DNA from: Thermotoga neapolitana DSM 4359
GTDB taxonomy: Bacteria > Thermotogota > Thermotogae > Thermotogales > Thermotogaceae
NCBI RefSeq assembly: GCF_000018945.1
Contig: NC_011978.1
Span: 652,729-716,728 of the forward strand
Direction: 5' to 3'
Length of the DNA stretch: 64,000 nt
Translations under genes and position numbers: made by a program
Notes under the pieces: generated by a model
Database searches by the model: none
What the model saw: only the letters and a program-made list of their open reading frames with translations
What the model was told of the DNA's origin: nothing
Part shown: piece by piece, positions 1 to 64,000 of the stretch
Numbering within the stretch: position 1 is the stretch's first letter
Layout of the letters: the number at the start of each line of letters is the position of its first letter

Positions 1-1
1 T

Positions 2-1225
2 CCGATTATAGCCATCTCGATACTACTTTTCAGATACTTCGATAGAAGGGCTTACAGAAAAGTCAGAACCAACCTTGCCCGTCTCAACGCCTTTCTGGCA
101 GAACACATAGCGGGTGTGAACATCATAAAGATCCTGAATCTCGAAAAACACAAAGAAGAAGAGTTCTCTCACGTTTCGGAGGCTTATTACAGGTCCCTGA
201 TGGAGCAGCTCTATGTCTTTGGAATCTTCAGGCCTCTCATGGACTTCCTCTATTTTCTAGGAGTCAGTCTGGTCATATGGTACGGTGCCAGATACATCGC
301 AGATCGCACCCTGGGTTTTGGGGCCCTTTATGCTTTCGTTTCTTACCTTGACATGTTCTTCAGGCCGCTCAGGGATCTCTCTGAAAAGTACGATATAATA
401 CAGAATTCCATGGCATCCTCTGAAAAGATTCTGAACCTTCTAAAAGAGGAGAAGGAAACGGTGGGAGATCCGAATGGTCCCGGCCAGATTTCAAAAGGAC
501 TTCTTCGTTTTGAAAAGGTCTGGTTCTCCTACGATGGTGAAAACTGGGTCTTGAAAGACGTTGATCTGGAGTTCCATCCTGGAAAGCTCTACGCCATTGT
601 TGGAGAAACGGGTGCAGGAAAGTCCACTCTGATGAGTTTGATAAACGGCCTCTACATTCCTCAGAAGGGAAGGATACTCATCGATGAAATACCCTTGCTT
701 GCGTACAATCTGAAAGTTGCCAGAAGGCAAATTGCTGCAGTTCCTCAGGATGTGATGCTTTTCAGTGGAACGATACTGGATAACATCAGGCTTTTCGACG
801 AGAGAATACCGGAAAAAGAGGTCCTAAGAGCCCTGGAAAGGGTGCACGCAATGGATATAATCGAAAGGCTACCGGGAGGAATTCACTACGAGATCGTGGA
901 GAGGGGAACCACTCTATCGGCTGGAGAAAGACAGCTCATAGCTCTCGCACGGGCGGTGCTGTTCGACGCGAAGATCTTCATCCTGGACGAAGCCACAAGC
1001 AACGTGGACGTGATAACGGAGATGAAGATACAGGAATCCCTGAGAGAACTCTCAAAAGAAAGAACGGTGATAATGATAGCCCACAGGCTTTCAACTGTAA
1101 GGGACGCAGACGAGATAGTGGTGATTCATAATGGCAGAGTAGTGGAAAAAGGAACTCACTCCGAACTGCTCGGAAGAAAAGGTGTGTATTACAGGCTCTA
1201 TCGGATCCAGTTTGAAAACGTCTGA
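2..1225 (+). CDS. ABC transporter, fused membrane and ATPase domains (5' end outside window)
   Basis: The frame is open to the left edge of the window, so the start is missing and only about 407 residues are seen. The visible part begins inside the six-helix exporter-type membrane domain, with a hydrophobic stretch around FLYFLGVSLVIWYGA, and continues into a complete nucleotide-binding domain. That domain has Walker A GETGAGKST (about nt 602-628), signature LSAGER, Walker B IFILDEAT and the switch histidine in AHRLS. This is the layout of a half-size ABC exporter, which usually works as a homodimer or as a heterodimer with a neighbouring half-transporter. All ATPase motifs look intact. The gene is followed after 13 nt by the peptidase gene. 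The exported substrate cannot be told from sequence. Confidence 0.9.
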   Translation, partial: PIIAISILLFRYFDRRAYRKVRTNLARLNAFLAEHIAGVNIIKILNLEKHKEEEFSHVSEAYYRSLMEQLYVFGIFRPLMDFLYFLGVSLVIWYGARYIADRTLGFGALYAFVSYLDMFFRPLRDLSEKYDIIQNSMASSEKILNLLKEEKETVGDPNGPGQISKGLLRFEKVWFSYDGENWVLKDVDLEFHPGKLYAIVGETGAGKSTLMSLINGLYIPQKGRILIDEIPLLAYNLKVARRQIAAVPQDVMLFSGTILDNIRLFDERIPEKEVLRALERVHAMDIIERLPGGIHYEIVERGTTLSAGERQLIALARAVLFDAKIFILDEATSNVDVITEMKIQESLRELSKERTVIMIAHRLSTVRDADEIVVIHNGRVVEKGTHSELLGRKGVYYRLYRIQFENV

Positions 1226-1238
1226 GGAGGGAAACAAA

Positions 1239-2318
1239 ATGGAAAGAGCAGACAGGGCGATGGAACTGGCTATGAAAAAAGGAGCGGATGCCTTTCTGAT
1301 CGTGAACGTCGAAAACTCCTCGAGGGCTTCTTCAATATACTTTTCTGGTTTCACAGGGTCCTTCTCTATCATCCTGATCTCTGAAAGCGCAAGACTCCTC
1401 ATCACCGATCCGAGGTACACCAGCCAGGCCAAGCAGGAAACTGATTTTGAAGTCCGGGAGGTAAAAGACGGTGATTTCATCGGAGTTTTGAAAAACGTGG
1501 TGAAGGATCTCAACATAAAGGTGATCGCCCTTGAGGAAGAAAGGCTTTCTCTTTCCATGTTCAGAAAGATCTCAACCGCTCTCGGAAAGAGAAAGTTCAT
1601 TGGTTTTGATGACGAGGTGAAGAGCCTGAGAATGATCAAAGACGAAAAAGAGATCGAAAAAATCAAGCAAGCGATAGAGATATCTGAGAGGGCCTTCCTT
1701 GAGACGATCCAGCAGATAAGAGCAGGAACGACGGAAAAGGAAATAGCCGCTCTTCTTGAGTACACGATGAAGAAAGAAGGGGCGGAGAAAACGGCGTTTG
1801 ACTCCATCGTGGCTTCCGGGTGGCGTTCCGCTCTGCCTCACGGAAAACCAACTGAAAAGGTCGTTGAAAGAGGAGACGTGATCGTCATCGACTTTGGAGC
1901 AGTTTACGAGAACTACTGTGCTGATATCACGCGTGTCGTCTGCATAGGCGAACCTTCTGATCGAGTGAAAGAGATACACGGAATCGTTCTCGAGGCTCAG
2001 GAAAGAGCACTGAAGAACGCAAAGGCAGGACTGACGGGAAAACAGCTCGACTCGTTCGCAAGAGAGTTTATCGTTGAGAAAGGATATGGGGAGTTCTTTG
2101 GACACAGTCTGGGACATGGAATAGGTCTGGAGGTCCATGAAGGACCGGCGGTGAGTTTTAGAAACGAGTCTTCCCTTCCCGAAAATGCGGTCGTCACCAT
2201 AGAGCCCGGAATCTATCTGGAAGGAGAGTTCGGCATAAGGATAGAGGAGGATGTGGTTCTGAAAGAACAGGGGTGCGAAATCCTCACCACTCTGCCGAGA
2301 TCTATATTCGTTGTTTGA
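1239..2318 (+). CDS. M24 family metallopeptidase (Xaa-Pro aminopeptidase/prolidase type)
   Basis: A 359-residue protein with the 'pita-bread' M24 catalytic domain in its C-terminal two thirds. The metal ligands can be placed: Asp in VIDFGAVYE, Asp in CADITR, His in GHSLGHGIGLEVHE, Glu in TIEPGIY and Glu in GIRIEEDV. The N-terminal third is the creatinase-like domain typical of Xaa-Pro peptidases. It would remove an N-terminal residue preceding proline, or split Xaa-Pro dipeptides, in the cytoplasm. I chose the ATG at 1239 because GAGGAGG lies at 1224-1230; the open frame runs further upstream into the ABC gene. Its last 17 nt overlap the convergent folK gene. Confidence 0.9.
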   Translation: MERADRAMELAMKKGADAFLIVNVENSSRASSIYFSGFTGSFSIILISESARLLITDPRYTSQAKQETDFEVREVKDGDFIGVLKNVVKDLNIKVIALEEERLSLSMFRKISTALGKRKFIGFDDEVKSLRMIKDEKEIEKIKQAIEISERAFLETIQQIRAGTTEKEIAALLEYTMKKEGAEKTAFDSIVASGWRSALPHGKPTEKVVERGDVIVIDFGAVYENYCADITRVVCIGEPSDRVKEIHGIVLEAQERALKNAKAGLTGKQLDSFAREFIVEKGYGEFFGHSLGHGIGLEVHEGPAVSFRNESSLPENAVVTIEPGIYLEGEFGIRIEEDVVLKEQGCEILTTLPRSIFVV

Positions 2319-2757
2319 GTTCTATCAGCAGTTCTTGCACGGTCTTTTTCAAAACAGGATGAACGAGGTCCGGAGCTATTTCGCTCAGGGGTTCCAGAAC
2401 GAAGAGTCTGTTGTGAGCGTCAGGATGTGGTATGATCAATCCTTCCTCGTTCACGATGAGATCTTCATAGAACACGATATCGAGATCTATCACCCTGGGG
2501 CCCCATTTGACCGTTCTGACCCTTCCCATTTCTCTTTCTATCTCAAGAAGAGTGTTAAGAAGGGTTCGGGGTGAAAGATCTGTTTCCACAAGGCACACAG
2601 CGTTCAGAAACTTTGGCTGATCGGTGTATCCATAGGGTTCCGTTTCAACGAACGAGGAGAGTTTTTCGATATACATACAGCGTCCTTTCATCTTCACAAT
2701 GGCTGTTTTCAGGTTCATCTCTCTGTCTCCCAGGTTGCTTCCGAGTGCTATCACCAC
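2302..2757 (-). CDS. folK: 2-amino-4-hydroxy-6-hydroxymethyldihydropteridine pyrophosphokinase
   Basis: A 151-residue HPPK, the usual size. It transfers pyrophosphate from ATP to 6-hydroxymethyl-dihydropterin, giving the substrate of FolP. Family motifs are present: GSNLGDRE at the N-terminus, the WGPRVIDLDI signature containing the paired Asp residues that bind magnesium, and PHPDAHNRLFVLEPL near the C-terminus. It is the last gene of a minus-strand pterin/folate run and overlaps the upstream folP by 7 nt, so translation is probably coupled. Its 3' end overlaps the convergent peptidase gene. Confidence 0.93.
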   Translation of the reverse strand: MVIALGSNLGDREMNLKTAIVKMKGRCMYIEKLSSFVETEPYGYTDQPKFLNAVCLVETDLSPRTLLNTLLEIEREMGRVRTVKWGPRVIDLDIVFYEDLIVNEEGLIIPHPDAHNRLFVLEPLSEIAPDLVHPVLKKTVQELLIELKQRI

Positions 2758-3593
2758 TTTCGCCAGAGTATCGCCTCCATCATTTTTACGACTCTTTTGT
2801 TCGGTAGCACATCGTGTACTCTGAGGATATCAACACCTTTCATCGTGCAGTAAGCAGTGACGGCAAGGGTGCCTTCCAGTCTTTCTTCCGGTGGAACGTT
2901 CCCCATCGTGATGCCTATAAAAGATTTTCTCGAGGCACCAACGAGCAGAGGAAAATCGAATTCTTTGAATTCGTCTATCCTGCGCAGAATTTCCAGGTTG
3001 TCCTCGTATCTTTTGCCAAATCCGATGCCAGGATCCAGCACGATCTGATCCACACCATTTTCCTTGAGGTAGTCTATCTTTTCCTGGAAGTATCCTTTTA
3101 TTTCCTCCACGACATCTTCGTAGAAGGGATTTTCCTGCATCGTTTTCGGCGTTCCCTTGATGTGCATGAGAACGTACGGTACCCTGTTGTTCGATGCAAC
3201 CTCCACTATCTCGGGTTCGAACTGGAAACCACTGATGTCGTTGATGATGTCGGCTCCTGAATCTATGGCTTTCAAAGCGATCCTCCATCTGTAGGTGTCC
3301 ACGGATATCGGTACATCCGTTACGGATCTGATCGCTTTTATCACGGGGATGACCCTGTTCATTTCCTCTTCTTCGTCGACGGGATCCGAGCCAGGTCTGG
3401 TGGACATTCCGCCAACATCTATTATGTCGACTCCTTCTTTCACCATCTTCTTTGCCGCTTCAACGGCCTCCAACACACTCTGTTTCCTTGAACCTGCGTA
3501 GAAAGAATCCGGTGTAACGTTTATTATGCCCATGATCAGCGTTCTGTCGAATACAAGTTTTCTCTCCCATGGAGTCGTGTAAATCATGCCCAT
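2751..3593 (-). CDS. folP: Dihydropteroate synthase
   Basis: A 280-residue TIM-barrel enzyme that condenses 6-hydroxymethyl-dihydropterin pyrophosphate with p-aminobenzoate. Signatures are clear: IINVTPDSF (pterin/phosphate loop), DVGGMSTRPG, the ISVDTYR strand, INDISG, DPGIGFGK and VGASRKSFIG. The frame is open 36 nt further upstream, but the ATG at 3593 forms a TGATG overlap with the folE2 stop codon, so I take it as the start. That arrangement suggests translational coupling with folE2 upstream and folK downstream. Confidence 0.93.
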   Translation of the reverse strand: MGMIYTTPWERKLVFDRTLIMGIINVTPDSFYAGSRKQSVLEAVEAAKKMVKEGVDIIDVGGMSTRPGSDPVDEEEEMNRVIPVIKAIRSVTDVPISVDTYRWRIALKAIDSGADIINDISGFQFEPEIVEVASNNRVPYVLMHIKGTPKTMQENPFYEDVVEEIKGYFQEKIDYLKENGVDQIVLDPGIGFGKRYEDNLEILRRIDEFKEFDFPLLVGASRKSFIGITMGNVPPEERLEGTLAVTAYCTMKGVDILRVHDVLPNKRVVKMMEAILWRKW

Positions 3594-4372
3594 CAACCCT
3601 CCAGAACAAAATCTCCTTTCTCCACACATGCGAACGCGTTGTGATTGTGTATACTCTCCATGCTCTCCACGTAGACTCTGTACCAGGTGATTCTTGGATC
3701 CTTCTCCAGATCGAGGGCAACGTCCCTTGCCACGTCTTCCACGAACTTTGGATTCTCGTAGGCTCTCTCTGTGACGAATTTCTCATCGGGCCTTTTGAGA
3801 AGGGTGTAAAGGGGAACGCTCGCGTTCCTTTCGGCTATCTCAACCAGATCTTCGAACCATATGAACTTTCTCGTTCTCACGTGTATCTCAACGAACGCCC
3901 TCTGATTGTGGGCACCATAGTCGCTGATTTCCTTCGAACAGGGACATAGATTGTGCACCGGAACCCTGACTCCTATTTTAAAAGAGAAGTTCTTTTCCTT
4001 TTCGGCTTCAACAAAACAGTCCACTTTCAGAGGGGAAACTTTCCGTGTGACGGGAGACTCCTTCCACACGAAATAGGGAAAGCGGATCTCAAGATGTGCT
4101 CTCTTTGCTTCCATGGTGACGATGAGATCGTCCAGAACCTTTTCGAAAATGTGAGGCGTGATTTCTTCCAGTCCGTTCAGCACCTCTATGAAACGGCTCA
4201 TGTGAATACCCCTTTTTTCTCTGTGAAGATCCACCGAACAACTTATCTGTGCGACGGTTGGCTGGTATCCGTCTCCTTTCAGCAATATCTTCAAAGGCCA
4301 GCTGAGATCTTTTATTCCCACCTTCTTCAGTGGCACCATCCTCGTGTCTTTCTCGTTCTGAACGTCTTTCAA
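3593..4372 (-). CDS. folE2: GTP cyclohydrolase I, FolE2 type (GCYH-IB)
   Basis: A 259-residue protein of the FolE2 family, which makes 7,8-dihydroneopterin triphosphate from GTP and is unrelated in sequence to classical FolE. The diagnostic block HNLCPCSKEISDYGAHNQR contains the conserved metal-binding and catalytic Cys residues. A second conserved patch, VESMESIHNHNAFA, lies near the C-terminus. The gene overlaps both neighbours: its ATG overlaps the stop of the upstream PTPS-like gene as ATGA, and its stop overlaps the folP start as TGATG. It supplies the first step for folate and possibly queuosine made by this gene cluster. Confidence 0.92.
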   Translation of the reverse strand: MKDVQNEKDTRMVPLKKVGIKDLSWPLKILLKGDGYQPTVAQISCSVDLHREKRGIHMSRFIEVLNGLEEITPHIFEKVLDDLIVTMEAKRAHLEIRFPYFVWKESPVTRKVSPLKVDCFVEAEKEKNFSFKIGVRVPVHNLCPCSKEISDYGAHNQRAFVEIHVRTRKFIWFEDLVEIAERNASVPLYTLLKRPDEKFVTERAYENPKFVEDVARDVALDLEKDPRITWYRVYVESMESIHNHNAFACVEKGDFVLEG

Positions 4373-4731
4373 ACCTTCTCACCTCTGTACACAACACCGC
4401 TCGTTTCGGTCTCCCACAGTTCTATCTCCACAAGGCGAACACCACACTCTCTGAGGGGACCTGAGAGTTGTTCCCAGATCCAGATGGCGACTCTTTCAGT
4501 GGTCGGCTGCTCGAACAACTCGTTCAGATAACTGTGGTCCAGTTTCTTTATCACCCGATCTTCCACCATTTTCTTCAGTTCTGCAAAGTCCATGACCATG
4601 TCTTCCTCGTTCAGAGGGCCTTCCACCTTCACGGTGAGTCTGTAGGTGTGACCGTGCAATCTTTCGCACTTTCCGTGGTACTTCACCAGGTTGTGTGCAG
4701 CCTCGAAGGAAAACTTCTTCACCAGAACCAT
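4369..4731 (-). CDS. 6-pyruvoyl-tetrahydropterin synthase family protein with CExxHGH motif
   Basis: A 120-residue COG0720 (QueD/PTPS) protein. Zinc ligands are visible as the His in FEAAHN and the two His of RLHGHTYR. The catalytic Cys sits in CERLHGH and is followed directly by Glu, and a second catalytic His lies in LDHSYLNE. From memory of the family literature, CxxxHGH marks QueD (queuosine), ExxxHGH marks PTPS-III (folate) and CExxHGH marks dual-function PTPS-I/III. The setting between folE2 and folP/folK, with no folB in the window, favours a folate role here, perhaps alongside queuosine. I chose the ATG at 4731, preceded by AGGGGTG; the frame is open for 33 nt more upstream. Confidence 0.87.
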   Translation of the reverse strand: MVLVKKFSFEAAHNLVKYHGKCERLHGHTYRLTVKVEGPLNEEDMVMDFAELKKMVEDRVIKKLDHSYLNELFEQPTTERVAIWIWEQLSGPLRECGVRLVEIELWETETSGVVYRGEKV

Positions 4732-4744
4732 GTTTTCACCCCTG

Positions 4745-5999
4745 CTAGAGGACATAATCTCCAAACCTTTCGACGACTCTGTCCAGAAAGGACTTCATTT
4801 CTTGCCTCAACTCTTTTCCCACTTCCAATTCTTCAAAATTCAACTCCCTCACTGTTGATCCGAGTATTTCGAAGGCCTCCTTGTCCAGTTTTCCCTCCTT
4901 TACCTCGTCTCTGATGATATTCATGGCTTTCTCCACATCCATCTTAGGACGATAGGGTCGCTTTTCCATGAGAGCGCTGAACACGTCTGCCACCTGCAAG
5001 ATTTTATCTTCAGGGCTCATTTCCTCTCCTTTCAACTTGAAGGGATATCCAGAACCGTCGATCCTTTCGTGGTGCCTTACAGCAGGCAGAAACCATTCTT
5101 CCTTGTTCATCGGAAGAAGTATGAGATAAGAAAAGTACACGTGTTTTCTCATCACCCGAAACTCTTCCTCATCTAGCTTTGCTGGTTTTTCCCAGTATCC
5201 TGTAGTTCACACTGATTTTTCCTATGTCATGGTACAGTCCCGCTCTGAAGAGGCTTTCAGCATCCTTTCCAGATGCTTTTCCCATTTCCTTTGCGATGTT
5301 TGCAACCCTCCAGGTGTGCTCACTGGTGAACTCGCTCTTGGCGTCTATTATGAAAGAAACGATCTTTCCAAACTGAGTAACATCTTCCGCTGTGCATTCC
5401 GGACAGTTCGTCACGTATTCTTGAAGGAAATCAATTGTGGATTCGGTGAGGATGTGTTCAAGTTGCCACTGGGTGAACTCTTTCAGAAGGATTTCCCGGC
5501 ATGCTTCGAAGACTTCCGGGAAGAAAAAACTCTTCATTTCTTCAAGAGGAACCAGTATCTCTTTTGGTTCGGTATCATGGTTGATCATCACGTATCTTGA
5601 GACCTGATCCGATATGAACACCACGTTTGCGTACATGTCCTCGTTCCTGGATGGGTCCAGATGAAACGCAGGAAAGTGGTGCTTCAAAACGATAGGAGAC
5701 AGAAACTTGAGTCTTTCCACATAGTCCGTTATGAAACTGCCCAGTATGGAGTGAAGGTGCAGAGGTTTTCCAGGGGTGTCCTTTATGATGATGAAAGCGT
5801 TGTCCATGTCGTCCAGGATGGTCTTTTCACCATCGTATGGGAGGATCAAACCAAGATCGTGAAGCAAGCCTGAGAGGAGGGCAGTTGAGGTGTCCAGATT
5901 CAGTTTTTCGGCGATTTGAAAGGCAAGAAAAGCGACCTGAAAAGTATGTTTTCCCAGGGGTGGTATGGTCTTGAGTAAATTGAAAAGAACCCTTATCAT
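4745..5999 (-). pseudogene. HD-GYP-type phosphodiesterase/sensor gene split by a frameshift
   Basis: Two frames together make one protein of about 417 residues. The first part (5169-5999) carries a degenerate N-terminal HD-like domain with SGLLHDLGLIL, then a second HD domain with EHTWRVAN and YHDIGK. The second part (4745 to about 5190) carries the GYP signature HHERIDGSGYP. The frames join at a coding-strand A5 tract next to GGG (plus-strand 5186-5190): removing one base restores RIL-x-K-P-A-K-L-D-E-E-E-F-R-V-M-R-K-H. An intact HD-GYP domain would hydrolyse cyclic di-GMP; split as read here, the domain could not fold. The gene overlaps THEP1 upstream by ATGA. The lesion may be a true mutation, slippage or a sequencing error. 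Confidence 0.85.
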
Positions 6000-6520
6000 T
6001 CTCCGACACCTCGGTTAGATTTTAACATGTCCAGTATCCTCTTCAGGAGAAGGTCTCTGTTTCTTTCGTTCAACTCAAAGATGATAACATCTTTTTTGTT
6101 TTTGATCTTCTCCACGAACGGGTCACTTGATTTTTTGATCGTTGCAATGAGATCTTTTTCGCTGTTGAAGGCCTTCTCAACAACCCTTTTGAATCTTTCG
6201 GAGAGAAGTTCCATTTTACCTATCTCGTCTATGATCACAACACTCTTTTCTTCAAGTGCTCTTTCCACCGAATCGACTCCCAGTTCTTCCAGATCTTTCA
6301 GGTTCACTCCGTACTTTCCCACCCGGTGCTGAGAGGGAAATCCCACCTTCGCGAGGATTCCCTCTCTTCCATCAAGGGTGACTATTTTGAAACCAACCCT
6401 CTTTCCCTTCTCTCTCATTTCTTCAGTGTAGAAGCCTCCTGCATTCTGCAGGAGGCTTGAGATCTTTTTGATGAGTGTGGTCTTTCCAACACCCGGCCTT
6501 CCGGTGATCAGGATTTTCAT
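5996..6520 (-). CDS. Nucleoside-triphosphatase THEP1 family
   Basis: A 174-residue P-loop NTPase matching the THEP1 family (cancer-related NTPase fold, described biochemically from Aquifex). Walker A is GRPGVGKTT at residues 6-14 and Walker B is VVIIDEIGKMEL near the middle. The size equals the family norm. These enzymes hydrolyse a broad set of nucleoside triphosphates slowly, and their cellular role is unclear. It overlaps the secreted-protein gene upstream and the HD-GYP gene downstream by four nucleotides each (ATGA), so all three are probably translated from one mRNA. Confidence 0.9.
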   Translation of the reverse strand: MKILITGRPGVGKTTLIKKISSLLQNAGGFYTEEMREKGKRVGFKIVTLDGREGILAKVGFPSQHRVGKYGVNLKDLEELGVDSVERALEEKSVVIIDEIGKMELLSERFKRVVEKAFNSEKDLIATIKKSSDPFVEKIKNKKDVIIFELNERNRDLLLKRILDMLKSNRGVGE

Positions 6521-8022
6521 TTCAGTTCCAGACTGTTCAGGATCTTCTCAAACACACTCTCCAGTCTCTTGAAATCCTCTTCGAGGGCGTAAAAACTCAT
6601 GTAGAGATACTGTCCCTCTTTCTCTGGAAACTGAACAATCCAGAAGAGAAAATTCTGCCCCGTTTCGTAATCGGGCATGGAGCTTTCTATGAAGTTGACC
6701 TCGTAATTTGGTGTTTTGACGGTTTCTCCGTTTTCAAGAGGCTCGGTTTCATAGTGGATTTCCGCGAAGGTCAGATCAGCGATGTCGAATATGAAGTAGT
6801 GAATACCTTCGGAGAGTTCGTAGTAGGTGTAACTGGGAACATCCACCCTGAAGGTGTCCGTTTCAACGGTTTTCATCGAAATCTCCCTGGAGAACTTGAA
6901 AGTCCCTTCAGCGGTTCTTTCACCGTCGATGTAGAAAGACACCTTCCAGTTTCCAAGGTCCTTTTCACCCAGGCCATCTGACGGTATCCAGCCCCACACG
7001 CTGTCGTAGTAATCGTATCCTGTCTCAACCACCGGGGCAACGATGTAGTAAACGGTTTCTCTCAGATTTCCACTGGGATCGTACCATTCCCATTTGAATA
7101 TGTGGGAGTTTTCAAAGGGATCCGTATTGCTCCACATGACGATTCTTTTGTCAAAGAGGTTGAACGTGTCGTCGGTGGCGAAGGGAGTGTTTTCGTATAC
7201 GCTTCTGCAGAAAAGAGACTCGGTGATGGATACTGACTCTTTTGGAAGATGTTTTATCTCACCTGAGACGTTCTCAAACACAACGGAAGTACCATCTGAT
7301 ATGGAGAATGGGTCTTCCACATCGGAGAACAAAAGATTTAGCCTTCCATCTTCGACTCTACCACTGAAGGCACCATCCCAGAATTTTGAAGGTCCCAGTG
7401 TTCCTGGCGAATCCACCCTCTTCCACCAGCCGAAGATGTTGTTTTCGATCATGACCCCTTCTATCATTCTTTCTCCGAGTGACCCTTCGATGTGATTTCC
7501 ACTCTGAAAAATCTCAAGGATATCGTTCGATGATTTCCAGTTACTGAGACTGACGTGTTCGCTCACATTGACGGAAGAAAGAATCCTTTCCAGGCTCTGT
7601 AGATCTTCTTCTGGAGGATTTCCAGCCACGAAACTCCAGATGGCAAGATCCTTCATTCCCATTGGAAACACCCTGACGTCGAAGACAAGATCTGTTCCTT
7701 CAAACCTGTAGTAACGACCTTTGAAACCGTTCCAGGTGATCTCTTTCTGATCGACAAGGGATGCATCCTGAGACAGTCCCGAAACCAGCGACTCTTCGAC
7801 ACCAGCATCGTAGATGAAAAACACACCAACACCCTGCGTGAGAGTCTGTCCGTCGCTCATTCCCTTGAAGACGCCCGTCGAGTTCAAACCCAGCGAAGGG
7901 GTCTTCTGCCAGTCTGATGGTTGCTGCCACGTGATTGGCCCGAAACTTTCCGTGACCCATTCTTCCTGGGACAACCCAAAAGCTGCTAGAAGAACCATAC
8001 CGATCAAAAGAAATCTTCGCAC
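6517..8022 (-). CDS. Secreted protein of unknown function
   Basis: A 501-residue protein I do not recognise beyond being the orthologue of a T. maritima hypothetical next to THEP1. The N-terminus MRRFLLIGMVLLAAFGLSQ is a clear signal peptide without a lipobox cysteine, so it is likely periplasmic or outer-sheath associated. The mature part is rich in aromatic and acidic residues, looks all-beta (many alternating hydrophobic strands) and has few cysteines. The start is a GTG with AAGGAGG seven nucleotides upstream (8030-8036). It heads the tightly overlapping run that continues through THEP1 and the pterin genes. Confidence 0.75.
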   Translation of the reverse strand: MRRFLLIGMVLLAAFGLSQEEWVTESFGPITWQQPSDWQKTPSLGLNSTGVFKGMSDGQTLTQGVGVFFIYDAGVEESLVSGLSQDASLVDQKEITWNGFKGRYYRFEGTDLVFDVRVFPMGMKDLAIWSFVAGNPPEEDLQSLERILSSVNVSEHVSLSNWKSSNDILEIFQSGNHIEGSLGERMIEGVMIENNIFGWWKRVDSPGTLGPSKFWDGAFSGRVEDGRLNLLFSDVEDPFSISDGTSVVFENVSGEIKHLPKESVSITESLFCRSVYENTPFATDDTFNLFDKRIVMWSNTDPFENSHIFKWEWYDPSGNLRETVYYIVAPVVETGYDYYDSVWGWIPSDGLGEKDLGNWKVSFYIDGERTAEGTFKFSREISMKTVETDTFRVDVPSYTYYELSEGIHYFIFDIADLTFAEIHYETEPLENGETVKTPNYEVNFIESSMPDYETGQNFLFWIVQFPEKEGQYLYMSFYALEEDFKRLESVFEKILNSLELK

Positions 8023-8067
8023 GATAAAACCTCCTTATGTGAGTTGACAACACTATTAAATCACTTT

Positions 8068-9141
8068 TTATTTCAAATTACAAGCCACCTTCACCAGTTC
8101 GTATTCTCTTGTCCCAAGACCTATCTCTTCTGCGTATTCAAGCTGGGTTTTCCAGGTGACGTTTGGATGAACCTCAAGGAAGGGATCCTTTCCAGTTTTC
8201 TGAAGCACAAGATCGATGCACGCTTGATCCAGGGCAACTGGATCGGTACTCACGGCAATCCCGATGTCTGGTGCCACAGGAGGTTTGTTCATGTTCCAGC
8301 AGTCACAGTCCGGAGAGACGTTCATGATGAAGGAAATGAAAACCGCTTTTTTGTCTTTCAGAACGGCTTTTGCGTATTCGGCCATCTTCTTGCTGAGAGA
8401 GTCCGTTGAACTGTCCCACTTCGGTGACATCGCACCGTAAGAACACATCGCAATGCATTGTCCACATCCGATACATTTGTCGTAGTCTATCCTTGCAACT
8501 TTCGTAACTGTGATGGCTCCGACCGGACAGAATTTCGCACATGTTCCACAGGCAACGCACTTTTCTTCCACAACGTACGGTTTCGAATCGGAGTGTTGTT
8601 CCATCTTTCCTGCCCTTGAGGCACTTCCCATTCCGACGTTCTTTATCGTGCCTCCAAATCCGGTTGCCTCGTGTCCTTTGAAGTGTGTCACCGCAACGAT
8701 GACATCAGCCAGAGCGATTGCAGCACCTATCTTCGCTTCTTTCACGTATTTTCCATCGATTCGAACCTTCACCTCATCGCTTCCCCTCAGGCCATCGGCT
8801 ATGATCACAGGAGCTCCCGTCACTTCGTAAGTGAAACCGTTCAAATATGCGTTTATCAGATGATCGACGGCGTTCGATCTGTGACCTGTGTAAAGTGTGT
8901 TCGCATCGGTGAGAAAGGGTTTTCCACCGAGATTTCTTATCTGGTCAACGATCACCTTCACGTACTGAGGTCTGATGAAGGCAAGGTTCCCGTACTCACC
9001 AAAATGGAGTTTCACAGCCACGAACTTTCCCTTTTCGATGATCTTCTCGAGTTCCACCTTCTTCAGGAGAAGTTCCAGTTTCTGAAGCATGTTCATGTTC
9101 GGGTTTGTCGTCATGTCGGTGAAGTACACCTTTGCCGGCAT
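8068..9141 (-). CDS. DUF362 domain protein with two [4Fe-4S] ferredoxin motifs
   Basis: A 357-residue protein. The N-terminal part is the DUF362 domain (VKLHFGEYGN, FLTDANTLYTGHRSNA, KGHEATGFGG). In the middle are two ferredoxin motifs, CVACGTCAKFCPVG and CIGCGQCIAMCSYG, each able to hold a 4Fe-4S cluster. No signal peptide is seen, so it is probably a cytoplasmic electron-transfer protein of unknown partner. I chose the ATG at 9141 because AAGGAGG (9149-9155) lies seven nucleotides before it; upstream ATGs are too close to that site. Confidence 0.87.
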   Translation of the reverse strand: MPAKVYFTDMTTNPNMNMLQKLELLLKKVELEKIIEKGKFVAVKLHFGEYGNLAFIRPQYVKVIVDQIRNLGGKPFLTDANTLYTGHRSNAVDHLINAYLNGFTYEVTGAPVIIADGLRGSDEVKVRIDGKYVKEAKIGAAIALADVIVAVTHFKGHEATGFGGTIKNVGMGSASRAGKMEQHSDSKPYVVEEKCVACGTCAKFCPVGAITVTKVARIDYDKCIGCGQCIAMCSYGAMSPKWDSSTDSLSKKMAEYAKAVLKDKKAVFISFIMNVSPDCDCWNMNKPPVAPDIGIAVSTDPVALDQACIDLVLQKTGKDPFLEVHPNVTWKTQLEYAEEIGLGTREYELVKVACNLK

Positions 9142-9166
9142 GTTCATCCCTCCTTCTTCAGGAATC

Positions 9167-9192
9167 AAAAAGAGAGCCCAGATGGGCTCTCT
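9167..9192 (-). terminator. Rho-independent terminator of the esterase gene
   Basis: On the minus strand a 9-bp stem (AGAGAGCCC, loop, GGGCTCTCT; plus-strand 9171-9192) is followed by a short T run (plus-strand AAAA at 9167-9170). It sits 34 nt beyond the esterase stop codon and just before the DUF362 gene, so the two are probably separate transcripts. Confidence 0.8.
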
Positions 9193-9225
9193 CGATGTTG
9201 AGTTTTCACTTAAATTCTACCACAA

Positions 9226-10350
9226 CTATCTACTTTGTTCAAACAACCACTCTATAACTTGCTGGTTTTCATAAGTTGGTGCCCACGACCAGTGAGGATC
9301 CCAGTTGTGAGATTCCATGAATCCTTTTTCGTACTCGGTGTACCTGACTTTTCCACCTATCTCTGAAAGTTTTTTCACCAGTGTGCGTGAATTTTCCACC
9401 GGAACAATCGGATCGTCTTCCGCATGGAACACCCAGACGGGAATATCTTTTATCCTCTCAACCTTACTGACATCTCCTCCCCCGCATATCGGTATTGCGG
9501 CTGCAAAGAGATCAGGAAAATTCATAATAGCGCTCCAGGTGCCGTATCCTCCCATAGAAAGGCCCGTGATGTAGATTCGATCCTCGTCTATGTTGTATTC
9601 ATCGAGGAGTTTCCTGATGATCTTTATGACAGCAAGAAGAGGTTTCTCTGGATTGAAAGGATTTGCCCTGTCGGTGAACAGGGTGGACCAGCTGCTGTTT
9701 GGAGGACACTGCGGAGCAAGGACAAAACACGGATGTGTTACCTGGTACCTTGGCTGTGCCCAGACGATGGCACCACGATTTCCGGCGAGTTGCAGGTAGT
9801 TATCCGTTCCTCTCTCACCTGCTCCGTGCAAGAAAACCACAAGCGGGTATTTCCTGTCTGTTGTTCCCTCTGGAACGAAGAGTCTGTAAGGGATTTCTAT
9901 CCCCGTTTCTGGATCTTTAAAGGTGAAAGAGAGAAAGTCATCGATGATGAGGTGTTTTTCGCCTGTCTGCTCTGCTGTAAATGGTTCCACAGTGTTTCCA
10001 TTCACATCCACAACGGGAACAAGCTGTGAAACGATGTAGTTCAGTTTCACACGGGTGTTGAGGAATGTTTCTGGAATGGACACCAGAGTACCTGCATTTG
10101 GATCCTTGGGTGAGAGTTCCAGAATCACAAATTTTCCACGATTGCTGAAAATGCTGAAGGAGATATCACCGCTGTTGTTTGCGTACACCTTCGTGATCGT
10201 TCTTGAAGAGTACGTGTCACCCGTTTTTACCTTCACCGAGAACTGATCCGTTGAGAGTTTCCACCCATCGATTTCAACGGGATACTCGATTACAGCTGCA
10301 CAGACTTTTTCACCTTCCGGGAAAACTTTGGTGATGAGAGAAACCTTCAT
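9226..10350 (-). CDS. estD: Esterase, alpha/beta-hydrolase with N-terminal Ig-like domain
   Basis: A 374-residue protein matching the T. maritima EstD esterase. The first 130 residues or so look like the beta-rich Ig-like domain described for that enzyme. The remainder is an alpha/beta hydrolase with the oxyanion segment FLHGAGERG, the nucleophile Ser in GLSMGGYGT, an acid Asp in FHAEDDPIVP and the His in ESHNWDPHW. It hydrolyses short-chain esters. No obvious signal peptide is visible. I chose the ATG at 10350, with AGGAGGG at 10357-10363; an in-frame ATG at 10356 abuts that site. It is divergently transcribed from the sugar ABC operon. Confidence 0.88.
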   Translation of the reverse strand: MKVSLITKVFPEGEKVCAAVIEYPVEIDGWKLSTDQFSVKVKTGDTYSSRTITKVYANNSGDISFSIFSNRGKFVILELSPKDPNAGTLVSIPETFLNTRVKLNYIVSQLVPVVDVNGNTVEPFTAEQTGEKHLIIDDFLSFTFKDPETGIEIPYRLFVPEGTTDRKYPLVVFLHGAGERGTDNYLQLAGNRGAIVWAQPRYQVTHPCFVLAPQCPPNSSWSTLFTDRANPFNPEKPLLAVIKIIRKLLDEYNIDEDRIYITGLSMGGYGTWSAIMNFPDLFAAAIPICGGGDVSKVERIKDIPVWVFHAEDDPIVPVENSRTLVKKLSEIGGKVRYTEYEKGFMESHNWDPHWSWAPTYENQQVIEWLFEQSR

Positions 10351-10507
10351 AATCATCCCTCCTTTGTCTCAAAAATGATATCATCCATCGAATAGCCTCT
10401 GAAGATGAATTCAGTTGTAACTTAAAGAAAACATGAGAATTCAAACGATAATTCTAAATAATTCTACATATTTGTCTGTAAATTCTGAAAATGCCCATTA
10501 ATCGTGT

Positions 10508-10536
10508 TTGTATTTTCTGAGACCAATCGCTATAAT
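10508..10536 (+). promoter_or_regulatory. Promoter of the sugar ABC transporter operon
   Basis: TTGTAT at 10508-10513 and a perfect TATAAT at 10531-10536 are separated by 17 bp, a textbook sigma-70-type pair. The binding-protein start codon lies 55 nt further on, behind an AGGGGG ribosome site. Confidence 0.75.
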
Positions 10537-10544
10537 TCCTTTCT

Positions 10545-10564
10545 GAGGAAGATAATTCATCCTC
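10545..10564 (+). promoter_or_regulatory. Candidate operator at the transcription start
   Basis: An imperfect 20-bp palindrome (GAGGAAGAT...ATCCTC; 14 of 20 positions symmetric) lies directly after the -10 box, where a repressor would block transcription. The ROK-family regulator encoded at the end of the operon is a plausible ligand-responsive repressor. This pairing is inference. Confidence 0.4.
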
Positions 10565-10591
10565 GAATTTCATTTACAGGGGGTGTTCTTC

Positions 10592-11836
10592 ATGAGACGC
10601 TTTGTGGGTTTATTCTTGATGGTAGTTCTTCTCTCAGCCGTTGTAACAGCATCACAACTTGAAATTTTCAGTTGGTGGACGGCTGGTGGGGAAGCCGAGG
10701 CATTGGAAGCACTCATAAAGGTTTTCAACAAGTACTATCCGGATGTTGAAGTTATAAACGCAACCGTTGCGGGTGGAGCCGGAACAAATGCCAAAGCAGT
10801 ATTGAAGACCAGAATACTTGGTGGCAATCCTCCTGATTCCTTCCAGGTCCATGCAGGGATGGAGCTTATCGACACATACGTCATACCAGGATACATGACT
10901 CCTATAACAAATCTCCTCGAACAGTGGGGTGTCATGGACAAATTCCCGAAAGGAATACTTGAAATGTGTAGTTACGAAGGAGAAATTTACTCTATTCCGG
11001 TCAACGTTCACAGAGGAAATGTCGTATTCTATAACAAAAAAATAGCAGAAGAAATCGGTATGAATGAACCACCAAAAACATGGGATGAGTTCATCATGTA
11101 CCTCCAGAAAGCAAAAGAAAAAGGATATGTGGGACTTGCACTTGGTGATAAGAACAAATGGACTGCTCTGCATCTGTTTGAGACCATCCTTCTTGGTGTT
11201 CTCGGTCCAAACGATTACAATGGTCTGTGGAAAGGTGAAGTTTCTTTCAACGATCCTCGCATAAGAAGAGCCTTTGAAATAATGAACAAACTCCTTGATT
11301 ATGTGAACGAAGATCATGCAGCTCTTGCATGGCAGGATGCTACGAGACTCGTATACGAAGGAAAGGCCCTCGCAAACGTTATGGGAGACTGGGCAGAAGG
11401 TTATTTGAAATCTGTTGGTTGGGAACCAGGAAAAGATTTTGGATGGTTTGCAGTTCCCGAAACTCAAAATGCTTTCATGGTTGTTTCTGACACCTTTGGA
11501 CTTCCAAAGAACGCACCTCACAAGGAAAACGCTGTGAAATGGCTCAAAGTGGTTGCTTCTGTTGAGGGGCAGGATGCTTTCAACCCCATTAAGGGTTCCA
11601 TACCGGCGCGGCTGGATGCTGACAGGAGTAAGTACGATATCTACCTCCAGTGGTCCATGGAAGACTTTGCTACAAAAGCACTGACTCCTTCAATAGCCCA
11701 CGGTTCTGCTGCTCCAGAAGGATTTGTTACTACTCTCAACGACATCATCAACAGATTTGTCACAACAAGAGACATTGACAGTGCTCTCGAAGAACTTCTT
11801 ATGGCTGCGGAAGATGAAGGATATCTTGTTGAGTGA
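10592..11836 (+). CDS. Sugar ABC transporter, substrate-binding protein (family 1)
   Basis: A 414-residue periplasmic sugar-binding protein. The N-terminus MRRFVGLFLMVVLLSAVVTA is a signal peptide. The body has the family-1 features EIFSWWTAGGE near the N-terminus, VMGDWAEGYL, and QDAFNPIKGSIPAR, the last typical of glucose/mannose-type binding proteins such as the Thermus GtsA group. A monosaccharide ligand, perhaps glucose, is therefore likely, but it is not proven by sequence. The ATG at 10592 follows AGGGGG. A hairpin terminator follows the gene, which would keep binding-protein mRNA in excess over the permease mRNA. No ATPase gene is present in this operon, so a shared ATPase elsewhere is expected. 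Confidence 0.88.
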   Translation: MRRFVGLFLMVVLLSAVVTASQLEIFSWWTAGGEAEALEALIKVFNKYYPDVEVINATVAGGAGTNAKAVLKTRILGGNPPDSFQVHAGMELIDTYVIPGYMTPITNLLEQWGVMDKFPKGILEMCSYEGEIYSIPVNVHRGNVVFYNKKIAEEIGMNEPPKTWDEFIMYLQKAKEKGYVGLALGDKNKWTALHLFETILLGVLGPNDYNGLWKGEVSFNDPRIRRAFEIMNKLLDYVNEDHAALAWQDATRLVYEGKALANVMGDWAEGYLKSVGWEPGKDFGWFAVPETQNAFMVVSDTFGLPKNAPHKENAVKWLKVVASVEGQDAFNPIKGSIPARLDADRSKYDIYLQWSMEDFATKALTPSIAHGSAAPEGFVTTLNDIINRFVTTRDIDSALEELLMAAEDEGYLVE

Positions 11837-11842
11837 AAAACA

Positions 11843-11866
11843 GGGGCTGCACTCTGCAGCCCCTTT
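11843..11866 (+). terminator. Intra-operon terminator/attenuator after the binding-protein gene
   Basis: A perfect 9-bp stem, GGGGCTGCA paired with TGCAGCCCC around a CTC loop, is followed by only three T residues. A weak terminator here would allow partial read-through into the permease genes. Confidence 0.75.
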
Positions 11867-11910
11867 ATCCACATCCACAGTTAAAACGATACAACAAGGA
11901 GGATAGAGTC

Positions 11911-12825
11911 TTGAGAAAGAAGACGAAAATACTGGGAATTTTGATACTTGTTCCTTCTATTGTAGCAATAGCAATTTTTGTGTATGGTTTTATTTCCTGG
12001 ACTTTCAAGGTGTCTACTTCCGATTGGAACAGTTTCTCCAAATTGGCACGTGGGGTGTACAGGTTCGTCGGATTCAGAAATTATGAAAGGCTTTTCATGG
12101 ATAAAAGATTTATTACAGATCTTTGGAATCTTCTCTTTTTTACCGTCATGTTCATGTTTGGAAGTATCGCTCTTGGTTTGATATTGGCACTCCTGGTTGA
12201 CAGAGGAGTAAAAGGATCCAGAATTTTTCAAACCATATTTCTCTATCCTATGGCTGTGGCTTTTGTCGTAACTGGAACAGTTTGGGGATGGATCTTCAAC
12301 CCTGGAATAATACCCGATAGTCCTGCTGGCATAAATCTCCTTCTGAAAAGTATAGGTTTAGAAAATCTCATGTGGAAGTGGTACATTTCAACAGAACATA
12401 TAGGACCTTTCAACCTGGCTTTGATACCTGTGGCCATAGCTGCTATCTGGCAGATGTCAGGATACGTTATGGCACTTTATCTGGCGGGACTTAGAGGAAT
12501 TCCCCAATCCATAATCGAGGCAGCAAAAGTGGATGGTGCTTCCTCCTGGAAAATGTTCTGGAAAGTGAAGATTCCTATGCTCAAACCCATAACTTTGAGT
12601 GCAATGATAATCCTTGGACATATATCTTTAAAGGTCTTTGACCTTGTATACGCCATGACCGGGAGTGGCCCAAACAACGTTACTGATATGCCTTCAATAT
12701 ACATGTTCGAATTAACTTTCAGATCGAATCGATACGCTTTAGGATCGGCCATTTCCATTCTTATGTTGCTTGCTGTTGCGGTTGTCATCATTCCGTATCT
12801 AGTTTCGGCTTTTAGAAAGGAGTGA
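11911..12825 (+). CDS. Sugar ABC transporter permease (MalF/UgpA type)
   Basis: A 304-residue membrane protein with about six hydrophobic helices. The binding-protein-dependent transport signature is present: EAAKVDGASSWKMFWKVKIPML is the EAA loop that contacts the ATPase. The start is taken as TTG at 11911, behind AAGGAGGA at 11897-11904, giving the N-terminus MRKKTKILGILIL; the longer upstream frame has no good ribosome site and would cover the terminator hairpin. It pairs with the following permease to form the transmembrane channel for the sugar delivered by the upstream binding protein. Confidence 0.88.
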   Translation: MRKKTKILGILILVPSIVAIAIFVYGFISWTFKVSTSDWNSFSKLARGVYRFVGFRNYERLFMDKRFITDLWNLLFFTVMFMFGSIALGLILALLVDRGVKGSRIFQTIFLYPMAVAFVVTGTVWGWIFNPGIIPDSPAGINLLLKSIGLENLMWKWYISTEHIGPFNLALIPVAIAAIWQMSGYVMALYLAGLRGIPQSIIEAAKVDGASSWKMFWKVKIPMLKPITLSAMIILGHISLKVFDLVYAMTGSGPNNVTDMPSIYMFELTFRSNRYALGSAISILMLLAVAVVIIPYLVSAFRKE

Positions 12826-12834
12826 AGAAGCAAG

Positions 12835-13656
12835 ATGAAGAGGAGAGTTGATATAATAATCACTTACATCCTGCTCGTTTTATTTGCAATATTCTTTTTG
12901 ACACCTATCTATGTCTTGCTCGCGACTTCTCTGAAAAATTTCGAAGAGGTTTCCATTTCAACAATGTGGAAACTTCCAACCAGGATTTCTTTTGATGGTT
13001 TCATCGAAGCCTTCCAAAAACTCAAGATGAACTTGAAGAACAGCTTTTTGTTGGTGATACCAGCCACTTTGATTTCTTCTTTTTTAGGATCTATCAATGG
13101 ATATGTTTTTTCTAAGGTCAGATTCAAATGGGCAAACCTCATTTTTGCCATCATTCTTTTTGGAATGTTCATACCATATCAGAGTATTCTTTTTCCATTG
13201 ATAAGGTTTCTTCAGAGTATAAAACTCTATGGAACTATTCCTGGGCTTGTTCTCACACACGTTATATACGGTATCCCCATCACCACTTTGATCTTCAGAA
13301 ATTACTACATGGAAGTTCCCGATGAACTTGTTGAGGCAGCACATATAGACGGTGCAGGCTTTTTCAAAACGTACTGGCGGATATTGTTGCCAATTTCTAT
13401 TCCTGCTTTTGTGGTTGTTGTTATCTGGCAATTTACAAACATATGGAATGAGTTTCTCTTCGCAGTGACCATAACAAACGATCCTACAAAGCAGCCGGTT
13501 ACCGTGGCTTTGGTTAATCTGGCTGGAAGCCAGGTAGTCCAGTGGAACGTTCAAATGGCAGGGGCTATCCTGACAGCTTTACCAACTCTCATGGTCTACA
13601 TTTTCCTCGGTAAATACTTCATAAGAGGACTACTTGCCGGTTCAGTTAAGGGATGA
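12835..13656 (+). CDS. Sugar ABC transporter permease (MalG/UgpE type)
   Basis: A 273-residue membrane protein with six predicted helices. The EAA loop is EAAHIDGAGFFKTYWRILLPI. The C-terminus (FIRGLLAGSVKG) is the ending common to MalG-type permeases. It lies 9 nt after its partner permease and its stop codon overlaps the ROK gene start (ATGA), so all are one transcript. Together with the partner it forms the heterodimeric channel. Confidence 0.88.
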   Translation: MKRRVDIIITYILLVLFAIFFLTPIYVLLATSLKNFEEVSISTMWKLPTRISFDGFIEAFQKLKMNLKNSFLLVIPATLISSFLGSINGYVFSKVRFKWANLIFAIILFGMFIPYQSILFPLIRFLQSIKLYGTIPGLVLTHVIYGIPITTLIFRNYYMEVPDELVEAAHIDGAGFFKTYWRILLPISIPAFVVVVIWQFTNIWNEFLFAVTITNDPTKQPVTVALVNLAGSQVVQWNVQMAGAILTALPTLMVYIFLGKYFIRGLLAGSVKG

Positions 13657-14822
13657 ATGAAAGGAGGAAACTTGCTTTGCACAAAAAACTCAATCCCAGA
13701 TCCATGAAACAGGAAAACAAAAGAATGATCTTGAGATACCTGATAGAAAGTGGTCCACACAGTAGAGTTGAGATTGCAAAAAAGACGGGTCTTGCTCAGA
13801 GTGCGATCTGGAGAATCGTTGAGGAGTTGATTAACGAAGGTTTAATAGAAGAAAAAGGGATGGCAACGGGCCGAAGAAGACGGGCTGTGACATATGGGCC
13901 TACAAGATCGTTTGTCACAGCGATCATATACAACGTGGAAGTTCTTGAAACACTTGTGGCCGTAGGTTTCCTGGATGGAACCTGGAGAATTGTGGAAAGG
14001 TTTCCCACTCCAAGGGTATTTGAAGAATTCAAAGAAAAAGTGAAGGAATCTTACGAGAACATCCTCAGAACCCATACACTGAACGAGAGCATCTCAAAGC
14101 TGGTGTTTTCGCTTCCAGGAATAGTGAACACTGAAAAGAGACTGTTGATCCATGCACCGAACCTTGGCTGGAGAGATGTTGATTTTCAAAAGGAGTTCGA
14201 AGGTTTGGGGTTCGATGTGATGGTAGAAAACGATTCAAATCTTTCCCTTCTTGCTGAGGAGTTCTTCTCTCAGGATGTGAAAAGCTCCAGTGTTTCATTC
14301 TTTCTCTATTTTGGTGAAGGTATCGGCGGTGCGATTTCGGTGAATGGAAGTATCGTCAGAGGAAAGAACTTCGCCGCTGGGGAAATAGGGCACGTCGTTC
14401 TGGATATCTCCAGTAACAGGGAGGTGGAGGATTTTCTCTCCATATCGAAACTCATCGCCGAGGTGGAAAAAAAGGTAAATCTGCAAGGTGAGTTTCTCGA
14501 AGAGAAATTTCGCTACCTCAAAAGGTTGTGGTTTTCTGGAGAAGAACGCGCGAGAAAGATCATGGATAATTACCTTCGCTGTGTGGCAGTTGTTTTGAAG
14601 AACGTGATCTACTTTTTGAACCCGGGTGTTATTGTTCTCGGAGGCATAGTGAACGACCTCTGGGAAACGTTTGGCTCTTTCATAAAGAAAGAGCTTGAGA
14701 AGATAACAGACAGAGAGATCGCCGACGTTCTCATAAGAGACACGATCTTCAAGGAAGTAGCACCATCTCTTGTTGGCGGAAATGTACTGGTGATAGAGGA
14801 ATTTTTGAAAAGTGTGGGTTAA
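13653..14822 (+). CDS. ROK-family transcriptional regulator lacking the usual zinc-binding Cys motif
   Basis: A protein of up to 389 residues with an N-terminal winged helix-turn-helix (RYLIESGPHSRVEIAKKTGLAQ...) and a C-terminal ROK sugar-sensing domain (YFGEGIGGAIS, AAGEIGHVVL). In most ROK proteins GHxxx is followed by CxCGxxGCxE, which binds zinc; here that stretch is SSNREVEDFLS with no cysteine. The T. maritima counterpart (TM0032) has been assigned to beta-glucoside regulation, as I recall. It sits between two sugar ABC operons and probably controls both. The ATG at 13653 overlaps the permease stop, but a TTG at 13677 behind AAGGAGG is an equally likely start. Confidence 0.87.
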   Translation: MNERRKLALHKKLNPRSMKQENKRMILRYLIESGPHSRVEIAKKTGLAQSAIWRIVEELINEGLIEEKGMATGRRRRAVTYGPTRSFVTAIIYNVEVLETLVAVGFLDGTWRIVERFPTPRVFEEFKEKVKESYENILRTHTLNESISKLVFSLPGIVNTEKRLLIHAPNLGWRDVDFQKEFEGLGFDVMVENDSNLSLLAEEFFSQDVKSSSVSFFLYFGEGIGGAISVNGSIVRGKNFAAGEIGHVVLDISSNREVEDFLSISKLIAEVEKKVNLQGEFLEEKFRYLKRLWFSGEERARKIMDNYLRCVAVVLKNVIYFLNPGVIVLGGIVNDLWETFGSFIKKELEKITDREIADVLIRDTIFKEVAPSLVGGNVLVIEEFLKSVG

Positions 14823-14850
14823 CTCACTTCATCATAAGGGAGGTGTTTTT

Positions 14851-16665
14851 ATGAAGAAGTTTCTGGTTTTTCTCCTGGTCCTCGTGGCTTTGTCCAGTTT
14901 GATGGCACAGGTTTCTCTGCCTCGTGAAGACACAGTTTACATCGGTGGAGCCATCTGGGGACCTGCCACAACCTGGAATCTCTACGCACCGCAGTCCACA
15001 TGGGGTACAGATCAGTTCATGTACCTTCCAGCTTTTCAGTACGATCTTGGAAGGGACGCCTGGATTCCTGTCATCGCAGAAAGGTACGAATTTGTGGATG
15101 ACAAAACACTGAGGATCTACATCAGACCTGAGGCAAGATGGAGCGACGGAGTGCCGATCACGGCGCAAGATTTTGTCTATGCACTGGAGCTGACAAAGGA
15201 ACTCGGCATAGGACCTGGTGGTGGATGGGACACCTACATTGAGTACGTAAAAGCCGTTGACACCAAAGTAGTCGAGTTCAAAGCAAAAGAAGAAAACCTC
15301 AACTACTTCCAGTTCCTCTCCTACTCCCTCGGAGCCCAGCCGATGCCCAAACATGTTTACGAAAGAGTCAGAGCACAGATGAACATAAAAGACTGGATCA
15401 ACGACAAACCTGAAGAGCAGGTTGTATCCGGTCCGTACAAACTCTACTACTACGATCCCAACATTCTTGTGTATCAGAGAATCGATGACTGGTGGGGCAA
15501 GGACATATTCGGACTTCCAAGACCCAAGTACCTGGCCCACGTCATCTACAAGGACAACCCGAGTGCAAGTCTTGCCTTCGAAAGAGGTGACATCGACTGG
15601 AACGGACTCTTCATTCCGAGTGTCTGGGAACTGTGGGAGAAGAAAGGCCTTCCGGTTGGAACGTGGTACAAAAAGGAACCTTACTTCATTCCCGACGGTG
15701 TGGGATTCGTGTACGTAAACAATACCAAACCGGGTCTGAACGACCCTGCTGTGAGAAAGGCGATCGCTTACGCAATTCCATACAACGAAATGCTCAAGAA
15801 AGCATACTTCGGATATGGAAGCCAGGCTCATCCGTCGATGGTGATCGATCTGTTCGAACCGTACAAACAGTACATAGACTACGATCTTGCCAGGAAGACC
15901 TTCGGAACGGAAGATGGCAGGATACCGACCAACCTTGAGATGGCAAGCAAGATCCTGGACGAAGCGGGGTACAAAAAAGGCCCGGATGGTGTGAGAGTAG
16001 GACCGAATGGAACAAAACTTGGCCCCTACACGATCTCCGTCCCGTACGGCTGGACCGACTGGATGATGATGTGCGAGATGATCGCAAAGAACCTGAGAAG
16101 CATCGGAATCGATGTGAAAACAGAGTTCCCGGACTACTCCGTCTGGGCGGACAGGATGACCAAGGGAACGTTTGATCTCATCATATCCTGGAGTGTTGGG
16201 CCCAGCTTTGATCATCCGTTCAACATCTACAGGTTTGTGCTCGACAAGAGGCTTTCCGCTCCCGTCGGAGAGGTCACATGGGCTGGAGACTGGGAAAGGT
16301 ACGACAACGATGAGGTGCTGAAACTTCTTGACACAGCAGTTTCTACACTCGATCCTGAGGTGAGAAAACAGGCTTACTTCAAGATCCAGCAGATCATCTA
16401 CAGAGACATGCCGAGCATACCAGCGTTCTACACAGCTCACTGGTATGAATACTCAACGAAGTACTGGATCAACTGGCCAAACGAGGACAACCCAGCATGG
16501 TTCAGGCCATCTCCGTGGCACGCAGACACCTGGCCGACTCTGTTCATAATCTCCAAGAAGAGCGATCCACAGCCTATTCCATCCTGGCTCGGAACGGTCG
16601 ATGAAGGAGGAATAGAAATACCCACAGCAAAGATCTTCGAAGACCTTCAGAAAGCTACCATGTGA
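14851..16665 (+). CDS. Beta-glucoside/oligosaccharide ABC transporter, family-5 binding protein
   Basis: A 604-residue solute-binding protein of the oligopeptide-binding (family 5) fold, which Thermotoga uses for sugars. A signal peptide (MKKFLVFLLVLVALSSLMAQ) starts it. Family features are the ARWSDGVPITAQDFVYALEL block and the many Trp/Tyr residues that stack on sugar rings. The T. maritima counterpart (TM0031, called BglE) binds cellobiose and laminaribiose, as I recall, which fits the beta-glucanase genes downstream. The ATG at 14851 follows AAGGGAGGTG. The gene is followed by a hairpin, as with the first binding protein. Confidence 0.9.
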   Translation: MKKFLVFLLVLVALSSLMAQVSLPREDTVYIGGAIWGPATTWNLYAPQSTWGTDQFMYLPAFQYDLGRDAWIPVIAERYEFVDDKTLRIYIRPEARWSDGVPITAQDFVYALELTKELGIGPGGGWDTYIEYVKAVDTKVVEFKAKEENLNYFQFLSYSLGAQPMPKHVYERVRAQMNIKDWINDKPEEQVVSGPYKLYYYDPNILVYQRIDDWWGKDIFGLPRPKYLAHVIYKDNPSASLAFERGDIDWNGLFIPSVWELWEKKGLPVGTWYKKEPYFIPDGVGFVYVNNTKPGLNDPAVRKAIAYAIPYNEMLKKAYFGYGSQAHPSMVIDLFEPYKQYIDYDLARKTFGTEDGRIPTNLEMASKILDEAGYKKGPDGVRVGPNGTKLGPYTISVPYGWTDWMMMCEMIAKNLRSIGIDVKTEFPDYSVWADRMTKGTFDLIISWSVGPSFDHPFNIYRFVLDKRLSAPVGEVTWAGDWERYDNDEVLKLLDTAVSTLDPEVRKQAYFKIQQIIYRDMPSIPAFYTAHWYEYSTKYWINWPNEDNPAWFRPSPWHADTWPTLFIISKKSDPQPIPSWLGTVDEGGIEIPTAKIFEDLQKATM

Positions 16666-16672
16666 TCTTTTC

Positions 16673-16695
16673 CCCGGCCCTTCGGGGCCGGGTTT
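16673..16695 (+). terminator. Intra-operon terminator with UUCG tetraloop
   Basis: CCCGGCCC pairs with GGGCCGGG around a C(UUCG)G tetraloop, an unusually stable hairpin, and is followed by three T residues. It lies between the binding-protein and permease genes and probably tunes their ratio. Confidence 0.75.
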
Positions 16696-16725
16696 CATAA
16701 AAATCGAGCGGGGAGTGAGAATTGA

Positions 16726-17742
16726 ATGGGATCTAAGTCTATGCTCAAGTACCTTTTAAGGCGTTTCATATTCCTTCTGATCACTTACATAGTCGCAACG
16801 ACAATCGTTTTCATCCTTCCAAGGGTCATACCTGGAAATCCTCTTTCCCAGATTCTTTCCAACCTCTCAAGGGTGGCTCAGGCAAATCCAGAGGCCATAA
16901 GGGCAGCCGAAAAGACGTTGATGGAAGAGTTTGGGTTCGGAAAACCCTGGTATGTCCAATACTTTGAATTCATCACTAAGGCACTTCGAGGAGATCTCGG
17001 AACATCCATAACTTTCTACCCCAGGAAAGTGATCGATCTGATCATACCGGTTATTCCATGGACACTTGCTCTTCTTCTTCCGGCGACGGTTGTCGCGTGG
17101 ATTCTGGGAAACAGTCTAGGTGCTCTGGCGGCTTATAAGAGAAACACATGGATAGACAAAGGAGTGCTCACCACGTCTCTCATCGTCTCTCAGATTCCGT
17201 ACTACTGGCTTGGAATGATTTTCATCTTCTTTTTCGGTGTAAAGCTTGGATGGCTTCCTGTTCAGGGTGCTTATTCTCAAGGAACGATACCAAATCTCAG
17301 CTGGTCGTTCTTCATAGATGTTTTGAAGCATTACATCATGCCCTTTGCGTCCATCGTTGTTTCTGCCATGGGTGGATGGGCGATAGGTATGAGACTCATG
17401 GTTATCTACGAATTGGGAAGCGATTATGCGATGTTTTCCGAGTATCTTGGTATGAAGGATAAAAGAATATTCAGGTACGTTTTCAGAAATTCACTTCTTC
17501 CGCAAGTTACAGGACTCGCTTTGAGTTTAGGAGGAGTTCTCGGTGGTTCTTTGATCACAGAAATAGTTTTCAATTACCCCGGAACGGGGTATCTTTTGTT
17601 CAGAGCGTTGACCACCCTCGATTATCCTCTGATACAGGGAATCTTCGTGATTTTGATAGCGTCCATTTACCTTGCCAACTTTGTGGTCGATTTTGTTTAT
17701 GCCTTGATAGATCCAAGAATAAGACTGGGACAGGAGGCATGA
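16726..17742 (+). CDS. Oligosaccharide ABC transporter permease (DppB/OppB type)
   Basis: A 338-residue inner-membrane permease of the oligopeptide-transporter class. It begins with LKYLLRRFIFLLITYIVATTIVFILPRVIPGNP, the hallmark first helix and PGDP-like loop of DppB proteins, and ends with DFVYALIDPRIRLG, the conserved DppB tail. It would form the channel with the next gene product and import beta-glucan oligosaccharides bound by the upstream binding protein. An ATG at 16741 is an alternative start. Confidence 0.9.
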   Translation: MGSKSMLKYLLRRFIFLLITYIVATTIVFILPRVIPGNPLSQILSNLSRVAQANPEAIRAAEKTLMEEFGFGKPWYVQYFEFITKALRGDLGTSITFYPRKVIDLIIPVIPWTLALLLPATVVAWILGNSLGALAAYKRNTWIDKGVLTTSLIVSQIPYYWLGMIFIFFFGVKLGWLPVQGAYSQGTIPNLSWSFFIDVLKHYIMPFASIVVSAMGGWAIGMRLMVIYELGSDYAMFSEYLGMKDKRIFRYVFRNSLLPQVTGLALSLGGVLGGSLITEIVFNYPGTGYLLFRALTTLDYPLIQGIFVILIASIYLANFVVDFVYALIDPRIRLGQEA

Positions 17743-17745
17743 GAT

Positions 17746-18588
17746 ATGTTTTTGACGATGGTCAAGCCGCTTTTTAAGAACAAAAAATTCATAATAGGTC
17801 TGTCTGTTTTTCTGTTTTTCTTGCTTCTTGGAATACTGGGACCGGTGTTTTACAGAGTGGACCCCACCGAGATGACATGGGACTATGAGCAACCTCCTTC
17901 CGCAACTCATCCGCTTGGAACGGACACATATGGAAGAGATGTCCTTGCTCAGTTGCTCCATGGAATTCGGTCTTCTCTTTACATCGGTTTCCTTGCGGCG
18001 ATCATCTCACTCGTGATAGGAACGGTCATAGGCAGTCTCTCGGCGGTGAAGAGAGGTATAGTGGATGACACTCTGATGGCGATAACCAACATCGTGCTCA
18101 CAACACCGTCTATCCTGATAGCCATTCTGATAGCCAGTTACTTGAAGGTAAGAAGTGTGGAGATGGTTGCGATCATACTGGGGCTTTTCCAGTGGCCATG
18201 GTTTGCAAGGGCCATAAGAGCACAACTCATGAGTGTGATGTCGAGAGAGTACGTTTACCTCTCCATAATGGCAGGCTACTCTGACCTCAGACTCGTGATA
18301 GAAGACCTCATACCCACCATAGCAACGTACGCTTTCATGTCGTTTGTTCTGTTCATAAACGGAGGAATCATGGGAGAGGCTGGTCTGAGTTTGATCGGGC
18401 TTGGTCCAACTCAGGGAATTTCCCTTGGCATCATGCTTCAGTGGGCGGTTCTCATGGAGGCGGTGAGAAGGGGTCTCTGGTGGTGGTTTGTTCCACCTGG
18501 ATTGGCCATCGTGGCAGTCACCGCTTCTTTGCTCGTGATCAGTACTGCAATGGATGAAGTCTTCAACCCACGTTTGAGGGAGGAATGA
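17746..18588 (+). CDS. Oligosaccharide ABC transporter permease (DppC/OppC type)
   Basis: A 280-residue permease. The short N-terminal cytoplasmic segment and first helix precede HPLGTDTYGRDVLAQLLHGIRSSLYIG, the DppC hallmark, and the C-terminus NPRLRE is also typical. The ribosome site CAGGAGG (17731-17737) lies 8 nt before the ATG. It starts 3 nt after the DppB-type gene. Confidence 0.9.
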   Translation: MFLTMVKPLFKNKKFIIGLSVFLFFLLLGILGPVFYRVDPTEMTWDYEQPPSATHPLGTDTYGRDVLAQLLHGIRSSLYIGFLAAIISLVIGTVIGSLSAVKRGIVDDTLMAITNIVLTTPSILIAILIASYLKVRSVEMVAIILGLFQWPWFARAIRAQLMSVMSREYVYLSIMAGYSDLRLVIEDLIPTIATYAFMSFVLFINGGIMGEAGLSLIGLGPTQGISLGIMLQWAVLMEAVRRGLWWWFVPPGLAIVAVTASLLVISTAMDEVFNPRLREE

Positions 18589-18590
18589 GG

Positions 18591-19583
18591 ATGAAGGAAG
18601 TGCTTTTAAAAGCGGAAAATGTGAGGGCTTACTATAAATTGGAGAAGGCTTCTGTCAAGGCCGTAGATGGGGTTTCCTTCGAGATACTGGAAGACGAGGT
18701 CATAGGAGTTGTCGGAGAGTCAGGATGCGGTAAGACGACCCTTTCGAACGTGATCTTCATGAACATGGTGAAACCCTTGACGCTAGTTGATGGAAAGATA
18801 TTTTTGAAGGTGAACGGAAAATTCGAAGAAATCTCATCGATGACAAGGGACGAGGTGAAAAAGAGATTCTGGGGAAAAGAGATCACGATAATTCCCCAGG
18901 CTGCCATGAACGCGCTGATGCCGACGATCAAAATGGAAAAGTACGTAAGACACCTTGCCGAATCTCACGGTATAGACGAGCACGAACTTCTTGAGAAGGC
19001 GAAGAGAAGGTTCGAAGAAGTAGGATTGAAACCCATGTGGCTCAAAAGGTACCCGTTTGAACTCAGTGGAGGAATGAGGCAAAGGGCCGTGATAGCGATC
19101 GCAACAATTTTGAATCCCAGCCTACTCATAGCGGACGAACCAACTTCTGCTCTGGACGTGGTCAACCAGAAGGTCCTTCTGAAAGTCCTGATGCAGATGA
19201 AGCGACAGGGAATTGTGAAGAGCATCATATTCATCACACACGACATAGCAACTGTAAGACAGATTGCAGACAGGATGATCATCATGTACGCTGGAAAGAT
19301 CGTGGAGTTTTCCCCGGTGGAGTCCATACTGGAAAAACCGCTTCACCCCTACACTCAGGGGCTCTTCAACTCCGTCTTGACACCGGAACCAGAGGTCAAA
19401 AAGAGAGGAATCACTACCATTCCTGGAGCACCTCCGAACCTTATAAACCCACCTTCTGGATGCAGGTTCCATCCAAGGTGTCCACATGTGATGGATATAT
19501 GTAAGGAGAAGGAACCACCACTGACAGAAATAGAACCTTCACGGAGAGTGGCATGTTGGCTTTACACGGAGGAGAGAGCATGA
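18591..19583 (+). CDS. Oligosaccharide ABC transporter ATPase (DppD/OppD type)
   Basis: A 330-residue ATPase with Walker A GESGCGKTT, signature LSGGMRQRAVIA, Walker B LLIADEPTSALD and switch His in FITHD. The C-terminal extension carries the oligopeptide-transporter zone GAPPNLINPPSGCRFHPRCP, whose cysteines fit the iron-sulfur cluster seen in this subfamily. I chose the ATG at 18591, with GAGGGAGGA ending seven nucleotides before; an in-frame ATG at 18585 is too close to it. The stop overlaps the second ATPase gene by ATGA. Confidence 0.9.
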   Translation: MKEVLLKAENVRAYYKLEKASVKAVDGVSFEILEDEVIGVVGESGCGKTTLSNVIFMNMVKPLTLVDGKIFLKVNGKFEEISSMTRDEVKKRFWGKEITIIPQAAMNALMPTIKMEKYVRHLAESHGIDEHELLEKAKRRFEEVGLKPMWLKRYPFELSGGMRQRAVIAIATILNPSLLIADEPTSALDVVNQKVLLKVLMQMKRQGIVKSIIFITHDIATVRQIADRMIIMYAGKIVEFSPVESILEKPLHPYTQGLFNSVLTPEPEVKKRGITTIPGAPPNLINPPSGCRFHPRCPHVMDICKEKEPPLTEIEPSRRVACWLYTEERA

Positions 19584-20387
19584 GCAGATTAGAGGTGAAG
19601 AATCTCACGAAGATCTTTTCCCTTGGGTTTTTTTTCAAAACGTCGTGTAGAAGCGGTGAAAAACGTCTCCTTCGAGGTGAAAGAAAAGGAAATAGTGTCC
19701 CTTGTTGGAGAAAGTGGATCCGGAAAGACAACAACTGCGAAGATGATTTTGAGGCTCCTTCCTCCCACATCTGGAGAAATACGGTTCGAGGGAAAAGACA
19801 TCTGGAGGGATCTCAAAGATAAAGAATCGCTCGTTGAGTTCAGAAGAAAGGTCCATGCTGTGTTTCAGGATCCGTTTGCAAGTTACAATCCTTTCTACCC
19901 GGTCGAGAGAACCCTCTGGCAGGCGATAAACCTTCTGGAAAACAAACCTTCCAATAAAAAAGAAGCCCTTGAACTCATCAAGGAGTCTCTGTTCAGAGTG
20001 GGAATCGATCCAAAGGATGTCCTTGGAAAATATCCTCATCAGATCTCAGGTGGGCAGAAGCAGAGAATAATGATCGCAAGATGCTGGATCTTGAGGCCTC
20101 TCCTGATTGTCGCAGACGAACCCACATCCATGATAGACGCGTCTTCCAGAGGAGGTATCATAAAACTCCTCGAAGAACTCAGAGAGGAACAGGGAACTTC
20201 TATAATATTCATCACTCACGATCTCGGGCTTGCTTACTACGTTTCTGACAACATATTCGTTATGAAAGACGGCGAAATCGTTGAAAGAGGTCATCCAGAC
20301 AAAGTGGTGCTGGAACCTTCTCACGAATACACAAAAGTACTCGTGGGTAGTATACCGAAACTCTACAGGAAACTGGAGGACCTGTGA
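19580..20387 (+). pseudogene. Oligosaccharide ABC transporter ATPase (DppF/OppF type), frameshifted at a T8 tract
   Basis: The reading frame starts at the ATG 19580 (MSRLEVKNLTKIFSLGFF) and runs off frame after a T8 tract at 19628-19635. With one T fewer the frame continues as FFSKRRVEAVKNVSFEV and on through Walker A GESGSGKTTT, signature ISGGQKQRIMIA, Walker B LLIVADEPTSMID and FITHDLG to the stop at 20387. The complete protein would be about 268 residues. The rest of the domain shows no decay, which argues for a sequencing error, a very recent mutation, or transcriptional slippage at T8 giving some functional product. If truly broken, transport would depend on the first ATPase alone. Confidence 0.85.
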
Positions 20388-20587
20388 TGTTCACCCGGGC
20401 TATAATGACACTTTTTTCCTGGGCTCTTGTTCTCGAAATCATCGTTCTTGTGTACTACCTCTGGCGTGGTCTCAGGCCTGTGGAGTTCTATCTTAACCTT
20501 GGACTTCTTGCTTTCACGATGTTTTTTCTGATATTCCTTGCAGTCAGGGAGAAAAAGAGGAGGGATGAAGATGGAAAAGGTGAATGA
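20387..20587 (+). CDS. Small two-helix membrane protein, unknown function
   Basis: A 66-residue protein with two hydrophobic segments (LFSWALVLEIIVLVYYLW and LGLLAFTMFFLIFLAV) separated by a short loop, and a charged tail EKKRRDEDGKGE. The ATG overlaps the preceding ATPase stop codon as TGATG, and its 3' end overlaps the start of bglB, so it is translated within the operon. I do not recognise the family; its counterpart in T. maritima (TM0026) is also hypothetical. A role linked to the transporter is only suggested by position. Confidence 0.75.
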   Translation: MFTRAIMTLFSWALVLEIIVLVYYLWRGLRPVEFYLNLGLLAFTMFFLIFLAVREKKRRDEDGKGE

Positions 20588-22736
20588 AATCCTGTCTCAA
20601 CTCACTCTGGAAGAAAAAGTGAAACTTGTAGTGGGGGTAGGACTTCCGGGGTTGTTTGGAAATCCCCATTCCCGGGTGGCGGGTGCCGCTGGAGAGACGC
20701 ATCCTGTCCCAAGAGTGGGTCTTCCTGCTTTCGTTCTGGCGGATGGCCCAGCAGGACTTAGAATAAATCCTACGAGAGAAAACGATGAGAACACCTATTA
20801 CACCACCGCTTTTCCTGTTGAGATCATGCTTGCTTCCACCTGGAACAGAGAGCTCCTCGAAGAAGTGGGAAAGGCAATGGGTGAAGAGGTGAGAGAGTAC
20901 GGTGTGGATGTGCTCCTTGCTCCTGCGATGAACATACACAGAAATCCACTTTGTGGAAGAAACTTTGAATACTACTCGGAAGATCCTGTCCTCTCCGGTG
21001 AGATGGCCTCTTCCTTTGTGAAGGGAGTCCAGTCACAGGGAGTTGGTGCGTGTATAAAGCACTTCGTGGCGAACAACCAGGAGACGAACAGAATGGTCGT
21101 GGACACGATCGTGTCCGAACGTGCTCTCAGAGAGATATATCTCAGGGGATTCGAGATCGCTGTGAAGAAATCAAAACCGTGGAGCGTGATGAGTGCTTAC
21201 AACAAACTCAATGGGAAGTACTGCTCGCAGAACGAGTGGCTCCTGAAGAAGGTTCTCAGGGAAGAATGGGGTTTCGAAGGTTTCGTTATGAGCGACTGGT
21301 ACGCTGGAGACAATCCGGTAGAACAGCTCAAAGCAGGTAACGATCTCATCATGCCTGGAAAGGCCTACCAGGTGAACACAGAACGAAGAGACGAAATAGA
21401 AGAGATCATGGAGGCCCTGAAAGAAGGAAAACTCAGCGAAGAAGTTCTCGATGAATGTGTAAGAAACATCTTGAAAGTCCTTGTGAACGCACCTTCTTTC
21501 AAAAACTACAGATACTCCAACAAACCCGATCTTGAGAAGCACGCAAAGGTTGCTTATGAAGCAGGAGCAGAAGGTGTTGTCCTTTTGAGGAACGAAGAGG
21601 CTCTTCCTCTTTCTGAAAACTCGAAAATAGCCCTCTTTGGAACGGGCCAGATCGAAACGATAAAAGGTGGAACAGGAAGCGGCGACACCCATCCAAGGTA
21701 CGCTATTTCCATCCTTGAGGGGATAAAAGAAAGGGGTCTGAATTTCGACGAAGAACTCGCAAAAACCTACGAAGACTACATCAAGAAGATGAGAGAAACA
21801 GAAGAGTACAAACCAAGAAGGGATTCCTGGGGAACGATCATAAAACCAAAACTTCCAGAAAACTTCCTTTCGGAGAAGGAAATACACAAACTGGCGAAAA
21901 AGAACGACGTGGCGGTCATCGTGATCAGCAGGATTTCCGGAGAAGGCTATGACAGAAAGCCGGTGAAGGGAGACTTTTACCTTTCTGACGATGAGACTGA
22001 TCTCATAAAGACTGTCTCCAGAGAGTTCCATGAACAGGGCAAGAAAGTGATCGTTCTTCTCAACATAGGAAGTCCTGTTGAGGTTGTTAGCTGGAGAGAT
22101 CTGGTGGATGGGATTCTCCTTGTGTGGCAGGCAGGGCAGGAAACCGGCAGGATCGTTGCCGATGTTCTCACTGGAAGGATCAATCCATCTGGAAAACTTC
22201 CAACCACCTTTCCGAGAGACTACTCTGATGTACCCTCCTGGACCTTTCCTGGAGAGCCAAAGGACAATCCACAGAAGGTGGTCTACGAAGAGGACATCTA
22301 CGTGGGATACAGGTACTACGACACCTTCGGTGTGGAGCCGGCGTACGAGTTCGGATACGGCCTTTCTTACACGACCTTTGAGTACAGTGACCTGAACGTT
22401 TCGTTCGACGGTGAAACACTCAGAGTTCAGTACAGAATAGAAAACACGGGCGGTCGTGCAGGAAAGGAAGTCTCGCAGGTTTACATCAAGGCACCGAAAG
22501 GAAAAATCGACAAACCCTTCCAGGAACTCAAGGCGTTTCACAAAACCAGACTTTTGAATCCTGGAGAGTCTGAAGAAGTGGTGCTTGAGATACCTGTCAG
22601 AGATCTTGCAAGTTTCAACGGTGAAGAATGGGTTGTCGAAGCGGGTGAATACGAAGTAAGGGTTGGTGCGTCTTCGAGGAACATAAAACTTAAAGGAACG
22701 TTTTCCGTCGGTGAGGAGAGAAGATTCAAACCGTGA
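20571..22736 (+). CDS. bglB: Beta-glucosidase, GH3
   Basis: A 721-residue GH3 enzyme of the T. neapolitana BglB (Bgl3B) type. The N-terminal barrel carries KHFVANNQETNRM and the nucleophile in VMSDWYAG, which falls at Asp242 with the start chosen here, matching the known enzyme. The second alpha/beta domain carries the acid/base region (around RISGEGYDR), and the C-terminal third is a fibronectin-III-like domain (FEYSDLNVSF to VGASSRN). No signal peptide is present, so it cleaves imported cello- and laminari-oligosaccharides to glucose in the cytoplasm. The ATG at 20571 follows AGAGGAGGG with good spacing. Confidence 0.95.
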   Translation: MEKVNEILSQLTLEEKVKLVVGVGLPGLFGNPHSRVAGAAGETHPVPRVGLPAFVLADGPAGLRINPTRENDENTYYTTAFPVEIMLASTWNRELLEEVGKAMGEEVREYGVDVLLAPAMNIHRNPLCGRNFEYYSEDPVLSGEMASSFVKGVQSQGVGACIKHFVANNQETNRMVVDTIVSERALREIYLRGFEIAVKKSKPWSVMSAYNKLNGKYCSQNEWLLKKVLREEWGFEGFVMSDWYAGDNPVEQLKAGNDLIMPGKAYQVNTERRDEIEEIMEALKEGKLSEEVLDECVRNILKVLVNAPSFKNYRYSNKPDLEKHAKVAYEAGAEGVVLLRNEEALPLSENSKIALFGTGQIETIKGGTGSGDTHPRYAISILEGIKERGLNFDEELAKTYEDYIKKMRETEEYKPRRDSWGTIIKPKLPENFLSEKEIHKLAKKNDVAVIVISRISGEGYDRKPVKGDFYLSDDETDLIKTVSREFHEQGKKVIVLLNIGSPVEVVSWRDLVDGILLVWQAGQETGRIVADVLTGRINPSGKLPTTFPRDYSDVPSWTFPGEPKDNPQKVVYEEDIYVGYRYYDTFGVEPAYEFGYGLSYTTFEYSDLNVSFDGETLRVQYRIENTGGRAGKEVSQVYIKAPKGKIDKPFQELKAFHKTRLLNPGESEEVVLEIPVRDLASFNGEEWVVEAGEYEVRVGASSRNIKLKGTFSVGEERRFKP

Positions 22737-22752
22737 AGGAGGAGGGGGTATC

Positions 22753-24693
22753 ATGAAAAAACTGGTTCTTGTTCTTTTGCTATTTCCTGTTTTCATCCTG
22801 GCTCAGAATATTTTACACAATGGCTCCTTCGACGCTCCCATTCTCATCGCTGGTGTCGATATCGAACCACCTGCAGCAGACGGTTCTATAAACACGCAGA
22901 ACAACTGGGTGTTTTTCACCAATTCGAACGGTGAGGGCGAAGCAAGGGTGGAAAATGGCGTTCTCGTGGTTGAAATAACAAACGGAGGAGACCACACCTG
23001 GTCTGTTCAGATAATCCAGTCCCCCATACGTGTTGAGAAACTCCACAAGTACAGAGTTTTTTTCAAGGCAAAGGCCTCCGTTCAGAGAAACATAGGAGTG
23101 AAAATAGGAGGAACGGCAGGAAGGGGCTGGGCAGCTTACAATCCCGGAACGGATGAGTCGGGAGGTATGGTTTTTGAACTTGGAACAGACTGGAAGACGT
23201 ACGAGTTCGAATTTGTCATGAGACAGGAAACGGATGAAAACGCACGCTTTGAGTTCCAGCTTGGAAAGTCAACGGGGACGGTCTGGATAGACACGGTCTG
23301 GATAGACGACGTAGTGATGGAAGATGTGGGAACGCTGGAAGTCAGTGGTGAGGAAAACGAGATCTACACCGAGGAGGATGAGGACAAGGTGGAAGACTGG
23401 CAACTTGTCTGGAGTCAGGAGTTCGATGATGGAGTTATCGATCCAAACGTATGGAACTTTGAGATAGGAAACGGCCATGCAAAGGGCATACCTGGCTGGG
23501 GAAACGCAGAACTCGAGTATTACACCGACAAAAACGCATTCGTTGAAAACGGCTGCCTCGTGATAGAAGCAAGGAAAGAACAGGTATCCGATGAGTACGG
23601 AACCTACGACTACACATCCGCAAGGATGACCACTGAAGGTAAATTCGAAATAAAGTACGGAAAGATCGAGATAAGGGCGAAGCTTCCCAAAGGAAAGGGC
23701 ATCTGGCCGGCTCTCTGGATGCTTGGAAACAACATCGGTGAAGTTGGATGGCCCACCTGTGGTGAGATCGACATCATGGAGATGCTGGGGCACGACACAA
23801 GAACCGTTTACGGAACAGCGCACGGTCCAGGGTATTCTGGCGGTGCAAGTATAGGTGTGGCTTATCATCTTCCCGAAGGAGTTCCTGACTTCTCAGAAGA
23901 CTTCCACGTCTTCTCCATCGAGTGGGACGAAGACGAAGTGGAATGGTATGTAGATGGCCAGCTGTATCACGTTCTCAGCAAGGACGAACTTGCCGAACTT
24001 GGACTCGAATGGGTCTTCGATCACCCGTTCTTCCTCATACTGAACGTTGCGGTGGGAGGTTACTGGCCGGGCTATCCTGACGAAACAACGCAGTTTCCAC
24101 AGAGAATGTACATCGATTACATCAGAGTTTACAAAGATATGAATCCAGAAACTATCACAGGAGAAGTGGACGATTGTGAGTACGAACAGTCTCAGCAGCA
24201 AACAGGGCCCGAAGTGACCTATGAACAGATAAACAACGGCACATTCGATGAACCGATAGTGAACGATCAGGCCAACAACCCGGATGAGTGGTTCATATGG
24301 CAGGCCGGTGACTATGGAATCAGCGGTGCCAGAGTTTCTGACTACGGTGTCACAGATGGCTACGCGTACATCACGATAGAGGACTCCGGAACAGATACCT
24401 GGCACATACAGTTCAACCAGTGGATAGGCCTCTACAAAGGAAAGACCTACACCATTTCTTTCAGGGCTAAAGCAGATACACCAAGACCGATAAACGTGAA
24501 GATCCTTCAGAATCACGATCCATGGATCAACTACTTTGCGCAGACAGTCAATCTCACAACAGAATGGCAGACGTTTACGTTCACCTACACACATCCAGAC
24601 GATGCGGACGAGGTTGTTCAGATCAGTTTCGAACTTGGAAAAGAGGCTCCAACCACGATTTACTTCGACGATGTTTCGGTGAGCCCTCAATGA
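22753..24693 (+). CDS. lamA: Laminarinase (endo-beta-1,3-glucanase), GH16 flanked by two CBMs
   Basis: A 646-residue secreted enzyme. Signal peptide (MKKLVLVLLLFPVFILAQ), then an N-terminal family-4-like carbohydrate-binding module (ILHNGSFDAP to about residue 190), a linker rich in Glu/Asp, the GH16 catalytic domain and a C-terminal CBM4-like module (INNGTFDEP to the end). The catalytic motif GEIDIMEMLG puts the nucleophile near Glu338 and the acid/base near Glu343. It cuts beta-1,3-glucans outside the cell into oligosaccharides for the adjacent transporter. The ATG at 22753 follows GGAGGGGG. A strong terminator ends the gene. Confidence 0.95.
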   Translation: MKKLVLVLLLFPVFILAQNILHNGSFDAPILIAGVDIEPPAADGSINTQNNWVFFTNSNGEGEARVENGVLVVEITNGGDHTWSVQIIQSPIRVEKLHKYRVFFKAKASVQRNIGVKIGGTAGRGWAAYNPGTDESGGMVFELGTDWKTYEFEFVMRQETDENARFEFQLGKSTGTVWIDTVWIDDVVMEDVGTLEVSGEENEIYTEEDEDKVEDWQLVWSQEFDDGVIDPNVWNFEIGNGHAKGIPGWGNAELEYYTDKNAFVENGCLVIEARKEQVSDEYGTYDYTSARMTTEGKFEIKYGKIEIRAKLPKGKGIWPALWMLGNNIGEVGWPTCGEIDIMEMLGHDTRTVYGTAHGPGYSGGASIGVAYHLPEGVPDFSEDFHVFSIEWDEDEVEWYVDGQLYHVLSKDELAELGLEWVFDHPFFLILNVAVGGYWPGYPDETTQFPQRMYIDYIRVYKDMNPETITGEVDDCEYEQSQQQTGPEVTYEQINNGTFDEPIVNDQANNPDEWFIWQAGDYGISGARVSDYGVTDGYAYITIEDSGTDTWHIQFNQWIGLYKGKTYTISFRAKADTPRPINVKILQNHDPWINYFAQTVNLTTEWQTFTFTYTHPDDADEVVQISFELGKEAPTTIYFDDVSVSPQ

Positions 24694-24698
24694 TTTCT

Positions 24699-24722
24699 CC
24701 CCGGCGGTAATGCCGGGGTTTT
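24699..24722 (+). terminator. Rho-independent terminator after the laminarinase gene
   Basis: CCCCGGC pairs with GCCGGGG around a 6-nt loop and is followed by TTTT. It closes the beta-glucan operon. Confidence 0.85.
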
Positions 24723-24730
24723 CAAACTGA

Positions 24731-26739
<2,009 letters not shown>

Positions 26740-26741
<2 letters not shown>

Positions 26742-27083
26742 ATCCCAGAAATTTTTCTCCGATTTCTTCAGCTTTTTTGAGAAGGTCTGTTCTTTTCAAA
26801 ACAGCACCGGGTTCGTTCAGACCGTTTCCACCGATGATTCCCACCTTTTCCATTCTAAGAATTCAAAAAACCTCGAGATCTCCTTCATAATACTCTCACC
26901 GGTATTACCACCGCCCTGGGAGTGGCTTCATCAATGCGAACAACCGGTCCATGAGGATTTTTGTTTGACAGAAAAACCAGCCCCACAAGTTCTTCTTCTT
27001 GCACCTTCCAGTACCTTCTCAACCAGAATTTTCGTGTTTCCGTTCTTTCTAGGACTACCAACTATCCCCGTGACTTTCAGCAT
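26740..27083 (-). pseudogene. Remnant of an NADPH-dependent FMN reductase/iron-sulfur flavoprotein gene
   Basis: The 430-bp gap before mutL is not empty. On the minus strand an ATG at 27083 opens [20 protein letters not shown], the flavin-phosphate loop start of this flavodoxin-like family. After about 40 residues the frame degenerates. The C-terminal end of the same family reappears as GNTGESIMKEISRFFEFLEW, then in a shifted frame MEKVGIIGGNGLNEPGAVL...KKAEEIGEKFLG and a stop at 26740. Roughly 90 residues of a normal 190-200-residue protein are missing, and at least one frameshift and one large internal deletion are needed, so the gene is dead. Confidence 0.8.
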
Positions 27084-27158
27084 GATCTCATCCCCACGAC
27101 ATTCTACTGTTTCGATGTTAAAATCATCACTGGATCAAAAAAATTAGGGAGTGACACC

Positions 27159-28697
27159 TTGAGAATAAGAAGGCTTCCTGAAAGTCTGATCAGAAAGATA
27201 GCTGCAGGTGAGGTAATACACAATCCCTCCTTTGTTGTGAAAGAACTCGTTGAAAACAGCCTGGATGCACAGGCAAACAGGGTGGTTGTTGAGGTCGAAA
27301 ACGGCGGGAAGAATCTCGTGAGAGTATCAGACAACGGAACGGGAATGACAAAGGAAGAGGTCCTTGTCGCTATAGAACCTCACACAACGAGTAAAATAGA
27401 AAGCGAAGAGGACCTTCGCAGGATCAGAACGTACGGTTTCAGAGGAGAGGCACTCGCTTCGATCGTTCAGGTGAGCAGGACCAGAATCGTGACTAAAACG
27501 AAGGAAGATGCCCTTGCAACTCAGGTTCTGATAACCGGAGGAAAGGTGGAAGAAATTTCTGAAACCCACAGAGACACCGGTACAACAGTTGAGGTGAAGG
27601 ATCTTTTCTTCAATCTACCCGTTCGAAGAAAATCCCTGAAATCTTCCTCAATAGAACTCAGAATGTGTCGTGAGATGTTCGAACGGTTCGCCCTTGTGAA
27701 AAACAACGTGGACTTCACCTTCATCTCAGATGGAAAGATAATTCATTCTTTCCCAGCAACAAGCGACCTTTTCGAAAGGGCTCTTTTGATACTCGAGGAT
27801 CTGAGAAAGGGATATATAACGTTCGAAGAGGAACTTTCGGATCTGAAGATAAAAGGAATCGTTTCAGCGCGTGAAATCACAAGACCGAACAGAACAGGAG
27901 AGTACTTCTATGTGAACGAACGCTTTGTCATCTCTGAGGAGCTCCACGAGGTTCTCATGAAGGTCTACGATCTTCCAAAAAGAAGGTATCCGATCGCTGT
28001 TTTATTCATAGAAACAGATCCGGAAAAACTCGATATCAACATACACCCCTCGAAGATCGTGGTGAGGTTTCTGGAGGAAGAAAAGGTCAAAGAGGCCCTG
28101 GAGGAAGTTTTGACGAAAAATCTTGCAAGGAAGTGGTACAGATCGGTTACGTACGAAGAAATCTCCTCCCGTGCGCTCAGTGTGGCAGAACCTTCTTCCT
28201 ACAGGTGGTTTCTTGTGAAGAAAAAGTACGCGGTTGTGGAGACTGAAGATGCCCTTTTTTTCATCGATCTTCACGCACTTCATGAGCGGGTCATATACGA
28301 GGAAATCCTGGCAAAAAGGGTATGGAGATCGAAGAACCTGAAGAGAAGGGTCATCACCAGCCTGCCTGATGAAAAGCTGGAAAAACTGGAAAAACTGGGC
28401 TTTTCCTTCCAGTTTGAAGGTGAATCCCTGGTGGTTCGGAAGGTTCCAGAGTTTCTCACAGAAGATGCCGTGGAAGAATTCTTCAAAGAGATCATCCACG
28501 GCAGCACGGAGATGTTGAGGGAAAAAATTGCCCTTGCCGCGTGTAAACTTGCCACAAGATCCGGTGAATTCGACGAAAAGACGGCTTCAAAACTCGTGGA
28601 TCTTTACTTCCAGAAAAAATACGAAAGGTGTCCACACGGAAGGCCTGTTTCTTTCAGGATCAGTTACGAAGATCTGGACAGGTTCTTCGAACGCTAA
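27159..28697 (+). CDS. mutL: DNA mismatch repair protein MutL
   Basis: A 512-residue MutL. The GHKL ATPase motifs are all in the N-terminal part: [10 protein letters not shown] (motif I), VSDNGTGM (motif II) and [12 protein letters not shown] (motif III). The C-terminal dimerisation domain is shorter than in enterics. The segment [13 protein letters not shown] and the [11 protein letters not shown] near the end resemble the metal-binding part of nuclease-active MutL, so it may nick the daughter strand. The start is taken as TTG at 27159 ([19 protein letters not shown]) because the family begins there; the much longer upstream frame is not coding. No mutS is in the window. Its 3' end overlaps the DUF190 gene by 4 nt. 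Confidence 0.93.
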
Positions 28698-29002
28698 CCC
28701 ATTTTTACAACTTCGACATCGATTAAGAGAACAAGACCATCGAAATCTATGCCATCGAGTTCTCTCAAAAACTCATTTATCCTTCCTTCTTCATCTACGA
28801 TCTCCAGGACGATGGGAAGATCCGGTGAGAGACTGAAGAAGTCACTCCTGTGTATGTGCCTTTTGTGACCAAATCCCATTATTCCTCTGTAAACGGTTAC
28901 TCCTTTCATTCCAAGTTCATAGGCTTGCTTCACAAGGTACTCGAAGAGGGGCTTTCCTCCATGTCTGTCCTTCTCCCCAAGGTAGATTCTCAAAAGTTTC
29001 AT
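28694..29002 (-). CDS. DUF190 family protein, fluoride-channel partner
   Basis: A 102-residue protein of the DUF190 family (structure known from T. maritima). Typical stretches are [22 protein letters not shown] and [21 protein letters not shown]. These ferredoxin-like proteins are commonly encoded beside CrcB/FluC fluoride channels, and here the two genes overlap by ATGA. A regulatory or accessory role in fluoride export is inferred from that association. It is convergent with mutL. Confidence 0.87.
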
Positions 29003-29391
29003 ACCTTTCCTCTCCCCAGAATCATTCCAAAATAAGCACCTGTGAAGGAAAGGATCAGACTGGTCAGCATGTACACCACACCCCTTGCCGGGCTTTCTTC
29101 TATGAGGGAAAGCGTCTCGTACGTGAAGGTAGAAAAAGTGGTGAAGGCACCGAGAAGTCCTGTTCCAAAAAAGAGGATCGCTTCCTTCGACAGGGGAACC
29201 TTTTCAAGAGAGGCGAACATCATAAGAGAGAGAAAAAAAGATCCAGTGGTGTTCACAACGATCGTTCCAAGAGGAAGATAGGAGAATGGAAAAAGGGAGT
29301 TGACCACTCTGGAAACGAAATACCTGAAAATGGCTCCGATCGATCCGCCGATTGCCACAAGGAGGTATTCCAACCTGTCTTCACTCCTCAT
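28999..29391 (-). CDS. crcB: Fluoride ion channel CrcB/FluC
   Basis: A 130-residue membrane protein with four hydrophobic helices. Conserved features are [14 protein letters not shown] in helix 1, the Asn in [13 protein letters not shown], and the pore motif [15 protein letters not shown] whose Phe residues coordinate fluoride. It works as an antiparallel dimer that lets fluoride leave the cell. It overlaps the end of the upstream SDR gene by 11 nt and the DUF190 gene by 4 nt. No fluoride riboswitch is visible, because the upstream sequence is coding or former coding DNA. Confidence 0.92.
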
Positions 29392-30138
29392 AGATCATTT
29401 TTATAGTCATTCCTCCATCGACGGTGAAATTCACTCCCGTTATGAAACCAGCCTTTTCATCGTCCGCAAGGAAAACACACAGGTGAGCTATATCCAGCGG
29501 GTTTCCCACTCTTCCTGCGGGGTGCTGTTCATGATCGATGGGTCTCAAGTCTGGTTTTTTTCTCAGAGATTTTTTCTTCCACTCCGATGTCTCTATCCAT
29601 CCCGGACTGATACACACCACTCTTATTCTGTACTTTGAAAGACTCACAGCCAGAGAATGGGTGAGGGCAACAAGACCCCCTTTTGAGGCTGAATAAGGCT
29701 CCGTATCTGGTTCCGACTGGAAAGCTCTTGTGCTTGCAATGTTTATGATCACTCCACCGCCACGTTTTATCATCTCTTCTGCACAGTATCTGGAACAGAT
29801 GTAGGGACCTGTGAGGTTCACTCTGATCACTCTTTCCCACTCTTCGAGAGATCTTTCGAATATGCTTTTCACAGAAGTGATGGCGGCGTTGTTCACAAGA
29901 ACGTCTATTCCACCGTAGAGTTCCACGGTTTTCTTCACCATGTTCTTCACGGATTCTTCGTCAGAAACGTCCGTCTTCACGAAGGTGACATCCAGACCCT
30001 TCGATCTCAGAATCTCTTCTCTTTCAAAGCCGGCCTCTTCATCTATTTCCGCTTTCCGTTTTCTGCAAAAAGTTGAGCGATCGCAGCGCCTATTCCTTGT
30101 CCTCCACCCGTGACAACAGCAACTTTACCAGAAAGCAT
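29381..30138 (-). pseudogene. Short-chain dehydrogenase/reductase gene broken by a small deletion
   Basis: The ATG at 30138, behind GGAGGG, opens the Rossmann start VAVVTGGGQGIGAAIAQLFAENG and hits a stop five codons later. The rest of the SDR continues in another frame as AEIDEEAGFEREE through VKTDVS, VNNAAI, IINIASTRAF, the catalytic YSASK and the end VDGGM. Comparison with the usual fold shows that the second beta strand (normally after ENG) is missing. A deletion of about 10 nt, or another 3n+1 length, around 30052-30062 fits. Because structure-forming residues are lost too, this looks like a real lesion rather than a simple sequencing error. Confidence 0.82.
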
Positions 30139-30150
30139 GATACTCCCTCC

Positions 30151-30174
30151 AAAAAAGGGCGGGAGAACCCGCCC
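30151..30174 (-). terminator. Rho-independent terminator of the por operon
   Basis: On the minus strand GGGCGGG, a 4-nt loop and CCCGCCC are followed by T6 (plus-strand A6 at 30151-30156). It lies 3 nt beyond the porB stop and just before the SDR ribosome site. Confidence 0.87.
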
Positions 30175-30176
30175 TT

Positions 30177-31151
30177 TCATCTGATCGGTTTGTCTTTTGT
30201 GGCCTCTTCCAGCGCAAGGAGCCTTTCCCATCTTCTGTCGACGTATTCCTGAAGTTCATCTATGATCTCTTTCGCGTCGGGTCTTGAAAGCAGTTTTCTG
30301 AACCTTCCTTGGGCCCTCAGAAATTCCTCCACGGGTTTGAACTGTCTTGGCTTTCTTGTGACTCTGTAAACTCCCCTTTCCACTTCGTACAGGGGCCAGT
30401 ACTTTGTTTCCACTGCGAGTTTTGAGATCTCAACCGTTTTGTCGTCGTTCACCCTCCAGAACCTGACACAGGGGGAGAGCACTGCAAGGAAAGAAGGTCC
30501 GTCGAAGTTCAGTGCCTTTTCCACCTTGGCGAAGAAGTCCATTGGCTCGGACAGGGCGGCAGTTGCGGCGTAGACGTTCTCATGGGCTGCCACGATCTCG
30601 ACGATGTTCTTTTTCAACTGGACTTTTCCGGGGAGTTTCTTTCCAACGGGAGCCGTTGTGGTGTCAGAACCCGGTGGTGTGGAACCGGATCTCTGGTTTC
30701 CTGTGTTCATGTAACCTTCGTTGTCGTAGAGGACATAAAGCACCTTGTGGCCTCTTTCAAGCATACCGGAGAGTGACTGAAGTCCTATATCGTACGTTCC
30801 TCCGTCTCCTCCGAACGCGATGAAAGCGTACTTTTTGTCTTCTGGAATCTTTCCTTTGTTCTTAAGAGCCCTGTAAGCGGTTTCTACACCGCTCATCGTT
30901 GCTGCTACGTTTTCGAAGGCGTTGTGGATGTAGGGAACGCTCCAGGCGGTGTAGGGATAGATGGTGGTGGAAACCTCCAGACAACCTGTCGCTAGTCCAA
31001 CAACGGGTTCGTATCCAAGGTGTCTTGCGATCATCATAACGAATTTGACCGTGATTGGAGCACCACATCCGGGACAGAGTCTGTGACCCTGTGTGATACC
31101 TATTTCCTTCTTGTCGAACTCCTGTGCCAGTTGTTTTATGTTAACGGGCAT
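30177..31151 (-). CDS. porB: Pyruvate:ferredoxin oxidoreductase, beta subunit
   Basis: A 324-residue subunit that binds thiamine pyrophosphate and one 4Fe-4S cluster. The Cys pair in RLCPGCGAPI and the TPP/magnesium motif FGGDGGTYDIG are visible, with NEGYMNTGNQRSG further on. With the alpha, delta and gamma subunits it oxidises pyruvate to acetyl-CoA and reduces ferredoxin, the central step of sugar fermentation in Thermotoga. It is the last gene of the por operon on the minus strand. Confidence 0.95.
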   Translation of the reverse strand: MPVNIKQLAQEFDKKEIGITQGHRLCPGCGAPITVKFVMMIARHLGYEPVVGLATGCLEVSTTIYPYTAWSVPYIHNAFENVAATMSGVETAYRALKNKGKIPEDKKYAFIAFGGDGGTYDIGLQSLSGMLERGHKVLYVLYDNEGYMNTGNQRSGSTPPGSDTTTAPVGKKLPGKVQLKKNIVEIVAAHENVYAATAALSEPMDFFAKVEKALNFDGPSFLAVLSPCVRFWRVNDDKTVEISKLAVETKYWPLYEVERGVYRVTRKPRQFKPVEEFLRAQGRFRKLLSRPDAKEIIDELQEYVDRRWERLLALEEATKDKPIR

Positions 31152-31165
31152 TCTTCACACCTCCT

Positions 31166-32344
31166 TCATTCTCTGAGACCAAGGTATCTCTGTTCGTCGG
31201 CGATCAGATTTCCGTTTATGGCGTCCTCGAAGGCCTTTCTGATGTGCTCCGGTTTTATATCCCTTCCACCAAGACCGTAAACGTAGGATCCAAGGCTTGG
31301 TCTTGCGGCCACTTCGTACAGGGAGGATTTAACAGCCTCATACAGGGGGGCTTCCGCTCCAAAAGAGACTGCCCTGTCAAGGACGATGACGCTCTTTCTA
31401 CCGTTGAGAAGCTCCTGAAGTTGTTCCTTCGGGAACGGTCTGAACATCCATATCTTCAATGCGCCAACTTTGTGGCCTTCTTCCCTGAGTTCGTCGACGA
31501 CGTATTTTATCGTGCTGTTCGTGGAACCGAGGGCCACCATCACGTGTTCTGCATCGTCCAGTTTGTAGGGTTCGACGAACCAGTACTTTCTGCCGAACGT
31601 CTCTTCGAACTCTTTTGCGATCTCCGGAAACACTTTCTTCACGTTTTCCATGGCTTCTATTTGCTGTCTTTTGTGTTCGAAGTAGTAATCGTAGAGATCG
31701 AGGGGTCCCCACGTTACCGGGTGTTCTGTGCCCAGGAGAGGATACATGGGTTTCAGTTCACCGACGAACTTCTTCACAAGGTCGTCAGGATAAAACTCAA
31801 CGGGTTCCACCCCGTGGGAGAGGATGAATCCATCGAGGTTCACCATGACGGGAAGTCTCACATCGGAGTGTTCTGCGAGTCTCACGGCAAGGATGGTGAA
31901 ATCGTAAGCCTCCTGGTTTGTCTCTGCAAAGAGCTGTATCCAGCCTGAGTCTCTTTCTGCCATCGCATCACTGTGATCACAATGTATGTTTATCGGACCA
32001 CTCAGGGCCCTGTTCACAACGGGCATCACTATGGGAAGTCTGTAGGACGCGGCAATGTAAACGATCTCATGCATCAGAGCAAGACCGTTCGCACTGGTTG
32101 CCGTCATCGCCCTTGCGCCTGCGGCGGCAGCTCCCACAACGGCACTCATTGCACTGTGTTCGCTCTCAACGGGTATCATCTCTGTTTTGACGATGCCGTC
32201 TGCGACGAATCTAGCAAAGTACTCCACGATGGGAGTTTGCGGAGTTATGGGGTATGCCGCGACGACGTCGGGTTCTATCTGTCTCATCGCATTGGCAACG
32301 GCTTCGGCACCGGTGACGGCCACTCTCTCAACGACCCTTTCCAT
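31166..32344 (-). CDS. porA: Pyruvate:ferredoxin oxidoreductase, alpha subunit
   Basis: A 392-residue subunit. The N-terminal pyrimidine-binding domain starts with VTGAEAVANAMRQIEPDVVAAYPITPQTPIVE, and the MPVVNRALSGPINIHCDHSD block follows. A C-terminal transketolase-like domain carries VVDELREEGHKVGALKIWMFRPFP. I chose the ATG at 32344, seven nucleotides after a GAGGAGGG site; an upstream in-frame ATG at 32350 touches that site. It lies between porD and porB. Confidence 0.95.
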   Translation of the reverse strand: MERVVERVAVTGAEAVANAMRQIEPDVVAAYPITPQTPIVEYFARFVADGIVKTEMIPVESEHSAMSAVVGAAAAGARAMTATSANGLALMHEIVYIAASYRLPIVMPVVNRALSGPINIHCDHSDAMAERDSGWIQLFAETNQEAYDFTILAVRLAEHSDVRLPVMVNLDGFILSHGVEPVEFYPDDLVKKFVGELKPMYPLLGTEHPVTWGPLDLYDYYFEHKRQQIEAMENVKKVFPEIAKEFEETFGRKYWFVEPYKLDDAEHVMVALGSTNSTIKYVVDELREEGHKVGALKIWMFRPFPKEQLQELLNGRKSVIVLDRAVSFGAEAPLYEAVKSSLYEVAARPSLGSYVYGLGGRDIKPEHIRKAFEDAINGNLIADEQRYLGLRE

Positions 32345-32346
32345 CT

Positions 32347-32646
32347 TCATCCCTCCTCACCCAGAAACTCCGTCTCAGGTCTCATCTCTATAGCCTGCTT
32401 TGGACAGACGTTTGCACAGAGTCCGCAACCCTTGCAGTAGTCGTAGTTGAATCCCTTCATGATTCCGCCTTCCTGAACGATTGCCTGATCAGGACAGTAC
32501 AGCCAGCAGAACATACAATCTATACATTTTTCTTTGTGAAGTATGGGCCTCATAACACGCCATGTTCCCGTTTTGTATTCTCTTGCCGTTCCCGGTTTGT
32601 CGATGACACCACCGATGGGGATTTCTTTCCAGCTTTTAAGGGACAT
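32347..32646 (-). CDS. porD: Pyruvate:ferredoxin oxidoreductase, delta subunit
   Basis: A 99-residue ferredoxin-like subunit with two 4Fe-4S motifs, CIDCMFCWLYCPD and CKGCGLCANVCPK. It carries electrons from the TPP site to external ferredoxin. The size and the N-terminal segment before the clusters are normal for the family. Confidence 0.95.
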   Translation of the reverse strand: MSLKSWKEIPIGGVIDKPGTAREYKTGTWRVMRPILHKEKCIDCMFCWLYCPDQAIVQEGGIMKGFNYDYCKGCGLCANVCPKQAIEMRPETEFLGEEG

Positions 32647-32658
32647 TTTTACACCTCC

Positions 32659-33237
32659 TCACTCTGAGCATTTCACTTCTTCGTATCCACGCCTGAGGGC
32701 CCTCTTGTTTGCTTCCACCACTTCCTGAGGGAATTTCTTTCCGAACATCTTTTCAATTCTTTTCTCTATCACTTCAAGTGGCACAACTCCTGTTACTCTG
32801 ACCAGTGCTCCTAGCATGGGTGTGTTCGGTATACCACGTTTTATTTCCTGAAGGGCAATGTCTGTAGCATCGACCACGCAGATCTTTCCGTTGAAGCCTG
32901 TTTTCTGTCGGACGAACTCGAAGTCTTTCACCGTGTTCACAAGGAGGATTCCGTCTTCCGAAAGACCCTCTACAATGGCAGGAGAAAGTAGCGTTTCATC
33001 GATTACCACGACAACATCTGGATTCTCTATGGCGGATCTTACTCTGATGTACTCATCGCCTATTCTGTTGAACGCCCTCATGGGAGCACCCGTTCTTTCT
33101 GCACCGTATTCTGGAAACGCCTGAACGAATTTTCCTGCTTCTAGTGCCGCCTCTGCCAGCATCTGAGAAGCGCTCTTTGCGCCCTGCCCGGCTCTACCGT
33201 GCCAGCGAATCTCAAAGTATTTCTTTGCAACGGGCAT
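32659..33237 (-). CDS. porG: Pyruvate:ferredoxin oxidoreductase, gamma subunit
   Basis: A 192-residue subunit beginning MPVAKKYFEIRWHGRAGQGAKSAS, where the GRAGQG motif marks the gamma fold. Further blocks are FPEYGAERTGAPMRAFNRI and the VTGVVPLEVIEKRI end. I chose the ATG at 33237, with AAGGAGGTG at 33243-33251. It is the first gene of the operon (order G, D, A, B). Confidence 0.95.
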   Translation of the reverse strand: MPVAKKYFEIRWHGRAGQGAKSASQMLAEAALEAGKFVQAFPEYGAERTGAPMRAFNRIGDEYIRVRSAIENPDVVVVIDETLLSPAIVEGLSEDGILLVNTVKDFEFVRQKTGFNGKICVVDATDIALQEIKRGIPNTPMLGALVRVTGVVPLEVIEKRIEKMFGKKFPQEVVEANKRALRRGYEEVKCSE

Positions 33238-33276
33238 CGATTGCACCTCCTTACACAATGTGATTTAACCCACGTA

Positions 33277-33285
33277 ATTGTATCA
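33277..33285 (-). promoter_or_regulatory. Extended -10 promoter of the por operon
   Basis: On the minus strand TGATACAAT (TGn plus TACAAT) lies about 40 nt before the porG start. No good -35 box is seen, as expected for an extended -10 promoter. The same nine bases recur before the diguanylate cyclase gene (62794-62802). Confidence 0.5.
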
Positions 33286-33327
33286 AATACATAGTTCATT
33301 TCATAAACGGAATACTTGAACAGATTA

Positions 33328-34158
33328 TTAAATTTTCAGGTCCTTCAGCTTCCTCTGGGCAGAGACCACAGAGTTTATCACCCTGGCTATCGTTGTGAAT
33401 CCCCTGGTTGTCTCTTCCAGCACTTTCGTGGCCGAGTTGATCTCCTCGCTTTCTTCGAACAACGTTTTACTCGAGTTGTCAAGGGTGTTTTTCACTTCTT
33501 GGAGGAGAGCCACGTTTTTTTCCATGAACTGGATCATGTTCTGAAGGGTCCTTCCCACCGTTTCGAAAAGGTTTGCCATGAACTCTAGATTTTCGAGAGA
33601 GCGCTGGGTGGATTCTATTATCTCCCTTGTTTTGGCTTCGATCTGTTTTGTCACCCTGTTCGTCTCGCTGGAGAGGTTCTGAACCTCGCTTGCAACCACT
33701 GCAAAACCTTTACCGGCTTCTCCCGCACGAGCTGCCTCTATGGTGGCGTTCAGAGCGAGTATATTTGTTTCCCTTGCTATCTTCATGATGTTTCGAACGA
33801 GTTCTTCTATGGATTTTATGTTCTCCAGTGTTTCTGCTATCTGTGAGGATGCTTCGTTCACCCTGTCGACAACCTGGTCAACACTTGTACCCGATTTTTT
33901 TAGATCCTCGATGATCTGGCTGTTCATGTTCTCCATTTCCTGAACAGCTTCGATCAGTTTCTCACTGTTTTTCTGAAATTCCTGGGAGATCTTTTGAAAC
34001 ACCCCGTTGAGCTCTATGAATCTATCTTTGATGTTCTCCACTTTCCGCTGGACCCTCTGGAGTTTTCTGGTCAGGGCTTCGTCGAGCTGGCTGGTGAACG
34101 ATATGATGGTATTTTCTGCAAAGAAGGCGGAAGTCAGTTTGTCCACGATTTCCCTCAT
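33328..34158 (-). CDS. Soluble (cytoplasmic) methyl-accepting chemotaxis protein
   Basis: A 276-residue chemoreceptor with no membrane helix. It is almost entirely coiled coil, with the tip signature [27 protein letters not shown] near the middle. It corresponds to the structurally studied T. maritima soluble receptor Tm14. It lies 9 nt downstream of the diiron-domain gene, and the two products are expected to form a sensing pair: the diiron protein senses oxygen or iron and the receptor passes the signal to CheA/CheW. Confidence 0.92.
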
Positions 34159-34167
34159 GGGATCACC

Positions 34168-34929
34168 TCACACAGAATAGAGAGTGTCAACAAGGTCGAC
34201 TCCACACTTGAGATTTCTGAACCATTCCAGGAACTTCTTCACGGACTCTCCTCTGAAAACAGCACCATGCTGTGGGGCTATCATCTCTATGGGCCTCTTT
34301 GATACCATGTCCACCCATTTTTTACAGACTGCGTTGGAAGCCATGTATCTTTTGTGAAATGCCTCCATCAACGGAACGTGATGTTCAAAGTTGTCGACGT
34401 ATCTGTACCTCTTTCCGCGCTCGAACACTGCCGCTCCGATGTCACCAGAGAACAGTATCTTCGCAACAGGATCGTAAACGACGAAGTTTCCGGTTGAGTG
34501 GAGAAAGTGAGCGGGCAGTATCTCGAGTTCTTTTCCGCTTGAAAGTTTTATCTTCGATCCTTTGTCCGGGATGGGAACGATTCTTTTCTGATCGAAAATT
34601 CCAAAGTGAGGGAGGAATCTGACCCAGAGAGAGGAAATGTATATCTTCGCGTTCTCGCATATGGAAAGCCACAAGAGAATTCCGGAGGTGACATCAGGGT
34701 CCTGATGCGTGTAAAATATGTGTTTTATACTGGAAAGTTCCGTTATCTCAGCGATGTTGGACATGACACGTGGAAAGACGTGTGCTCCTCCGGGATCTAG
34801 AAGGACTCCCTCGTTACCGTCCATTATCAGGTACTGGTTCGTCTGAACAATCTCTTCCTCCTTTTCTTCCCATCCCAGGAAGAAGAACCTGTGCTGTCCA
34901 TCATCGTAGAGAACCTCGTTATCGAACAT
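34168..34929 (-). CDS. Diiron metallo-beta-lactamase-fold protein (ODP-type oxygen sensor)
   Basis: A 253-residue protein with the flavodiiron-type metallo-beta-lactamase fold but no flavodoxin domain. Metal ligands are expected in FYTHQDPDV (His/Asp cluster), PAHFLHSTGN, LFSGDIGA and IAPQHGAV. Such stand-alone 'ODP' proteins bind oxygen at the diiron site and have been described as sensors for cytosolic chemoreceptors in Treponema and Thermotoga, as I recall. The next gene is exactly such a receptor, which supports the assignment. The ATG at 34929 follows TGAGGAGGTGA. Confidence 0.85.
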   Translation of the reverse strand: MFDNEVLYDDGQHRFFFLGWEEKEEEIVQTNQYLIMDGNEGVLLDPGGAHVFPRVMSNIAEITELSSIKHIFYTHQDPDVTSGILLWLSICENAKIYISSLWVRFLPHFGIFDQKRIVPIPDKGSKIKLSSGKELEILPAHFLHSTGNFVVYDPVAKILFSGDIGAAVFERGKRYRYVDNFEHHVPLMEAFHKRYMASNAVCKKWVDMVSKRPIEMIAPQHGAVFRGESVKKFLEWFRNLKCGVDLVDTLYSV

Positions 34930-35019
34930 CGATTGATCACCTCCTCAGCCAATGTCTTCCCCTTTGATTCTATCACTTCACAAATTTTTCTTTTCTTTTC
35001 GGTGTACAGTACTCTGGGA

Positions 35020-35028
35020 TGATATAAT
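35020..35028 (+). promoter_or_regulatory. Extended -10 promoter of the HndABC-like operon
   Basis: TGATATAAT (TGn plus perfect TATAAT) lies about 80 nt before the first gene, with no clear -35 box. The leader between it and the ribosome site AGGAGGTG (35096-35103) is A/T rich with repeated ATATCAG words. Confidence 0.6.
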
Positions 35029-35109
35029 TGGTGTGATGAATGTGAAAAAAATATCAGATGAAAATTGTGAAAAAATTCTCGATTTAATATCAGTTAGGAG
35101 GTGGCCGTG

Positions 35110-35598
35110 TTGGTTAAATCAAAGGAAGAACTTTTCAAGGAACTGGATGAGTTCATAGAGAAAAACAACTACGAAGGGAAAAAGGATGTGTTGATACAGG
35201 TGCTCCACAAGGCGCAAGAGTTGTTCGGATACCTTCCTGCGGACGTTCTCGAGTTCATCTCCGACAAACTCAATGTGCCACTCTCCAAGGTCTACGGTGT
35301 GGTCACTTTTTACAACTTCTTCTCCACGAAGCCAAAAGGAAAACATCAGATCAAAGTTTGTCTTGGTACCGCATGTTATGTGAAAGGGGCGGACAGGATC
35401 TTCGAAAGATTTCTTGAGGAACTCAAGGTGAGTCCGGACGAGCCCACCAGTGACGGACTCTTCTCCGTTCATGGAGTGAGATGCCTCGGAGCGTGCAGCA
35501 TGGCTCCCGTTGTCATGGTGGACGACAGCGACTTCTACGGTAGAGTGACGCCCGATATGGTACCTCAGATCATAAACAAGTACAGGCGGGAGGGATGA
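35110..35598 (+). CDS. NuoE/HndA-like [2Fe-2S] subunit
   Basis: A 162-residue thioredoxin-like ferredoxin subunit. The four cluster Cys are in CLGTAC (C-x4-C) and RCLGAC (C-x3-C). The helical N-terminal bundle (VLIQVLHKAQELFGYLP, VPLSKVYGVVTFYNFF) is typical of NuoE/HydC/HndA. It is the electron-relay partner of the NuoF-like subunit two genes on. I chose the TTG at 35110, six nucleotides after AGGAGGTG; GTG codons at 35101 and 35107 are too close to that site. Confidence 0.9.
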   Translation: MVKSKEELFKELDEFIEKNNYEGKKDVLIQVLHKAQELFGYLPADVLEFISDKLNVPLSKVYGVVTFYNFFSTKPKGKHQIKVCLGTACYVKGADRIFERFLEELKVSPDEPTSDGLFSVHGVRCLGACSMAPVVMVDDSDFYGRVTPDMVPQIINKYRREG

Positions 35599-35601
35599 GG
35601 A

Positions 35602-35982
35602 ATGGGTAAGGTGAAAAGCCTGGAAGAACTCATGAAGATAAAAGAGCAGGCTCTCAAAGATCTGCAACTGAGGGGTGAAACGGGTAAAAGAGGGAAGATA
35701 ACGGTTGCCATGGGAACGTGCGGGATCGCCGCCGGTGCGAAAGAGACCCTGAAGGCGATCGTTGAGGCACTCAACGAACACGGTGTGAATGATGTGGCCG
35801 TGGTTCAGTCCGGTTGCATGGGTCTCTGTGAGGTTGAACCGACGGTGGAAGTGAGACTCGAAGGGCAGGAACCCGTTGTGTACGGCAGGGTGACACCTGA
35901 GAATGCAAGGAGAATAGTGAAGATGCACATACTGGAAGGTAGAGTGGTAGAAGATCTGGTTGTCAAAAGAGGAGAAGTCTGA
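35602..35982 (+). CDS. HndB-like [2Fe-2S] thioredoxin-fold subunit
   Basis: A 126-residue protein. VAMGTCGIAAGAKETLKAIV and VQSGCMGLCEVEP are the blocks of the HndB family (a small subunit of NADP-reducing hydrogenases). Only three cluster Cys are visible because CGIAAG has Gly where NuoE has the second Cys; this is usual in HndB proteins. It is encoded 3 nt after the HndA-like gene and before the HndC-like gene. Confidence 0.87.
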   Translation: MGKVKSLEELMKIKEQALKDLQLRGETGKRGKITVAMGTCGIAAGAKETLKAIVEALNEHGVNDVAVVQSGCMGLCEVEPTVEVRLEGQEPVVYGRVTPENARRIVKMHILEGRVVEDLVVKRGEV

Positions 35983-35999
35983 CACTGGAGGTGAATGAA

Positions 36000-37823
36000 G
36001 TGCCACTCACAACGAACACGATCCTCATCTGTGCAGGAGGAGCCTGTATCTCTGCGGGTGAAAAGAGTGTCAAGGATGCCTTCGAGGAAGAACTGAAAAA
36101 GTACGGTCTTGATGAAGTCGTCAGGGTGATAGAGACAGGCTGTATGGGTGCGTGTACGCTGGGTCCGATCGCTGTGATCTACCCGGAAGGAGTGTTCTAT
36201 CAGAAACTCACCCCTGACGCGGCAAAAGAAATAGTCGAGGAACACATCCTCAAGGGAAGGATCGTCGAAAAGCATCTCTACAGAGCACCGGAAGGAAAGC
36301 CCGTTCCCAGAGTTCACGAAGAGGTGCCTTTCTTCAAAAAACAGGTGAAGATCGTCACGAGAAACCTCGGAGTCATAGATCCAACGAAGATAGAAGAGTA
36401 CATAGCAAGGGACGGATACTTTGCCCTTGCAAAGGCCCTTCAGATGAAGCCAGAGGATGTGATAAAAGAGATCAAAGACAGTGGTCTCAGAGGAAGAGGA
36501 GGGGCAGGTTTTCCAACGGGGCTCAAATGGGAACTCGCTGCAAAACAGAAGGCCGAGAAGAAGTTCGTTGTCTGTAACGCAGACGAAGGAGATCCAGGAG
36601 CGTTCATGGACAGGTCTGTTCTCGAAGGAGATCCCCATGCTGTCATAGAAGGTATGGCGATCGCTGCCTACGCGATAGGTGCCCAGAAGGGCTTTGTCTA
36701 CGTCAGGGCTGAATATCCCCTTGCCATAGAAAGGCTCAGCATCGCTCTTGAACAGGCAAGAGAGTACGGCTTTCTTGGAGAAAACATCATGGGAACGGAT
36801 TTTTCCTTCGACATAGAGATCAGAATCGGTGCGGGAGCATTCGTCTGCGGTGAGGAGACGGCACTCATGGCTTCCATAGAGGGAGAAAGGGGCCAGCCTA
36901 GGGTGAAACCCCCGTATCCCGTTGAAAAAGGTCTGTGGGGATATCCAACGGTGATCAACAACGTGGAGACACTTGCGAACGTACCCTGGATAATAAGAAA
37001 CGGTGCGAAGGAATTCAGAAAGTATGGAACAGAAACCTCTCCAGGTACGAAGGTATTCGCACTCGCCGGTAAAGTGAAGAACACAGGTCTTGTGGAAGTT
37101 CCGATGGGAATCACCCTCAGAGAACTCATCTATGAGATCGGCGGAGGAATAGTGGGAGACAAGAAACTGAAAGCCGTACAGACAGGAGGACCCAGCGGGG
37201 GATGTATTCCCGCCGAGTACATAGACACTCCCGTTGACTTCGAGTCTCTACAGAAACTGGGAGCCATCATGGGTTCTGGTGGAATGATCGTGATGGACGA
37301 GGACGACTGTATGGTCGACGTTGCAAGGTTCTTCCTTGAGTTCACCGTGGAAGAGTCCTGCGGAAAGTGTACTCCCTGCAGAGAAGGAACGAAGAAAATG
37401 CTCGAAATCCTGGAAAAGATCACATCGGGAGAGGGAACCGAGGAAGACATAGAAGAACTAGAAAAACTCGCGAACGTGATAAAGGATACTTCCCTCTGTG
37501 GACTCGGCCAGACCGCACCGAACCCCGTTCTTTCAACCCTGAGGTACTTCAGGGACGAGTATCTTGCACACGTCAGGGAGAAGAAGTGCCCTGCCAAAAA
37601 GTGTAAGGCACTCATCAGTTACGTGATAGATCCAGAAAAGTGTGTCGGCTGTACCGCCTGTGCGAGGGTGTGTCCTGTTCAGTGTATAAGTGGTCAGGTG
37701 AGACAGCCACACGTGATAGATCAGGCAGAGTGTGTCAGGTGCGGTAGCTGTATCGAGGTCTGCAGGTTCGGTGCCATCAGTAAAGTCACACCGGCTCTGC
37801 CCGTGGAGGAGGCGGTAGAATGA
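36000..37823 (+). CDS. NuoF/HndC-like NADH-binding flavoprotein subunit
   Basis: A 607-residue multi-cofactor subunit. In order: an N-terminal [2Fe-2S] domain (CAGGAC, GCMGAC), the FMN/NADH domain (GRGGAGFPTGLKW, CNADEGDPGAFMDR, GAGAFVCGEETALMASIEG), an SLBB domain, the NuoF 4Fe-4S site (SCGKCTPCREGT ... CGLGQTAPNP) and two C-terminal ferredoxin clusters (CVGCTACARVCPV, CVRCGSCIEVCRF). It exchanges electrons between NADH and iron-sulfur carriers. A GTG at 36000, six nucleotides after TGGAGGTGA, is taken as start. No [FeFe]-hydrogenase catalytic subunit follows, so its electron acceptor or donor is encoded elsewhere. Confidence 0.92.
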   Translation: MPLTTNTILICAGGACISAGEKSVKDAFEEELKKYGLDEVVRVIETGCMGACTLGPIAVIYPEGVFYQKLTPDAAKEIVEEHILKGRIVEKHLYRAPEGKPVPRVHEEVPFFKKQVKIVTRNLGVIDPTKIEEYIARDGYFALAKALQMKPEDVIKEIKDSGLRGRGGAGFPTGLKWELAAKQKAEKKFVVCNADEGDPGAFMDRSVLEGDPHAVIEGMAIAAYAIGAQKGFVYVRAEYPLAIERLSIALEQAREYGFLGENIMGTDFSFDIEIRIGAGAFVCGEETALMASIEGERGQPRVKPPYPVEKGLWGYPTVINNVETLANVPWIIRNGAKEFRKYGTETSPGTKVFALAGKVKNTGLVEVPMGITLRELIYEIGGGIVGDKKLKAVQTGGPSGGCIPAEYIDTPVDFESLQKLGAIMGSGGMIVMDEDDCMVDVARFFLEFTVEESCGKCTPCREGTKKMLEILEKITSGEGTEEDIEELEKLANVIKDTSLCGLGQTAPNPVLSTLRYFRDEYLAHVREKKCPAKKCKALISYVIDPEKCVGCTACARVCPVQCISGQVRQPHVIDQAECVRCGSCIEVCRFGAISKVTPALPVEEAVE

Positions 37824-38248
37824 TAGGGCCAAGGGATCTTTTGAACATCGCTTTGAAGATCGAATCAACCGGGTACTCATACTACAAAAACCTGGCGGAG
37901 AAAACTGAAGGAGAAACAAAAGCACTCTTTGAAAGGCTTGCAGAACAGGAAAGAGACCATTCAAGAAGGTTCAGAGAAATTCTCGACAAGTACGAACAGG
38001 ACCTCAACCCTTCCGATGAGGTACTCGGATACCTTGAATCCCTTGCTGAAATCTCCATCTTTCCAAAACTGGAAGACACTCCACCCGATGATCTGAGAGA
38101 GGCAGTGAGAAGGGCTATAGAGGTCGAAAAAGATTCCATCGTGTTCTACAGTGAGATACTGGCCTTTGTTCCTGAGAAAGAACCGATCCAGTTGATCATT
38201 GACGAAGAAAAGAAACATCTGAGGGACCTTTTGAGGCTTGATGTGTGA
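37820..38248 (+). CDS. Ferritin-like/rubrerythrin-type diiron protein
   Basis: A 142-residue four-helix-bundle protein. Repeated Glu and ExxH motifs fit a diiron site: ESTGYSYY, EQERDHSRRF, EKDSIVFYSEIL and DEEKKHLRDL. No rubredoxin domain is present. It may protect against oxygen or store iron. It overlaps the HndC-like gene by 4 nt and is followed by a strong terminator, so it belongs to the same transcript; that may link the redox module to oxidative stress. Confidence 0.87.
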   Translation: MIGPRDLLNIALKIESTGYSYYKNLAEKTEGETKALFERLAEQERDHSRRFREILDKYEQDLNPSDEVLGYLESLAEISIFPKLEDTPPDDLREAVRRAIEVEKDSIVFYSEILAFVPEKEPIQLIIDEEKKHLRDLLRLDV

Positions 38249-38253
38249 AACTG

Positions 38254-38277
38254 CCCCGCCGACCGGCGGGGTTTTTT
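38254..38277 (+). terminator. Rho-independent terminator after the ferritin-like gene
   Basis: CCCCGCC and GGCGGGG form a 7-bp GC stem around a 4-nt loop, followed by T6. Confidence 0.9.
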
Positions 38278-38285
38278 CGAGGTGA

Positions 38286-39449
38286 GTGAAAATAGTTCTT
38301 TCACTTCTGATCGGATATCTTCTTGGAAGTATTCTGCCCGCTTATTTTCTTGTGAAGGCATTTGTCGGAGTGGACGTGAGGAATGTGGGAACAAAGCACG
38401 CTGGAACCACAAACGTCTACAGAATTGCCGGATTGTGGCCGGCTGTTGTGACGGCTTTTTACGATACAACGAAAGGTGTTCTTGCTGTTCAAATTTCAAA
38501 GGCGATGGGCCAGTCAGATTTTATAGCACTTCTGTCTGGCTATTTTGCTGTGATCGGACACATCTTTCCCTTCTATCTGCAGTTCAGGGGAGGAAAAGGA
38601 GCGGCAACGAGTGTAGGACTTCTTCTTTTCTTTCTCTGGAATACCTGGTTAAGGTTTCCAGTATGGTGGTTTCTTTCGGATCTGTTTGTCCTTTTGTCTC
38701 TTGTACTTGTTCTCCTCTGGAGCAGCAAAAAGGGAGACGTCGTCGGTTTGTTTGTTCTTCCTGCACTTGGTTTGCTCCTTTCTCTGAGGAAGGTTGATCA
38801 CCTCTGGTTTCTCTGGGTCCTTGTGGGTACACTCTGGATGATCAATCTGAGAAACGTTCTTGAGGAAAAGGTCATCAAACTGGGGGAGGCTGGCTGGAGA
38901 GTTCTGATCAGACCCTCTGCTTTTTTGCTCCTTTTTCTTGGATTGAAGATGGAAAAGGAAAAATTTTTGCTTCTTGTGGTGATAGTTTTCTCCATTTTTC
39001 TTCTGGCAGACATCTCAAGGTTGATCAGCCGCAGAATTCACAGGTTTTTCCACGAGGAACTCGAGAACAGAATCTACAGAAGTGGTGAAAGAAAGAAGAT
39101 CTCCTCCATGACACTGTTTCTACTTGGAGTACTTCTCAGTTTTCTGCTCTTTGAAAAGGAAATCTCTTTCGCAGCAGGATGTTTTCTCATCTTCGGTGAT
39201 ATGACCGCAAAGGTTGTCGGGGTCTCCTTTGGGAGGAAAAGACTGTTTCACAAAAGTTTCGAAGGAACGATGGCGGCCTTTGCCGTTAACCTCTTTGTTG
39301 CTTATGCGATCTTTCTTTCGGGATTGATGGATTTTCTTCCTGTCTTTCTTGGCAGCGTGGTTGCCACAACATGTGAGGTTCTTCCTCTGTCGATAGATGA
39401 CAACGTATCCGTTCCTGTTTTCTCTTCTCTTGTGATGAACCTGTTTTGA
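38286..39449 (+). CDS. PlsY-type acyltransferase fused to a CTP-dependent lipid-kinase-like domain
   Basis: A 387-residue membrane protein with two parts. Residues 1 to about 200 are PlsY, which transfers acyl groups from acyl-phosphate to glycerol-3-phosphate. Its motifs are SILPAYFLVK, VRNVGTKHAGTTNVYR, YDTTKG, and HIFPFYLQFRGGKGAATS. The C-terminal 180 residues contain LIFGDMTAKVVGVSFGRK followed by KSFEGTMAAF, the signature of the dolichol kinase/DGK1/phytol kinase/CdsA-like superfamily, which uses CTP. Both halves would act on phospholipid precursors in the inner membrane. The start is a GTG with a ribosome site that is rather close, so the exact start is uncertain. Confidence 0.82.
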   Translation: MKIVLSLLIGYLLGSILPAYFLVKAFVGVDVRNVGTKHAGTTNVYRIAGLWPAVVTAFYDTTKGVLAVQISKAMGQSDFIALLSGYFAVIGHIFPFYLQFRGGKGAATSVGLLLFFLWNTWLRFPVWWFLSDLFVLLSLVLVLLWSSKKGDVVGLFVLPALGLLLSLRKVDHLWFLWVLVGTLWMINLRNVLEEKVIKLGEAGWRVLIRPSAFLLLFLGLKMEKEKFLLLVVIVFSIFLLADISRLISRRIHRFFHEELENRIYRSGERKKISSMTLFLLGVLLSFLLFEKEISFAAGCFLIFGDMTAKVVGVSFGRKRLFHKSFEGTMAAFAVNLFVAYAIFLSGLMDFLPVFLGSVVATTCEVLPLSIDDNVSVPVFSSLVMNLF

Positions 39450-39450
39450 C

Positions 39451-40131
39451 TCATTCCACCTCTGCCAGCACGCTGACAGGCCCTCCATCCAGTCCCTTGA
39501 ATCTCACCGGAAGTGCTATCACACGCTTTATCTTTCTTTCAACGATGGGTTCCAAGTTCACATCCTCAAAGATGATGATCGGTCTTTTTCTGCTGAACTT
39601 TTTCGAAAGAAGCCATCTGTGTGCAGGGTATCCTTCTTTTGCTCCCGAAACGATGGGATCGGCACTGAGAAAATCGAGCATGATCGCCCTGAGCGAGGGA
39701 ACTTCTTCTCTCAAAAATCTTGCAAGTTCAGGAGAGATTCCAGGAAACAGGAATCTGTAAGTGGCAGGATCTTCTATTCTGAACCTAGAAAAGCCTGATC
39801 TGAACATGAGAAGATCTGCCCCGGTCAGGTCTACTCCCTTCAGATCTTCCAGCGTGAAAAGTTCCATGGGAGCTTTTTCTCTGTTCACGATCACAGGATG
39901 ATCGAATATGAAGTACTCAAGTGGTATCTCATCCAGAGTCCAGCCGTCTTTGCAAAAATGATACGGAGCATCCACGTGGGTTCCCGTGTGTGAAAAATGA
40001 TGAATCATCGTGGTGTTGGCGATATCTCCCTGCTCGATTCTGTCCACCACTTCAAAGCGAGTCGGAGGGTTATCTGGATAGGTCATCATTTTCTCTTCAA
40101 TGGGGTAAGATAGTTCTATGAACATGTCCAT
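39451..40131 (-). CDS. Cyclase family protein (kynurenine-formamidase-like)
   Basis: A 226-residue protein of the metal-dependent cyclase/formamidase family. The zinc motif HTGTHVDAPYHF is exact. SADPIVSGAKEGYPAHRWLL and GLDGGPVSVL are further family blocks. It would hydrolyse an amide or cyclic amide; the natural substrate is unknown, as there are no tryptophan-degradation genes nearby. It ends 1 bp from the convergent PlsY gene, and its start faces the transglutaminase-like gene only 26 bp away. The ATG at 40131 is likely; ATG at 40125 is possible. Confidence 0.87.
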   Translation of the reverse strand: MDMFIELSYPIEEKMMTYPDNPPTRFEVVDRIEQGDIANTTMIHHFSHTGTHVDAPYHFCKDGWTLDEIPLEYFIFDHPVIVNREKAPMELFTLEDLKGVDLTGADLLMFRSGFSRFRIEDPATYRFLFPGISPELARFLREEVPSLRAIMLDFLSADPIVSGAKEGYPAHRWLLSKKFSRKRPIIIFEDVNLEPIVERKIKRVIALPVRFKGLDGGPVSVLAEVE

Positions 40132-40157
40132 CACTTCCCTTTCAGGAGGTTCAGATC

Positions 40158-41474
40158 ATGGAGTTTCTCGTATACAGTTTACCAGAAGAGATCGCCAGGG
40201 AAGAAGCCCTGGGGAACTTTTCCACTGCTTTGAAACTGATCGATGAATTCCTGAAAAAAGACCTCCCAGAACTTCAGCGAAAAAGACTCATCTACGAAAA
40301 AGAAAGAATAGAAAGACTCATCGAAGATTATCCTTTCAGCGAAAAAGAGGCCCTCGAGAAACTCAAAGAGATGTTTGAAGATTTCTCCGAAGAAGAGTTT
40401 CACCGTCTTCTAAAGGAAGGAATTCTTGACTACATTGTTGTGAATGGAGAAAGAAGATTTGAAAGGCGCTTCTTTCACAACCTTGCCTTCGCAAAACCAG
40501 AGTACAGAGAAAGACTCAGAAAAAAAGATGAAAAAGTCGAAAAGGCACGAAAAATCCTCCATGACCGTCTTGAACGTCTCACAAAGGGTGAAAAACCAAA
40601 GGAATATCTCGTGAGGGCAAGGGTTACTCTGAGGCTGAAGAAAACTTCTTCCAGAAACCGTGTCTGGCTTCCGTTCCCGAAAGAGGGTTTTCAGATCGAA
40701 AACGTGAAACTTCTGAAAACAAGCCACAAGAACTTCTACCTGGCACCGAACGATGTTCCACAGAGAACGATATACTTCGAAGGAAAAGACTCCGTTTATT
40801 TCGTGGAGTTCGAGTACACCGTGAGGGAGTGGATAAACCGTGTTGATCCCGAAGTGGTCGAAGAACCTGGACATTTCGAAGAATTTCTGAGGAAAGAGCC
40901 ACCTCACATCGTCTTCACACCGAAACTCAGATGGCTCACCAGAGAAGTTGTGGGAGACGAGGAAAATCCGTACCTCAGGGCAAAGAGAATCTACGACTGG
41001 ATCACGTTCAACGTGAGGTACTCTTATGTGAAACCGTACGCTCTCTACGAGAACATCACGGATTTTGTGGTGAACAACCTGAAGGGTGATTGTGGTTTCC
41101 AGGCTTTGCTGTTCATAACGATGTGCAGGATCGCTGGGATTCCGGCAAGGTGGCAGTCTGGATGGTACATAAACCCCATCTTTGCTTCCCCACACGACTG
41201 GGCACTTTTCTACATCGAACCTTACGGGTGGCTTCCAGCGGATCTTTCCTTTGGAGGTGCAAGGAAGGAAAGGGAAGATTTCAGAAGTTTCTACTTTGGA
41301 AACCTGGATGGTTTCAGAATGGTGGCAAACGACGATTTCATGAAGAGTTTTGACCCAGAGCCACGCTACATCAGGCAGGATCCCACTGACAATCAGGTGG
41401 GAGAAGCAGAGGGAGAAGATGGAAGGCTTCCATTCGAAAGCACTCTGGAAGTTTTGAGTTTTGAGGAGGTGTGA
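40158..41474 (+). CDS. Transglutaminase-like superfamily protein
   Basis: A 438-residue protein. The first 150 residues are highly charged and mostly helical (repeated Glu/Lys/Arg) and of unknown role. The C-terminal half has the transglutaminase-like core: the catalytic Cys in KGDCGFQALLFITMCR, the His in SPHDWALF and the Asp in LPADLSFGG. No signal peptide is seen, so it is probably a cytoplasmic cysteine peptidase or transamidase. It precedes the dipeptide epimerase gene by 2 nt, suggesting a shared role in peptide or murein-peptide turnover. Confidence 0.87.
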   Translation: MEFLVYSLPEEIAREEALGNFSTALKLIDEFLKKDLPELQRKRLIYEKERIERLIEDYPFSEKEALEKLKEMFEDFSEEEFHRLLKEGILDYIVVNGERRFERRFFHNLAFAKPEYRERLRKKDEKVEKARKILHDRLERLTKGEKPKEYLVRARVTLRLKKTSSRNRVWLPFPKEGFQIENVKLLKTSHKNFYLAPNDVPQRTIYFEGKDSVYFVEFEYTVREWINRVDPEVVEEPGHFEEFLRKEPPHIVFTPKLRWLTREVVGDEENPYLRAKRIYDWITFNVRYSYVKPYALYENITDFVVNNLKGDCGFQALLFITMCRIAGIPARWQSGWYINPIFASPHDWALFYIEPYGWLPADLSFGGARKEREDFRSFYFGNLDGFRMVANDDFMKSFDPEPRYIRQDPTDNQVGEAEGEDGRLPFESTLEVLSFEEV

Positions 41475-41476
41475 GC

Positions 41477-42514
41477 ATGTCGAAAATAGTGGACGTGAAG
41501 TTCACCCTCAGAAGGCACGAGTACGAAAAGCCCTTCCATATAACAGGGAGCATCTCCTCTGAGAGCAGAAACGTGGAGGTCGAGATCACACTCGAGAGCG
41601 GGATCAGGGGTTATGGAGAGGCCTCTCCTTCGTTCAGGGTGAACGGAGAGAGGGTGGAGGCTCTTCTGGCAGTAGAAAACGTGGTGAAGGACATGATCAC
41701 CGGCTTTGACGTTCGAAACTACGCGAAGATCTTTGAGATCACGGATAAACTATTTGCTTTCCCGAGTTTGAAAGCGGCCGTTCAGTTTGCGGTGCTCGAC
41801 GCTCTGGCGCAGGAACTCGACGTTCAGGTGTGTCATCTTCTTGGAGGTGCAAAGAGCAGGATAGAAACGGACAAAACGGTGGGAATAGATTCCATAGAGA
41901 AGCGAGTGGAGGAGGCAAGAAAGATCTTCGAAGAAGGCTTCAGGGTGATAAAGATCAAAGTGGGAGAAAACCTGAAGGAAGACATCGAAGCGATGATGGA
42001 GATAGCAAAGGTCACAAAAGGTGCAAAGTACATCGTAGATGCGAACATGGGCTACTCCCCGAAGGAAGCGGTGGAGTTTGTAAAGAAGATCTACCAAGCA
42101 GGAATAGACATCTCCGTTTATGAACAACCTGTGAGAAGAGAGGATATAGACGGTCTGAAGTTTGTGAGGTTTCACTCTCCGTTTCCTGTAGCGGCGGACG
42201 AATCTGCAAGAACAAAGTTTGACGTGATGAGACTGGTGAAAGAAGAGGCGGTGGACTATGTGAACATCAAACTCATGAAGTCCGGCATCTCCGATGCCCT
42301 GGCCATAGTGAAGATTGCAGAAGCATCGGGACTGAAACTCATGATAGGATGTATGGGAGAGTCCAGTCTTGGAATCAACCAGAGCGTGCACTTTGCCCTT
42401 GGAACGGGTGCGTTCGAATACCACGATCTGGACAGTCATCTTATGTTGAAGGAAGAAAAATTCAGAGGAAAGTTCATCCAGGAAGGTCCAGAAATGAGGG
42501 TGAGAGAAGAATGA
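41477..42514 (+). CDS. Dipeptide epimerase (enolase superfamily, muconate-lactonising subgroup)
   Basis: A 345-residue enolase-superfamily protein. The catalytic Lys pair is in IKIKVGE, metal ligands lie in DANMGY, YEQPV and AADES, and the second catalytic Lys is in VNIKLMKSG. It corresponds to the T. maritima enzyme characterised as an L-Ala-D/L-Glu-type dipeptide epimerase, which recycles murein peptides. I chose the ATG at 41477, behind GAGGAGGTG. Its stop overlaps the helicase start (ATGA). Confidence 0.9.
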   Translation: MSKIVDVKFTLRRHEYEKPFHITGSISSESRNVEVEITLESGIRGYGEASPSFRVNGERVEALLAVENVVKDMITGFDVRNYAKIFEITDKLFAFPSLKAAVQFAVLDALAQELDVQVCHLLGGAKSRIETDKTVGIDSIEKRVEEARKIFEEGFRVIKIKVGENLKEDIEAMMEIAKVTKGAKYIVDANMGYSPKEAVEFVKKIYQAGIDISVYEQPVRREDIDGLKFVRFHSPFPVAADESARTKFDVMRLVKEEAVDYVNIKLMKSGISDALAIVKIAEASGLKLMIGCMGESSLGINQSVHFALGTGAFEYHDLDSHLMLKEEKFRGKFIQEGPEMRVREE

Positions 42515-44463
42515 CGGTTCATCAGTTTGTGAAGAAACTCATAAAACTTGTGGAACTCGAAAGAAACGCCGAGATCTCCGCCATGCTCGATGAAATAAAG
42601 CGGCTCTCCGGAGAAGAAAGAGAAAAGAAGGGCCGTGCCATTCTCGGTCTTACGGGAAAGTTCGTGGGAGAGGAACTCGGCTACTTCTTTGTGAGGTTTG
42701 GAAGAAGAAAAGAGATAGACACGGAAATCGGAGTGGGAGATCTTGTTCTCATAAGCAAGGGAACCCCCCTGAAAAGCGATTACACGGGAACGGTGGTAGA
42801 GAAGGGAACAAGATTCATCACCGTTGCAGTCGACAGACTGCCTCCCTGGAAACTCAAAAACGTCAGAATAGACCTGTTTGCAAGCGATATCACCTTCAGA
42901 AGACAGATAGAGAACCTGATGGGACTTTCACCGGAGGGTAAGAGGTGTCTGGAGTTTCTCCTCGGAAAGAGAGAGCCAGAAGAGTCGGTCGAAGAGGAGT
43001 TCGTTCCCTTCGACGAAGGTCTCAACGAAAGTCAGAGAGAGGCTGTGTCTCTTGCCCTTGGAAGTTCTGACTTTTTCCTCATCCACGGTCCCTTCGGGAC
43101 GGGAAAGACAAGAACCCTTGTGGAGTACATCAGACAGGAGACAGCGCGTGGAAGAAAACTTCTTGTCACAGCAGAGAGCAACCTCGCGGTGGACAACCTG
43201 GTGGAGAGGTTGTGGGGAAGTGTGTCCCTTGTGAGAATCGGCCATCCCTCGAGGGTGTCACCACACCTGAAAGAATCCACCCTCGCACACCAGATAGAAA
43301 CTCACGATGAATATACGAAGGTGAAGGAGATGAAGGAAAATCTTTCAAAACTGATCGAGAAAAGGGACAGATTCACAAAACCGTCTCCCCAGTGGAGAAG
43401 AGGTCTGAGTGATGAAAAGATCCTGGAATACGCCGAAAAAAACTGGAGCGCCAGGGGAGTTCCAAAGGAAAGGATAAAAGAGATGGCTGAGTGGATAAAG
43501 CTGAACAATCAGATTCAGGAAATGCGAGAGTTGATCGAAGAAAAGGAAGAGGCGATAGCGAGAAGCATCGTGAGGAAGGCACAGGTGGTGCTCTCCACCA
43601 ACTCGTCCGCCGCCCTCGATATAGTCTCTGGTATTCTCTTCGACGTCGTGGTGGTGGACGAGGCATCTCAGGCAACGATTCCCAGCATTCTGATTCCCAT
43701 CTCCAGAGGAAAAAAGTTCGTTCTTGCAGGAGATCACAAACAACTTCCTCCAACGATACTTTCAGAGGAAGCAAGGGATCTGTCCAGAACACTCTTTGAA
43801 GAACTCATAAGGCTCTATCCTGAAAAGTCCGTTCTTCTCGACACCCAGTACCGGATGAATGAAATTTTGATGGAATTTCCAAGCAGGGAATTCTACGATG
43901 GAAAACTCAAAGCAGACGACAGCGTAAAAAACATCACCCTCCTCGATCTTGGTGTGGAGTCACCGAACTTCGACAAACTCTGGGATGTAATTCTCTCACC
44001 AAAGAACGTGCTTGTGTTTGTGGACACCAGAAACAGACCTGACAGGTTTGAAAGGCAAAGGAAAGACTCTCCGTCGAGGGAAAATCCTCTGGAAGCCAGG
44101 CTGGTGAAAGAAATCGTGGAAAAACTCATCTCCATGGGGGTCAAAGAAGAATGGATCGGGGTCATTACGCCCTACGATGACCAGGTGGATCTGGTAAGAA
44201 CGCTTCTGGAAGAAAAGGTGGAAGTGCACAGTGTGGATGGGTTTCAGGGAAGGGAAAAAGAGGTGATCATCATATCCTTTGTGAGGTCCAACAAAAACGG
44301 TGAGATAGGTTTTCTCGAAGATCTCAGACGACTCAACGTCTCCCTCACAAGGGCCAAAAGAAAGTTGATAGCAATAGGAGATTCCAGCACGCTTTCTGTT
44401 CATCCAACATACAGAAGATTTGTAGAGTTTGCAAGGAAGAAGGGAACTTACGTAATACTCTGA
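42511..44463 (+). CDS. SF1B DNA/RNA helicase, IGHMBP2/UPF1-like
   Basis: A 650-residue superfamily-1 helicase. Motif I is HGPFGTGKTRTLVEY, motif II VVDEASQATIPS, motif III AGDHKQLPPTIL, motif IV LDTQYRMNEILMEFP, motif V HSVDGFQGREKEVIIIS and motif VI LNVSLTRAKRKLIAIGD. These define the UPF1/IGHMBP2 group, which move 5' to 3' on single strands. The N-terminal region carries an OB-like domain with LISKGTPLKSDYTG. I chose the ATG at 42511 because it overlaps the epimerase stop; the frame is open upstream. A terminator follows. It is the last gene before the defence island. Confidence 0.92.
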   Translation: MTVHQFVKKLIKLVELERNAEISAMLDEIKRLSGEEREKKGRAILGLTGKFVGEELGYFFVRFGRRKEIDTEIGVGDLVLISKGTPLKSDYTGTVVEKGTRFITVAVDRLPPWKLKNVRIDLFASDITFRRQIENLMGLSPEGKRCLEFLLGKREPEESVEEEFVPFDEGLNESQREAVSLALGSSDFFLIHGPFGTGKTRTLVEYIRQETARGRKLLVTAESNLAVDNLVERLWGSVSLVRIGHPSRVSPHLKESTLAHQIETHDEYTKVKEMKENLSKLIEKRDRFTKPSPQWRRGLSDEKILEYAEKNWSARGVPKERIKEMAEWIKLNNQIQEMRELIEEKEEAIARSIVRKAQVVLSTNSSAALDIVSGILFDVVVVDEASQATIPSILIPISRGKKFVLAGDHKQLPPTILSEEARDLSRTLFEELIRLYPEKSVLLDTQYRMNEILMEFPSREFYDGKLKADDSVKNITLLDLGVESPNFDKLWDVILSPKNVLVFVDTRNRPDRFERQRKDSPSRENPLEARLVKEIVEKLISMGVKEEWIGVITPYDDQVDLVRTLLEEKVEVHSVDGFQGREKEVIIISFVRSNKNGEIGFLEDLRRLNVSLTRAKRKLIAIGDSSTLSVHPTYRRFVEFARKKGTYVIL

Positions 44464-44485
44464 AAATTGATCCAGGAAGAGACTT

Positions 44486-44509
44486 ACCGGGCTTTGCGCC
44501 CGGTTTTTT
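44486..44509 (+). terminator. Rho-independent terminator of the helicase operon
   Basis: ACCGGGC and GCCCGGT form a 7-bp stem with a 5-nt loop, followed by T6. Confidence 0.87.
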
Positions 44510-44524
44510 GTTTTGTTGTTTTGC

Positions 44525-44577
44525 CAGAAAGTGTACCTACAAACTCGAGGAACGGAAACTGATAGGAGAGGAGGTGC
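44525..44577 (+). repeat. First copy of a leader repeat before small peptide genes
   Basis: CAGAAAGTGTACCTA at 44525-44539 begins about 50 nt of sequence that matches 44720-44770, up to and including the ribosome site. Further matching words are GGAAA and GGAGGTG. Both copies are followed at once by a short gene beginning MNI. A third, partial copy is at 45850-45867. Confidence 0.75.
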
Positions 44578-44582
44578 GATCC

Positions 44583-44675
44583 ATGAACATCAGAACGATT
44601 GGGATGATACTGTTTGGATTGGCAACAATATTACAGACCATTTCCGAATTGGTTGAGGAACTTAAGAAAGAATGA
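44583..44675 (+). CDS. Very small hydrophobic peptide (30 aa), paralogue of the next gene
   Basis: A 30-codon reading frame starting ATG at 44583, with GAGGAGGTG just upstream. It encodes MNIRTIGMILFGLATILQTI followed by SELVEELKKE, a hydrophobic or amphipathic helix with a charged end. The next small gene has the same design (MNI, a Gly-rich hydrophobic middle, an IS-x-x-V motif, a charged tail) and the same leader repeat, so the two are probably diverged duplicates. Being so short it could be chance, but ribosome site, leader and paralogy together support a real peptide. The function is unknown; a membrane-active or toxin-like peptide is one possibility. Confidence 0.6.
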   Translation: MNIRTIGMILFGLATILQTISELVEELKKE

Positions 44676-44719
44676 TGGAGTTAAACTTCCGATGCTTTTT
44701 TGCTGATCGTTTCCGACGT

Positions 44720-44770
44720 CAGAAAGTGTACCTAAAAACACAGAGATGGAAAATCGAACAGAAAGGAGGT
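44720..44770 (+). repeat. Second copy of the leader repeat
   Basis: CAGAAAGTGTACCTA at 44720-44734, then AAAACA...GGAAAA and AAAGGAGGTG, aligned over about 50 nt with the copy at 44525. Confidence 0.75.
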
Positions 44771-44776
44771 GAACAT

Positions 44777-44896
44777 ATGAATATCGAAATCATTGCAAAA
44801 GTATTGATAGGAACAGGTATGGTATTAGATGCCATTTCAAGAGAAGTCAAAGAAAGGGAGAAAGAAAAAGACAAGGACAAGGACAAAACAAGGTAA
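44777..44896 (+). CDS. Small hydrophobic/charged peptide (39 aa)
   Basis: A 39-residue peptide starting at the ATG 44777, after AAAGGAGGTG. It reads MNIEIIAKVLIGTGMVLDAI, then SREVKEREKEKDKDKDKTR. The hydrophobic first half resembles the 30-residue neighbour; the tail is a run of Lys/Asp/Glu. No family is recognised. It is followed by a terminator hairpin at 44922. The conserved leader suggests that the two peptides are expressed under the same control. Confidence 0.6.
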   Translation: MNIEIIAKVLIGTGMVLDAISREVKEREKEKDKDKDKTR

Positions 44897-44921
44897 GATC
44901 ACAACCTGATGAACCCTTCCT

Positions 44922-44950
44922 GGCAGTGGGGTTTCTCCACTGCCTTTTTT
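44922..44950 (+). terminator. Rho-independent terminator after the small peptides
   Basis: GGCAGTGG pairs with CCACTGCC around a 7-nt loop and is followed by T6 (44945-44950). Confidence 0.85.
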
Positions 44951-44982
44951 CAACGCAATTAAACACTTCGGGAGGTGAACAT

Positions 44983-45387
44983 ATGGAAGGAAGAGAATAT
45001 CTGAACAGGTTTCTCAAAGGAAAAAGCGAGGAGGAAATCATCGAAAAATCGAGAAAATACGTAGAGAACGAAGAAGAAATTCTTGAAGGTGCATTTAGAA
45101 ACATAGCAGAAGTTTTTGAAGAGTTCAAAACATTTCTTTCGATGCTGAAGGACTTTTTCACAGGAGAATATAAAGATGTCCCCGGGGGAACTATTGCTGC
45201 AGCGTCTCTCGCTATTTTCTACTACGTCTTTCCTTTCGACATAATACCGGACATCATACCTGTTGCTGGTTGGATTGATGACATTACAGTTATAAAGTTC
45301 CTCTGGAATCTCGTTAGGGAAGATTTGCAGAAATACATGGCCTGGAAGGGGAAACAGAGGAAGAGGAAACAGAAAGTGTTTGCTTGA
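44983..45387 (+). CDS. DUF1232 (YkvA-like) membrane protein
   Basis: A 134-residue protein. The C-terminal half carries the DUF1232 hallmark: IFYYVFPFDIIPDIIPVAGWIDDITVIKF, a hydrophobic hairpin with conserved Pro, Asp and Gly. The N-terminal half is a charged helix. The function of the family is unknown. The ATG at 44983 follows GGGAGGTG. It lies between two terminator or leader elements and before the unknown 140-residue gene. Confidence 0.85.
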   Translation: MEGREYLNRFLKGKSEEEIIEKSRKYVENEEEILEGAFRNIAEVFEEFKTFLSMLKDFFTGEYKDVPGGTIAAASLAIFYYVFPFDIIPDIIPVAGWIDDITVIKFLWNLVREDLQKYMAWKGKQRKRKQKVFA

Positions 45388-45423
45388 TGAAGATCAACTT
45401 CCGAAGATCCGGGGTGAGAGTAC

Positions 45424-45846
45424 ATGCCAGTTCTCCAAAAAAGAAGAATCAGAAGCGAACTCAAGCAGTTTGTGGGAAAAACTGTCGAAGTTGTTGGTAA
45501 CGTAAAAAGATTCGGTTCTACAAGACACCCCTCTTGCAAGTATCCGATAGTTTTATTGACCAGCGTTACCGTCAGATATAAAAATAAATCCGTGAAAATC
45601 GATCATCTGTGGATGGTGATAAAAAGATTGCCACACACTCTTGATATTGCGACCGGAGACATCCTGGGTTTTAAAGCAGATATTGTCAGGTACAAAGTTT
45701 TGCCAGATTTCAAAAGCAAAAACGCCATATTACGCCCCAGATATAACTACGGAGTTACCAATCCGAGAAATTTTAGAATCATCAATCACTCGATGAATCT
45801 CGAAAAAAGTATGACTCTATACGATGCACTTTTGAAAGTATTGTGA
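45424..45846 (+). CDS. Protein of unknown function (possible OB-like fold) before the cas6 gene
   Basis: A 140-residue basic protein that I do not recognise. The pattern VGKTVEVVGNVKRFG ... PIVLLTSVTVRYKN ... KIDHLWMVIKRLP ... ATGDILGFKADIVRYK alternates beta strands with Gly turns and is compatible with an OB-like nucleic-acid-binding barrel. The C-terminal part, RPRYNYGVTNPRNFRIINHSM, is Arg/Asn rich. The ATG at 45424 follows GGGGTGAG. A position at the edge of a CRISPR locus invites a defence or counter-defence idea, but nothing in the sequence proves it. Confidence 0.65.
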   Translation: MPVLQKRRIRSELKQFVGKTVEVVGNVKRFGSTRHPSCKYPIVLLTSVTVRYKNKSVKIDHLWMVIKRLPHTLDIATGDILGFKADIVRYKVLPDFKSKNAILRPRYNYGVTNPRNFRIINHSMNLEKSMTLYDALLKVL

Positions 45847-45849
45847 TTT

Positions 45850-45867
45850 AGAAAGTGTGCCTAAAAA
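45850..45867 (+). repeat. Third, partial copy of the small-peptide leader repeat
   Basis: AGAAAGTGTGCCTAAAAA differs from the earlier copies by one base and is also followed by a purine ribosome-like AAGGAGGG (about 45890), but no small gene follows. It lies in the leader of cas6. Confidence 0.6.
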
Positions 45868-46006
45868 TCTGAAGACGCAAGACATCATCAAGGAGGGTCG
45901 GGTAGAAAAAGTACGGAGGGAGGGGCCTTCCCTTTCTTACGTGCAACTTATTACCGTGTTCTTGGTGGACAAAAATGATAAAATTATCACAAAAAGGGGG
46001 TGTGGT

Positions 46007-46759
46007 ATGAGAATAAAAATCAATTTTCAAACTACCAAAGCCAGAATTCCTCTGAACTACAATTACTTTCTTTCATCCTTTATCTACAAAAGACTGGCCG
46101 CTCAGAACGAAAACTTTGCCAGATTTCTCCACGAAAGTGGGTACGGAAAGAGATTCAAGTTTTTCACGTTCTCTCAGCTCTTTTTTGAGAACTCAAAAGT
46201 AGATGGAGACAAGATAGTTATATTTCCGGGAAGGGGGTGGTGGCACATATCTTCTCCTGTCGTTGACTTTGTAAGGTACATGTTTTCTTCCCTATCTGAA
46301 GATCCTGTGATAAGGGTTGGGAAGACAGAGTTTTTTGTCCAGTCGATCACCGTCGAGGAATCTCTTCCAGCCCTTTCGGAGTATAACTTCGTTATGATCT
46401 CTCCTCTTGTTGTCAGTGTTCCCGAAGAGAAAAATGGAAAACTGGTTCACAGGTACCTTCACCCGTGTGAAGAAGAGTTTTACGAGGCCTTCAAGAAAAA
46501 CCTGTACAAGAAGTACCGCATCTTCTACGGAAAAGACCCAGAAGGCGATGTGGAAATCATACCAGATTGGAACTACATAAAATCCAGAGAACGCATAACA
46601 AAGAGAATCAAGTTGAAGGATGTCTTCGTCAGAGCAGTTGTTTTTCCATTCAGAATGAGGGGTGATAGGAAACTGGTAGAGATCGGTTATGAAACAGGCT
46701 TTGGTGAAAAGAACAGCATGGGATTTGGAATGGTGGCTTTGAAAGAGAATAAGCCCTGA
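46007..46759 (+). CDS. cas6: Cas6 CRISPR RNA endonuclease (type III-linked copy)
   Basis: A 250-residue RAMP-fold RNase. The likely catalytic His is in ENFARFLHESGYG, followed by RFKFFTFSQL, and the C-terminal glycine-rich loop is GFGEKNSMGFGMV. All are classical Cas6 landmarks. It cuts precursor CRISPR RNA within the repeats. I chose the ATG at 46007, after AAAAGGGGGTG; the frame is open upstream across the leader repeat. It is the first gene of the remnant type III-A cluster (T. maritima TM1814 counterpart). A second, quite different Cas6 is encoded at 52601, probably for the other repeat type. Confidence 0.9.
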   Translation: MRIKINFQTTKARIPLNYNYFLSSFIYKRLAAQNENFARFLHESGYGKRFKFFTFSQLFFENSKVDGDKIVIFPGRGWWHISSPVVDFVRYMFSSLSEDPVIRVGKTEFFVQSITVEESLPALSEYNFVMISPLVVSVPEEKNGKLVHRYLHPCEEEFYEAFKKNLYKKYRIFYGKDPEGDVEIIPDWNYIKSRERITKRIKLKDVFVRAVVFPFRMRGDRKLVEIGYETGFGEKNSMGFGMVALKENKP

Positions 46760-46771
46760 GGAGGTGATGGG

Positions 46772-48382
46772 GTGCATGAGTTTGTCAAACTTGTGACTTT
46801 CCTCGGTGTGGGAAATTATAGAGAAAGCCTGGTTAAGATTTCTCCAGATTTCTGTGTTCGACAAAAAGTTTTTCCTTTAGCGATAGTAGATTATTTACAT
46901 CATCTGGGAAAATCAGTGGAGGTTCTATTTTTTCTGACGGAGGAATCAAGACAGAGTGAAACGTGGCTTGAATGTAGAAATTACCTGGAGAACAAAAATG
47001 TGTCTTACAAGTTTTTCAGCATACCAGAAAGGGTTTCCTCAGAGGTTGTGATGAATTCTCTTGTAAGGACACTCGTGGAAAATCTTAAGGAAGATGAGAA
47101 CATTATACTGGACATTACGCATTCTTTCAGAAGTTTTCCCCTGATGGCAGGTGTGGTGGCACTGTATCTTAAGGAAGCCAAACGTATCGATGTTAGAGTA
47201 ATCTACGGTAAATTTGACCCGGAAACAAACACAACCGAATGTGAAGACCTAACTCCTTTGACCAGGGCTACAGAGTGGATCTACGCAGTTCGCTTGTTCA
47301 GAGAGTATGGATATGCGAAAGAGCTGGCTCATCTGATAAGAAAAAGAAACGAAGAGATCCACAGAAAAAATAGTTCGAAAAAGCCGAGAATATTGAATTC
47401 TTTATCCAGTAGTTTGCAGAATATTTCTTTCTCTCTCAGAATAGGATCAATAAAAGCTATTAGAAAGAACCTATCAAATTTCTTTGAATTTTTTGATGGA
47501 AAAAGAAATCAGATAAGATCAGAAGTGAAAGAATTTGTTCCAGAAATTGCTGCCCTTTTGGATGTTCTGGAAAAAAGTTACAGGGTTTTTCACATCGAAA
47601 GAGGAGGTTTGAAACTGAATGAAGAGGAACTGGAATCTGAAAGAAAATTGTTGAATTTTTATCTTCAAACTGGTGATCTGGGAATGGCACTTCGCCTGGC
47701 AAGAGAATATTTGATAAACGCTTATCTGATGATGAGTGGAGAAGAAACGAATTTTCTCGAAAGAGATGTCAGAGAATCTGTTAACCTTTCAAAACTGGGT
47801 TACGATATCATTCTTCAGGCAAGAAATCATGTTGCTCGTTTTGGTTTCAACAAAGTTGACCTTCCTTCTTTGAACAAAATAGAGAAAGCCATCAAATCTC
47901 TCGTTTCATCACATCCGGAGAGAATCCTGATTTCTTCAGAAAAGTCCTATCAGAGTAGAAAAGCTGCCCTCCTCACGCCTCTTGGTACAACAAAAGGGGC
48001 TCTGTATACTGTCCTAAAGCATTTTTCACCTGATTTGCTTCTGATTGTGACATCAAAACAGGGGAAGGAAATCCTTCCTGAAATTCTGGAAAAAGTGAAA
48101 TATAAGAATGATTACAAAGTGATACTCCTTGAGGACCCGTTTACAGGGGTGAATGAGATAAATCGAGTTATATCCGAAGCCAGAGAATACCTTGCAGACT
48201 CCGACGAGATAATAGTCAACCTAACTGGAGGAACCACACTTCTCACTTACCTAGTGGAGTGTATAAAAAATCATCTCAGATATGGAAGAAAGATAAAAAC
48301 CGTTCTCGCTGTAGACAGAAGAAGCTATGAAGAGCAGATAAAAAATCCCTTTGTGGTAGGAGAAATTCTGGAACTTGAGTGA
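46772..48382 (+). CDS. Csx/Csm6-type ancillary protein with two CARF-like domains and a degenerate HEPN motif
   Basis: A 536-residue protein of the TM1812 (Csx2) line. The N-terminal CARF-like domain has VTFLGVGNY and LDITHSFRSFPLM (residues 112-125). A helical middle follows. At the place where HEPN ribonucleases have RNxxAH, this protein reads RNHVAR (351-356), with Arg in place of the catalytic His. Another RNEEIH sits at 192-197 in the first helical part. The C-terminal 140 residues form a second CARF-like domain with LLTPLGTTKGAL and VNLTGGTTLL (483-491). Intact relatives are RNases switched on by cyclic oligoadenylate made by Cas10. It lies between cas6 and a truncated cas10, 12 nt after cas6. 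The start is a GTG at 46772 with GAGGAGGTGA upstream. Confidence 0.82.
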   Translation: MHEFVKLVTFLGVGNYRESLVKISPDFCVRQKVFPLAIVDYLHHLGKSVEVLFFLTEESRQSETWLECRNYLENKNVSYKFFSIPERVSSEVVMNSLVRTLVENLKEDENIILDITHSFRSFPLMAGVVALYLKEAKRIDVRVIYGKFDPETNTTECEDLTPLTRATEWIYAVRLFREYGYAKELAHLIRKRNEEIHRKNSSKKPRILNSLSSSLQNISFSLRIGSIKAIRKNLSNFFEFFDGKRNQIRSEVKEFVPEIAALLDVLEKSYRVFHIERGGLKLNEEELESERKLLNFYLQTGDLGMALRLAREYLINAYLMMSGEETNFLERDVRESVNLSKLGYDIILQARNHVARFGFNKVDLPSLNKIEKAIKSLVSSHPERILISSEKSYQSRKAALLTPLGTTKGALYTVLKHFSPDLLLIVTSKQGKEILPEILEKVKYKNDYKVILLEDPFTGVNEINRVISEAREYLADSDEIIVNLTGGTTLLTYLVECIKNHLRYGRKIKTVLAVDRRSYEEQIKNPFVVGEILELE

Positions 48383-48402
48383 AGAAAGGGGGTGCTTTAT
48401 TC

Positions 48403-49803
48403 TTGAATGACAGGAAAGAGCTCGTCGTAGGTGCTCTCATTCACGATGTAGGAAAAGTTGTGAGAAGAGCAGGTGATAGCAGAGCACATCAACTGGCAGG
48501 GTACGATTTCACAAATAAGGTAAAAAAGTTTGCAAAGTTTCAAAAGTACATACACTACCATCATGAAAAGGATCTTAAAGAAAAAAATTTAGAAGATGAA
48601 AAGGTCTGGTACGTGTGCTTTGCAGACAACCTGTCCAGCAGCGAGAGAATGACTGATGGGAACGTCTTCGACGAGTATCGAAGGTTAGAGAACCTCCTCT
48701 CGAAGATTCCAGAAAAGGAACAAAAAAAGCCCACCTATTTTCCTATCAGATCCGCAGATAAAATAACAGAAGCCGTCACGGAAATGGAAGAAGAAAAGGA
48801 GAGTTACGCTTCTCTTTACGAATCGTTCGTTGAGGATGCAGAGAAGATTAGTCTCTCACCGGACGATGTGAACTTTCTTGTGTACAAGTATTTTTCCTTC
48901 ATCCCACAGGAAACAAGAGTGGAAGGAGACATGGACATTTCTCTTTACGACCATCTGAAAGTCACCGCCATGCTTTCTCTGGCCCTGTACGATTACGCAA
49001 AAGAGAATCACCTTGACTTCAAAACTTACGATGAGATGAAAAGATACTTCGAAGATCCTTCCGTAAAACCCTTCCTTCTTGTTGGAGGAGACGTCTCTGG
49101 AATCCAGAACTTCATCTCCAGTGTCTCTTCGAAGGGAGCACTCAGATCCTACAGAGGAAGAAGTTTCTTCATAGAGATCCTCCAGGAAGTTGTGGTTGAT
49201 GAGATTCTCAGCAGAACAGGCTTTTACAGAACAAATGTTCACTACATCGGAGGAGGACACTTCCACCTTGTTTTGTCCAACACGGAAAAGGTGAAAGAAA
49301 CCATTGAAAAGATCAGAAAAGAACTGAACGCCTGGTTCAGGAAAAGAGGGCTTTCACTCCATCTTGTGACGGAATACACGGAGTTTTCAACAAAAGATGT
49401 CAAGGACATGGGAAGCATTTTCGAGAGCATAGCAAAGAAGGTGAACCTGAGAAAACTCAGAATGTACACAGAAGAAGACCTTGAGGAACTCTTCCCGGAT
49501 GATCTCTCTTCGATCGCGGAAAAGGGAGGTTTCACGTGCAAAGTGTGCGGAAACAGAGTCGAAAAACTCTTTGCCCTCGGTGACAGCGAAGAAGAAATAG
49601 CCTGTGATTTCTGCAGGAAGATGTACGAACTTGGAAGAGACCTTCTTAAAAAGGATGAAGAAGGAAATTATACTTACATCTATCTCGTTGAAAAGGACAA
49701 TGGAAGGTTTGAAATCTTCAACAAACGCTTTGATTTCTCAAGAAAACCAGGTGAAGACTGTGTGGTGTGGGAGAGAACAGAAGACTTGGTATGGGGGATG
49801 TAG
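48403..49803 (+). pseudogene. csm1: Truncated cas10/csm1 (type III-A large subunit) lacking the GGDD cyclase domain
   Basis: A 466-residue open frame. The N-terminal HD nuclease domain (GALIHDVGKVVRRAGD, HYHHEKD) and the first palm domain (LLVGGDVSGIQNFISSVSSKGALRSYRGR) are intact, as is the zinc part CKVCGNR...CDFCRKM. It stops at WERTEDLVWGM, where a normal Csm1 of about 730-760 residues continues into the second palm with GGDD and the C-terminal helical domain. csm2 to csm5, which follow in T. maritima, are absent: an unrelated gene on the other strand begins its 3' end 39 nt later. Without GGDD no cyclic oligoadenylate can be made. The start is a TTG at 48403, after AAAGGGGGTG. Confidence 0.88.
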
Positions 49804-49842
49804 AAATCTACAGAATCGTTGAGTGAATCCCTTCCTGCTTTT

Positions 49843-50655
49843 TCAGGTTTTTCCCGCCGGTGAACTTTCTCTCTGTTTCATGAAAATTCTCTCCGTCACG
49901 GCAGGTGCTCCAAGATACATTATGTTGTCAAGAATTGACCTGTTTCTCTTTAAATTCAGAAGGTCGTATGCCTTCCAGATCTCGTTGATGCACATTTCAA
50001 GAACATCCTTTACAGCGTTCTTTGCTCTTTCAAAATCTCTGTACTCTTCTACGAGGGGGTTGTACACCCCCTTCTTTTTATCCTTTTCGAAATCATCGAG
50101 TGCGTCGACGATGTAGAGCCACTCTCCAAGGTGCACACCAAGATGGTAAAGGATTCTTCTCTGATCTTCTTCTTCAACGGTCGATTCCAGGATCTTTCCG
50201 AGTATTCTTCCCTGCTCTTTTGCGAGTTCTTCAAAGTTTGCTTTTTTCCTTTCCAGTGTGTAGAATCTGTCAAAGAGTTTCGATATTTTCGGGTCTTTTT
50301 TCAAAAACGATTTGACCAGAAGATAAATCGGATTTTTCGTGTCCAGATAGTTGTCCCTCATTTTCTCGGAAAGAAGGGCTACGAAGATTTCTGCAACACG
50401 GTTTATGGATTCAGACTGATAGTATTCCACTTTTTTCAGAGTGAAAAAGCAGAAGTTTCGCTTTCTCTCCACATGTTCACCCTTCAGACTAGAAAGAAGA
50501 AGAGAAAGTGAGGCAGCCTCGTAGGTGAGAAGAAGCCGGGGGACTATGGAGTACCTCTTCAGAGCACGGCAGACTCCACAATAATACCTTCTGAACTCTT
50601 CGTACTCTCTGACCTTGAGTTCACACTTCAGCGGTTTGATGTATCCAAACATCAT
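49843..50655 (-). CDS. DUF5685 family protein
   Basis: A 270-residue mostly helical protein. The N-terminal [32 protein letters not shown], with its Cys and YYCGxC motif, marks the DUF5685 family; several Cys may bind metal. The function is unknown. Further on it has long charged helices (ALDDFEKDKKKGVYNPLVEEY). It overlaps the membrane-protein gene upstream by ATGA and runs with a J-domain gene in one minus-strand operon, so an assembly or chaperone setting is suggested. Confidence 0.75.
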   Translation of the reverse strand: MMFGYIKPLKCELKVREYEEFRRYYCGVCRALKRYSIVPRLLLTYEAASLSLLLSSLKGEHVERKRNFCFFTLKKVEYYQSESINRVAEIFVALLSEKMRDNYLDTKNPIYLLVKSFLKKDPKISKLFDRFYTLERKKANFEELAKEQGRILGKILESTVEEEDQRRILYHLGVHLGEWLYIVDALDDFEKDKKKGVYNPLVEEYRDFERAKNAVKDVLEMCINEIWKAYDLLNLKRNRSILDNIMYLGAPAVTERIFMKQRESSPAGKT

Positions 50656-51122
50656 CTTCTCTCCCTTACAAGGTGAAGGAGATAATCGAGAATCCTCGTG
50701 TAGAGATAATCATAGGCCAGAAAGGCAATTTGAAGACCTGCTATGCCAGGAATGTAGAGGATGGGAGAAACCTCTGGAAGTTCTACTTTGAAGAACCTGA
50801 TGGCAACGATCAGGAGAAAGAAAAATCCCGCATTTAGATAAAAAAGCCTGTAAAGGAGAGATTTTTTCCTCACAAAGGAGTAGAAAGAGAGCACCAGAAA
50901 TATCGAAACATATCCTGGATTTGGAACAAGAAGAAAAGAGAGTAGATTCAAAGCAGCGATCAATGGAATTGCCCCTTTTCCGAACAGTTCCACAAGAAAT
51001 CCCACAAAAACACTGCACAGGGCGGCAAAGAAAATCTTGCTCTTTGTGAAGTTTCCCGTGTAGAGCAAAAGAACGACGAGGGCGGAAATCAGCCCTCCGT
51101 AGGAGATCTTTTTCACATGCAA
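50652..51122 (-). CDS. Membrane protein of unknown function
   Basis: A 156-residue protein with five or six hydrophobic segments ([76 protein letters not shown]). No family motif is recognised. It overlaps the J-domain gene upstream by 10 nt and the DUF5685 gene downstream by 4 nt, so the three are made together. Confidence 0.7.
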
Positions 51123-51454
51123 GGGATGCAGTCACCCCCGCATGCTTCACAGCAGGTATCCGTACACCAGGCACATCCAAGACATGCGAGTATATCTCTG
51201 CATTCGTTGTTTCTGTATCCCATGGAGTAGGAGAAAAATCTAGAATCTTCTTCAGAATAATTCTTTTCTGGTTCTTCGTTCATCAGCATCTGGTAGGCCT
51301 CGTTTATCTGTTTCATCTTTTCTTCTGCCAGATCCCTGAGTGGATGATCCTTGTAGCGATCTGGATGATACTTTTTCACAAGTTCGCGGTAAGCCCTCTC
51401 TATTTCTTCCTTCGAAGCACCAGGCTCAACACCGAGAACTTCATAGGGATTCAC
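51113..51454 (-). CDS. J-domain protein with cysteine-rich tail
   Basis: A 113-residue protein. The N-terminal J domain ([33 protein letters not shown]) has the HPD tripeptide that stimulates DnaK. The C-terminal 30 residues contain eight Cys in a CxxCxWCxDxCCxACGGDCxPC-like pattern that could bind zinc or an iron-sulfur cluster. I chose the GTG at 51454, six nucleotides after GGAGGTG; the GTG at 51469 overlaps that ribosome site. It heads a three-gene minus-strand operon. Confidence 0.87.
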
Positions 51455-51469
51455 GGAAATCACCTCCAC

Positions 51470-52087
51470 AGTTATATGTTATCAGATCTTCAGAGTTTGT
51501 GATATATCCCACATTTGTATGTTAGTCAAAAGATTATTTAACTATACTTTGTATATTTTATTCACTAAACCAGGGTAAGTTCCATTTATTCACAAAGCGG
51601 GTGGTGATTGTAACTGACTCCTGATGTGCGATACGGAGTATGCAACTGTCGGTAACGAAAAAATTCATGCGGGTTTGAGAGAGGTGATGTATGCATGGAA
51701 AATGGAATAATGAGCGAGAATGTGAAACAGGGTATGAGAATATGTCTTCATCTGTGTTTATGTATCTATCATGAATAAAGAAACCACACACTTAGTCTCT
51801 AACCTTTTAAGGAGTGCCTTTTTGAACAAATTTGTGAAAATGAGAACTAGTTGATTTTCCCATAAAACAACTCAAAATGCCCTGACCTAGGTTAGGATAA
51901 TTTATCTTTTGATTTTGTCTTTCTTTAGGCTTTCTATTGACTATGTAATTATTCCATTTTTCCAAACAGTACTTGACTTGATCTTTCTGTGTGTTAGAAT
52001 CACCTGTGATGAAACACCTTCTGTATGTCCTCATATATTCTTGCTTTTTGAAATGCTTTGTGGTATAATTTCTCTGAAATCCAACGG
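51470..52087. other. Non-coding A/T-rich region holding the CRISPR array 1 leader
   Basis: About 620 bp between the J-domain gene and the first repeat. No gene with a family match or ribosome site is seen. The sequence is A/T rich with scattered short inverted words, and its last 50 bp hold a clear promoter toward the array. Promoter elements for the minus-strand J-domain operon must also lie at its left end, but I cannot place them with confidence. Confidence 0.6.
52041..52069 (+). promoter_or_regulatory. Promoter of CRISPR array 1
   Basis: TTGCTT at 52041-52046 and a perfect TATAAT at 52064-52069 are 17 bp apart. Transcription would start near 52076, about 12 nt before the first repeat. 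Confidence 0.75.
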
Positions 52088-52517
52088 GTTTCAATACTTC
52101 CTTAGAGGTATGGAAACCGTAGTTCCTCACGGTGCCGGAGCAAACCTCGAACTCGTTTCAATACTTCCTTAGAGGTATGGAAACTGTTTCGTGTAAGTGT
52201 GAATCTCAGAACGTTGCCTTGTTTCAATACTTCCTTAGAGGTATGGAAACTCTTGAGGGGGTGAGGGTTGATCTTCTTTCCACCTCGTTTCAATACTTCC
52301 TTAGAGGTATGGAAACAAAGGACACTGTCGTATATGGTAGGACATGACGGCACCGAGTTTCAATACTTCCTTAGAGGTATGGAAACTTTTTCTTTGCGTG
52401 AAGTAAGCGTTTGGGAATTCTGTTTCAATACTTCCTTAGAGGTATGGAAATTGAGCCATGAGCCAGGCTTCTCTTTTACAATTAGCAGTTTCAATACATC
52501 CTCAGAGGTATGATTTA
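52088..52517 (+). CRISPR. CRISPR array 1: 7 repeats of 30 bp, 6 spacers
   Basis: Repeats start at 52088, 52155, 52221, 52287, 52357, 52422 and 52488. The first five are identical, beginning GTTTCAATAC and ending GTATGGAAAC; the repeat ends are inverted (GTTTC/GAAAC). The sixth has T for the last C. The seventh is degenerate (ATCCTC in the middle, ATTTA at the end), marking the distal end. Spacers are 35-40 nt, all different. The leader and promoter are on the left. The repeat differs from that of array 2 and is probably the substrate of the other Cas6 (46007), but this is inference. Confidence 0.95.
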
Positions 52518-52600
52518 CCCACCAAAAGTATCCTGTGCTCTGACCTCAAAACATCCTCATCCCTAATCCTGTTGTACCGGGGGAGGCAGGGGGATTGAAT

Positions 52601-53329
52601 ATGAGAATATTCGTTAAAATCCAGCCCGAAAGTGGTTCTGAGGGTAAATTTCCTGCTGATTACAGAAGAATCTTTATGTCTCTATTGAAGCAAGTGTATA
52701 AGCGTACACCGTTTGAAGAAATTGTTAATTCTCACGATCGAATACCAAAACCCTATGTCTTCAGTGTTGGTTTCAACAAAATAAAAGATATCTCCGGAGA
52801 CTCGATAATCTTTGAGTCTCCTATTTTTTTTAATTTTTCTTCCTCTATTCCCCAGATGGTGGGTTATTTATATAACTACATCGTTTCGCAGGATTCAATC
52901 ATGAACGGATTGAAGGTTGCAGGTGTGGATCTTCCTGTTCCAAAGATCATAACATCCAAAACGGTGACCTTTAAAATCATGGGAAGCGCTGTTTTAACAA
53001 GGGCAGAAAAGGATAGATACTACGTGTTACCTGAAGACAACGATTTTGAAGAGGCTTTGAATCATTCCATACAGGTTCGATTGAATCTTTCAAGGGAACT
53101 CTTTGAAACATTCGGTGTCAGAATACCGAACTTTAAACCGGTGAAAGTTGTGAATAAAAACCTAAGAAAAGTTCCTGCCAAACACTATGGAGGATATATA
53201 GAAGCTTTCTCTGGAACAATCACGCTTGATGGTGACCCCGATGTCTTGAGTTTCCTCCATGAAAATGGTCTTGGTGTTCGAACAGGACAGGGGTTTGGTA
53301 TGCTTAAGGTGGTGAGAGAGTGGCACTAG
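52601..53329 (+). CDS. cas6: Cas6 endonuclease of the I-B/Tneap system
   Basis: A 242-residue RAMP protein, only distantly like the first Cas6. The C-terminal glycine-rich loop LGVRTGQGFGML is clear; a His in IVNSHDRIP near residue 48 is a candidate for catalysis. It starts the eight-gene I-B operon about 80 nt after array 1. I chose the ATG at 52601, after AGGGGG; a TTG at 52595 is less good. It probably processes the 29-bp repeats of array 2, whose cas1/cas2 lie in the same operon. Confidence 0.88.
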   Translation: MRIFVKIQPESGSEGKFPADYRRIFMSLLKQVYKRTPFEEIVNSHDRIPKPYVFSVGFNKIKDISGDSIIFESPIFFNFSSSIPQMVGYLYNYIVSQDSIMNGLKVAGVDLPVPKIITSKTVTFKIMGSAVLTRAEKDRYYVLPEDNDFEEALNHSIQVRLNLSRELFETFGVRIPNFKPVKVVNKNLRKVPAKHYGGYIEAFSGTITLDGDPDVLSFLHENGLGVRTGQGFGMLKVVREWH

Positions 53330-54687
53330 TCATATATCCTCAAGGTTGGCTTCACAATGCAAACGTTTATGGTTTTCTGAAAGTTATAAATGAAAAAAGC
53401 AGGGAAAGAAAGATCTCTTTCGAATTATCGGATATTTTAAAAGACGATGGCACGATAGTTCTGGAAGACAAAATGCTGGATGAGTTGTATCTGATCGACA
53501 ATTTCGATAATTTATCACTGCCTCGATTATTTGTTTTTATCCTAGAAGAGACAGCAAGAATAGAAGGTGACATAAGAAAAGCGTATAACTACTTTAAAGG
53601 CAATGTAGGATATTACGAGAATTATGTAGCACAAGTCAAAGAAAAACAATTCATGGAAAATTTATCAAAAATTGTTCACTATATATTCAGAAAACCATCG
53701 CTGGAAGGAACCGATCGATGTTTCTTCTGTGGAAATTCCTTGAAAACAGACGAAGACAGATCGATTCTTCAGAGAAAACAGTTTTCGAGGATTCTTTTTA
53801 AGGATTTTTCATCATCAGAAGGAAAGTTCCCGAATTCATTCTGGAACATGTCCAATGAATTCTATCTCTGTGACGTTTGCTCCCAAATGGCTCTGTTCAG
53901 ACATTTTGTTTTTCCAAAAAGCGGTGAGAGTATTTTCGTGAACGTTCCTTCTTTCAAAGCCATATGGTATTTGAACGAAGCAATTAAAGCATACAGAGAT
54001 TTGTCTCTGGAACTTTCAGTTTCAAGGGCAATATCAGAGGTTCATTTAAAACTTCAAAGACTTCTAGGGATTTGGGAAAGACAGAACGTAGAAGTTATCT
54101 ACTACAACAGCAAATCCTACAGAATTTACTACATGCCACAAAGGGTGATTAATCTTTTGCTGAACACACGGATTTCTTCCATTTTGAACTCTCTGAACAG
54201 CATAAAAATCTTTGAGGCAGTGATTTATCAGGAAAGGTTGAACGAAATTCTGGAATGTGAATATTTGCTGTTGAAATACCTTTTCGATGTCTCTTCATCG
54301 GGAAGAAGTCACCTGGCAGAGAACGTGAAACAGTATGTGGGAGATGTGAAAAGAAATGCCGGATACTACATGAATACCTTGCCTGATCTTTTCCAGGAAG
54401 TAAGGAGTGTTATGGGGGTGAAGCAAATGGTACCAGTCTGGAGGATGAGGGAACTTGGGAAAGAAGCGTCTCAACTGTTTGAGCGTACCAGGTATAGACT
54501 TCTGGAATTGATAAGGCTGGCAAAAAAAGATGAAGTTTATCATCTGATCCTGAAGACATACATGGCAAACAACAAACCTTTCCCAGAAGATTTGAACAGA
54601 GTCTTTTCGGCAAAGGATGAAGATTTCAAGAACCTGATGTTCGCTTATGTGAGTGGAATGATAAGTGGGGGTGAGGAAAATGAGTAA
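53320..54687 (+). CDS. cas8b: Cas8b/Cst1, large Cascade subunit (CXXC-CXXC type)
   Basis: A 455-residue protein recognised by position and by its two zinc-type Cys pairs, RCFFCGNSL and YLCDVCSQM, about 50 residues apart, which name the Cst1 family (CXXC_CXXC). This is the large subunit of the subtype I-B/Tneap Cascade; in related systems it recognises the PAM and helps recruit Cas3. It overlaps cas6 by 10 nt and cas7 by 8 nt. The start is a GTG. Confidence 0.88.
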   Translation: MALVIYPQGWLHNANVYGFLKVINEKSRERKISFELSDILKDDGTIVLEDKMLDELYLIDNFDNLSLPRLFVFILEETARIEGDIRKAYNYFKGNVGYYENYVAQVKEKQFMENLSKIVHYIFRKPSLEGTDRCFFCGNSLKTDEDRSILQRKQFSRILFKDFSSSEGKFPNSFWNMSNEFYLCDVCSQMALFRHFVFPKSGESIFVNVPSFKAIWYLNEAIKAYRDLSLELSVSRAISEVHLKLQRLLGIWERQNVEVIYYNSKSYRIYYMPQRVINLLLNTRISSILNSLNSIKIFEAVIYQERLNEILECEYLLLKYLFDVSSSGRSHLAENVKQYVGDVKRNAGYYMNTLPDLFQEVRSVMGVKQMVPVWRMRELGKEASQLFERTRYRLLELIRLAKKDEVYHLILKTYMANNKPFPEDLNRVFSAKDEDFKNLMFAYVSGMISGGEENE

Positions 54688-55696
54688 TCCAAAGGCAATC
54701 ACCGCTACAATCGTTTTCGAATCTTCTGCTGTGAACAGAGATGAAAACATAGCAAACAACATTCAATCATTAAAAAAACTTCGAAGAGAAGACGGTGTCT
54801 ATACCTTCTTTTCGCGAGCCAGTATGAGACACCATGTTTTCAATGCCCTCGTGAGGAAGCATGGATGGAAACCTGCTAGAGTTGCAAAAGATGGTGACGT
54901 TATTCAGTTCGACGTGTTGGAAGAAAGCATTCTAACTTCAGAAGAACTTGACTTTTTTGGATACATGAGAACATTTGAAAGTGCCTCCCTCTCAAGAAAA
55001 GCGCCTGTTGGTATGACGAAAGCGGTTTCTCTGGAAAAATGGGAAGGAGACATGGCGTTTTATGCCAATCATGACCTGGTTCAGAGGGCGCGTGAAATCG
55101 GTGAAAGTGCTGATCCAAATCCGTTCTCCAAAGAAGAACATCTTTCACTTTACAAGTACTCTGTTGTGGTCGATCTTGAAAACATTGGCAAAGAGAAAGT
55201 CATAATCAATGAAAAACAGTGCGAAAAACTGAATAGATTATTTGGAATAGATCTGAAGGAGCTGAAAGAAAAGGAAAGCATTGCCAATGATAAAGGAACC
55301 ATATCACTCGAATCTGTTGGTGAAAAGAGTTACAGGATTCTTGTAACACTCAATGATCCAGAAAAACAGAAGCGCTTGAAACAGTTCTTTGACATCATAA
55401 TCAACGGTTTTGAAATCCACTCTTCAACGGAAAGCTGGTGTGTATCACCAGTGTTCATAGTAATTGCCACAACAAGACTACCGGTAACACTTTTCAATCC
55501 TTATATAAAGCTGGATGATGGGAAGATAGATGTAGATTTAGTAGCAAAAATTGCAGAAGAGAATACAAACGTTATAGATTATAGAATCTGGGGCGTTCCG
55601 TTCATTCTAAAGGGTGAGGTGGATAAACTCTGCAAAGGACCAAAAGATTTAAACGATTGGGTGACTGGTGTTATTGGAGGGAAGGAGAATTCATGA
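54680..55696 (+). CDS. cas7: Cas7/Cst2/DevR-type backbone subunit
   Basis: A 338-residue RAMP protein of the Cst2/DevR family. Family-like blocks are the N-terminal ITATIVFESSAVNRDEN, FSRASMRHHVFNAL, and the FKKE-like central part, with an SWCVSPVFIVIATTRLP strand near the C-terminus. Several copies coat the crRNA spacer in Cascade. I chose the ATG at 54680 with GGGGGTGAGG upstream. It overlaps cas8 by 8 nt and cas5 by ATGA. Confidence 0.9.
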   Translation: MSNPKAITATIVFESSAVNRDENIANNIQSLKKLRREDGVYTFFSRASMRHHVFNALVRKHGWKPARVAKDGDVIQFDVLEESILTSEELDFFGYMRTFESASLSRKAPVGMTKAVSLEKWEGDMAFYANHDLVQRAREIGESADPNPFSKEEHLSLYKYSVVVDLENIGKEKVIINEKQCEKLNRLFGIDLKELKEKESIANDKGTISLESVGEKSYRILVTLNDPEKQKRLKQFFDIIINGFEIHSSTESWCVSPVFIVIATTRLPVTLFNPYIKLDDGKIDVDLVAKIAEENTNVIDYRIWGVPFILKGEVDKLCKGPKDLNDWVTGVIGGKENS

Positions 55697-56475
55697 AGTT
55701 GCTAAGAATAGAAATCAAAGCATCAACAGGTCATTTTGCCATTCCTTTTCTCATATTCGAAAGAAAAACATTTCCCATTCCTATGTATTCGACCATGATC
55801 GGATTTGTTTGCAACATCCTTGCTGATGAAGCAAAAATAAGTCGGTTCTTGAGTTCAAACTTTTCAATGGCAGTAGTTGGAGATCATGATGGTGTAGTGG
55901 AAGAATACACCTGGTTCAGAAACTTGTCAAAGGAGTCTCATACGAAAAAATTCATATGTTCTTTTAACAGAGAGGCAAACAACGAAATAGAGCATCCTGG
56001 GGGGCAGTCACCGGTTAAGATTCAAACTCTTATAAACCCGAAGATAAACTTGTTTCTTAAAGCAGAGGAATGGATACTTGAGATGGTAAAAGAATCTTTT
56101 GAAAACCCTCAGTGCATTTCACGGCCACACCTCGGGAGGTCGGAAGACGTTGTCGACGATATAAAAGTTGAACTGATTGATTGCGAAAAGAAACAGGTTT
56201 TCGACACAAATGGTTACACATGGATGCCTTCCCCTGAATTTGTGGATGATGTGAGTGATTCCTACGAGGAACTTTACAAAAGAATATCAGGATCTGTGTA
56301 CAGGGTATCCTCTGTTTACATCATACAGAATAACAGAAGAATCTTTGAGTTTGTTCATGCCAAACTTCATCGTGGTGCCATTCCTATGGTTGGATTCAAA
56401 GTTCCAGAGGTTCTTTCCTGGAACGGAACGCCTATTTTTCTCGCTAGGATAAGATTCCCTGATAAAGGGGGATAG
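55693..56475 (+). CDS. cas5: Cas5 Cascade subunit (Cas5t)
   Basis: A 260-residue RAMP protein. The N-terminal strand and glycine loop, LLRIEIKASTGHFAIPF followed by PIPMYSTMIGFVCNIL, match the Cas5 N-terminus (GxxxxFR and P-x-P-S/T-x-x-G-x-L). In Cascade it holds the 5' handle of the crRNA. The ATG overlaps the cas7 stop as ATGA and cas3 follows 2 nt downstream. Confidence 0.88.
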   Translation: MKLLRIEIKASTGHFAIPFLIFERKTFPIPMYSTMIGFVCNILADEAKISRFLSSNFSMAVVGDHDGVVEEYTWFRNLSKESHTKKFICSFNREANNEIEHPGGQSPVKIQTLINPKINLFLKAEEWILEMVKESFENPQCISRPHLGRSEDVVDDIKVELIDCEKKQVFDTNGYTWMPSPEFVDDVSDSYEELYKRISGSVYRVSSVYIIQNNRRIFEFVHAKLHRGAIPMVGFKVPEVLSWNGTPIFLARIRFPDKGG

Positions 56476-56477
56476 AT

Positions 56478-58818
56478 ATGCCAATACTTGCCAAAAGTAA
56501 TGGAATAAGTCTGAGAGAGCATGTAGAGGATGTTTTAAAGGTGCTGAATAACTTCTCAATAGAGCCGGATTTGAAAGAATTTTTGAGAAAGGCTGTTTTT
56601 TACCACGACTTAGGAAAAGTATCGTACGAATTTCAAAAGAAAGTAGGAGGTAATGTTCCGGAAGATGGTATACCGGAGGTGCCACACAGTTTCCTCAGCA
56701 TAGCCTTTGTACCAGAAAACACTCTTGAAGAGATGGGAGAAGATCTTTCAAAAGTTTTTCTCTCTGCGATTCTCTATCATCACTGGCGTGAAACCTATCT
56801 TGATTATCTGTTCGGGAGCAAGCAGGGGAATGTACGCGAAGCTTTCAAAAGACTCCTGGAGGTAGGGAACAATCTAATTCGCATGATCAAAGAAGAAATG
56901 AAAGATTTCCTCGAGTATGATGTGGAACTCAACAGATCGTTGTGTGAGTATTTATCGCAAAATTCAATCCTCGACAGTGGACTAATACTTCCCCCTCATC
57001 TGATTTCCCTGCTTCCAAGCATTGTTCTCAAGGAGTTGAATCTGAAAGACGATGTTTACAGGTGCTACATTCTTACTCTGGGCACACTTATGAGGGCGGA
57101 TAGATTTGCTTCCTGCGCTGAAGGAGTCGGGAAGAAGGATCTTCTGGAAAGAGCGGATATAGAGTTCAAAGAAGATACATTTGAAGTGATCGAAAGTGAT
57201 CTAAAACGAAGATATGAAAAAGTATGGCAATCAGACGTTGTGAAAGAAATAAGAGGAAAAAACGTTGTTCTCGTTGCTCCCACAGGTGCCGGGAAGACAG
57301 AGTTTGCCCTGATGTGGAGCAAAGGGAAGACGGTTTTCACACTTCCTCTTCAAAGTGCAACGAACATGATGTATGAGAGGGTAAAGAAGTACTTTGGGGA
57401 AGAAAACGTGGGGCTTCTCCACTCTGACGCTGCCATCCACCTGTTTCTTACGAGCCTCTACAGAAAGGATTTCGAGGATAGAGAAGGAGAGATTCTGGAA
57501 ATTGCGGAGCAATCGAGGTTCTTTTCCTATCCATTTGTTGTGGCAACCGGTGACCAGGTTTTTCCGGCAACCCTGAAATACCCCGGCTATGAAATGATTT
57601 ACTCAGTGATGGCAAATTCTTTTCTTGGTGATAGATGAGATACAGGCCTATTCACCCGAAGCAGCTGCAATAATCGTTAAAACTGTGGAAGATGTGAACA
57701 CCCTTGGTGGAAAATTCTTGATAATGACGGCTACTCTTCCTGGATTCATAAAAGATGAGATCATAAAAAGAACAGATCTGGATGAGGGCGTCAAAGACGT
57801 TTACGACAGTATTCCTCAAGGAAGATTGCGCCGAAACGTCCTGAAATTCAAAGACTCCTCTGATCCCACAGAAGAGGCAGTTAAACTCTATGAAGAAGGC
57901 TGGAAAGTTCTGGTTGTTAGAAACACTGTAAAGAAAGCGATTGAAACCTATCAGAAACTTGTGGAGAAAATTGGAAAAGAAAGAGTCTTGCTTGTTCATT
58001 CCCGTATGACATTAGAGGATCGAAAAGAAGTCGAACGTATTCTGGAGAACTACAGACCAGGAATGAACGGAGAAAGCATCGTACTGGTATCAACCCAGGT
58101 CGTTGAGGCATCCATGGACATAGATTTCGACATACTACTGACAGATGTAGCACCGGCGGATTCTTTGGTGCAGAGAATGGGAAGAATTTTCAGAAAAAGG
58201 GAATGGACTGAGAATAATCCAAACACTTTTATTTACATAGGAAAAAGCAAAAAAGAGTTTGATAGTTTGATCAAAGGAGTATACAGTAAAGACATCGTAG
58301 AGAATACCTTGAAAGCCTTATCTGAGGTGATTTTAGGTCTGGGCGAGGAAAAAATTGACGTTCTTTTCAAAAATCTTCCCAAACAGCAACCTTTTTCTTT
58401 GAACGAATCACAGAAACGAACATGGGTTGAGAAAACCTATGAAAAGCTGGAACTTGAAAAAGGTTATATGGAGAGATTTCGAAAAACTCTCGATGTGCTA
58501 GATAGCGGCTATTCATCGGAGAAAAAACATGAAGCTCATAGGATCTTCAGAAGGATATCGTCTATGAGTATCGTTCCAGAGAACCTGAAAGAGGATCTCG
58601 TAGAAGAGTTGAAAGGAGCAAGCAATTATTTTGAATTCAAACAGATTACATCGAGATACCTTGTGGATGTTCCACTTTATGATATGGATGGGTCTTTGCT
58701 TGAACCTCTGAAAGTAGAAGCACAGGATGAAAAAGTCCTGAGATGGACAAGTTCGCTTTATGTGTTGAAGGGAAGCAAGTATGAGAAAGGAATAGGAATT
58801 TTTCTGAAGGAGAAGTAA
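56478..58818 (+). pseudogene. cas3: cas3 (HD nuclease-helicase), frameshifted inside the DExx box
   Basis: Two frames together give one Cas3 of about 780 residues. The first frame (56478-57638) has the N-terminal HD nuclease domain (FYHDLGKVSYEFQKK, LSAILYHHWRE) and helicase motif I (VAPTGAGKTEFALMW). It ends at SVMANSFLGDR. The second frame (from about 57622 to 58818) continues LVIDEIQAYSP (motif II), TATLPGF (motif III), VHSRMTLEDR and STQVVEASMDIDFD (motifs IV-V) and QRMGRIFRK (motif VI). Removing one base in TTTTC at 57620-57624 restores NSFLVIDEIQ. As read, no full helicase is made and the system could not cut its target; all other residues look well kept, so a sequencing error or a recent hit are both possible. 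Confidence 0.87.
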
Positions 58819-58820
58819 AC

Positions 58821-59339
58821 GTGGAGGAACTTGATATACTGAACATATCAGGTACAATGGTTTCTTATTATTTTACCTGCAAGAGAAAACTCTGGCTGTT
58901 TGCCAAGAATATAGATATGGAGCAGTCACAGCCAACCACAGACCTCATAATTGGGAAACTGTTGAATTTTAAAAGCTTTAAACAGGAAAAACACAAAGAA
59001 ATAGAGATTGAGGATTGTGTCATAGATTTCATTACTTTTCGTGGAGAGATAATAATTCATGAAACGAAAAAGAGTAGAAAGTTCGAAGAAGCACATGTCT
59101 GGCAAACTAAATATTACATGTTTGTTCTGAGGAAATACGGATTGGATATTACTCATGGTGTGATTCATTACCCTAAGCTGATGAGAAAAGAGGAGATAAA
59201 CTTTGAAAAGGATGATGAAGAGAAAATAAGAAATGCGTTACTTGAGATAAAACGGATTACACATGAAAAAATTCCACCTCCCGTGTTGAACAAATCCTTT
59301 TGTAAAAGGTGTTCATATTACGAACTGTGCTATGTGTAG
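58821..59339 (+). CDS. cas4: Cas4 exonuclease, spacer-acquisition factor
   Basis: A 172-residue RecB-type nuclease with an iron-sulfur cluster. The single N-terminal Cys is in SYYFTCKRKLWLF, and three more are in CKRCSYYELC at the C-terminus. Nuclease motifs include the Asp in VIDFITFRG, the ETKKS motif and the QTKYYMFVL helix. With Cas1 and Cas2 it trims new spacers and selects those next to a PAM. It lies 2 nt after cas3. The start is a GTG. Confidence 0.92.
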   Translation: MEELDILNISGTMVSYYFTCKRKLWLFAKNIDMEQSQPTTDLIIGKLLNFKSFKQEKHKEIEIEDCVIDFITFRGEIIIHETKKSRKFEEAHVWQTKYYMFVLRKYGLDITHGVIHYPKLMRKEEINFEKDDEEKIRNALLEIKRITHEKIPPPVLNKSFCKRCSYYELCYV

Positions 59340-59348
59340 GTGATTTTC

Positions 59349-60329
59349 ATGGGAAAAAATTATTACGTCTTCTCCTCTGGTAGAGTTAAAAGACATGAAA
59401 ACACCATCCTGATAGAGTACCAGAAGGCTGGTATGCAGCAGAGGAAATTCATACCAGTGGAAAACATTGACCAGATATTCTTCCTGGGAGAGGTTGATTT
59501 GAATTCTAAATTCCTGGATTTTGCGGCTAAGAATAATATTGTTTTACATTTCTTCAACTATTATGGATACTACACAGGATCTTTTTATCCGAGGGAAAAG
59601 TTCATCTCAGGAGAGTTGTTAGTAAGGCAGGTTGAACATTACCTAGATTCAGAAAAAAGATTAACCCTGGCAAGAAAATTCGTAGAAGGTGCTGTTCACA
59701 ATTTCAAACGAAATATCGAAAAAAGAGGTTTTGATATAACTGATAAGATATCTGAATACCTGGAAAGAACAAAGTATGCGAAAACTATACCAGAACTCAT
59801 GAGTTGTGAAGCCCACGCCAGAAAACTCTATTACTCCACCTGGGAAGAAATAACGGGATGGCCATTCGAAGAAAGAAGCATGCAACCCCCTTTGAATGAA
59901 TTGAACGCCCTCATCTCTTTTGGAAACTCTCTCACGTACTCCATTGTTTTAAAAGAACTCTATTTTACACACCTGAACCCAACGATAAGTTACCTTCATG
60001 AACCTGGCACCAAAAGGTTTTCTCTTGCTCTTGATATAGCGGAAATATTCAAACCAATTTTTGTTGATAGAATAATATTTAAGCTCATAAATCTTAAAAA
60101 GATTGATCGAGAAAAACACTTTCTTCAGGAAGCGAGAGGCGTATTTCTAAACGAAGAAGGCAGGAGGTTGTTCATAGAGGAGTTCGAAAATATGCTTCAA
60201 CAAACCATTCTTCACAGGAAATTGAAAAGGAAAATTAAATATCAATCTCTCATAAGGCTAGAAGCATACAAAATCATAAAGCATTTGCTTGGAGAGGATG
60301 AATACAGGCCTCTTAAAGTGTGGTGGTGA
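59349..60329 (+). CDS. cas1: Cas1 integrase
   Basis: A 326-residue protein. The N-terminal beta domain (YYVFSSGRVKRHENTILIE) is followed by the helical catalytic domain, with metal ligands Glu in LMSCEAHARKLYY, His in YLHEPGTKRFSLALDIAE and the Asp/Glu of the same segment. It joins new spacers to the leader end of the array. I chose the ATG at 59349, after TAGGTGA; a GTG at 59340 is possible. Confidence 0.95.
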   Translation: MGKNYYVFSSGRVKRHENTILIEYQKAGMQQRKFIPVENIDQIFFLGEVDLNSKFLDFAAKNNIVLHFFNYYGYYTGSFYPREKFISGELLVRQVEHYLDSEKRLTLARKFVEGAVHNFKRNIEKRGFDITDKISEYLERTKYAKTIPELMSCEAHARKLYYSTWEEITGWPFEERSMQPPLNELNALISFGNSLTYSIVLKELYFTHLNPTISYLHEPGTKRFSLALDIAEIFKPIFVDRIIFKLINLKKIDREKHFLQEARGVFLNEEGRRLFIEEFENMLQQTILHRKLKRKIKYQSLIRLEAYKIIKHLLGEDEYRPLKVWW

Positions 60330-60331
60330 TA

Positions 60332-60616
60332 GTGGTAAAGGTTATACTGGTCTATGACATTTCAACAGAGACCAAGGAAGGTGTTAAGCGTTTAAACAAG
60401 GTGAGAAAAATTGCCAGGAGGTATCTTGACCATATACAGAAATCTGTCTTTGAAGGTGAACTGACAGAAGGAGAGGTCGAGAAATTGAAATTCGAATTAT
60501 CATGTGTTATAGATAAGAACGAAGATTTCGTAATAATCTATAAAATGCCGCCTTCCATTATGATGGAAAGAGACTTTCTAACGAATACAGAGGATCCCTC
60601 CTCGAATTTCATCTAG
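60332..60616 (+). CDS. cas2: Cas2 integration subunit
   Basis: A 94-residue ferredoxin-fold protein. The N-terminal strand MVKVILVYDIS ends with the conserved Asp, and KIARRYLDHIQKSVFEGEL is the usual helix with the QxSVFE motif. It forms the Cas1-Cas2 integrase. I chose the GTG at 60332, 2 nt after the cas1 stop, with GTGGTGA just upstream. Array 2 follows after 77 nt. Confidence 0.95.
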   Translation: MVKVILVYDISTETKEGVKRLNKVRKIARRYLDHIQKSVFEGELTEGEVEKLKFELSCVIDKNEDFVIIYKMPPSIMMERDFLTNTEDPSSNFI

Positions 60617-60693
60617 ACAAAACTGGAGGTTTGACGCAAAATCTGTTCAAAAGAATGGTTGTTTCATGCTTTTTTACTAAGAAAATAACTGCG
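60617..60693 (+). promoter_or_regulatory. Leader of CRISPR array 2
   Basis: A 77-nt A/T-rich stretch between cas2 and the first repeat. TTGACG at 60631-60636 is a good -35-like word, but no matching TATAAT-like box is seen at 16-18 bp, so the array may be transcribed from the cas operon as well as from this leader. Confidence 0.5.
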
Positions 60694-62559
60694 GTTTTTA
60701 TCTTCCTAAGAGGAATATGAACGCACAAATGTGTGTGTGTCGGCGTTTTTGTGGCGCCAGGTTTTTATCTTCCTAAGAGGAATATGAACGAAACTGCCCA
60801 CGCCGTACCAGAGCGTTGGCGCCAGGTTTTTATCTTCCTAAGAGGAATATGAACGGGGATTACTCCCCGCTAAACTCTACCGCTATCCAGGTTTTTATCT
60901 TCCTAAGAGGAATATGAACAAGCCATCAGGACAGAAATAGACACGATAGCGCTCAGTTTTTATCTTCCTAAGAGGAATATGAACATGACATTTATAAACT
61001 ATTTCATTCCAGGGGATTACTCGTTTTTATCTTCCTAAGAGGAATATGAACAGCTCTTTCGATGCGACAGTCGGCGAGTATGGAGTGTGTTTTTATCTTC
61101 CTAAGAGGAATATGAACCTCTACCCTCAATTAAGATCGACTGTCACATATCAAGTTTTTATCTTCCTAAGAGGAATATGAACTTGTAACCAGCCACGGCG
61201 ATCTATCTGCCCTGTGAAAGTTTTTATCTTCCTAAGAGGAATATGAACCAATCTAGAAGGAGGGGATTGAGATGGTCAAGTATGAGTTTTTATCTTCCTA
61301 AGAGGAATATGAACATTCACAACTATATCTATGTGTTCGAGTGTAATCTCGTTTTTATCTTCCTAAGAGGAATATGAACAAGATAAGAATCTTCACCTTA
61401 AATCTCCTCCCACACCAGTTTTTATCTTCCTAAGAGGAATATGAACGGCGACAGAAGCCGCCAGTGTCGTTTGCAAACTGCGGTTTTTATCTTCCTAAGA
61501 GGAATATGAACGTAGGGAAGCTAGAGGTGGTAGGATGAGTGAATGGAGTTTTTATCTTCCTAAGAGGAATATGAACCAATCTTCTCTAACTCATTGGCGT
61601 TCTGAAAGATTTCAGTTTTTATCTTCCTAAGAGGAATATGAACATCTAGATAGAGGACATTTATAGGGTCTCGTGTTTTGTTTTTATCTTCCTAAGAGGA
61701 ATATGAACCGTTCTGCAGGGGGTCTTTTTCAATCTCCCTGTCCAGGTTTTTATCTTCCTAAGAGGAATATGAACCTATATGGACAGACTCCTATATCCGC
61801 TTCCTGTATGAAAGTTTTTATCTTCCTAAGAGGAATATGAACTTCCTCCCTTACCTCATCGTGATGCGCACACCTTTCTGGTTTTTATCTTCCTAAGAGG
61901 AATATGAACTTTTCTTGAAGTCTTCCTCTACTCTTTTTTTATATCGTTTTTATCTTCCTAAGAGGAATATGAACTGATAAAAAAGGAGTTCGTTGAAAAG
62001 CTGATGAAAAGTTTTTATCTTCCTAAGAGGAATATGAACCTTTACCTCGTGATGAAGGCGGGGGTAGGTATATCCGGTTTTTATCTTCCTAAGAGGAATA
62101 TGAACTCTATACAATTTTATCTCTTTGAGGGTGTTGGCGCAGTTTTTATCTTCCTAAGAGGAATATGAACTGTCTTCTCTCCTATCCGCCTGCCGTTTTT
62201 GGGAATGTTTTTATCTTCCTAAGAGGAATATGAACTGCTATCACTTCCTTACCTCTGTATCTCGTACTCGATCGTTTTTATCTTCCTAAGAGGAATATGA
62301 ACCTTGAGAAGGCTGCTGCACAGGCTGACGCATGGATCGGTTTTTATCTTCCTAAGAGGAATATGAACATGGTCGGGTCATTCCCCTCCTTGTCTCTGAA
62401 CAACGTTTTTATCTTCCTAAGAGGAATATGAACCAGAACTCCTTCCACCTGTTCACCGCTGCTTTGAACGTTTTTATCTTCCTAAGAGGAATATGAACTG
62501 CGGTGTGATAGGTCACACTCCCACCTCACACAACGTTTTTATCTTCCTAAGAGGAATAT
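60694..62559 (+). CRISPR. CRISPR array 2: 29 repeats of 29 bp, 28 spacers
   Basis: Repeats begin GTTTTTATCT and end GGAATATGAAC. Starts are 60694, 60761, 60826, 60891, 60956, 61023, 61089, 61154, 61220, 61286, 61351, 61418, 61483, 61548, 61615, 61680, 61746, 61814, 61881, 61946, 62011, 62077, 62142, 62207, 62274, 62340, 62405, 62470 and 62535. The first 28 are identical; the last loses its final GAAC. Spacers are 36-39 nt and mutually distinct, except that spacers 3 and 5 share 11 nt end to end. The orientation places the cas2-side leader at the left. The repeat sequence is not that of array 1. Several spacers look like coding starts with ribosome sites, as phage or plasmid genes would. Confidence 0.96.
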
Positions 62560-62576
62560 AGTAGAATGGTGGAAAA

Positions 62577-62775
62577 ATGCCAACTGTTACTCTATTCCTC
62601 ACAAACAGCATACTAAAGCAATATTTTCTGGTTCATCGTTTTTGAAGATCCAGAAAGACCGATCGGAAGTTCGGAAAAAAAGAATATAAGGGAAAGATTC
62701 ATAGAAATGCTCAAAACCTATGGGCTGGGTGCGAAGACGAATTATGGATATGGCCGATTCGATGATATTTTATGA
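62577..62775 (+). pseudogene. cmr6: 3' remnant of cmr6 (type III-B effector subunit)
   Basis: Just after the last repeat a frame ends in FWFIVFEDPERPIGSSEKK ... MLKTYGLGAKTNYGYGRF and a stop at 62775. GLGAKTNYGYGRF is the C-terminal glycine loop of Cmr6-type RAMP proteins. The preceding MPTVTLFLTN (from 62577) is in another frame, and the final frame has a stop at 62614, so the piece is frameshifted as well as cut off. No other cmr gene is present. In T. maritima a cmr operon lies in this area, so this is most simply the scar of its deletion. Confidence 0.78.
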
Positions 62776-62793
62776 TAAGATTTAAAGAAATTG

Positions 62794-62802
62794 TGATACA
62801 AT
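62794..62802 (+). promoter_or_regulatory. Extended -10 promoter before the diguanylate cyclase leader
   Basis: TGATACAAT has the extended -10 form and is identical to the por promoter element. The transcript would start near 62809 and run straight into the hairpin at 62840. Confidence 0.45.
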
Positions 62803-62839
62803 CTCAGGTAAGGATTCCGAACTTTTTGAGATCTCGAAG

Positions 62840-62883
62840 AGAACGTGCCACGAGCCTGGAAGGCTCTGGCCGTTCTTTTTTTT
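62840..62883 (+). terminator. Strong terminator/attenuator hairpin directly before the diguanylate cyclase gene
   Basis: AGAACG/CGTTCT, GCCA/TGGC and GAGCC/GGCTC form a 15-bp stem with two single-base bulges and a TGGAA loop, followed by T8. The cyclase ribosome site AGGTGGGG begins immediately after the T run. It may end the former cmr transcript or act as an attenuator of the cyclase gene. Confidence 0.82.
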
Positions 62884-62896
62884 AGGTGGGGGGAAC

Positions 62897-63736
62897 ATGA
62901 AAAACGGACGCTTCGAGTTCTTGAAGAGGGTCTTGGGTTCCATTCAGAGTATTCGAGGGTTTGTCCTTTTTGAAAGTGTGGGCGGAGAACTTTCTGTGAA
63001 GACGTCGGTTGGGAAGGTGCCCCTCTTTTTCAAAGAAGGTTTTTCTTTCACAACGGATGAAATATTTGAGCTTCTCAAGTTCCAATGTGACACTGCCGTG
63101 GTATCCGTCATGAAGGACAGGGAATGGAGTAAAATGCTGGTACTCTTTCTTGAAAAACCCCTGGAAAAAGAGACGCTCTCTCTGATACAGTCTCTGATGT
63201 CTGTTTCAGAGTGCGAGGATCTTTTCTTCGATATGAAGGAACTGGAGTACATGGCCTATCATGATCCTCTGACGGGACTTCCAAACAGGCGCTATTTCTT
63301 CGAACTTGGGGGTAAGTATCTCGATATTGCAAAACGTGAAGACAAAAAGGTTTTCATCCTCTTTCTGGATCTTTCAGGTTTTAAGAAGATAAACGACACC
63401 TATGGACACCCCTTTGGTGACGAAGTGTTGAAGACCGTATCGAAGAGAATTCTTGATAGAATAAGAAAGAGCGATGTTATATCCCGCTTTGGTGGAGATG
63501 AGTTCACTCTGCTTCTGTACGATATGAAAGAAGACTACCTGGATTCTTTCCTGAAGAGACTCTTTTCCGCTTTCAAGATGCCTGTTAAAATAGGAAACAC
63601 CGAGATCAGTGTGTCTGCCAATGTGGGAGTTGCAAGATTTCCAGAGGATGGAACGAATCTAGAAGAACTTCTGAAGATGGCTGACTCGAGAATGTACGAG
63701 GCAAAGAAGATGAAGATTCCATACGTTTTTGTTTGA
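62897..63736 (+). CDS. Diguanylate cyclase (GGDEF domain)
   Basis: A 279-residue cytoplasmic protein. The N-terminal 120 residues are an unrecognised sensor-like part. The GGDEF domain follows (YHDPLTGLPNRRYFFE, FLDLSGFKKINDTYGHPFGDEVL, SRFGGDEFTLLLYD). The active-site GGDEF is exact, and an RxxD inhibitory site (RKSD) lies five residues before it, so product inhibition is expected. It makes cyclic di-GMP from two GTP. Together with the HD-GYP gene at 4745 it would form the synthesis and breakdown sides of that signal. Confidence 0.92.
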   Translation: MKNGRFEFLKRVLGSIQSIRGFVLFESVGGELSVKTSVGKVPLFFKEGFSFTTDEIFELLKFQCDTAVVSVMKDREWSKMLVLFLEKPLEKETLSLIQSLMSVSECEDLFFDMKELEYMAYHDPLTGLPNRRYFFELGGKYLDIAKREDKKVFILFLDLSGFKKINDTYGHPFGDEVLKTVSKRILDRIRKSDVISRFGGDEFTLLLYDMKEDYLDSFLKRLFSAFKMPVKIGNTEISVSANVGVARFPEDGTNLEELLKMADSRMYEAKKMKIPYVFV

Positions 63737-63744
63737 AAGTACCG

Positions 63745-64000
63745 CTACTTTTCTATCAGGACACGGCTTCCCACTCCAAATCCATGCCTTTCGAAAAAAC
63801 CTCTTTTCACTTCAAGAGCGTATCTGAACGGCTTTGGTGCGTAGTAAACCTTGCAGGGTTCTTTTTCGCATGGCTCCATCTCCTGAATGGAAAATACGAT
63901 GCCGTTTCTGTCTATGAAGGCGATTTCGAGGGGAACGTAGGTGTTCTTCATCCAGAAGCCGCTTCTTGTATCTTCTTCAAAAACAAAGAGCATCCCGAAG
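63745..64000 (-). CDS. DUF192 family protein (5' end outside window)
   Basis: The last gene, on the minus strand, is cut by the window edge. MLFVFEEDTRSGFWMKNTYVPLEIAFID is the DUF192 core, but the usual 30-60 residues before it lie beyond 64000, so the methionine at 63993 is probably internal. The C-terminal end ALEVKRGFFERHGFGVGSRVLI is also typical. These small, often secreted proteins have no settled function. Confidence 0.87.
   Translation of the reverse strand, partial: FGMLFVFEEDTRSGFWMKNTYVPLEIAFIDRNGIVFSIQEMEPCEKEPCKVYYAPKPFRYALEVKRGFFERHGFGVGSRVLIEK

Follow-up and report, generated by a model that had tools for sequence, protein, structure and literature searches.

CTP-dependent lipid kinases of the SEC59/DGK1/VTE5 type comprise dolichol, diacylglycerol, phytol and farnesol kinases. 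The activity of one of them, yeast Dgk1, requires Arg76 and Asp177 (PMC3486869). For the Plasmodium prenol kinase PfPolK, an enzyme that uses CTP, an Arg-Lys-His clamp has been described from a model (PMC10849223). In the PlsY of Aquifex, Ser35, Arg45, Lys104 and Asn180 form the phosphate clamp, Ser142 and His177 are assigned to the 2-OH of glycerol-3-phosphate, and the acyl-phosphate hole consists of His92 and the Loop 3 amides (PMC5700162). Relative to wild type, the mutants H177N, S35T and N37H have 1.7%, 17% and 10% activity (PMC5700162, Table 2). The H177A mutant retains 6.5%, and in 2.2% of PlsY homologues the residue at position 177 is naturally Asn, according to the same report (PMC5700162).

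Here we describe a gene of Thermotoga neapolitana DSM 4359 in which a PlsY fold is joined to a kinase-like domain (Table 1). It lies in a 64,000-nucleotide stretch of the genome, hereafter the window (NC_011978.1, positions 652,729 to 716,728). The initial annotation had read the gene as PlsY fused to a CTP-dependent kinase-like domain, and the join is borne out: the ORF listing and the sequence give a single open reading frame without interruption, and the arrangement is conserved in relatives. Two genomes of the same genus encode the protein with 88% and 85% identity, and a near-full-length match is found in 17 of 61 genomes searched, its own included. Because of these close copies and the 16 further genomes, the fusion is not an assembly artefact. 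Hairpins comparable to the one in the window precede the gene, as judged by eye, in all five loci compared, the window's included. Though the PlsY family and the CTP-transferase clan are both already known, we found no description of the fusion, its spread or its altered sites in the open-licence literature.

Table 1. Features of the fused gene, in window coordinates, with the evidence for each
Feature	Position	Strand	Details and evidence
Terminator-like hairpin and T-run	38254..38277	+	directly 5' of the gene's ribosome-binding site; sequence
Whole gene	38286..39449	+	387 aa; GTG start; TGA stop 39447-39449; ORF listing, sequence, full-length relatives
PlsY-fold half, aa 1-198	38286..38879	+	PF02660 match; model compared with 5xj5
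Thr36-Lys-His38 (PlsY: Ser35, Asn37)	38391..38399	+	alignment to Aquifex PlsY; altered glycerol-3-phosphate pocket
His92, phosphate-hole histidine	38559..38561	+	invariant in fused and stand-alone proteins
Gly102-Gly103-Lys104, Loop 3	38589..38597	+	glycines invariant; Lys104 kept in the window protein
Asn187-Leu-Arg-Asn190 (PlsY: His177, Asn180)	38844..38855	+	histidine lost
Kinase-like half (CTP-transferase clan, putative), aa 204-387	38895..39446	+	profile A5 against L063; C-terminal model against CdsA and CarS
Arg205-Val-Leu-Ile-Arg209	38898..38912	+	counterpart of the RKxxH clamp, His to Arg; R209 in 81/83 fused
FGDMTAKVVGVSFGRK, putative nucleotide-site motif with Asp305 and Gly312	39192..39239	+	D305, G312 each in 82/83 fused; invariant in 16 rows of A1
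KSFEGT motif, aa 323-328	39252..39269	+	K323 in 80/83, E326 in 79/83 fused
Glu364 ... IDDNVSVP motif, aa 364-377	39375..39416	+	E364, D372, N373 each in 82/83 fused

Folds of the two halves

The first half of the protein is a member of the PlsY family by fold. PF02660 matches residues 9-180 (E 1.1e-30) with 107.4 bits, which exceeds the curated cut-off of 24.1. Against TIGR00023, the PlsY equivalog model, the protein differs from true members in scoring 114.7 bits, under the cut-off of 137.2; a control, the stand-alone PlsY encoded in this genome, reaches 181.1 bits. In a model of the full protein (pLDDT 89, built with 16 sequences), residues 1-198 align to the Aquifex aeolicus PlsY structure 5xj5 with a Z of 17.5 and an rmsd of 3.4 over 183 residues. 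The two proteins have this fold in common, together with His92 and Gly102-Gly103 of the phosphate hole. They differ in that the window protein is fused to a second domain and has Ser35, Asn37, Ser142 and His177 replaced.

A domain search had been proposed for both halves by the initial annotation. It recovered the PlsY part, and no Pfam family, PF01148 (CTP_transf_1) included, matched the C-terminal half. PF01148 is found in three of 16 relatives at E values up to 1, the best being 4.7e-5. When six kinase-like proteins that lack a PlsY half were compared with this model, three matched below the cut-off and three gave no match; since none exceeds the cut-off, PF01148 covers the kinase-like group poorly. 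Profile A5, on the other hand, matches the stand-alone kinase-like protein L063 (98.1%, E 9.8e-14, 126 columns) and also L062 (97.1%, E 5.6e-11, 96 columns), both of which are called kinase-like by motif alone. L062 shares the kinase-like clan as a SEC59-like domain fused to DUF92, its partner being PF01940 and not PlsY. The match of the C-terminal profile to the CdsA of its own genome is weaker than those to L063 and L062 (E 6e-5); the region with D...G..FG and KxxEG aligns to that protein.

The fold of the C-terminal half is computed less firmly than the PlsY fold. The model of this half alone has a pLDDT of 95.5 (45 sequences). Realignment of Foldseek's 777 best chains placed 4q2g (Z 10.3, rmsd 7.3, 172 aligned), 4q2e (Z 10.2, rmsd 6.8, 169 aligned) and 5guf (Z 7.4, rmsd 2.7, 95 aligned) in the top three rows, with the next at Z 6.3. 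We take 4q2e and 4q2g to be the CdsA of Thermotoga maritima and 5guf to be an archaeal CarS. Residues 208-387 of the full model align to CdsA with similar values (Z 10.1, rmsd 7.2, 173 aligned). Foldseek itself ranked CdsA first with the C-terminal model, at an E of 0.49, and at rank 42 with the whole model; a Z of about 10 for a helical bundle lies below the caution level. PDB sequence searches with the C-terminal profile and with a stand-alone kinase-like protein gave no match, and a solved SEC59-type kinase was absent from these results and from the Foldseek matches of the whole model. The initial annotation would have been undermined by a C-terminal half made of extra helices without a CTP-binding site. 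This was not seen, as the best PDB rows are CdsA and CarS and the clan motifs are kept. Motifs, profiles and structural alignment support a C-terminal half that belongs to the CTP-transferase clan and is probably of the SEC59/DGK1/phytol-kinase type.

Conserved and altered sites

We compared 83 distinct fused proteins, from which identical ORFs had been dropped (27 from Thermotogota, 19 from other loci of the species collection and 37 from Asgard archaea), with 59 stand-alone PlsY proteins. In the alignment to Aquifex PlsY, the window protein has Thr36, His38, Thr42, Arg46, His92, Lys104, Asp151, Asn187 and Asn190. Thr36 replaces S35, His38 replaces N37, Asp151 replaces S142 and Asn187 replaces H177, so that the six positions of the glycerol-3-phosphate pocket (35, 45, 104, 142, 177 and 180) read T, R, K, D, N and N. 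At all scored positions, the stand-alone PlsY encoded in this genome is canonical. Thus, the statement of the initial annotation that all PlsY motifs are present does not hold, given these four replacements and the score below the TIGR00023 cut-off.

The loss extends through the family. His177 is found in none of the 83 fused proteins, two of which are gapped, and in 57 of 59 stand-alone proteins; a second alignment has a letter at this position in all 83, and His in none. Ser35 is kept in 13/83 fused proteins versus 41 of the 43 aligned stand-alone rows. Columns 35 and 37 rest on 43 rows because 16 stand-alone Asgard rows are gapped there, which is an alignment fault. For Lys104 the counts are 14/83 and 57/59, with Q, R, V and E among the fused alternatives, for Arg45 36/83 and 57/59, and for Asn180 53/83 and 55/59. 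The loss of Ser142 (9/83 fused) says little, because Ser stands at this position in only 26/59 stand-alone rows. In contrast to the pocket, His92, Gly102 and Gly103 are each present in 83/83 fused and 59/59 stand-alone proteins.

An alignment-free check gave the same picture for the histidine, with an H..N pattern close to the domain end in 55/59 stand-alone and 4/83 fused proteins. By eye, the four fused patterns, which lie within the 60 residues before the kinase half, are some 17 or more residues upstream of the H177 position. Some His occurs in the segment aligned to residues 165-189 in 29 fused proteins, and in many of these, mainly Asgard, it lies about five residues ahead of the H177 position. 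It is unlikely that a register shift hides H177 in the fused proteins. Judged from these alignments, the glycerol-3-phosphate pocket is eroded across the family and the lipid-phosphate site is intact. Since His92, Gly102 and Gly103 are invariant across many phyla, we suggest that the phosphate hole is still in use. The pocket is better preserved in the window protein than in most fused proteins, with Arg46, Lys104 and Asn190 retained. Weak acylation of glycerol-3-phosphate is therefore possible, because Arg46, His92, Lys104 and Asn190 are in place and the H177A mutant of the Aquifex enzyme is still partly active.

The core of the kinase-like half hardly varies. Each of R205, D305, G312, G316, K323, E326, E364, D372 and N373 is found in 79-82 of the 83 fused proteins, and G304 in 80/83. 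Ala308 is kept in only 47/83; the window protein has both G304 and Ala308. It contains all the core motifs, GD..A...G..FG, K(S/T)xEG and E...DN, and the segments to which the initial annotation had pointed are present, FGDMTAKVVGVSFGRK at residues 303-318 and KSFEGTMAAF at residues 323-332. We attribute the motifs GDxxAxxxGxxFG, K(S/T)xEG and E...DDNxSVP to the SEC59/DGK1/VTE5 kinases, with which the C-terminal half would have them in common. These motifs and the profile matches to L063 and L062 agree with the earlier assignment to the DGK1/dolichol kinase/phytol kinase type. By analogy, rather than by alignment with Dgk1, D305 and R205 are likely counterparts of its Asp177 and Arg76.

In place of the RKxxH clamp of these kinases, the fusions mostly have R(V/K/I/T)xxR. 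Arg205 is kept in 82/83 fused proteins and Lys206 in 11/83, and the histidine is Arg in 81/83, so that the clamp as such is not found. At the corresponding position 209, His is present in 50 of 53 comparison kinase-like ORFs. This nominally stand-alone set includes the fused Thermotogae protein L111, which is the same gene as L016 and without which the count is 50/52, as well as two HAD-joined proteins and L107; another column of 93 rows, in which fused duplicates are mixed, was left out of the counts. L107 is a stand-alone ORF that groups with the fusions in the tree of C-terminal halves, and it has Arg at 209. With the loss of His177 in one half and the His-to-Arg change at 209 in the other, both halves carry a change specific to the fusion. 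The change at the clamp might have another meaning, namely altered or lost kinase activity. The C-terminal half differs from CdsA and CarS in its C-terminal motif. The CdsA signature is found in the CdsA of the same genome (L003) and in 0/83 fused proteins.

Distribution and genomic context

In 103 Thermotogota genomes, the C-terminal profile A2 has matches in 42 at E 0.001. Of these 42, 27 carry the fusion in open frames of 386-421 aa, one copy (in G003) having an altered C-terminal end, and G030 has a broken copy only. The remaining matches are weak and fall on CdsA-like or stand-alone kinase-like proteins; a stand-alone C-terminal half is absent among the strong matches in the 103 genomes. 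Fragments that resemble the N-terminal end of the fusion in G034 and G059 were left out of the counts. At E 0.001, three of the six other genomes of the same genus (G001, G004 and G006) lack the fusion and any broken copy of it. The initial annotation asked whether the fusion is general in Thermotogales; 27 of 103 Thermotogota carry it, and half of the other same-genus genomes do not.

Profile A3 was run against 84,980 species, one genome each; 118 stretches were confirmed and the best 80 of the 118 loci were kept. Among these 80, fusions outside Thermotogota are found in Bipolaricaulota, WOR-3 (Caldifarciminota), Caldisericota, Calditrichota, Poribacteria and Berkelbacteria, and in the archaeal Lokiarchaeota, Woesearchaeota and Pacearchaeota; other Asgard genomes have them as well. 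Many other loci of the 80 hold the C-terminal half without a PlsY part. In L085 and L095 the two halves lie in overlapping frames, and in the Bathyarchaeota L097 and L126 the kinase-like domain has a HAD phosphatase-like domain as its fusion partner. In a quick tree built from 143 rows of PlsY parts, one branch separates fused from stand-alone proteins, with an SH-aLRT of 84, below 95. In a quick tree of the C-terminal halves (138 rows), the fused label needs four changes, at least two of them forced by starred branches (95 or above), and two changes in all if L085 and L095 are treated as fusions. A second Thermotogota fusion type (A4) comprises 10 fusions, whose placement is unsure because they sit on a long branch. 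A2 and A4 align over 195 columns (E 4.7e-55), and the A4-type L019 and L025 were already included in A2. In these trees the fusion has a near-single origin, and it is probably one ancient family.

In the Asgard archaea, 87 of 227 genomes have a PF02660 match. Fused genes of about 390-430 aa occur in at least 29 genomes, with two or three of them in tandem in some; other Asgard genomes have, among the matches listed, stand-alone PF02660 genes, mostly of 215-290 aa. In 24 of these genomes the number of matches equals that of fused copies among the matches listed, so that no PlsY-family gene besides the fusion was found; G253, G261, G262, G269 and G271 have one more match each. The Asgard fused copies group with the Lokiarchaeal L078 and L079 in the tree of C-terminal halves. 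PlsX (PF02504) was found in 0/227 Asgard genomes, and 8/14 control genomes were positive in the same search.

The genome of T. neapolitana has one further PF02660 gene, the stand-alone PlsY with its 181.1 bits against TIGR00023 and its canonical residues, which answers the earlier question of a second plsY. It also has one PF01148 gene (CdsA), one PF01219 kinase of the DgkA type and PlsX. Each of 17 fusion-bearing genomes has at least one more PlsY-family gene, of about 200-290 aa. For T. maritima, membrane-spanning lipids and, in Table 4, two PlsY genes are reported (PMC8788747). The link to unusual Thermotoga lipids drawn by the initial annotation fits poorly with a fusion that is present in 27/103 Thermotogota, absent from three of six same-genus genomes, and found in archaea and other phyla. 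PF01219 is found in 98/103 Thermotogota, the T. neapolitana genome included, and the five genomes without it carry no fusion. We rejected, as the main reason for the fusion, that it stands in for a missing diacylglycerol or undecaprenol kinase; with PF01219 nearly universal, these two alcohols are less likely as its sole reason.

In a further set of 21 genomes, PlsX is present in 13; the set consists of 18 genomes that carry the fusion, whole or split, of two Bathyarchaeota and of T. neapolitana itself. In G116, G118, G119, G120 and G122 the fusion or split form is the sole PF02660 match, and PlsX is found only in G116; G105 has a second PF02660 gene and is without PlsX. Since the genomes in these counts, the Asgard ones included, are mostly metagenome assemblies that may be incomplete, the absences are to be read as a pattern only. 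Pfam was also run on 20 of 77 candidate ORFs flanking fused genes and on 10 of 55 ORFs next to stand-alone kinase-like genes; 9/20 and 1/10, respectively, have no Pfam family. A TFIIB gene lies upstream of the fusion in both Lokiarchaeal loci, and an HD_5-domain gene in L068 and L074. Among these 20 and 10 ORFs there was no other recurring partner, no lipid gene, and no neighbourhood conserved across phyla that points to a pathway.

Proposed function and significance

We suggest that the protein is a two-domain integral membrane enzyme. The C-terminal half would be a CTP-dependent lipid kinase with a membrane lipid alcohol as its substrate. The N-terminal half would have kept the deep lipid-phosphate (acyl-phosphate) hole of the PlsY fold and lost the glycerol-3-phosphate pocket, and it is probably not a glycerol-3-phosphate acyltransferase because that pocket is lost. 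Most likely a lipid or acyl phosphate is bound there, and the half acts on, or passes on, a bulkier partner, perhaps the substrate or product of the kinase half. Since the kinase core and the phosphate hole are constrained and the pocket is not, the simplest reading is a lipid kinase with a PlsY-fold partner that uses a different acceptor. That either half is catalytically active, that CTP is the donor and that the halves are coupled on one lipid is what we infer from sequences and models. Our moderate preference is for a CTP-dependent lipid kinase whose PlsY-fold module deals with a lipid or acyl phosphate, and not for a lysophosphatidate synthase. More tentatively, as a possibility that we would not bet on, this may be an ancient bacterial-archaeal lipid enzyme in which the kinase and a PlsY-fold site re-aimed to another acceptor act one after the other on a single lipid.

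Other readings share part of this evidence. The PlsY-like half could be a mere scaffold or lipid-binding regulator, leaving simply a CTP-dependent lipid kinase. This would fit a pocket that drifts (Q, R, K, V, E and others occur at position 104, and R45 is R in 36/83) beside a nearly invariant kinase core, but a scaffold would not be expected to hold H92, G102 and G103 invariant in all 83 proteins over many phyla, and we consider it unlikely. The initial annotation had the first half make lysophosphatidate. A bifunctional protein of this kind would combine lysophosphatidate synthesis with CTP-dependent phosphorylation of diacylglycerol or a polyprenol, giving two routes to phosphatidate in one protein. 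The PF02660 match, the acyl-phosphate site kept in 83/83, the retention of K104, R46 and N190 in the window protein and the PlsX of its genome agree with it. Against it stand the absence of H177 from all 83 fused proteins, S35 in just 13, the score below the equivalog cut-off, the canonical PlsY elsewhere in the genome and the extra PlsY-family gene in each of the 17 fusion-bearing genomes, together with PF01219 kinases in 98/103 Thermotogota and PlsX in none of the 227 Asgard genomes. We regard this reading as quite unlikely.

A retained phosphate hole without its acceptor pocket could also belong to a kinase and phosphatase pair, in which the PlsY-fold half would be a hydrolase of the lipid or acyl phosphate and the protein would balance a lipid alcohol against its phosphate; the HAD phosphatase-like partners in L097 and L126 offer a parallel. 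We know of no PlsY-fold phosphatase, however, and no hydrolytic catalytic residue was identified in this half, which makes such a pair very unlikely. Cytidylyl transfer by the C-terminal half, as in CdsA and CarS, would instead turn a lipid phosphate, bound in the PlsY-like half, into a CDP-lipid. Though the solved relatives by structural alignment are indeed CdsA and CarS, the profile is closer to kinase-like stand-alone proteins than to CdsA, and the CdsA signature separates the CdsA of the genome from all 83 fusions. This is the most improbable of the readings.

For the preferred reading, a lipid kinase with a re-aimed PlsY-fold partner, the family is a test case for a PlsY active site turned to another acceptor and for a putative prokaryotic CTP-dependent lipid kinase. 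It also bears on the archaea. PlsY orthologues of Lokiarchaeum and two other Asgard archaea have been listed as bearing on the lipid divide (PMC6431249), and Asgard plsY is taken up in the discussion of PMC13400652. Because fused genes match the PlsY model of Pfam, they will tend to be taken for glycerol-3-phosphate acyltransferases. If the published Lokiarchaeal PlsY is of the fused type, with the pocket lost and without PlsX, this evidence on the lipid divide changes its meaning. If the protein is truly a coupled enzyme with a re-aimed PlsY-fold site, the Lokiarchaeal 'PlsY' would be no evidence for bacterial-type ester lipids.

Other partners of the kinase-like domain

The kinase-like domain of the PlsY fusion has relatives joined to other partners (table). 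A protein of the Thermotogota set carries the motifs RKxxH, GDGLAGLIGKSFGK and KSLEG in its kinase-like domain and is joined to DUF92 (PF01940, Pfam E-value 1.3e-64), and an open frame of 481 aa with the same match is found in genome G062. We take this protein to unite in a single chain VTE5 and VTE6, which act as a pair in phytol salvage. At two Bathyarchaeota loci, the partner attached to the same kinase-like domain as in the PlsY fusion is HAD phosphatase-like.

Features at the fused gene and at related loci
Feature	Position	Strand	Basis
SEC59/phytol-kinase-like + DUF92 protein, 481 aa	L062:691-2133	-	motifs and PF01940 match
HAD phosphatase-like (SerB-like) + kinase-like protein, Bathyarchaeota	L097:2269-3558	+	
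HAD phosphatase-like (SerB-like) + kinase-like protein, Bathyarchaeota	L126:1984-3339	+	
Terminator-like hairpin and T-run	window 38254-38277	+	sequence
Locus of the fused gene with altered C-terminal end, G003	L006:1498-3936		
Fusion halves in overlapping frames	L085:2345-3558		
Fusion halves in overlapping frames	L095:654-1690		

Stand-alone paralogues and neighbouring copies

Divergent stand-alone PlsY-family paralogues are present at L155, L165 and L166 in genomes that also carry the fusion, and those at L155 and L165 are without His177. Seven Asgard genomes (L204, L206, L207, L211, L213, L215 and L220) have the fused gene in two or three neighbouring copies, between which pocket residues differ. 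In nine Asgard genomes (G179-G187) there are 4 to 13 PlsY-family matches per genome, and the matches listed individually are of stand-alone length.

Upstream hairpin and integrity of the fused gene

Within window positions 38254-38285, the T-run of the hairpin ends at 38277, eight bases upstream of the start codon of the fusion; thus, the interval separating the two is too short to hold a promoter. Judged by eye, a similar hairpin precedes the fused gene in all five loci inspected, including that of the window.

Just downstream of the altered G003 gene is a 408 aa ORF that by eye resembles a transposon TnpB protein. The overlapping frames at L085 and L095 reflect either a sequencing error or a genuine split. 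In genome G030 (L061), the fused gene is broken by in-frame stops, and therefore the fusion can decay within the Thermotogota.

Follow-up and report, generated by a model that had tools for sequence, protein, structure and literature searches.

The gene at positions 46772-48382 of the window (the whole 64,000-nucleotide stretch of Thermotoga neapolitana DNA analysed here) encodes a CARF-HEPN-CARF protein that is most probably an orphaned and catalytically disabled effector left over from a lost type III-A system. Its ancestor most likely would have been an RNase turned on by cyclic oligoadenylate (cOA) from an adjacent type III-A (Csm) complex. Two events in the T. neapolitana lineage account for the present state: a deletion of ~4.5 kb, which took away the cas10 cyclase together with csm2-csm5 and almost the whole of csx22, and a substitution of one base, which converted the HEPN catalytic His to Arg. 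The protein would now receive no signal and cut no RNA, and its gene would be a drifting remnant.

The features on which this reading depends are as follows.

45857-46759, plus strand: cas6 (PF01881, E=1.1e-34); the true start is probably internal, near 46000
46772-48382, plus strand: CARF-HEPN-CARF protein (TM1812-type Csx1), 536 aa (PADLOC PDLC01838), with alignable long copies in nine Thermotogota genomes
46772-47251, plus strand: N-terminal CARF, approximately residues 1-160, with the DxTHG-type motif LDITHSFRSF (TIGR02549; alpha/beta fold in the model)
47252-47947, plus strand: central helical and HEPN region, approximately residues 161-392 (all-helical in the model; CARF_HEPN model matches)
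47345-47362, plus strand: RNEEIH, residues 192-197, resembling an RNase motif by chance
47822-47839, plus strand: HEPN motif RNHVAR, residues 351-356 (sequence and alignment); Arg356 codon CGT at 47837-47839, His in relatives
47948-48379, plus strand: C-terminal CARF, residues 393-536, motifs TPLGT and VNLTGGTT (this piece on its own matches in PADLOC, E=2.9e-79)
48379-49803, plus strand: truncated cas10/csm1 (TIGR02578 positions 2-446 of 753)
49755-49823, plus strand: csx22 remnant, last 23 codons, on the far side of the deletion (tblastn)

A CARF-HEPN-CARF protein of the TM1812 branch

The open reading frame starts with GTG and is free of internal stops. Because PDLC01838 (CARF2--CARF_HEPN_CARF) matches residues 4-536 over positions 1-522 of 522 with E=1.2e-262, the architecture of two CARF domains plus HEPN is far beyond chance. 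TIGR02549 (CRISPR_DxTHG) exceeds its cut-off, confirming an N-terminal CARF carrying a DxTHG-type motif, and PF23400 (CARF_Card1) reaches its cut-off in the whole protein; the TM1812 equivalog model TIGR02221 scores 66.6 bits, below its cut-off of 76.25 bits. Both CARF motifs are intact. When the profiles of the N- and C-terminal CARF domains are compared directly the match is weak (probability 11%), and we therefore claim no internal duplication.

Structure prediction, which the first-pass annotation had proposed as a check, yields alpha/beta domains at residues ~1-160 and 393-536 on either side of a helical middle (AlphaFold2; mean pLDDT 83.5, pTM 0.56). The best PDB match of the model is Marinitoga Csx1-Crn2 (8y6z, E=1.2e-18), with Csx1 and Csm6 next. 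Since the pTM is only 0.56 and the active-site loop 355-361 falls below a pLDDT of 50, the model backs the domains yet is uninformative on the active site. The same annotation had named the protein a double-CARF member of the Csx1/TM1812 type, an identity upheld by the full-length profile match, the modeled domains and the PDB matches to CARF-HEPN proteins. It had also placed the reading frame, RNHVAR (351-356) and VNLTGGTTLL (482-491) correctly, while LDITHSFRSF, which is indeed present, lies at 113-122 and not at 112-121, one residue off.

The CARF-HEPN-CARF family is already catalogued in PADLOC, and the T. neapolitana protein is an orphaned member of that Csx1 (TM1812) branch. Anantharaman et al. 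2013 list TM1812-type Csx1 among fusions of HEPN with a Rossmann fold and further domains (PMC3710099). With this family the protein shares full-length homology, domain order, the syntenic place between cas6 and csm1 and both CARF motifs, but it has Arg for the HEPN His and neither a Csm complex nor a Cas10 cyclase. Marinitoga Csx1-Crn2 (PMC7293037) likewise combines CARF, HEPN and a C-terminal ligand-binding domain, and the N-terminal 390 residues align; however, its third domain is Crn2 rather than CARF, its motif is RNSVAH and it has been shown to be active. Csm6-2 (CARF-HEPN-CARF-HEPN; PMC11229360) also carries two CARF domains per chain, but it is activated by cA6 and has a second HEPN, whereas the T. 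neapolitana chain ends with its second CARF.

The HEPN catalytic His is replaced by Arg

In relatives of this protein, cOA bound at CARF switches on the HEPN RNase, for which the motif His is required. The codons of RNHVAR are AGA AAT CAT GTT GCT CGT, so that Arg356 (CGT) is one base away from the His codon CAT. A search of 103 Thermotogota genomes gave matches in 24, T. neapolitana included, several of them to one domain only. Long copies are present in nine other genomes (G091, G092, G093, G101, G068, G069, G070, G071 and G002), eight of them full-length; the copy in G091 is frameshifted, and those of G069 and G071 appear identical in the alignment. An alignment-based scan of genome contigs recovered two relatives, apparently those of G101 and G002, and a single-sequence scan of genome contigs found none. 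Viral contigs yielded no relative.

The HEPN motif reads RN[HY][VFI]AH in the long copies of all nine other genomes. His occupies this position also in five shorter CARF-HEPN proteins (L011, L013, L019, L022 and L024), and Marinitoga Csx1-Crn2 aligns here with RNSVAH. The R-x4-H active site is absent from the T. neapolitana copy, and His is found in every relative examined. The first-pass annotation had pointed to this Arg, had suggested an alignment at residue 356, and would have given up its reading if all close homologues of proven RNase activity also had Arg there. This is not the case: His is present in all of the relatives, Marinitoga Csx1-Crn2 among them.

In the HEPN mutant H402A of M. 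piezophila Csx1-Crn2, RNA is not cleaved and the C-terminal ring nuclease is normal (PMC7293037), and in Pfu Csx1 the H436A mutation eliminates RNase activity (PMC7192623). By analogy with these published motif mutants, which change His to Ala, H356R would abolish RNase activity. As judged from its sequence, the T. neapolitana protein is a CARF-HEPN-CARF member by descent, yet it is not predicted to be an active enzyme.

The first-pass annotation had also raised the possibility that RNEEIH (192-197) is a second, displaced RNase motif. This candidate fails, because its His is unique to the T. neapolitana copy and is seen in no relative. The segment is unconserved: relatives have RNEEIY (congeners), RNSSIR, QNEKYY and others. 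Given RNEEIY in congeners and other residues elsewhere, RNEEIH is a chance resemblance.

Two of the relatives themselves look broken. The G091 orthologue (L004/L026, G091:C1 about 1788874-1790518) has one extra base near codon 97 (CCGGAGAGGAG vs CCGG-GAGGAG), which may be a second independent inactivation or a sequence error; csm genes and Cas10 are present in that genome despite the split. The copy in G078 (L012/L025/L027, G078:C16 about 5660-7132) is divided into three separate pieces that do not share a frame, one of them containing a stop, and looks like a pseudogene.

A deletion junction in cas10

Congeners carry a complete type III-A operon at the syntenic site, with the CARF-HEPN-CARF gene between cas6 and csm1. 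In the congener G093 (locus L038) the order is cas6, CARF-HEPN-CARF, csm1 (725 aa), csm2, csm3, csm4, csm5, csx22 and a 156-aa gene, after which the counterpart of the window gene 49843-50655 (DUF5685) follows on the opposite strand. The window is collinear with congeners from cas6, whose open reading frame in the congener starts at the equivalent of an internal MRIKINF, to about 49653-49754, and collinearity resumes at about 49909.

At position 49755 the Cas10 frame (~residue 454) meets csx22 codon 173 in a different frame. Residues 1-454 of the 725 in G093 Cas10 align to 48379-49755, and tblastn with the congener's Csx22 recovers residues 173-195 at 78% identity (E=3.4e-7); the final codons of the cas10 frame run through this csx22 remnant out of frame. 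In L038 coordinates ~4.5 kb separates the two junction points. Comparison with the congeners indicates that a deletion of this size took the 3′ third of cas10 with the cyclase, csm2-csm5 and nearly all of csx22. The stump of cas10 keeps the HD domain, the first palm region and the zinc ribbon, while the cyclase palm is gone; the loss of the cyclase from the neighbouring Cas10, noted in the first-pass annotation, is thus confirmed as a 3′ truncation by both the TIGR02578 match and the G093 alignment. The congener's 156-aa gene is also missing from the T. neapolitana locus, and its loss may be a separate event. A tblastn search for csm2-csm5 fragments elsewhere in the 64-kb window returned noise only.

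In the genome paper on the T. neapolitana-type strain RQ7, a cas6-csm1 cassette is placed upstream of an array at a distance of 2285 bp (PMC5637354). The window shows the same spacing of 2285 bp between position 49803, where the cas10 frame ends, and position 52088, the start of the first repeat. If the RQ7 locus is the same, the deletion would be older than the split of strains with 98.49% ANI.

Other features were observed around the locus. A 140-aa reading frame just upstream of cas6 (45424-45846) has no Pfam, PADLOC or NCBIfam match, and different genes lie upstream of cas6 in G093. CRISPR arrays at 52080-52454 (6 copies) and 60684-62572 (29 copies) have differing repeats and flank a type I-B operon of cas6, cas8b, cas7, cas5 and cas3, with cas4 farther on. 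Two cas6 genes are left in the window.

No type III complex or known signal source in the genome

The T. neapolitana genome is a single finished contig of 1,884,562 bases. RAMPs are absent from it as judged by PF03787, which has several matches in five of six congeners. The Cas10 palm model PF22335 gives only one match in the genome, below cut-off and far from the locus, probably to a GGDEF protein, and the SMODS cyclase has no match in the genome. The protein is linked to no type III complex whose Cas10 cyclase is active: the local Cas10 is truncated, and the genome holds neither a RAMP nor a convincing palm. Since RAMPs, a convincing Cas10 cyclase and SMODS are all missing, the protein is left with neither a resident complex nor any known source of signal. 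Its orphan status beside a cyclase-less Cas10, proposed in the first-pass annotation, is therefore substantiated: the Csm complex is deleted and the genome has no RAMP.

Selection on the orphaned gene

The branch to the T. neapolitana copy measures 0.28, compared with about 0.26 (0.22 + 0.05) to the congeners. Because these lengths are about equal, most of the history of this copy appears to have passed under constraint like that of its congeners. Relative to congeners dN is 0.24 and dS about 2.3-2.6; synonymous sites are saturated, so the dN mostly reflects time before the loss. At 111 columns invariant in five outgroups, private changes number six in the T. neapolitana copy, of which G108D, E292K, H356R and R497C are radical, and two in G093. 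This difference is small and hints at recent relaxation. A relative-rate test of the Cas10 stump, with one distant outgroup only, gave 20 vs 15, no clear excess.

With an intact frame and a branch length near that of congeners, long drift has left no strong sign, and both CARF motifs are retained; these points weigh against the remnant reading. Nevertheless, loss of function is the simplest reading, because the whole Csm complex is deleted, and the gene is probably a drifting remnant that receives no signal at present.

Alternative explanations

With a dead HEPN domain, the protein could still be maintained on account of its CARF domains, working as a cOA-cleaving ring nuclease or as a cOA sponge, for example against signals of type III systems that come in on mobile elements. 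The intact CARF motifs fit such a role, as does the normal C-terminal ring nuclease activity of Marinitoga Csx1-Crn2 H402A (PMC7293037). Other Thermotogota moreover encode stand-alone proteins of 140-151 aa related to the C-terminal CARF, one of them beside cas1 and cas2. But searches of the genome turned up no cOA producer, the gene belongs to a deletion remnant whose cas10 is broken, and the C-terminal domain is CARF and not Crn2, leaving a ring nuclease role only putative. By profile this CARF is assigned to no ring nuclease family: it matches CARF_HEPN_CARF models best and then general CARF families, and the 25 models listed for it include neither a Crn nor a Csx20 model. We consider retention for these domains improbable, and the first-pass suggestions of a ring nuclease, a cOA sponge or a freed sensor find no positive support; no cOA producer was detected in the genome.

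The stand-alone CARF proteins (L016:1495-1917 and L018:1267-1722) are candidate ring nucleases in their own right. They are homologous to the C-terminal CARF, with E values of 5e-42 and 6.6e-41 to CARF_HEPN_CARF models, but are separate genes without N-terminal CARF or HEPN. The L016 gene is flanked by apparent cas1 and cas2 genes and, in the other direction, by a protein-kinase-like gene. Long proteins at L015, L020, L021 and L023 (frames of about 1060-1090 aa) also end in a domain resembling the C-terminal CARF, and the upstream part of the L015 protein matches CARF7--CARF_CYTH_HD.

Alternatively, Arg356 could stem from a sequencing mistake or be confined to this one culture, the species having a normal HEPN orphaned by the deletion only. 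A single base in one genome makes the difference, and the motif is otherwise perfect. Isolated substitution errors are, however, uncommon in finished single-contig assemblies such as this one, and we likewise give this explanation little credence. Still less expected is a sequence of events in which the Csm complex and the RNase were lost and the protein was then kept as a ligand-binding-only CARF protein, a cOA sponge or ring nuclease encoded by the host that damps incoming type III signals; with such a ligand-binding role it would represent a naturally HEPN-dead CARF protein. Least credible is that the protein still cuts RNA, fully or weakly, some other residue or Arg356 itself standing in for the His. 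The intact frame and otherwise unchanged HEPN motif would permit this, but His is present in all relatives examined, two Csx1 proteins lose activity when the His is mutated, and the RNEEIH alternative is unconserved.

Implications

Read as the orphaned effector of a lost type III-A system, this locus would be a clear case of a type III-A signalling module dying, in which the complex has been deleted and the effector persists with an altered active site. Csx1 and Cas10 will continue to be annotated here, so that a functional type III system that is not there may enter surveys.
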